Source: a virus. Taken from it: a stretch of 22,057 bases of DNA. The DNA lies in IMG/VR virus record IMGVR_UViG_3300005613_000448, positions 1 through 22,057 of that record, one strand, 5' to 3'. A program made the position numbers and the translations under genes. Positions 1 through 22,057 of the stretch are shown in pieces; the first letter of the stretch is position 1; the number at the start of each line of letters is the position of its first letter. A model generated the notes under the pieces. That model worked only from the letters and a program-made list of their open reading frames with translations. It searched no databases and was not told the DNA's origin.

Positions 1-882
1 AAAGCAAAGCATCTTCAAAACATTCGTTCTCATGTTCTAAAGGCGGGTGCTGACTCTCACCAGTTCCCTGCTTTCGGGGCATTTGGTACAGCTTATCACG
101 CTGTTGGTGTTGACCTTACTGGTACAACTCAAACCGCAAACCAGGGCGAGAAGGTTATCTATGCTGACCGTCCCCTTATTTCTCACACCATGATTGACAA
201 CCTTCAGGAAATGCTTATGGCTGCTCCTATGCGTCAAGAGTACGCTGCAAACATGGGTAGAGAACTTGGTGAGGTTATTGATAATAACGTTGCCCGTGTC
301 ATTCACGATGGCGCTGTTGCTTCTGCCACCTACACTGGTGGTCCTCAAGGTTATACTTTGACCGATAGTGCTACCTCTCTTGCTGCCATTACAGCGGCTG
401 ATGTTATTGGTTGGATTCACAGCTTTGCCCAGCACCTTGATGACAAGAATGTTCCCGAAGAGGACCGCTTTATTGCTCTTCGTCCCCAACAGTATCGTCT
501 ACTTCTTGACCTTAGCGCAACTACTAACCTTTGGTTGAGCCAGGATTACAAGTCTACGGCTGATACTGCTGAAGGTATGCTCCCCCGCTACGCTGGTTTC
601 AACATCATCAAGTCTACAAACCTTCCTACGGATACCTTTACTGGTGATACTAACCGTATTGACGGTACTGGTGGAACTAAAGGTAACGACTACACAGCAG
701 ACATGGCTAAGAATGTTTGTATTGGCTTCCACAAGAGCGCCGCTGGTGCTGTTCGTGTTGCTGATGTCGCCGTCGAAACTGAGCGTATGATTGAGTTCCA
801 GGCTGACCTCGTTGTCGCTAAGACCATTCTTGGTGTTGGCGTTCTTCGTCCAGAAGCTTGTGGGCGACTTCTCTTCACCTGA
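1..882 (+). CDS. Major capsid protein, T7 gp10A-like (5' end outside window)
   Basis: The frame is open from base 1, so this is the C-terminal 293 residues of a gene that begins upstream; the first in-frame ATG at 190 is internal. The product forms the icosahedral shell (HK97-type fold in T7 relatives). The C-terminus matches T7 gp10A closely as I recall it: IGFHKSAAGAVRVADVAVE, EFQADLVVAKTILGVGVLRP and EACGRLLF align with T7 IGLFMHRSAVGTVKLRDLALE, NFQADQIIAKYAMGHGGLRP and EAAGAVVF. EEDRFIALRPQQYRLLLD matches the T7 segment AADRVFYCDPDSYSAIL. Codon use differs from its neighbours: Arg is almost always CGT/CGC, with one AGA, whereas the following genes prefer AGA, as expected for a very highly expressed gene. 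A terminator-like hairpin follows 27 bases after the stop. T7 gp10A is 345 residues, so roughly 50 or more residues are missing. Confidence 0.96.
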   Translation, partial: KAKHLQNIRSHVLKAGADSHQFPAFGAFGTAYHAVGVDLTGTTQTANQGEKVIYADRPLISHTMIDNLQEMLMAAPMRQEYAANMGRELGEVIDNNVARVIHDGAVASATYTGGPQGYTLTDSATSLAAITAADVIGWIHSFAQHLDDKNVPEEDRFIALRPQQYRLLLDLSATTNLWLSQDYKSTADTAEGMLPRYAGFNIIKSTNLPTDTFTGDTNRIDGTGGTKGNDYTADMAKNVCIGFHKSAAGAVRVADVAVETERMIEFQADLVVAKTILGVGVLRPEACGRLLFT

Positions 883-909
883 TTCTTAGTAATAACTAAA
901 TAACTCTAC

Positions 910-933
910 GGGAAGGGGCTTTGGTCCCTTCCC
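910..933 (+). terminator. Hairpin terminator after the capsid gene (T-phi-like)
   Basis: Perfect 8-bp stem gggaaggg (910-917) / cccttccc (926-933) with an 8-base loop. No T-tract follows; the next bases are acatctaccctttcccc. In T7 the main late terminator for the phage RNA polymerase sits exactly here, between genes 10 and 11, and trims readthrough so capsid mRNA exceeds tail mRNA. The same job is inferred here. An RNA-processing hairpin is the alternative. Confidence 0.75.
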
Positions 934-960
934 ACATCTACCCTTTCCCCATAGAAAATA

Positions 961-1545
961 ATGAACTCCAAAACATCTTGGCTAGAAGCCGTAAATACTA
1001 TGTTACAAGCAGTTGGGGAAAGCCCAGTAAATACACTAACCTCGCCTGGAGTTGATGTCCAGATAGCTATAAACACGCTAGAAGAGGTCAACAAAGAAGT
1101 TCAGAACATGGGCTGGTTCTTCAACTCAGGAAAGAGAACCTATTACCCAGCAGCGGATAACACTATAACTATCCCTTCTGACATCTTACGCTTCTTTGGA
1201 AATAAGAACACACAATACACAACTAAGAGTGGGAAACTATTTGACTTTGAGGATAACACAAATGAGTTCTCAACTTCTATTACTCTTACCGTAGTTGAAA
1301 TACAAGAATGGGATGACTTACCAGAGGCTGCCAGAAGGTTTATTACTATTAGGGCTTCTCGTATGTATGCTGATAGAGTCCTAGGTGATGGGGCTACTGC
1401 TTCCTTTACAAGACAAGATGAGCAAGTAGCATGGCAAGGACTTAGAAAGGAGCAACTAAAAACTTCTCAGAGCGATGTCTTCGGAGCTAGAAATAGACGC
1501 ATCGTAAATAGAGACAACAGCCTAGATAACTTGAATAGGTTCTAA
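961..1545 (+). CDS. Tail tubular protein A (T7 gp11-like adaptor/gatekeeper)
   Basis: A 194-residue protein; T7 gp11 is 196. In T7 a dodecamer of this protein forms the ring joining the portal to the tail nozzle and carries the fibre attachment region. The N-terminal pattern AVNTMLQAVGESPVNTL then NTLEEVNKEVQNMGWFFN matches T7 gp11 AVNDILASIGEPPVSTL and ILNKINRQIQSRGWTFN. The C-terminal half keeps EIQEWDDLPEAARRFITIRASR, the counterpart of T7 [21 protein letters not shown]. The ATG at 961 lies 27 bases after the capsid hairpin; no Shine-Dalgarno sequence is visible in the A-rich leader. The stop overlaps the start of the nozzle gene by one base (TAATG). Confidence 0.95.
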   Translation: MNSKTSWLEAVNTMLQAVGESPVNTLTSPGVDVQIAINTLEEVNKEVQNMGWFFNSGKRTYYPAADNTITIPSDILRFFGNKNTQYTTKSGKLFDFEDNTNEFSTSITLTVVEIQEWDDLPEAARRFITIRASRMYADRVLGDGATASFTRQDEQVAWQGLRKEQLKTSQSDVFGARNRRIVNRDNSLDNLNRF

Positions 1546-3971
1546 TGAGCAACATAAAGATAAATTCAGAAAACCTCATTGGGGGCATTTCTCAAAGTCC
1601 TGTCTCAACAAGACCAACTAATAAGGTCTCAGACATGGTAAACTGTATCCCTTCTAACACAAAAGGGCTTATCAAAAGACCAGGGACTGAACACATTTAT
1701 CCTACCCAGGGAACTCCTGGGGCTCCTACTACTGCTCCTGCTATTGCCAAGTATCACTTTATCAACAGAACTTCTACTGAAAGATACTTGGTAGAAATAA
1801 CTCCTTCAAGCGTTAGAGTTCTAGATGCTTCAGATGGCTCAGAAATAACCGTAACTGAGAGTGATACTTTCACAACTTATCTTACCTCTATGACTGGTCC
1901 AGAGGACATTGAGGTTATTACGGTAGGAGACACAACCATTATCCTGAACAAGAAGGAGACCATTGGAACCGCAGGAACTACCCCAGCAACAACCACTAGT
2001 TCTCAAGGTGGTGCTTATGTATCAGTAGGTGGACCAAAACAAAAATACTCTATTACCCTTACTCTAAATGGAACAGCTTATGGTCCTTATGTATGCGAGA
2101 CTTGGGACGGAAACACTGCTACTGGTGCTGAAATCAGTAGTATTCAAACTCTCGCTATTGCTCAAAAACTAAAGACTGAGATAGACTTAGGTGCTCACGG
2201 CATTACAACCACAAGAGTTGGTTCCGTATTGTCTTTTCAAGTTCCTACTCCTGCTACGGACACTCTATCTATTCATGCTGAGGATGGCTTGGGGGATACT
2301 TCTCTTATTGTATTCACTGAAACCGTTCCTCGTATCAATGGGTATCTTCCAGAAGTCTTTGTAAATGACTTTATTATCAAGATAGTTGGTGATGCTGAAC
2401 TTGAAGGTGATGACTATTATGCCAAGTTTGTAGCAGAAGATGGCTCTTTCTCAAAAGGTTATTGGGAAGAATGTGCTGCCTCCTCCGTCACTTTAGGTTT
2501 AGATGCTTCCACTATGCCACGCTCCTTAGTAGGTGATAGTGGTGGTTTTACCTATGATGCTATTTCATGGGAAAATAGACTTGTAGGAGATACTGGCGAA
2601 AAGTCAAACCCTGACCCGTCTTTCGTAGGTAGAGAGCTGGATGGGGCTTTCTTCTTCAAGGATAGGTTAGGGTTCTTCTCTGGTCCTAACATCATTATGA
2701 GCGAGCAGGGGGAGTATTACAACTTCTACAACACAACGCTTCTTACTTTATTAGACTCAGACCCTATTGATGTAGAGACAAACCACACCAAGATTACCAA
2801 CTTCAAAGAGGCACAACCTTTATTTGATGACATGGTATTCTTTACGGACAGGTCTCAGTTCGTCCTCAGAGGCGCTACTATCCTTTCCCCAAGAACGGTT
2901 CAACTACTTCCTATTACTGACTATGAGTATAACCCCAAGGCAAAACCTATAAGCACTGGTCAAACTATTCTATTCCCATTCAAGAAAGGTCAGCACTCAG
3001 GTATCAAAGAACTATTTAGAGTATCAGAAGAGAACGACATCTATCAGGGAGTAGAAAATACTACTGATGTCCCCGACCTTATTCCTGGTGAAATAGACTT
3101 AGTTGCTCTTACCACCTTGGAAAACATCTTCGTATGTAGAACAAATACAGTAGGTGAGGAAAACATTCTATGGACCTATTCCTACCAGTATAGAGAAGGG
3201 CAAAAGGTTCAAGGTGCTTGGGGTAAATGGGACTTCAATGATGGAAAGCCTCAGCATTTTGAGTTTATAGATAATGACCTTTACATGGTTGTGCGTAGAG
3301 GGGACTATAACTTTTTAGAGTACATTCCCGTATCGACAGGTCTTTCTGATACTAACTCAGACTTCAAAGCGCATCTTGATAGGCGCACTACGGATGCTGA
3401 TTGTTCTAGTATCACTTATGACTCCTTCTATGATAAGACAACCTACGTCCTCAACCTAGCTTGGATAGATGACCCTAACGTAACTGCTATTGTAGTCAAC
3501 TCTGATGACATGACTATCTATCAAACAATTTCCAATACAAGTGCTGAGATAGAAGTTAGAGGAGATACGACAGGAGAACCCGTCTACATTGGTCAGACTT
3601 TTACTCAGTCCGTAGAACTCGCTCCTCCTATTGTAAAGCTTCAACACAATAAAGGAATACAAGGGGAATACGCTCCACCACAAACAGTAAGATACGCTGA
3701 CTTAGTTCTTTCTCAGAGTAGGTATTGTACGGCAAACGTCTCCGTAGACAATAGACCTAGTTATTCTTATACCTATTCAGGTCTACTGGCTGACGAGACC
3801 AATACATCCATTGATAGCGTTTTAGTGGATGATAAGAACTTCCGTATTCCTGTTCATGGAAAGGCACCCGACACAACTATTACATTGGAAAATAGCACTC
3901 CTTATCCTTGTAACTTTATTTCAGCCTACTATCTAATAAACTATAGAATAAGAGGAAGACTCGCACAATGA
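1545..3971 (+). CDS. Tail tubular protein B (T7 gp12-like nozzle)
   Basis: An 808-residue protein; T7 gp12 is 794. Six copies form the tail nozzle through which DNA and internal proteins pass. The N-terminus NLIGGISQSPVSTRPTNKV followed by MVNCIPSNTKGLIKRPGTEHI is diagnostic: T7 gp12 has NLKGGISQQPDILRYPDQ then QVNGWSSETEGLQKRPP. The body is beta-rich with many Thr, Asp and Gly residues; a segment near residue 365 (GAFFFKDRLGFFSGPNIIMS) is typical of this family. Translation is probably coupled to the upstream gene (TAATG) and to the next gene (ATGA). No truncation or frameshift is seen. Confidence 0.96.
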   Translation: MSNIKINSENLIGGISQSPVSTRPTNKVSDMVNCIPSNTKGLIKRPGTEHIYPTQGTPGAPTTAPAIAKYHFINRTSTERYLVEITPSSVRVLDASDGSEITVTESDTFTTYLTSMTGPEDIEVITVGDTTIILNKKETIGTAGTTPATTTSSQGGAYVSVGGPKQKYSITLTLNGTAYGPYVCETWDGNTATGAEISSIQTLAIAQKLKTEIDLGAHGITTTRVGSVLSFQVPTPATDTLSIHAEDGLGDTSLIVFTETVPRINGYLPEVFVNDFIIKIVGDAELEGDDYYAKFVAEDGSFSKGYWEECAASSVTLGLDASTMPRSLVGDSGGFTYDAISWENRLVGDTGEKSNPDPSFVGRELDGAFFFKDRLGFFSGPNIIMSEQGEYYNFYNTTLLTLLDSDPIDVETNHTKITNFKEAQPLFDDMVFFTDRSQFVLRGATILSPRTVQLLPITDYEYNPKAKPISTGQTILFPFKKGQHSGIKELFRVSEENDIYQGVENTTDVPDLIPGEIDLVALTTLENIFVCRTNTVGEENILWTYSYQYREGQKVQGAWGKWDFNDGKPQHFEFIDNDLYMVVRRGDYNFLEYIPVSTGLSDTNSDFKAHLDRRTTDADCSSITYDSFYDKTTYVLNLAWIDDPNVTAIVVNSDDMTIYQTISNTSAEIEVRGDTTGEPVYIGQTFTQSVELAPPIVKLQHNKGIQGEYAPPQTVRYADLVLSQSRYCTANVSVDNRPSYSYTYSGLLADETNTSIDSVLVDDKNFRIPVHGKAPDTTITLENSTPYPCNFISAYYLINYRIRGRLAQ

Positions 3972-4462
3972 TTTACATAAGAGCCAGTATTGAAGAAGAC
4001 ATTCCTAACATTTTAGAAAACCTAAGAGACTCAGATGTAGAAGAGTGTCTTATTACTGGTTCTTCCCCAGAGGAAAACTTACGGACAGGGCTGAAAAGCA
4101 AGCTATGTTTTACTGGAATCATAGATGGAACTCCTGAGTTTATGTTCGGGGCAACAAGACACAGCGATACTATTGGAGTCGCATGGTTATTAGGAACAAA
4201 TAAAATAAATGAAAATAAAAGAGACTTTATCAAAACTACGCCGCTTATGTGGAAAGTTATTTCAGGCAGTTATTCGTATCTTACGAACTTCATTCCAAGT
4301 AGCAACAAAAAGTCTATTAGATGGATTGAGTCGTCTGGTGGGGAGTTCAAAGGAGAGGTTGAAGTGAAAGGTAAAAAGATGAAACAGTTCGTCTACGAGG
4401 TTCCTCAAACTGAAGGAGCAAGGTACGCTGGAGCCTATGATTCCAGCAAGGAGAGTTACTAA
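3968..4462 (+). CDS. gp13-like internal protein with GNAT-like fold
   Basis: A 164-residue protein in the position of T7 gp13 (138 residues), an assembly factor for the internal core. MIYIRASIEEDIPNILENL resembles the T7 gp13 start MMTIRPTKSTDFEVF, and the central stretch with FMFGATRHSDTIGVAWLLGT and the later YLTNFIPSSNKKSIRWIESSGG parallel T7 ... LWNYVWVGNTSHIRFLKTIGA. This is the pattern of a degenerate GNAT acetyltransferase fold: beta strand, substrate loop, then N-S-x-R/K-W-I-E-S-x-G. Whether it acetylates anything is unknown; the acetyl-CoA loop (Q/RxxGxG/A) is not evident, so a structural role is more likely. The start overlaps the previous stop (ATGA); a purine-rich agaggaag lies about 12 bases upstream. 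The 3' end overlaps the next gene by 26 bases. Confidence 0.8.
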   Translation: MIYIRASIEEDIPNILENLRDSDVEECLITGSSPEENLRTGLKSKLCFTGIIDGTPEFMFGATRHSDTIGVAWLLGTNKINENKRDFIKTTPLMWKVISGSYSYLTNFIPSSNKKSIRWIESSGGEFKGEVEVKGKKMKQFVYEVPQTEGARYAGAYDSSKESY

Positions 4463-5054
4463 CATTTGCGGAGCAGCATTACCTCTCATTGGTGCTGGTA
4501 TTGGACTTTTCCAGTCAGCGGAAGCTGCTAGAGCTTCTAGAAGAGCAGCAGCAAGAAACATAGCCAGTATCAACCGCTCAACAGCAAACCAACTTTCAGG
4601 AGCCCGTCAACGCTTCCAAGAAGAGAACATGCGTCTTGAAGATGCTATCAGCGCACAAAAGGAAGATGCTGCGAGAGCAAAAGGAGTAGCCTCTGTCTCA
4701 GCAGGTGAGTCAGGTGTTGGTGGTAGAGGTAGAGAGCGTATCCTTGCCGACATTGAAAGGCAAGAAGGTAGGTTCTTAGAGACTATGGAAATGAATAAAA
4801 AGTTCATGGTCAGAGCTAAGGACCAACAAATAAAAGACATAATGGAAACTGGTTTTGGTAAGATAGAAGCAATCAAGGCAAGTATTGCTCCTGGCCCTTC
4901 TCTATTCAGCACAGCCTTATCTATTGCTGGAGCAGTAGCAGGAACTGATGCTTACCTTATGCAAACTACGGGAGCAGGCCTATTTAGTGCTCCTGGTGGA
5001 CTAACAATGCCCAGTTATCCTCTCCCTAACCCCTCGGCATTCTCTGGATTCTAA
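4437..5054 (+). CDS. Internal virion protein gp14-like
   Basis: A 205-residue protein, close to T7 gp14 (196). In T7 this protein is ejected first and forms the outer-membrane channel of the trans-envelope conduit. Seen: a hydrophobic N-terminal segment (ICGAALPLIGAGIGLF, residues 10-25), then a long Ala/Arg/Glu-rich helix with SIN-R-STANQLSGARQRFQEEN, then GVASVSAGESGVGGRGRERI, which matches the T7 gp14 pattern SIRAAIGESMLEGSSMDRI, and finally an Ala/Gly-rich tail. The ATG at 4437 overlaps the previous gene by 26 bases; it is the start that keeps the hydrophobic N-terminus. The next gene begins 3 bases after the stop. Confidence 0.85.
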   Translation: MIPARRVTNICGAALPLIGAGIGLFQSAEAARASRRAAARNIASINRSTANQLSGARQRFQEENMRLEDAISAQKEDAARAKGVASVSAGESGVGGRGRERILADIERQEGRFLETMEMNKKFMVRAKDQQIKDIMETGFGKIEAIKASIAPGPSLFSTALSIAGAVAGTDAYLMQTTGAGLFSAPGGLTMPSYPLPNPSAFSGF

Positions 5055-5057
5055 ACT

Positions 5058-7904
5058 ATGGCAAAAAGAATAACACCCCAAGACCTATCAAAAGCTAGTA
5101 TTATCCCCCAGGCAACCATTAGGGACACCTACATTCAACAGGGGGTAAAGAAGACTCAGACTCTTTATGACCTAGCTATGCTTCAGGATGTTGCTCCAAA
5201 AATAGCACAAAGTCTAGACCTTCGAGCAGAGGCAGAGGCAGAACAAAAGATAAATGAAGCCCTAGCCAAAGATGGAATAGAAGGGCTCAAGAGTCTGAGT
5301 AAAAGCTACAAGGGCGCTATTCCAGGAGTCTATACTCCACTAGCTAAGGCAAGAACTTCTCAGGCTTTGGCACGAAGAGCTATTGACCTTGAGAAAAGTA
5401 GTATTTCTGAGATTATTGATAAGTACTCAAATGCTGCTAGTGCTGGTGTGAACCTAGAAGTTCCATTCTCGCAAGCAATAAAAGAAGCAAGGGAGTCTAT
5501 TCGTAAAGACCTTCACCCAGAACTAAACTTAGAGATGGTTGAGAAAGGGACTCTTGAGAACTTTTACTACACTACTGAATACAATAAACACTCCGCTAAA
5601 CTACAAGGAAAGGTAGAAGAGGTTGCTTTCCAACTTGAAACACTAAAGAAGGAAAACCAAGCAAAAATAAACTTATACCAAGACATCGGTTCGCTTGTGA
5701 GTTCCAACGTCAAGAACAAAAGGGAGGCTTTGAATGAAATAGCCACTAGTGCTTTTGAGGCAGGAGTTCCAAAAGTAGCAACAGAAGTATTTGCTGAGGT
5801 AAAGTCTCAACTTATTAGAATGGCAAATACAGGAAGGAGTGAGGAAGCTCTTGCTACTCTCATTGACCTGGGCGAAGCTAAAATTGGTCCTATCAGTCTT
5901 TCCGAGGGAGATAATAGAGACTCCTACAACAAACTATTTAGTAGCCTAGCAAGTGCTTCTAGTGGGTCATCTGAGGATAGTTATCTTAGAAACCAGAGAG
6001 TCTACAAAAACCAGTCAGACCTTGCCTTCTCTAAGCAATACTTGAATGAGGAAGAGGGAACCAAGAACCCCGCATTTGAGTTGACAAAAACTACTAACCC
6101 AAAAGAAGCCAACGCTATTTATGAGCAACTAGTAAACCTATCCCCAGAAGAACTTGTCGCTATTGGTGTAAGTTGGGAAGCTAGAAATACATTCCTCGAC
6201 CAAGCAAGAGACCTTCGCTCCTCTATTTCTTCTATTGGAGCAGACAACCAAAGGGCAAGAACATTCCAAATAAAGGAACGGGTTTCCGCTGGTGACTTTG
6301 ATGGAGCATCATCTTTGATAGTTTCTTCACAAGATAGACTCACCTTTGAAGAGGAGTCTGATAAAAAGTTTAGAATAGATAGAGAGGCAGACAATAATAA
6401 AGATGCTGAGTATGTTGTTGACATTTCCATCAAAGGTATTGATGATGCTGACCGTACTTTATTTGGTGACAAGGCAGAGGAGTTTGAGTCTGAGGATAGG
6501 TTTTGGGCAGACATTCAGCAAACCCTAATAGAAGACATCACCAAGACAGAAGACCCTATTAGGAAAAATGAACTTCGCAAGGAACTTCGAGACAAAGTAT
6601 TTGAGCACAAGCAGAGAAGTAACAAGAGAAAAGAAGAGTTCTTAGAGCGGCGTAGAAGTAACGAAGAGACTATTTCTGAAAGAGTATCCAGCGGGGTTCC
6701 TGTATCAGAAGCACTCAGGGGACTTGACATGACCGCTCAGGAAAAGAAGAATGCTATTGGTTCTTTTAGTAGTATGGAGTCAGCAAGGAAGTCAGCTAGA
6801 AGTGCTTTTAGTCGTACAGCCTTGGAAAAAGAGGTAAAGGGTTTTATAGATAACTCTTATGAGTCCTTCGCTGGGGAGAGAGAAGGAGTCGGCGTAGATA
6901 AGGGGTTCGTCCTACCTGATGGAACTATCACCAAAAAGGGCATAGAAGTCCAACAGGCGTATGTTACTAGTATTACACACACTATGGAGAACTTTATGGA
7001 CTCTAATAAAGAACTTCTTATTACTGACCCAGAGGGATACTCTGATAAGTTCAACGAGACACTGAACGCTGCAAAAAGTCAATACAACCCTTTTCTTGCT
7101 GAGGAGCCAACAGCAACAGTACCAAGAGTAACTAATAAAAAGGCAGTAAAAGGAACTCCTATCACACAAAAAGGAAAGAACTTCCCTCTTTACGAAAACA
7201 CAAGAACAACCTTATCTTCTTTTGAGGAATACTCTGGTGAAGCATTCGATGGGAACTTCTCTGATGACCTCGTATCCTCTTTGAACTACAACTCTACTTC
7301 AAAGGAAAGTATCAAGAGAATGTCCTCAGAGTCCAAATGGAACGGAGACCTCATGAGAAGCTTTGTAAGGCACTCTTCTGTCCTTGGTAGCTTTACTTCT
7401 CTTTGGTCTGAGGAGGCTTCAGGGACGCTCGTAGAGGACTCAGGGCTTATTCCTCAGCAGTTAGTAGACCAAGCAGTCCTTCAGTCAAGGGACGAGGCTG
7501 ATAGTGTAGAAGGAAAGGAGAAGCTAAACACCCTAAAAGTATTTAGTATCATCAATAGAGCATACAGCAATGAGTCAATCAAAGAGGGCAACTATCCTCT
7601 TGAGACCGCACAGAAAATGTATTGGGAAGTAAACCAAGAGTATGTCCCTTATGAGGTTCTTTATTCTGGGGTTGGAACCGCCTTTCTATATGATGAAGAG
7701 AAAAATGAGTTCTACCAAGAGAGCATTGTCCCAGAACTAGACATTGAGAACAACTTTGACTATCAAAGAACCAGGGTCGCCACGAACAAAGAAGACCTAT
7801 ACTATCTTGTTTATGAGTCTGGTCAGTTCGACTATCTCTCAAACATTTTAGGTGTGTCCTCTGCTGAGTTCTTCCAAGCACAAAATAACCTACTGAACCA
7901 ATAA
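5058..7904 (+). CDS. Internal virion protein gp15-like
   Basis: A 948-residue, highly charged, mostly helical protein between gp14- and gp16-like genes; T7 gp15 is 747 residues. In T7 it forms the periplasmic part of the DNA-ejection conduit and a layer of the internal core. The assignment rests mainly on position, size and composition: no membrane segment, many Lys/Glu/Ser/Ala helices, and one very charged helix around residues 510-540 (KRKEEFLERRRSNEETIS). The N-terminus MAKRITPQDLSKASIIPQ resembles other T7-like gp15 starts in having Lys/Arg-rich short motifs, but I cannot align it confidently by eye. No Shine-Dalgarno sequence is seen. The last base of the stop is the A of the next ATG (TAATG). 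Confidence 0.75.
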   Translation: MAKRITPQDLSKASIIPQATIRDTYIQQGVKKTQTLYDLAMLQDVAPKIAQSLDLRAEAEAEQKINEALAKDGIEGLKSLSKSYKGAIPGVYTPLAKARTSQALARRAIDLEKSSISEIIDKYSNAASAGVNLEVPFSQAIKEARESIRKDLHPELNLEMVEKGTLENFYYTTEYNKHSAKLQGKVEEVAFQLETLKKENQAKINLYQDIGSLVSSNVKNKREALNEIATSAFEAGVPKVATEVFAEVKSQLIRMANTGRSEEALATLIDLGEAKIGPISLSEGDNRDSYNKLFSSLASASSGSSEDSYLRNQRVYKNQSDLAFSKQYLNEEEGTKNPAFELTKTTNPKEANAIYEQLVNLSPEELVAIGVSWEARNTFLDQARDLRSSISSIGADNQRARTFQIKERVSAGDFDGASSLIVSSQDRLTFEEESDKKFRIDREADNNKDAEYVVDISIKGIDDADRTLFGDKAEEFESEDRFWADIQQTLIEDITKTEDPIRKNELRKELRDKVFEHKQRSNKRKEEFLERRRSNEETISERVSSGVPVSEALRGLDMTAQEKKNAIGSFSSMESARKSARSAFSRTALEKEVKGFIDNSYESFAGEREGVGVDKGFVLPDGTITKKGIEVQQAYVTSITHTMENFMDSNKELLITDPEGYSDKFNETLNAAKSQYNPFLAEEPTATVPRVTNKKAVKGTPITQKGKNFPLYENTRTTLSSFEEYSGEAFDGNFSDDLVSSLNYNSTSKESIKRMSSESKWNGDLMRSFVRHSSVLGSFTSLWSEEASGTLVEDSGLIPQQLVDQAVLQSRDEADSVEGKEKLNTLKVFSIINRAYSNESIKEGNYPLETAQKMYWEVNQEYVPYEVLYSGVGTAFLYDEEKNEFYQESIVPELDIENNFDYQRTRVATNKEDLYYLVYESGQFDYLSNILGVSSAEFFQAQNNLLNQ

Positions 7905-10900
7905 TGCCCGAAAATCAAAACGAAAACCAAGACCCTACTCAGAACATTCCCATTGTCAAAAAGGAAATGTCTCCCCCTCTAAATAAGAAAGAGGGTACTC
8001 CAGCAGTAGGTGGACAAGAAAAGAGTATAAAGACTCCAACCCCTTTTGACTCACCTCAGAGAAAGAAGGAAATCTCTTTACAAGGGTTTGACTATCTATC
8101 TGCTGACCAGGGTAAAGTTGTTCCTTTTGATAAAGGATACATGGACCTTTCTTTCAAAGAACAAGCAAAAGAGCGGGCAACTGCTTTTGCTCTTGGTGCT
8201 GTGAAGACTAGTAGAGGCATTCTACAAACTATTGAGTCATTAGGAGAAGGAGCAGAGTGGTTGGTAAATGCTCTTCCTGGCATTGAAAATGTTGACCTCG
8301 ACTGGAACTTTGAGTCTGAGAGCTTCCAAGGTAAGAGTTCTGAGGAAGTTACACAAGCACTAGGAGAGGTTATTGGGGTTGATTTTGAAATCCAGACGGA
8401 AGCAGGTAGGGCAGCTTCTACTCTAACTAACTGGGGTCTAGGAATGCTAGTAGGAAGTGCTGCTCTAAAAGGAGTTGGTACTGCTGTAAAAGGGACAGGA
8501 ATGACCCTTCCCCCAGGTGCCACAAAAGTTGCTGAAAGAGTTGCTGCTATGCCCGTAACAAAGTTGGCAGGACTTCAAGCAAAAGAGGCTCTTGTAGAAA
8601 CTACCTTCATGGAAGTTGGGGAAGATAACCTTTCTAACCTTGTTCAAAATACTCCATTAGCAAACCCCGTTACTGAATACCTAGCAGCAAGTCCTGATGA
8701 CTCTGTTGCCAGAGGAAAGTTCAAGAATGCCGTAGAGGGATTCCTTACTGGTGGACTTGTCGAGGTTGGTATGAAAGGGGTAGCAAAAGGGGCAAAAATC
8801 CTTGGTCTTTCTGAGGTATTCGTAAGAGGTGTTGACAACCTGAAAGAGCTTAGAAAGGCAGAAGGGGAGGATGCTATTAGTATCTTAGCCAGAGAGGCAG
8901 GAGAAGCAGAAGAACTTTCTCCCCTTGCTAAAGATGCTTGGTATACTAAGGATATTTTAGGAAGAGAGAATACTATAGGAATAGTTGACCTATCTTTAGC
9001 TGATGAAAGGGAGTTTGGAAAGGCAATCCAAAATGTAAAGGAAACCAACACAAGAATAGTCAGAGGTCGTGGAGTAGAAGAAAATAAAGTAGCACTTCAG
9101 GAAGCCTTTGCTGACGTTGTTGAGGCAACTAAAAAGCCAGGAAAAGCTCTTGACCCAGAACAAAGATTGAACATGGGGTATCTAAAAGAGAACTTCCCCA
9201 AGGAATACGCTATTGCCAATAGGCTATTAGGAAGAGCGGTAAAAGAGGAAAGAGGAAAAGGGTTCCAAGAAATAGCTGGGAACTTTATAACCTCCGCTCA
9301 GACTCTAAGGGACGTTCAAGGCCAACTAGAAACCAGCATTGCTACTACTTCTCTGCAAGCAATGAGGAGTATGTCCCCCTCTAAGCTTACTTCTGCGAAT
9401 CAAAGAATAGATGACATATTAGAAAAGATGGACCTCCAAAATCCCTCACAAAGCATGGCACAGATAATAAGTGTTTCCAGAGATGAACTTATAAAAAGTC
9501 CTACGCTTTTGGCAGAGATGTTAGACCATTTCACTAATGCTGATAGGCTTTTCGACATTATTCTAAACAATAGAGGTGCCATTACTGAACTAGAAGAACC
9601 TTTGGAAAGTCTCGTTCGTAAGCCAAGAAGAGCTACTACACAAGCAACAAGGTCTCCTAAACTTAGTCGAGAGGCTGAGGAGAACGCTGTAAGAAAACTT
9701 CGAGCACGGTTACCTAGCTCTGAGGGAATGTCCACAGCAGAGGTTACAGAAAAAGTCTTTTTGGGTATTAGAAATCGCCTATACAGCGAAGACCTTACTG
9801 GGGTTGACTTTATTACAAGCTTGTCCGCTTTTTCCAAGCCAGGAATAGTAGACTTAGTTACTGAGTATAGATACGCTAACATGCTTAGTTCCCCAAGAGG
9901 ACGAATTCTAGACGCCTTATCTTCCTCTGCCCAGGTAGTAGTAGACAAGTTTTCTGAGATGATAGGTGCTATTGCTCCAAGAAAGTTACTTTTTGGTGAA
10001 GGTCTTGATAAAGGAAGTGAACTATACAAAAGGACAGAGGAAACTTACAAAAGGGTAAAGGGTTATGATGCCGAAATAGAGAGGCTTGCAGTCGAAATAA
10101 TGGGTCATGAAGAAACTTTAGAGTCTCTTGAAGAAACTTTAGCAGAAGAATTAGCAAAAGCTTCAGCAAAAACCGACGAGTTAGTAATAGCAGAATCTTT
10201 AGCAAAAGCCGACGATTTAGCAATAACAGCCGACGATTTATCAAAAACAGCCTACGATTTAGGAAAAACTAAAGAAATAAAACAATACTACGATAATTTA
10301 GGAAGAGAAGCCAGACAAAAGCTTCGTGACGCAAGAAAAGAATTAGGTGTACAAAAATACTCTAGAGATAGAGCGGCAAAACTTCTTGATTCCCAGTTCA
10401 GTGAACTTGCTCCTAAAATTCATAACCAAGTAGCAAGAGAAGTTGGGTATAAAACAATGCTTGTAGATAGGTTCAAAGAAGTTATGTCTTACTATAACCC
10501 TTTTGGGAACATGAGTAAGGAGGACAAGCAGAGAGCCATTCTATCTTCTATTGAAAGTTTTAGGTCAGGCTCTTCTATTACTTTGGCTGATAGAGGTATT
10601 GAGGCTTCTGCTCAGGTTGGTGGAGCCACTACTTCTGCTTCTAACCTAATAAAACGCAAAAAGTCAGCAGCTACAAAACTAAAAGAAGAGGATGCTTTGG
10701 CATTAGTAGGAAATAAGTTTGGTATTGCTGTATCAGAAATGACTACTGAACTCGTTGACGCTATCCTTGAACTAAATAAAACAGGTCTTGGCGTAACCGC
10801 GATGATAGATAACTGGAACAAGACCGCAGTAACTAACTCACACATTCGTTCTAGCCTAAGAGCAGTTGGAAGGAAGTTAGGACTAGATGGAGCATCACTA

Positions 10901-12496
10901 AATGACTTCGTAGAGAGAAAGTTCAAAGAGGCATACGATGGCCTTGTATTCAAAGAGCAAAGAGCCCTAAAAGATGCTGAAGGTAGGGCAGTTCGTTATT
11001 TTGATGAGCAAGGAGGAAGCACCGTAACCGATGTCGTCGATAAGTCAGAAGCACAAATAACAGCGGAGCTTGATGTATTCTTGTCTCAGGAGTATGCTCT
11101 TATTCCCAAAACAGCAGATGAAGTTACTAACACAAAAAGGTTTGACCCTAATGATGGACTTCTTGCTTGGACTGGTTCAAAGATAGACTCACTCAGAAAA
11201 GGTAGAGCTGGAAAGGTCGCTGCCCACATTATTCCTTTCCTCAGAACCCCCATCAACCTTGCTATTTCTGCTGATAGAATGACCTTAGACCCTGTTATTG
11301 GGTTTGCTGGAAAGGTCGCAGAAAAGGGTGTCAGGGCTTTTAGAAAGGATTATTCTATTCCCGACTCACTCCTTGGATACAAGAACCAGTTTATTTCCGA
11401 CATGAACTCAGGAAACCCCGCTCTTAGAGCAAGAGCAATGGGTAGATTTGCTACTGGTTCCGCCTTAGTAACTGCTTCTTGGCTCTTATCTGAGTCTTAC
11501 GACAAATATGGTTATGGTCTTGTTGGTCCAGGGCCAGGAAGTTCAGACTGGAAAAGACACGAAGCATGGTTAGAAGCAGGAAACCTACCTTACTCTATCA
11601 AGTTCCCTAATGGAACTTCTGTTGAGTTTAGAAGGTTAGGTCCATTAGGTATTGTTCTAGGGTCTCTTGTTTCTGCCAACCAAGTAAACCAGTTCTCGGC
11701 AGAGGATGCTGATGATGGCACGGCTAGGGGTCTCCTTGCTGCTATGGAGTACATGGCAAATGAGTCTAACATTACGGTTATAAAAGAACTTACATCTTGG
11801 GCTAGTGGGGATGAGCAAACAGGTCTCGAAACCCTAGAAAAGCTTATTCTCAGCATTGCATCTCAATACGCCCCAGGTGGAAGTATTACCAGAGACTTTA
11901 GAAAGTATCAAGCAGAGGGTGAGTCCGTATCGGTCAAGCATGACTGGGACTTTGTAGACAACACCTATGAGAAAATAAAGCAGTTCTATGGTATAACAGA
12001 GTCCGCTGGAAGACTTCGTAGAAACTTCTTCGGAGAGACCATCAAAAAGTCAGGATGGGGTGAGGCGGAAGTTGGAAACCCCAAAATCAATCCACTTATG
12101 ATGGTGTCTTCCAAGAAAGGAGACCCAGTAATGAATGAGCTTGTTCTTATGGACTATAGTTTCCCCTCTCTTCCTACCAAGATGGAGCTTCGTGACTCTT
12201 CTGGTAACATGGTGGAGGTTGACCTTACTTCTTATTACAATGATAAAGGTCAAGAGGCTTACGACAGGTTTAGAGAACTTATGGGAACTCTTACCATTAG
12301 AGGAAAAACCTTCAAAGAGCACCTGAAAGAGAGGATGGAAGCAGATAAGTGGCAAGGTTCCACAAACAAATACAAGTCTGCTGTTGTAAATGAGTTTAGA
12401 ACAGCATTCAAAGCTCTTGCTACTAGGCAGATAAAAGAAGAATACGGCGAACAAATGGGTCTCGTCTCACCTGAATTAGATACATTTCTAAAATAA
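7904..12496 (+). CDS. Large internal virion protein gp16-like, no lytic domain seen
   Basis: A 1530-residue protein, the largest in the window; T7 gp16 is 1318. In T7 it forms the inner-membrane end of the ejection conduit and its N-terminus is a lytic transglycosylase. Here residues 1-55 are low-complexity and rich in Asn, Gln, Pro and Lys, and I see no SLT signature (no ES-x-F or GLMQ-type motifs), so the peptidoglycan-cutting domain seems absent or replaced. Residues 175-200 are Gly/Ala-rich and hydrophobic, a possible membrane-inserting segment. Residues about 725-800 form a charged coiled coil with a heptad repeat. The C-terminal part has IPFLRTPIN (1110-1118) followed by amphipathic helices, a pattern common in large ejected proteins of T7-like phages. 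Assignment is by position, size and this motif. Confidence 0.85.
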   Translation: MPENQNENQDPTQNIPIVKKEMSPPLNKKEGTPAVGGQEKSIKTPTPFDSPQRKKEISLQGFDYLSADQGKVVPFDKGYMDLSFKEQAKERATAFALGAVKTSRGILQTIESLGEGAEWLVNALPGIENVDLDWNFESESFQGKSSEEVTQALGEVIGVDFEIQTEAGRAASTLTNWGLGMLVGSAALKGVGTAVKGTGMTLPPGATKVAERVAAMPVTKLAGLQAKEALVETTFMEVGEDNLSNLVQNTPLANPVTEYLAASPDDSVARGKFKNAVEGFLTGGLVEVGMKGVAKGAKILGLSEVFVRGVDNLKELRKAEGEDAISILAREAGEAEELSPLAKDAWYTKDILGRENTIGIVDLSLADEREFGKAIQNVKETNTRIVRGRGVEENKVALQEAFADVVEATKKPGKALDPEQRLNMGYLKENFPKEYAIANRLLGRAVKEERGKGFQEIAGNFITSAQTLRDVQGQLETSIATTSLQAMRSMSPSKLTSANQRIDDILEKMDLQNPSQSMAQIISVSRDELIKSPTLLAEMLDHFTNADRLFDIILNNRGAITELEEPLESLVRKPRRATTQATRSPKLSREAEENAVRKLRARLPSSEGMSTAEVTEKVFLGIRNRLYSEDLTGVDFITSLSAFSKPGIVDLVTEYRYANMLSSPRGRILDALSSSAQVVVDKFSEMIGAIAPRKLLFGEGLDKGSELYKRTEETYKRVKGYDAEIERLAVEIMGHEETLESLEETLAEELAKASAKTDELVIAESLAKADDLAITADDLSKTAYDLGKTKEIKQYYDNLGREARQKLRDARKELGVQKYSRDRAAKLLDSQFSELAPKIHNQVAREVGYKTMLVDRFKEVMSYYNPFGNMSKEDKQRAILSSIESFRSGSSITLADRGIEASAQVGGATTSASNLIKRKKSAATKLKEEDALALVGNKFGIAVSEMTTELVDAILELNKTGLGVTAMIDNWNKTAVTNSHIRSSLRAVGRKLGLDGASLNDFVERKFKEAYDGLVFKEQRALKDAEGRAVRYFDEQGGSTVTDVVDKSEAQITAELDVFLSQEYALIPKTADEVTNTKRFDPNDGLLAWTGSKIDSLRKGRAGKVAAHIIPFLRTPINLAISADRMTLDPVIGFAGKVAEKGVRAFRKDYSIPDSLLGYKNQFISDMNSGNPALRARAMGRFATGSALVTASWLLSESYDKYGYGLVGPGPGSSDWKRHEAWLEAGNLPYSIKFPNGTSVEFRRLGPLGIVLGSLVSANQVNQFSAEDADDGTARGLLAAMEYMANESNITVIKELTSWASGDEQTGLETLEKLILSIASQYAPGGSITRDFRKYQAEGESVSVKHDWDFVDNTYEKIKQFYGITESAGRLRRNFFGETIKKSGWGEAEVGNPKINPLMMVSSKKGDPVMNELVLMDYSFPSLPTKMELRDSSGNMVEVDLTSYYNDKGQEAYDRFRELMGTLTIRGKTFKEHLKERMEADKWQGSTNKYKSAVVNEFRTAFKALATRQIKEEYGEQMGLVSPELDTFLK
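10208..10270 (+). repeat. 21-bp coding tandem repeat (7-residue heptads) in gp16-like gene
   Basis: Three in-frame 21-base units encode ADDLAIT, ADDLSKT and AYDLGKT (residues 769-789). Related but less regular copies lie just upstream (KTDELVIAESLAKA), and gaagaaactttag is repeated near 10109 and 10130. The encoded heptads suit a coiled coil. Local codon use shifts to TTA and GAT with A-rich runs, unlike the flanking gene, which points to recent repeat expansion. Confidence 0.85.
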
Positions 12497-12503
12497 ATAA
12501 AAC

Positions 12504-13835
12504 ATGATTTACTCCTACGAAACATTTACCGTGTCTGATAGTGCTATCAAGACCTACACCTTTACGAAGACTTACAGGTCTGAGACAACTATCAAGGTCT
12601 ATCTCAGAACTCCCCCTGGGGACTACGCAGAAACTAGTCTCTTTACTTTGTCAGGGAGCGAGGGCGCTTTAGACATGACCCTAATAAGTACTGCTGCATC
12701 AGGACTTCAAGTAGGGGATGTTATCAAGATTGCTAGGGTTGAGGACTTAGACAAAGCTGATAGGCCAGTGGTCTTCCAAGCAGGTAGTCTTTCTTCTGAA
12801 GACCTAAATGCTGCTATGGAGCATGTTCTAAATGGTGTTCAGGAAGTCCATGATACCGTTCAGGATAACCTAAGCCTAGAAGATAGTGGGGTATCGTGGG
12901 ACGCTGAAAGTAAAAAGATAATAAATGTAGCTTATCCAGAGGACTATAATGATGCTGCTACAAAGTTATTTGTTCAGAACCAAGTTCTTGATGCTGGAAA
13001 CCTACCTAGTCCTACGTTAGAAGCAGATGGAAGTACTATAGAGGTTGCTTCTGGTGCTTGGGTTTTCCGTACTCCAGCAACCTCTTCCTTCTTAGAAAAG
13101 GCAAATAACTTATCTGATTTAGATGATGCCCCTACCGCTCTTACTAACTTAGGTCTAGGAAGTGCTGCTACATTGAATAGTGGAACCTCTTCGGGACAGG
13201 TGCCTGTTCTTGATGGCAACGGGGAACTTTCAGAGGCAGTAATGAACCCAGCTTCTCCATCAGCCTTTGCAAAGATTTCCGTTATTTCGGGTACGCCTAA
13301 TGGTCATGACCAAACCACAAACGCAATAACATCATTTGGCGCTGGTAATGGTTCCGTTCTTACTCTAAAACTAGCACTACAAACAGGCTTCGCAGAAGAG
13401 CTTATTCTTCAACCCACAGGAACTTCTTACATTACTCTTGTTCCTTTTAGTGATGCTGTTCCTCAAAATGCTAGTTCTGTCTTGTTAGAAGAAGGAACTT
13501 ATCTCATTGAGTCTTCTCTTTCATGGAGAAACGCTTCAACGGTTGCTACTGACTTTATCTCAGTACGCCCTTACATGAAGGCTTATGTCCCAGGAACAAC
13601 AACAAGCGCAGCTACAATAGATTCTGCCGCAACACTAGTTATACCAAATGAAACCTATTCGGGTGGAGGGAGTGGTCCTTACGCTAATTCCATACTCTCA
13701 GGCATCCTTATAGTCCCACCAGCGACGAGTTATAATGTTCAGTTGGTAGTTGACTGTACTGAGTTCGGGGGCACTGTTGGTAGTCTATTGAACTTGACGG
13801 ATGCTAAGTTCACCATAACTAGATTTAGTGTCTAA
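12504..13835 (+). CDS. Tail fibre / adaptor with T7 gp17-type N-terminal domain
   Basis: A 443-residue protein right after the gp16-like gene, the T7 gene 17 position. Residues 1-150 match the T7 tail-fibre N-domain that docks on the tail: an aromatic/Thr beta start (YSYETFTVSDSAIKTYTF), then RPVVFQAGSLSSEDLNAAM like T7 TDRLVDFTDGSILRAYDLN, then GVSWDAESKKIINVAYPED matching T7 NNDGHLDARGRRIVNLANAVDD. Residues 200-225 carry NNLSDLDDAPTALTNLGLGS, a module common in phage fibres. Residues about 255-443 are a Ser/Thr/Val-rich beta domain with LLEEGTYLIESSLSW, resembling TNF/C1q-like fibre tips. It is shorter than T7 gp17 (553) and lacks a long coiled-coil shaft, so it may be an adaptor for the second fibre at 17383. 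No Shine-Dalgarno; the leader is A/T only. Confidence 0.9.
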   Translation: MIYSYETFTVSDSAIKTYTFTKTYRSETTIKVYLRTPPGDYAETSLFTLSGSEGALDMTLISTAASGLQVGDVIKIARVEDLDKADRPVVFQAGSLSSEDLNAAMEHVLNGVQEVHDTVQDNLSLEDSGVSWDAESKKIINVAYPEDYNDAATKLFVQNQVLDAGNLPSPTLEADGSTIEVASGAWVFRTPATSSFLEKANNLSDLDDAPTALTNLGLGSAATLNSGTSSGQVPVLDGNGELSEAVMNPASPSAFAKISVISGTPNGHDQTTNAITSFGAGNGSVLTLKLALQTGFAEELILQPTGTSYITLVPFSDAVPQNASSVLLEEGTYLIESSLSWRNASTVATDFISVRPYMKAYVPGTTTSAATIDSAATLVIPNETYSGGGSGPYANSILSGILIVPPATSYNVQLVVDCTEFGGTVGSLLNLTDAKFTITRFSV

Positions 13836-13846
13836 AGGGTTGTAAA

Positions 13847-14257
13847 ATGGACATAGAAGATGTAGAAAAAGAACTTGAAAGGATACGGGTAAAGAACCAC
13901 GACATTTCCAACCTTCTAACTATTCACTCAGAACAACTACTAAGTATTATTGAGATGAAGAAGGACATGAATAACAGCTTCACTGAACTCCGAAAGGACA
14001 TTGAATGCGTTATGTTCAGTCTTTCAGGTGGGCTAAAAGGACAAGGTATTATCAATAGGGTTGAGAACTTAGAGGCTTATAAGAAGAGTATTTCAGGATG
14101 GATGAAGGTATTGGGCGCTGCTGTCCTAACTCTTCTCATCAATAAAGGTTGGGAGCTTCTTACATACACCTCAGAACCTGTTTTTGACAACCACCAAGTA
14201 ATAAGAAGTGATGAGAAGTTAGTTGTATCAACAAAACCAGAAGTGATTACAAAATGA
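13847..14257 (+). CDS. Holin-like small membrane protein (gp17.5 position)
   Basis: A 136-residue protein between the fibre and small terminase genes, exactly where T7 has its holin gene 17.5. Residues 1-55 form a charged coiled coil (EDVEKELERIRVKN, SELLS-type heptads), and residues 84-100 (GWMKVLGAAVLTLLINK) form one short membrane span followed by a polar tail. This layout, N-terminal coiled coil then one transmembrane helix, is like XhlA-type lysis-associated proteins rather than T7 17.5 itself. Holin function is inferred from position and topology. A weak aaaggg motif sits upstream; the stop overlaps the next start (ATGA). Confidence 0.6.
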   Translation: MDIEDVEKELERIRVKNHDISNLLTIHSEQLLSIIEMKKDMNNSFTELRKDIECVMFSLSGGLKGQGIINRVENLEAYKKSISGWMKVLGAAVLTLLINKGWELLTYTSEPVFDNHQVIRSDEKLVVSTKPEVITK

Positions 14258-14478
14258 AAAAGAAACAAAAAGAACAAGTAATGGAGGGGTTATTTATCTC
14301 TCTTCTTGACTACTATACTGAACTTATTAGTTCTGGGGATAGGTTATCAGCAGGGGAACTTAGCGCCCTACAAAAACTTCTAACAGATAATAGTATCAAT
14401 GCTGACTTTACCTCAGTAGAAGAGGGAACCACAGCTTCGGACTTCTTACGCTCTTTACCTTTCCTAGATGAAGAATAG
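14254..14478 (+). CDS. terS: Terminase small subunit (T7 gp18-like)
   Basis: A 74-residue protein just upstream of and overlapping the large terminase; T7 gp18 is 89. It recognises the concatemer for packaging and stimulates the motor. Seen: N-terminal helix (EQVMEGLFISLLDYYTELI), then SAGELSALQKLLTDNSINADF, then an acidic tail EEGTTASDFLRSLPFLDEE. The helix-turn-helix-like segment followed by a short acidic tail is what I recall for small terminases of T7-like environmental podoviruses. Couplings: ATGA with the upstream gene, an 11-base overlap with terL. Confidence 0.8.
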   Translation: MKKKQKEQVMEGLFISLLDYYTELISSGDRLSAGELSALQKLLTDNSINADFTSVEEGTTASDFLRSLPFLDEE

Positions 14479-16339
14479 TAAAACCGTATTAGAGTATAAG
14501 GAACTTTTCAACCTCAAGAATGTCGCAGCACTTACTTGGGAACACTTGAACCTTCCTTCACCTACCCCCATCCAATACGACATCATCGAATGCCTTGAGG
14601 GTATTCTTCGTCCAGTATTAGGTCTGAAAAACTCTGATAAATGGTTTGATAAGTTCCCAAATGCCACAATAGTAAAAGATAATAAGAGAACCCCAACCAA
14701 TAGGTTCATTCTTCAGGCAGCTAGAGGTGTGGGAAAGAGTATTATTACTGGCTCTCTTGTTCCTTGGTTGCTTGCCGTAAACCCTGACCTGAACATTTTA
14801 GTGGTATCAGCTTCTCAGAACAAGGCTACTGACTTCTCTACTTTCTCTAAAAGACTTATTGTAGAGATGCCTATTTATCAACCTCTTATTGCTGACACAC
14901 AAAGAGGGCAAAGATGGTCTAACATTTCATTTGATGTTCGTCCAGCAGGTGTAGACCAAGCTCCATCAGTTCGTAGTGTAACTATTGGTGGAACTCTTAC
15001 AGGGGGTAGAGCAGACATTATTATTTGTGATGATGGTGAGACTCCTAATACCTCGGATACTCAGACTGCTAGACTAAAACTTCAAGAAAGAGTAAAAGAG
15101 TTTGACGCTGTTCTCAAGCCAAATGGATGTATTATCTATCTAGGAACTCCACAAGTAGAGGATAGTCTTTACAATGTTCTCACGAATAGGGGTTACAAGA
15201 AGATTATCTGGCCTGGAAGGTTCCCAGACAGCAAGTGGATAGAGAACAATGGACCCTACTTAGCACCATTCATAGCAAAACAAATAGAGGAAGACACTTC
15301 TTTACAGTCTGGTGGTGGTCTTGATGGCTCTCTTGGTGCCCCTACTAACCCTCTAATGTTCTCTGAGGAAGACCTACAAGAGCGAGAAGCATCTTATGGT
15401 AGGTCGGGGTTCGCTCTTCAGTACCTATTAGATACTACCCTATCTGACCAGAACAAGTTCCCATTGAAGTTGTCTGACTTTATTGTGATGGACATAGACA
15501 AAGACCTTGCCCCTGAGCGTCCTGTGTGGGGCTCTGACGCATCCTTAGCTCTTACTGATGTAGATAGTGTTGGACTCAAGGGAGACCGCTTCTACAGGGC
15601 TTACAGAAGCGTGGGGGAGATGCTGCCTTATCGTGGTTCAGTTCTCGCTATTGACCCAGCAGGTATGGGTGAGGATGAGCTTGCCTATGCTGTGGTAAAG
15701 CAACTAAATGGATACTTATACATAACTGCTTGTAATGGTCTCAAAGGAGGGTTTGAAGAGAAGAACTTAGAGTTCCTAGCTGACCTGGCAAAAGAACATA
15801 AAATAACTTCCGTCATTATCGAAAAGAACTTTGGTGGTGGCATGTTCACCTCACTATTTACACCAGTTCTAACAAGAAAGCATAAGTGTGCCATAGAGGA
15901 AGTAACATCTAGCAAGCAAAAAGAACTTCGTATTATTGGTTGTCTCGAACCTCTTCTCAACCAGCATAGACTTGTTGTTGATAAGAATGTTATTATTGAG
16001 GACAATAAGAAGGACTGGCACGACAAGAAGGGACACCTCAGAAAGTTGTTCTATCAACTAACTCGTATCAGTAAGGATAAAGGTTCATTGGTTCACGATG
16101 ACCGCCTAGATGCTTTATCTATGGCATGTCAATACTGGTTAGATGCTGCTAAGTTAGACGCCAATAAGCAGATAGATAGTAGAACCAGAAATGCCTATAT
16201 GAAAGAGCTAAAAGACACTCTAAATGCCCCTATTGGGCGTAAAATAGACAGGTATAAGCGCGACCTTCAACGTGCTAAAGATAGAGGGGAACGTCCTTCT
16301 ATGAAACAGCGAAAGCCCAGAGGAAACTGGCTCAAATAA
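14468..16339 (+). CDS. terL: Terminase large subunit (T7 gp19-like packaging ATPase/nuclease)
   Basis: A 623-residue motor protein; T7 gp19 is 586. It pumps DNA into the prohead and cuts the concatemer. ATPase domain: Walker A ARGVGKS at 85-91 (K90), Walker B IIICDD at 184-189 with catalytic E191, coupling motif YLGTPQ at 224-229. Nuclease domain, RNase H fold: LAIDPAGMGEDE with D396, IIEKNFGGGMF with E452, and HDDRLDALSMA at 543-553 with D544, D545 and D548. All catalytic positions look intact. The ATG at 14468 sits inside the end of terS; no Shine-Dalgarno, so it is probably coupled. The C-terminus is very basic (RKIDRYKRDLQRAKDRG and onward), as in relatives. Confidence 0.97.
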   Translation: MKNSKTVLEYKELFNLKNVAALTWEHLNLPSPTPIQYDIIECLEGILRPVLGLKNSDKWFDKFPNATIVKDNKRTPTNRFILQAARGVGKSIITGSLVPWLLAVNPDLNILVVSASQNKATDFSTFSKRLIVEMPIYQPLIADTQRGQRWSNISFDVRPAGVDQAPSVRSVTIGGTLTGGRADIIICDDGETPNTSDTQTARLKLQERVKEFDAVLKPNGCIIYLGTPQVEDSLYNVLTNRGYKKIIWPGRFPDSKWIENNGPYLAPFIAKQIEEDTSLQSGGGLDGSLGAPTNPLMFSEEDLQEREASYGRSGFALQYLLDTTLSDQNKFPLKLSDFIVMDIDKDLAPERPVWGSDASLALTDVDSVGLKGDRFYRAYRSVGEMLPYRGSVLAIDPAGMGEDELAYAVVKQLNGYLYITACNGLKGGFEEKNLEFLADLAKEHKITSVIIEKNFGGGMFTSLFTPVLTRKHKCAIEEVTSSKQKELRIIGCLEPLLNQHRLVVDKNVIIEDNKKDWHDKKGHLRKLFYQLTRISKDKGSLVHDDRLDALSMACQYWLDAAKLDANKQIDSRTRNAYMKELKDTLNAPIGRKIDRYKRDLQRAKDRGERPSMKQRKPRGNWLK

Positions 16340-16341
16340 TC

Positions 16342-16695
16342 ATGGCAACATTTTCATCAACACAAATAAACTCTTCAAAGTATTACCGAAAGAGTACCAT
16401 TATTCCTACCTTCTTATCATTTGAGGAAGCTACTTTAGGAACTACAACACTAGTAACAGGTGTAGCAGGAACTCGTATTCTTGTTCTATCTTTCTCAGCA
16501 GGTTGTTCAGTAGCTCAAGACCTTGGTATCCTATCTGGTACTAACACTCTTGGGGTTGTATCTATTCCAGCAGGGGAAAGTACTTCATTCGAGGCTCCTA
16601 TGGGGTGTTTTGTAACAGAGGACGGGGAAGACCTTATTATTGACCTCTCATCCGCTACTGCCGTAAAGGGCAGTCTAACCTACATTATAATCTGA
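16342..16695 (+). CDS. Small beta-rich virion-associated protein, copy 1
   Basis: A 117-residue protein I do not recognise by family name. It is almost entirely beta-prone, with AGTRILVLSFSAG (42-54), LGILSGTNTLGVVSIPAGES (61-80) and a hydrophobic strand at the C-terminus (LTYIII). It resembles the next gene product in the order AG-x-R-x-LV, then a strand, then G-V/S-V/I-S/T-IPA, then a Phe and a closing strand, so the two look like tandem paralogues. Such short beta-sandwich proteins beside fibre genes are often decoration or fibre-tip proteins; that role is inferred. It starts 3 bases after terL and overlaps the next gene by one base (TGATG). Confidence 0.7.
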   Translation: MATFSSTQINSSKYYRKSTIIPTFLSFEEATLGTTTLVTGVAGTRILVLSFSAGCSVAQDLGILSGTNTLGVVSIPAGESTSFEAPMGCFVTEDGEDLIIDLSSATAVKGSLTYIII

Positions 16696-17054
16696 TGGTA
16701 GACTTTATTGATGAAAGAGACCCAGAACCTACTGGGGACTACTATGTAGGCAAGCTAAATGCTTACAACTATGACTACGGAGACTGGTCAGGAGCTATAG
16801 CGGTAAACTTTGCCCCTATTCTAGCAGGAAAGAGACCTCTTGTTGTGGGTATTATTGCCTCAAATAGCACAGGTTCTTCAGTCACTCTAGATTTCTATAC
16901 CAGTACTTCTGTTATGGGAAGTATTACTATTCCAGCCAACTCAACTAAAACCTTCTTTGATGAAAGAGGTATTATGTTAGGAGGAGCGGGGCTTATTGGA
17001 AGAACCTCTGGGTCAGGAAGTGGGTCTAGAACAGTTATTTGGCGGTATGTCTAA
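16695..17054 (+). CDS. Small beta-rich virion-associated protein, copy 2
   Basis: A 119-residue protein, similar in layout to its upstream neighbour: AGKRPLVVGIIAS (44-56), VTLDFYTSTSVMGSITIPAN (63-82), then KTFFDERGIMLGGAG and a C-terminal strand SRTVIWRYV after a Gly/Ser linker. The N-terminal 30 residues are acidic and aromatic (DERDPEPTGDYYVGK), unlike copy 1. A structural role on the tail or head is suggested by the location between terL and the collagen-like fibre. The one-base overlap with copy 1 and the 8-base overlap with the next gene suggest coupled translation. Confidence 0.7.
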   Translation: MVDFIDERDPEPTGDYYVGKLNAYNYDYGDWSGAIAVNFAPILAGKRPLVVGIIASNSTGSSVTLDFYTSTSVMGSITIPANSTKTFFDERGIMLGGAGLIGRTSGSGSGSRTVIWRYV

Positions 17055-17376
17055 TACTATTCCAGAAGTATTTGTAGAACTTGAGGAAAAACCTCAATGT
17101 CTCATTTTCGATAAGCACCTAACTGATAGAAAACACATCAAGAGAATACTAATAGAGGCTTTATCCCCCTATTTCAGGGAACAATACCTACACCAAGTAT
17201 CCCACATTTTAGCTATCGAAATAAAAGTAGCTTTGTCATCTGGCATCTTCAACATAGATGCTGAGTTAGACCTCATTTTCAAAGAGATGCAAGGCAAAAT
17301 AAACATAAGTCCTCAAAAGGAAAAGGTTATTAGGGTTGTTTGTCAGACCATCTTGTCCTGCTCAGAACTAAAATAA
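17047..17376 (+). CDS. Small helical protein of unknown function
   Basis: A 109-residue product if the ATG at 17047 is used (MSNTIPEVFVELEEKP...). The frame also has an ATG at 16996, but that would overlap the previous gene by 59 bases and add a 17-residue N-terminus copied from another frame; 17047 leaves only an 8-base overlap. The protein is mainly helical: DRKHIKRILIEALSPYFREQ, then HILAIEIKVALSSGIF, and a C-terminal helix with two Cys. No membrane span, signal or known motif. In position it sits just before the long fibre, so a fibre chaperone is one idea, unsupported by any motif. Confidence 0.65.
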   Translation: MSNTIPEVFVELEEKPQCLIFDKHLTDRKHIKRILIEALSPYFREQYLHQVSHILAIEIKVALSSGIFNIDAELDLIFKEMQGKINISPQKEKVIRVVCQTILSCSELK

Positions 17377-17382
17377 AGTATA

Positions 17383-19011
17383 ATGCCTAGAAGAAACAAT
17401 AGAAGTAGAGATAGAAGTCGTAACAGCAGGGCAAGCGATACTATTCTACCTAGAAGAACTTATTTAGAACAGGCAGAAAAGCTAGTACACCCGCAGTTAG
17501 GTCTTCGAGGAGCTAATGGTACAGACGGAGCAGACGGAGCTGATGGTGCTGATGGAGCTGATGGAGCCCCTGGAGCCCCTGGTGCTGATGGAGCTGATGG
17601 CGCTGATGGTATTTCTATTACTTGGACAGGAGCTTATAGTGCTGGTACTACTTATGCTATAAATGATGCTGTAAGTTACACGGGGCACTCTTTTATTTGT
17701 ACCACAGCTACTACTGGTAACGCACCTGATAGTACCCCAGCTAATAATACTTGGTGGGATGTTCTCTGTGCTGGTCAAGCTTCTATTCCAACCTACGACT
17801 ACAATGACTATTACAACTATTTAGACTTAGTTATTTATGATGATGTCATTTATCAGGTAACTAATGTTGCTGGAAGTGGACCTTGGCCTGGCCCAGTAGG
17901 CAGTTATAACCCTTCTACCTCCCCTACTAATGCTGACTATACCGTTATTGGTTCTGCTGGTGCTGGTGATGTAGTGGGTCCAGGAAGCTCCACTGATGAT
18001 GACATTGTAGTCTTCGATGGAACGACAGGAAAGCTAATAGCAGATAGTGGAGTAAGTATTACTGATGTTCCTACTAAAACAGGAACGAACTCTTTCTCAG
18101 GAACAAACACATTTACTACTGACCTAAACCTATCAACAGGTCTTATTGACTCTGAGTATACACTAACCCCAACAGGACAAACCTTTTATCCTGACTTTGA
18201 GGAAGCTTCTATTCAAATAGCAGATGCTTCTGCCTTTACTACGGGTATTATTAGTCTTGGTGCGGCAACTGGGCTTATAGATGGCAAAACTATCAAAGTA
18301 TTAGTTCTGGCTCCAACGACATACGATGCTACTTTTGTTATTGATAGTGATTGGAACTGGGTAAGCTCTTCTGTAGCAAAAATCTATCAGAACAAGGACA
18401 CTTTATTTACCATCACTTGTAGAGGAATAGCACAGACTGACATTTACATTAGTGCTCAAAGGGCTGACCACGGACAACTTGATGGTTTATCTGATGATGA
18501 CCACTCTCAATACCACAATGATACTAGGGCTGATAGTTGGTTAGAGGATAACTACACAGGAACAACCTTCCCAGGAACTCCTTATGATGGCCAAATGTTC
18601 TATCGTACTGACTTGGACGAACAGTTCTGGTATGATAGTGGAAGAGCAAAATGGCTAAGCAGTCCAAGGCAGGTAGCATTTGGTTTTACAGCTAACTTGA
18701 CTGTCGGTAACTGGATGAAACTAGCAGGCAATGTTACTAGTTCAGCCACAGCAGGCCATCAGGCAGTTTATGATTCTACTATTGTTGGATGGTCTTATTG
18801 CCAGAATGCTACTGCTAGTGGTTCGTATGAAATCTATGTGAATGGAACAGCGAGTGGAGTAACCCTATCTCATGCTTCAGCTACAACAGGGACAGACACT
18901 ACACTAAACCTAAATGTAGCCGCAACAGATGTAATAGCGGTCAAGAATGTTGGTGGTACTTCAGTAGCTGCTCCAGTAGTTCAAATTGTTATGAAAAGGA
19001 GAGCTTCCTAA
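17383..19011 (+). CDS. Collagen-like tail fibre with carbohydrate-binding-like module
   Basis: A 542-residue probable receptor-binding fibre. In order: Arg-rich N-terminus (residues 1-25); Gly-X-Y collagen-like repeat, residues 40-76, mainly GAD with two GAP; a module at 79-128 with WTGAYSAGTTYAINDAVSY and aromatic/Trp positions through NNTWWDVL, the pattern of CBM5/12-like chitin-binding modules often found in phage fibres; a second aromatic stretch with YLDLVIYDDVIYQV; a central beta domain; HGQLDGLSDDDHSQYHNDTR, a motif common near phage fibre tips; and a C-terminal beta domain ending VQIVMKRRAS. It lacks the T7 gp17 N-domain, so it must attach by another route, perhaps through the adaptor at 12504. 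No Shine-Dalgarno is seen. Confidence 0.88.
   Translation: MPRRNNRSRDRSRNSRASDTILPRRTYLEQAEKLVHPQLGLRGANGTDGADGADGADGADGAPGAPGADGADGADGISITWTGAYSAGTTYAINDAVSYTGHSFICTTATTGNAPDSTPANNTWWDVLCAGQASIPTYDYNDYYNYLDLVIYDDVIYQVTNVAGSGPWPGPVGSYNPSTSPTNADYTVIGSAGAGDVVGPGSSTDDDIVVFDGTTGKLIADSGVSITDVPTKTGTNSFSGTNTFTTDLNLSTGLIDSEYTLTPTGQTFYPDFEEASIQIADASAFTTGIISLGAATGLIDGKTIKVLVLAPTTYDATFVIDSDWNWVSSSVAKIYQNKDTLFTITCRGIAQTDIYISAQRADHGQLDGLSDDDHSQYHNDTRADSWLEDNYTGTTFPGTPYDGQMFYRTDLDEQFWYDSGRAKWLSSPRQVAFGFTANLTVGNWMKLAGNVTSSATAGHQAVYDSTIVGWSYCQNATASGSYEIYVNGTASGVTLSHASATTGTDTTLNLNVAATDVIAVKNVGGTSVAAPVVQIVMKRRAS
17500..17610 (+). repeat. 9-bp coding repeats for collagen-like Gly-X-Y triplets
   Basis: Twelve consecutive Gly-X-Y triplets, mostly encoded by variants of gga gct gat. 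Such 9-base tandem DNA can expand or contract by slippage and change fibre shaft length. Collagen-like triple helices of this type occur in phage fibres. Confidence 0.9.
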
Positions 19012-19013
19012 CT

Positions 19014-19235
19014 ATGATTTTACAGGGCAATTATGGTAACTTTGAAATACCTATTCCAGAAGGTTATGAGGTAGTATCTACTGGAAGTATTATTCTAGAT
19101 GGTGACTTGTTCTTAGATGGGGGTATAGAGTTCTACCCAGAGAGAAATCTTATAGAATGGAAAGCTTTTCTCAGTGCTGACCTAGTACAACGAACAGTAA
19201 GTAGTGAAATGCTTATTATTAGGAGTATACCCTGA
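19014..19235 (+). CDS. Small protein of unknown function after the fibre gene
   Basis: A 73-residue protein beginning 2 bases after the fibre stop. It is beta-prone and acidic (GNFEIPIPEGYEVVSTGSII, then DLFLDGGIEFYPERNLIEW). aaggag at 18996-19001 lies 12 bases upstream, one of the few Shine-Dalgarno-like motifs in the window. It may be a fibre cap or accessory subunit by position only. It is the last gene before the long non-coding region. Confidence 0.6.
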   Translation: MILQGNYGNFEIPIPEGYEVVSTGSIILDGDLFLDGGIEFYPERNLIEWKAFLSADLVQRTVSSEMLIIRSIP

Positions 19236-19241
19236 GAGCTC

Positions 19242-19330
19242 CTGTAAGCCGTTCTGAGAGAGGTATAGTATAAACACGACTCAGTACTCTCATAAAGACT
19301 AAAATGAGCATACACGAGCTTACAGATGGC
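19242..19330 (+). repeat. Paired element, copy 1 (tatagtata box in an inverted repeat)
   Basis: Contains ggtatagtataaaca (19262-19276) and gcttacagatggc (19318-19330), 56 bases apart start to start, exactly as in copy 2. An 8-bp outer stem pairs ctgtaagc (19242-19249) with gcttacag (19318-19325). Inner pairings tgagag (19255-19260) / ctctca (19287-19292), or ctcat / atgag (19289-19308), are possible. Could be a promoter for phage or host polymerase, an origin or a structured RNA; the sequence does not decide. Confidence 0.7.
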
Positions 19331-19471
19331 ATACAGGAGATACTGGTGAATCCTCTACCTACAAACATACAAAGATACAAATAATAAAGTGCTGGGAAAT
19401 AAATAACAAAATGCCCAGTGAAAATACTAACAATAAAACTATAATAGGACGGTCAGGTGGGAGTTCAGAAC

Positions 19472-19540
19472 TAGTAGCTCTAATAAAACTACATACAAAT
19501 GACCAGCTTAGAACTTAGTAGCTTAGAGGAAACTACATAC
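19472..19540. repeat. Diverged 25-bp direct repeat
   Basis: Copies at 19472-19496 and 19516-19540 (offset 44) both begin tagtagct and end aaactacatac; 20 of 25 positions agree. Similarity continues weakly on both sides (agaac before; a gac...gc pattern after), so this looks like an old tandem duplication of about 44 bases. Confidence 0.8.
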
Positions 19541-19561
19541 TATGACTCCTGCTCTATTGTA

Positions 19562-19583
19562 GACGCTCCTTTGGGGTCGCGTC
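19562..19583 (+). terminator. GC-rich hairpin, possible late-operon terminator
   Basis: gacgc (19562-19566) pairs with gcgtc (19579-19583), with a further cc/gg pair inside. It is conspicuously GC-rich against AT-rich surroundings and lies about 330 bases after the last late gene. The loop core ctttgggg recalls the capsid hairpin (gctttggt). No T-tract follows, so the terminator call is tentative. Confidence 0.4.
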
Positions 19584-19650
19584 TTGGTAAATCTGAATAG
19601 TTATTATGAAATGGTTAGTATAGACTAGTTGAGAATAGAGTTTTAGGCGA

Positions 19651-19690
19651 GGTGGAGTTAGGTTGGAGTTAGTTATGGTTTTTATTTTGG
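19651..19690. repeat. G/T-rich block related to the 20336 block
   Basis: ggtggagttaggtt followed by ggagttagttatggttttta. It resembles 20336-20348 (ggtggagttggtt) as a direct repeat, and it is complementary in part to the 21-base tandem unit (gttatgg against ccataac; agttagt against actaact). Confidence 0.6.
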
Positions 19691-19816
19691 AATGAAAAAT
19701 TCTTCCCAGTTGTGTGAAGGGAAACTTATAAACAAGAAATCAAAAATACCCCCATACCCACCTTTATTTACACCATTTCCCAACTAACTTTCTCTAAACT
19801 TATAACTTATCATGCC

Positions 19817-19860
19817 TAATGAGAGTTCTATAAAGAGGAAGCCTTACCCATCTCTCATTA
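19817..19860 (+). terminator. 9-bp hairpin followed by T-rich tract
   Basis: taatgagag (19817-19825) pairs perfectly with ctctcatta (19852-19860) across a 26-base loop; ccttttagtttctttc follows. Could be a terminator or a processed RNA structure. Confidence 0.4.
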
Positions 19861-19915
19861 CCTTTTAGTTTCTTTCATTCTATTCCCATTCAATAGTAAC
19901 AGATACAATAGAGAG

Positions 19916-19942
19916 AAACAATAGAGAGACATAGTAATAATA
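19916..19942 (+). repeat. Long-range inverted repeat, left arm
   Basis: Reads aaacaatagagaga then catagtaataata. The complement of 20708-20736 is the same except for two extra bases (ta) in the middle. A partial direct duplication, acaatagagaga, precedes it at 19905. Confidence 0.85.
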
Positions 19943-19984
19943 GATAACCTATTCCCAGTATCTAATAAATAACTAGTATCCTTT

Positions 19985-20089
19985 GTAAGCTCTTCTAAGG
20001 CTCTCTAAGGGGGGTATAGTATAAACATGAGTACTGAGTTATGTTTTATTAGAAATGCTCTTAGAATAGCTTACAGGTGGCTTAGAGAG
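19985..20089 (+). repeat. Paired element, copy 2 (tatagtata box, pseudoknot-like pairing)
   Basis: Contains ggtatagtataaaca (20013-20027) and gcttacaggtggc (20069-20081), 56 bases apart as in copy 1. gtaagctcttctaag (19985-19999) pairs with cttagaatagcttac (20060-20074) with one mismatch, and ctctctaag (20001-20009) pairs perfectly with cttagagag (20081-20089). The two pairings cross, the arrangement of a pseudoknot if transcribed. tatagt is also a fair sigma-70 -10 hexamer, but no good -35 is present. Confidence 0.75.
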
Positions 20090-20123
20090 GACGTTATACT
20101 GTTCTAACATACATCCTTTCATC

Positions 20124-20173
20124 TACTCCCAACTAATAAAGATGGGGAGTAAGAACTCTTCTTGGAACTTACT
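20124..20173 (+). promoter_or_regulatory. Two mutually exclusive hairpins
   Basis: tactccc (20124-20130) can pair with gggagta (20145-20151), while gagtaag (20147-20153) can pair with cttactc (20167-20173). The shared gagta means only one can form, as in attenuators. No leader peptide or ligand domain is recognised. Confidence 0.35.
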
Positions 20174-20221
20174 CTTAGTTTCTCTGAGTTAGGTAGGATA
20201 AGCTGAGAGTTGGGTGAGAGA

Positions 20222-20291
20222 AAATACCTAATTCTAGAATAAAGGGTGTTTAGCGACGACAACAGGCCAAATAAATGCATTTTAGGTATTT
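20222..20291. repeat. 10-bp inverted repeat
   Basis: aaatacctaa (20222-20231) and ttaggtattt (20282-20291) are perfect complements 50 bases apart. The interval holds a locally GC-richer segment, gcgacgacaacaggcc. Confidence 0.55.
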
Positions 20292-20420
20292 GAAATAAGG
20301 TTAGAAATAGGTTTTTAGAGGGGGTTTTTAGTTTTGGTGGAGTTGGTTTTGTGTTTATTTTTGTTTTTGGGAGTTGGTTTGAAATTATGTTGGTTATTTT
20401 TGAGTTCTAATTTTTTATTT
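20292..20420. other. G/T-rich, strand-asymmetric block
   Basis: About 130 bases almost free of C on the + strand. It includes gagttggtt twice (20340-20348, 20371-20379), complementary to aaccaactc (20560-20568), and ttggttat (20390-20397), complementary to ataaccaa in each 21-base unit just downstream. A long imperfect hairpin with the C/A-rich array is possible. Confidence 0.7.
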
Positions 20421-20426
20421 ATAACT

Positions 20427-20552
20427 AGCTCTAACTAACCATAACCAAGCTCTAACTAACCATAACCAAGCTCTAACTAACCATAACCAAGCTCTAACTA
20501 ACCATAACCAAGCTCTAACTAACCATAACCAAGCTCTAACTAACCAAGACCA
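20427..20552. repeat. 21-bp tandem repeat array
   Basis: Five identical 21-base units (agctctaactaa followed by ccataacca) start at 20427, 20448, 20469, 20490 and 20511, then a sixth (20532-20552) with changes near its end. Degenerate C/A-rich copies continue to about 20610. 21 bases is two helical turns, so bound proteins would line up on one face, as with iterons. Short repeats of another sequence also lie near the terminal repeat of T7. Confidence 0.95.
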
Positions 20553-20707
20553 AGCCTAGAACCAACTCTAACCAACCATTACCAGCAATAAATAAAATAG
20601 ACCAACCATGCTCAGCAACTAGTATCTAACCTCTCTATGAATAGAATGATAATGCTGGAGAAGTAGTGGGTATGTATGTATGTAATGTATTGTATGTCTC
20701 TCTCTAG

Positions 20708-20736
20708 TATTATTACTATGTATCTCTCTATTGTTT
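20708..20736 (-). repeat. Long-range inverted repeat, right arm
   Basis: Complement of the arm at 19916-19942: tattattactatg then tatctctctattgttt. Together the arms enclose paired element copy 2, the hairpins, the G/T block and the 21-base array. Confidence 0.85.
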
Positions 20737-20811
20737 TTGTTACTTTTGTTATTTTGTCTCCTCTTCTTTAGGGGCGAATTTATTTTATTTCTTGTTTTTC
20801 TTGTTTGAGTT

Positions 20812-21213
20812 ATGTCTAAATACCTTCCAGTCTTTTTGTTTGTCTTCTTAGTTGGTTGTTCTGTTATTCCTAGTGACTCTTCTTACCTGCCAAATTTACA
20901 GGTGGGGGAAAATAGTATAGACTTGATGGCTTCTACTGAGTCTATAGTATCCTCTCCTGTATTACATAGTGTTCCTTGGTTGTCTCCTTGGTTGTCTCTA
21001 TTAGGACTTGGACTACCTTTGCTTAGGAGAGGTTCCCGAAAGAAGATAGGTGGCGCTATGAAAAGTGTGATTCCTTATGATGGGAAGATAGACTTAGTAT
21101 CTTTCCTAAAAGAGTTTCTTGAGGCTTATGCTCTACTTATACAAAAAGAGGCCAGTACCAAAAGCGGGGAAAGCAACCCTCAACCCCGTGAAAATAAAAA
21201 GAATCTTTTATGA
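20812..21213 (+). CDS. Predicted lipoprotein with second hydrophobic segment
   Basis: A 133-residue protein. Lys-3 and a hydrophobic stretch end in the lipobox LVGC (13-16), so Cys-16 should be lipidated; the +2 residue is Ser, not Asp, which favours the outer membrane. A second hydrophobic segment at 55-71 (PWLSPWLSLLGLGLPLL) is followed by RRGSRKK, and the C-terminus is helical then polar. T7 spanin genes 18.5/18.7 are missing from their usual place next to the terminase here, so a spanin-type lysis protein is one possibility; a superinfection-exclusion lipoprotein is another. I do not recognise the family. The start has no good Shine-Dalgarno; the stop overlaps the next start (ATGA). Confidence 0.75.
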   Translation: MSKYLPVFLFVFLVGCSVIPSDSSYLPNLQVGENSIDLMASTESIVSSPVLHSVPWLSPWLSLLGLGLPLLRRGSRKKIGGAMKSVIPYDGKIDLVSFLKEFLEAYALLIQKEASTKSGESNPQPRENKKNLL

Positions 21214-21431
21214 AAACAACTTACCAATACAAATGTAAAACCTGTAACGAAGTCTTCGAGAAAGACTATCCTCAGTACAAGCCTGCCAAAAGACCTAAAA
21301 GTCCTTGCTGTGGTTCTTCTAGCGAGCGTTCCTACTATGTTCCTACCTTGGACTTTGGTTGGGACTCAGATTTTCATTCTAACAAGCTAAAGTTTGAAAG
21401 AGAGAATAAGCTCCGTAGTAAAAAGAAATGA
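21210..21431 (+). CDS. Small zinc-ribbon protein (FmdB-like)
   Basis: A 73-residue protein with YKCKTCNEVFEKDY (C9, C12) and SPCCGSSSER (C33, C34), the layout of FmdB-type zinc ribbons, which usually read C-x-x-C ... C-P-x-C-G. Here the first Cys of the second knuckle is Ser-31 and an extra Cys sits beside the last one, so four Cys remain but with changed spacing. The C-terminal tail is basic (KLKFERENKLRSKKK), compatible with nucleic-acid binding. Function unknown; possibly a transcription or host-interaction factor. It is coupled on both sides by ATGA overlaps within the three-gene cassette. Confidence 0.75.
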   Translation: MKTTYQYKCKTCNEVFEKDYPQYKPAKRPKSPCCGSSSERSYYVPTLDFGWDSDFHSNKLKFERENKLRSKKK

Positions 21432-21790
21432 AAAAGGTTTATAATGAGCTAAAAAGGTATGGAGTCTCAATAAAGGGAATGTGGCAGGACTTTGCTATAA
21501 GCTTCTGTAAGGACTTAGGAGACGACTTCGAGGTTATTGAGGGTATGGTGTGCTTTGATAACGGAAAGCTCCTCCTGGCGCAAACTGAGGACGCTGAAGA
21601 CCAAATAGACACTCTTATACACGAAGTCCTACACATTATTCTCGATGGGGCTTACCTAGGTGAGGAAGAAGAAATAGACGGCAAACATTCTCTTTCTAAT
21701 GAAGAGCTGGTGAGGCAAATAACTCCTTCTATGGTTCACTTCTTACGCAATAATAAAAAGTTCCTAGCTGTTGTCTTGAAGAGTTTCTAA
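21428..21790 (+). CDS. Mini zinc metallopeptidase-like protein (HExxH)
   Basis: A 120-residue protein with the zinc-binding motif HEVLH at 65-69 inside TLIHEVLHIILDG. Downstream, LSNEELVRQITPSMVHFLRNN (from residue 89) has the Glu-rich helix expected to give a third ligand (E92 or E93). The pattern, short N-terminal beta part with a recorded default (FDNGKLLLAQTED), a helix with HExxH, then NEE and a helix ending in N, is that of the small IrrE/ImmA-like peptidases found in many phages. In larger relatives such enzymes cut repressors, so a role in switching off a host or prophage regulator is possible but unproven. It ends 5 bases before a terminator hairpin. Confidence 0.75.
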   Translation: MKKVYNELKRYGVSIKGMWQDFAISFCKDLGDDFEVIEGMVCFDNGKLLLAQTEDAEDQIDTLIHEVLHIILDGAYLGEEEEIDGKHSLSNEELVRQITPSMVHFLRNNKKFLAVVLKSF

Positions 21791-21794
21791 ATAA

Positions 21795-21826
21795 GAGAGG
21801 TCAGAACGAAAGTGAACTGACCTCTC
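21795..21826 (+). terminator. 10-bp hairpin after the lipoprotein cassette
   Basis: gagaggtcag (21795-21804) pairs perfectly with ctgacctctc (21817-21826). Inside, ac/gt closes a gaaa tetraloop (806-813 within the 21 kb block). No T-tract follows; aaaagaagaaatg does. Best read as the cassette's terminator or an RNase III-type processing site. Confidence 0.7.
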
Positions 21827-21911
21827 AAAAGAAGAAATGTATAACGAGAACAATGTATTATAGACAGGGGGAGTGAAAAGTAAAACAGAAGCCTGGGAAA
21901 ATAAATAAAAG

Positions 21912-21935
21912 TTTTTCTAGAAAAATCTAGATTTT
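21912..21935. repeat. Two overlapping 14-bp palindromes
   Basis: tttttctagaaaaa (21912-21925) and aaaatctagatttt (21922-21935) are each perfect palindromes sharing four bases. Possible operator or hairpin followed by T-rich sequence. Confidence 0.6.
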
Positions 21936-21954
21936 CTCACAATTTCGATGAAGA

Positions 21955-21971
21955 AGTATACTATATATACT
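21955..21971. promoter_or_regulatory. Short hairpin with minus-strand tatagtata core
   Basis: agtata (21955-21960) pairs with tatact (21966-21971). The minus strand at 21957-21965 reads tatagtata, the core of the elements at 19264 and 20015. The shared nonamer is simple AT-rich sequence, so the link is weak. Confidence 0.35.
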
Positions 21972-22041
21972 ATGATAGAACGCTGGGCCAGCACACAGGG
22001 ACTATTCTGCCCCGACCGAGCCTTTGCTTTGCTTCGCCTAT

Positions 22042-22047
22042 TATAAT
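22042..22047 (+). promoter_or_regulatory. Possible -10 box at right edge
   Basis: A perfect tataat lies 10 bases before the window ends. No convincing -35 is found 16-18 bases upstream (agcctt region). Nothing downstream is visible to judge it. The rest of 21827-22041 shows no gene. Confidence 0.25.
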
Positions 22048-22057
22048 ATTATTTATG

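What the first reader, a model, noticed from the sequence alone, without database searches (positions are those of the whole stretch)
19242..20089. Two copies of an undescribed structured element with fixed internal spacing
The 15-mer ggtatagtataaaca and the box gcttacag(a/g)tggc both occur twice and are exactly 56 bases apart each time, although the 41 bases between them are barely similar. Each copy is bracketed by an inverted repeat (gtaagc...gcttac), and the outer pair c-g in copy 1 becomes t-g in copy 2, a pairing-preserving change. Conserved boxes, conserved spacing and a retained stem point to selection on an RNA or on a protein-bound DNA structure. Candidates are a phage small RNA, a promoter/attenuator pair or a replication origin.
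Basis: partly seen in the sequence, partly recalled or inferred. Interest (0 to 1): 0.75.

Follow-up and report, generated by a model that had tools for sequence, protein, structure and literature searches.

The report
Phased DNA-site arrays in phages
Two copies of a roughly 100-base DNA element made of regularly spaced protein-docking sites lie in a phage genome, and the same layout recurs in the gaps between genes of many unrelated phages, often beside DNA-copying genes, so it is probably part of a replication start or control region rather than an RNA.

Summary
In detail: GGTATAGTATAAACA and GCTTACAGRTGGC each occur twice, 56 bases apart both times. The 'conserved RNA stem' is not supported. 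GTAAGC sits 10 bp nearer the box in copy 1 than in copy 2, so the two 5' arms are not homologous positions. Each element is a DNA array: three TSTAAG half-sites, a core, then three inverted CTTASA half-sites, with start-to-start spacing 10,10 | 56 | 10,11 in both copies. A blind six-site search picks these two placements first (40 and 39 of 48; shuffles at most 36). A pattern made only of this layout found 21 and 13 loci in IMG/VR; a reversed control of the second pattern found 0, and 85,000 prokaryote genomes gave 2. The T7-like phage L202 has a third homologue directly after its terminase gene, with the core box in register. Arrays are mostly intergenic and enriched beside T7-type replication genes (13 of 32 loci against 0 of 98 controls). 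In two unrelated phages DnaA-box clusters sit next to or between arrays, and T5-like phages carry one in their terminal repeats. Best reading: a multi-site protein-DNA complex, most likely at a replication-origin region. The binding protein and the function are not proven.

The parts
19233..19258 (+). element 1, 5' arm: half-sites TGAGAG (19233), TGTAAG (19243), TCTGAG (19253), 10-bp spaced; the first is degenerate
   Evidence: in register (offset 751) with element 2
19262..19276 (+). element 1 core box GGTATAGTATAAACA
19309..19335 (-). element 1, 3' arm: inverse half-sites CATACA (19309), CTTACA (19319), CATACA (19330), spacing 10 and 11
19984..20009 (+). element 2, 5' arm: TGTAAG (19984), TCTAAG (19994), TCTAAG (20004), 10-bp spaced
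20013..20027 (+). element 2 core box GGTATAGTATAAACA
   Evidence: aligned with the L202 core, C of AAAC 22 nt from start of half-site 3 in both
20060..20086 (-). element 2, 3' arm: CTTAGA (20060), CTTACA (20070), CTTAGA (20081), spacing 10 and 11
19236..20811 (.). 1.6-kb stretch without a convincing gene, downstream of the T7-like late genes, that holds both elements

Best explanation
Each copy is a DNA element of about 100 bp, not an RNA. Two groups of three short half-sites (consensus YTSTAAGS) point toward each other, with sites about one helical turn apart within a group and 56 bp between the inner sites, flanking a variable core. SHOWN: the layout, its in-register duplication, and its recurrence in other phages between genes, mostly next to replication genes or in large noncoding or terminal-repeat regions. 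INFERRED: an oligomerising DNA-binding protein occupies the phased sites on one face of the helix and wraps or bends the DNA. INFERRED: in most of these phages the complex marks a replication-origin/initiation region. Here, two such arrays 751 bp apart sit in the main noncoding region of a T7-like phage. The binding protein is unknown.
For: The blind six-site scan picks exactly these two placements. Layout-only patterns found 21 and 13 IMG/VR loci; the reversed control of the second pattern found 0, and the same pattern found 2 in genome contigs. Most hits are intergenic. L202 and the L197/L200/L207/L214 group carry the array within about 0.5 kb downstream of a T7-like TerL. T7-type replication genes occur in 13 of 32 array loci against 0 of 98 control loci. 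In five loci the array lies upstream of a T7-like primase gene. In 15 elements found by the 3' module alone, weak 5' half-sites peak near -75, -55 and -46 from the module, close to the window's phase. Phage VCPH has two arrays 656 bp apart with three of the eight DnaA boxes seen in the 120 kb scanned between them; J2-1 has four of twelve within 250 bp of an array.
Against: No DnaA box lies in the window. GC-skew extremes coincide with arrays in only some records. Some arrays lie beside structural genes (L209, L213). No binding protein was identified. Arrays in early-gene regions would also fit transcription-control sites. Exact TSTAAG doublets were absent from the TerL-found relatives; they appear only in loci found with the pattern itself. 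Related loci were collected partly with patterns that impose some of the spacing.
Confidence: 0.45

Rival explanations
1. Packaging or concatemer-processing site: the counterpart of the short-repeat arrays that flank the terminal repeat of T7, T3 and SP6, bound by terminase or a maturation factor; the two copies would flank the terminal repeat.
For: T7 and T3 have CCTAAAG-type repeats and SP6 CCTTAG-type repeats next to the terminal repeat. Window, L202 and the L207 group carry arrays downstream of TerL, and L202 and L207 have a T7-type terminal-repeat start motif 600-800 bp farther on. T5-like phages phiR2-01, Sepoy and Slocum carry the module inside annotated terminal repeats.
Against: A profile of the terminal-repeat start from 12 phages finds nothing in the window (best 2.6 bits; members score 24-38). 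T7 sites all point one way and are spaced about 13 bp. Many arrays are far from terminases, beside replication or other genes.
Confidence: 0.22
2. Operator/promoter region: the core box is a host-RNA-polymerase -10 region and the arrays are sites for a phage regulator of early or replication genes.
For: The same 15-mer lies in two good sigma-70-type promoters in L054. VCPH has TATAGTATAAGCATG near an array. Arrays precede primase genes in five loci and lie among small early-type genes in T5-like and other large phages.
Against: No -35-like hexamer at the right distance in either window copy; no gene starts soon after either copy; the core differs in other phages.
Confidence: 0.18
3. A structured RNA (small RNA, leader or attenuator).
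For: Both copies can fold. The five primase-upstream elements can form hairpins with some compensating changes.
Against: Stem not in register between copies; folds differ. No Rfam match to the window, and nothing on the homologues but two miRNA-family matches far below their cut-offs. RNAalifold on five related elements gives only -15.8 kcal/mol. Direct repetition at one helical turn within an arm is not expected of an RNA stem.
Confidence: 0.1

Closest known systems
T7/T3/SP6 short-repeat arrays flanking the terminal repeat
   Same: short TAAG/CTTAG-type sites repeated in noncoding DNA downstream of the late genes of T7-like phages
   Different: sites in one orientation, about 13 bp apart in T7, no convergent six-site layout; two copies 751 bp apart here; terminal repeat not located in the window
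Iteron-type replication origins (plasmid RepA iterons, PLE satellite origin in PMC7145576)
   Same: repeated short sites for an initiator in a noncoding region, sometimes with DnaA boxes
   Different: two convergent groups of half-sites at helical spacing; no cognate initiator gene recognised
parC of type II plasmid partition loci (recalled from general knowledge, not tested)
   Same: two groups of 10-11-bp repeats flanking a core, bound by an oligomer that wraps DNA
   Different: parC repeats are recalled as direct, not convergent; no parM/parR genes were looked for

Membership tests
T7-type short-repeat arrays | arrays next to a mapped terminal repeat | tested here: inconclusive
   profile of the repeat start from 12 phages finds no site in the window, but virion ends are unknown and the motif may have diverged
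T7-type short-repeat arrays | CCTAAAG-type repeats in one orientation | tested here: not met
   half-sites YTSTAAGS in convergent triplets against T7
replication origin with initiator sites | repeated phased sites in noncoding DNA | tested here: met
replication origin with initiator sites | host DnaA boxes nearby (not required if a phage initiator is used) | tested here: not met
   none in the window; present beside arrays in VCPH and J2-1
replication origin with initiator sites | replication starts there | not testable with these tools
   needs fork mapping; GC skew gave a mixed picture
known Rfam RNA | match to a covariance model | tested here: not met
conserved RNA stem | stem arms at homologous positions in both copies | tested here: not met
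   5' arm offset 741, element offset 751
sigma-70 promoter | -10 and -35 hexamers about 17 bp apart | tested here: not met
   TATAGT present, no -35-like hexamer in either copy (read from the sequence)

The most novel reading that the evidence does not exclude
A so far undescribed cis-element shared by unrelated lytic phages (T7-like, T5-like, Herelleviridae, Ounavirinae, Vequintavirinae and jumbo phages): convergent, helically phased TAAG arrays read by one conserved phage or host protein and marking their replication origins.
Probability: 0.3. Interest if true: 0.85.

Novelty: new variant of a known kind. Interest (0 to 1): 0.6.

Why it matters
If the arrays mark origins, they give a sequence handle on where many lytic phages, including large ones, start copying their DNA, and a way to find the protein that reads the sites. 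The same short module in phages that share little else points to a common host or phage factor not recognised in the annotations and open-access papers examined here.

Tried and rejected
(1) The 15-mer alone in IMG/VR: 98 hits, about what chance gives; only the window's copies have the second box, and L054 is a pair of sigma-70-type promoters. (2) 15-mer plus GCTTACAG at a free gap of 30-60: no hit. (3) Close relatives by TerL: none above 51% identity; no TSTAAG doublets in those found by TerL alone. (4) Paired-block repeats in relatives: nothing with this layout, mostly tail-fibre-type repeats. (5) Terminal repeat between the two copies, suggested by an ACCCCCATA and an inverted TAACAGATA motif: not supported by a 12-phage profile, so dropped. 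(6) Rfam: nothing in the window; on homologues only two miRNA models far below their cut-offs in L197. (7) Literature: no paper found describing the module or T5 origins with DnaA boxes; subscription journals are not held. (8) GC skew as an origin test: mixed.

Full report
CONTEXT. The window is a fragment of a T7-like phage: head protein, tail tube A and B, internal virion protein, small and large terminase (14254-16339), fibres. Its TerL is at most 48% identical to annotated phages listed and at most 51% to IMG/VR contigs. Both elements lie in a 1.6-kb stretch without a convincing gene (19236-20811).

OBSERVATION. The boxes, the copy number, the 56-base distance and the inverted repeats are as described. 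The inverted repeat is not one conserved stem. Direct alignment puts every matching position of copy 2 at +751, but GTAAGC of copy 2 (19985) is at +741 from GTAAGC of copy 1 (19244): it is the neighbouring repeat.

ANATOMY. Each arm holds three hexamers. 5' arms: TGAGAG, TGTAAG, TCTGAG (19233, 19243, 19253) and TGTAAG, TCTAAG, TCTAAG (19984, 19994, 20004). 3' arms, inverted: CATACA, CTTACA, CATACA (19309, 19319, 19330) and CTTAGA, CTTACA, CTTAGA (20060, 20070, 20081). A search over six 8-mers (three direct, three inverse, spacing 10 or 11, free gap, free consensus) found these two placements as the best of the region, with the same spacing 10,10,56,10,11 and scores 40 and 39 of 48; 40 shuffles and 1200-bp segments of the rest of the window reached at most 36.

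HOMOLOGUES. A pattern built only from the layout, with no core sequence, gave 21 IMG/VR loci; a second gave 13. The second pattern read backwards gave none and, forwards, only two hits in 257 Gb of bacterial and archaeal genomes. Chance hits remain among the 34 (for instance L215, L216, L228 and L229 inside long reading frames). L202 has the array directly behind TerL (TerL ends at 4405; array about 4400-4505), and its core GATATCTAGGAAAACATGAGCCATGAGTC aligns with GGTATAGTATAAACATGAGTACTGAGTTA of copy 2; the C of AAAC is 22 nt from the start of half-site 3 in both. The L197/L200/L207/L214 group has it about 0.45-0.55 kb downstream of TerL. Five loci (L225, L227, L230, L231, L233) carry it upstream of a T7-like primase; in L230 the gene before it encodes a gp2.5-like single-strand-binding protein. 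T7-type replication genes are present in 13 of 32 array loci and 0 of 98 control loci; T7-type TerL in 5 of 32 and 1 of 98. Several of the 13 are close relatives of each other, so the number of independent cases is smaller.

WIDER OCCURRENCE. The 3' module (CTTAGAATGGCTTACAGNGCGTT type) matches 102 annotated phage records, with no gene annotated under the match in most listed rows: T5-like phages, Lactobacillus Herelleviridae, RaK2/K64-1, XaC1, Wellington, ABPH49, J2-1, Colwellia 9A. In phiR2-01, Sepoy and Slocum it lies in annotated terminal repeats. In 15 elements found by this module alone, weak 5' half-sites fall in separate peaks near -75, -55 and -46 bp, close to the -76, -66, -56 of the window copy 2, with few or none at -65 to -57. 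Genomes often hold further module copies within 1-2 kb. VCPH has two arrays at 116932 and 117588 with DnaA boxes at 117416, 117441 and 117541 between them (8 boxes in the 120 kb scanned); J2-1 has four of its 12 boxes at 82417-82582 beside the array at 82341. The window has none.

MECHANISM. Direct repetition at one helical turn in both arms, inverted symmetry and a variable core are what a protein oligomer bound to one face of bent or wrapped DNA would select; an RNA hairpin would not select direct repeats inside an arm. Position next to replication genes and DnaA clusters favours a replication-origin region; position after TerL and inside terminal repeats favours a role at genome ends; both may hold if origins lie near the ends. 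This step is inference, and no binding protein is known.

LIMITS. Related loci were gathered partly with patterns that fix some spacings; the unbiased support is (5' arm). In one search, spacings of 10 or 11 between 5' TAAG words occur in 8 of the 13 viral loci. No terminal repeat could be placed in the window. GC skew is inconclusive. The paper library holds open-access work only, so an existing description in a subscription journal cannot be excluded.

Noticed in passing
window 20427-20552: Tandem array of a 21-bp unit AGCTCTAACTAACCATAACCA, partly inverted relative to 19657-19680.
   Followed up: no
window 19891-19942 and 20708-20748: Long imperfect inverted repeats (CAATAGTAACAGATACAATAGAGAG / CTCTCTATTGTTTTTGTTAC); the minus-strand copy resembles the T7 sequence at the right end of its terminal repeat (GTCTCTCTGTGTCCCTATCTGTTAC).
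   Followed up: partly
L101 10035, L102 2204, L103 2820, L202 5108, L207 3022: Motif AAAAATSTGARTGGGTA, found at the terminal-repeat start of T7, T3, gh-1 and HTVC019P, with CCCCC about 25 nt inside; absent from the window.
   Followed up: yes
L112 (LUZ100) 37071-37100: The same motif suggests that the annotated terminal repeat of LUZ100 starts about 12 bp too late.
   Followed up: no
L101 10107-10601, L102 2280-2620: Another set of repeats in noncoding DNA after TerL: TTTGCAACATCCTA units and GTCGTAAGTC..GACTTAC dyads.
   Followed up: partly
L226 1850-2030: The array's 3' module runs on as about 10-bp units CTTAAAATGG CTTAGAATGG CTTACAGGGCG TTTTAGAGC; this stretch matches 487 phage records at E up to 1.
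   Followed up: partly
window 20812-21213: Small reading frame whose product begins like a lipoprotein (MSKYLPVFLFVFLVGC); possible spanin, no family match.
   Followed up: no
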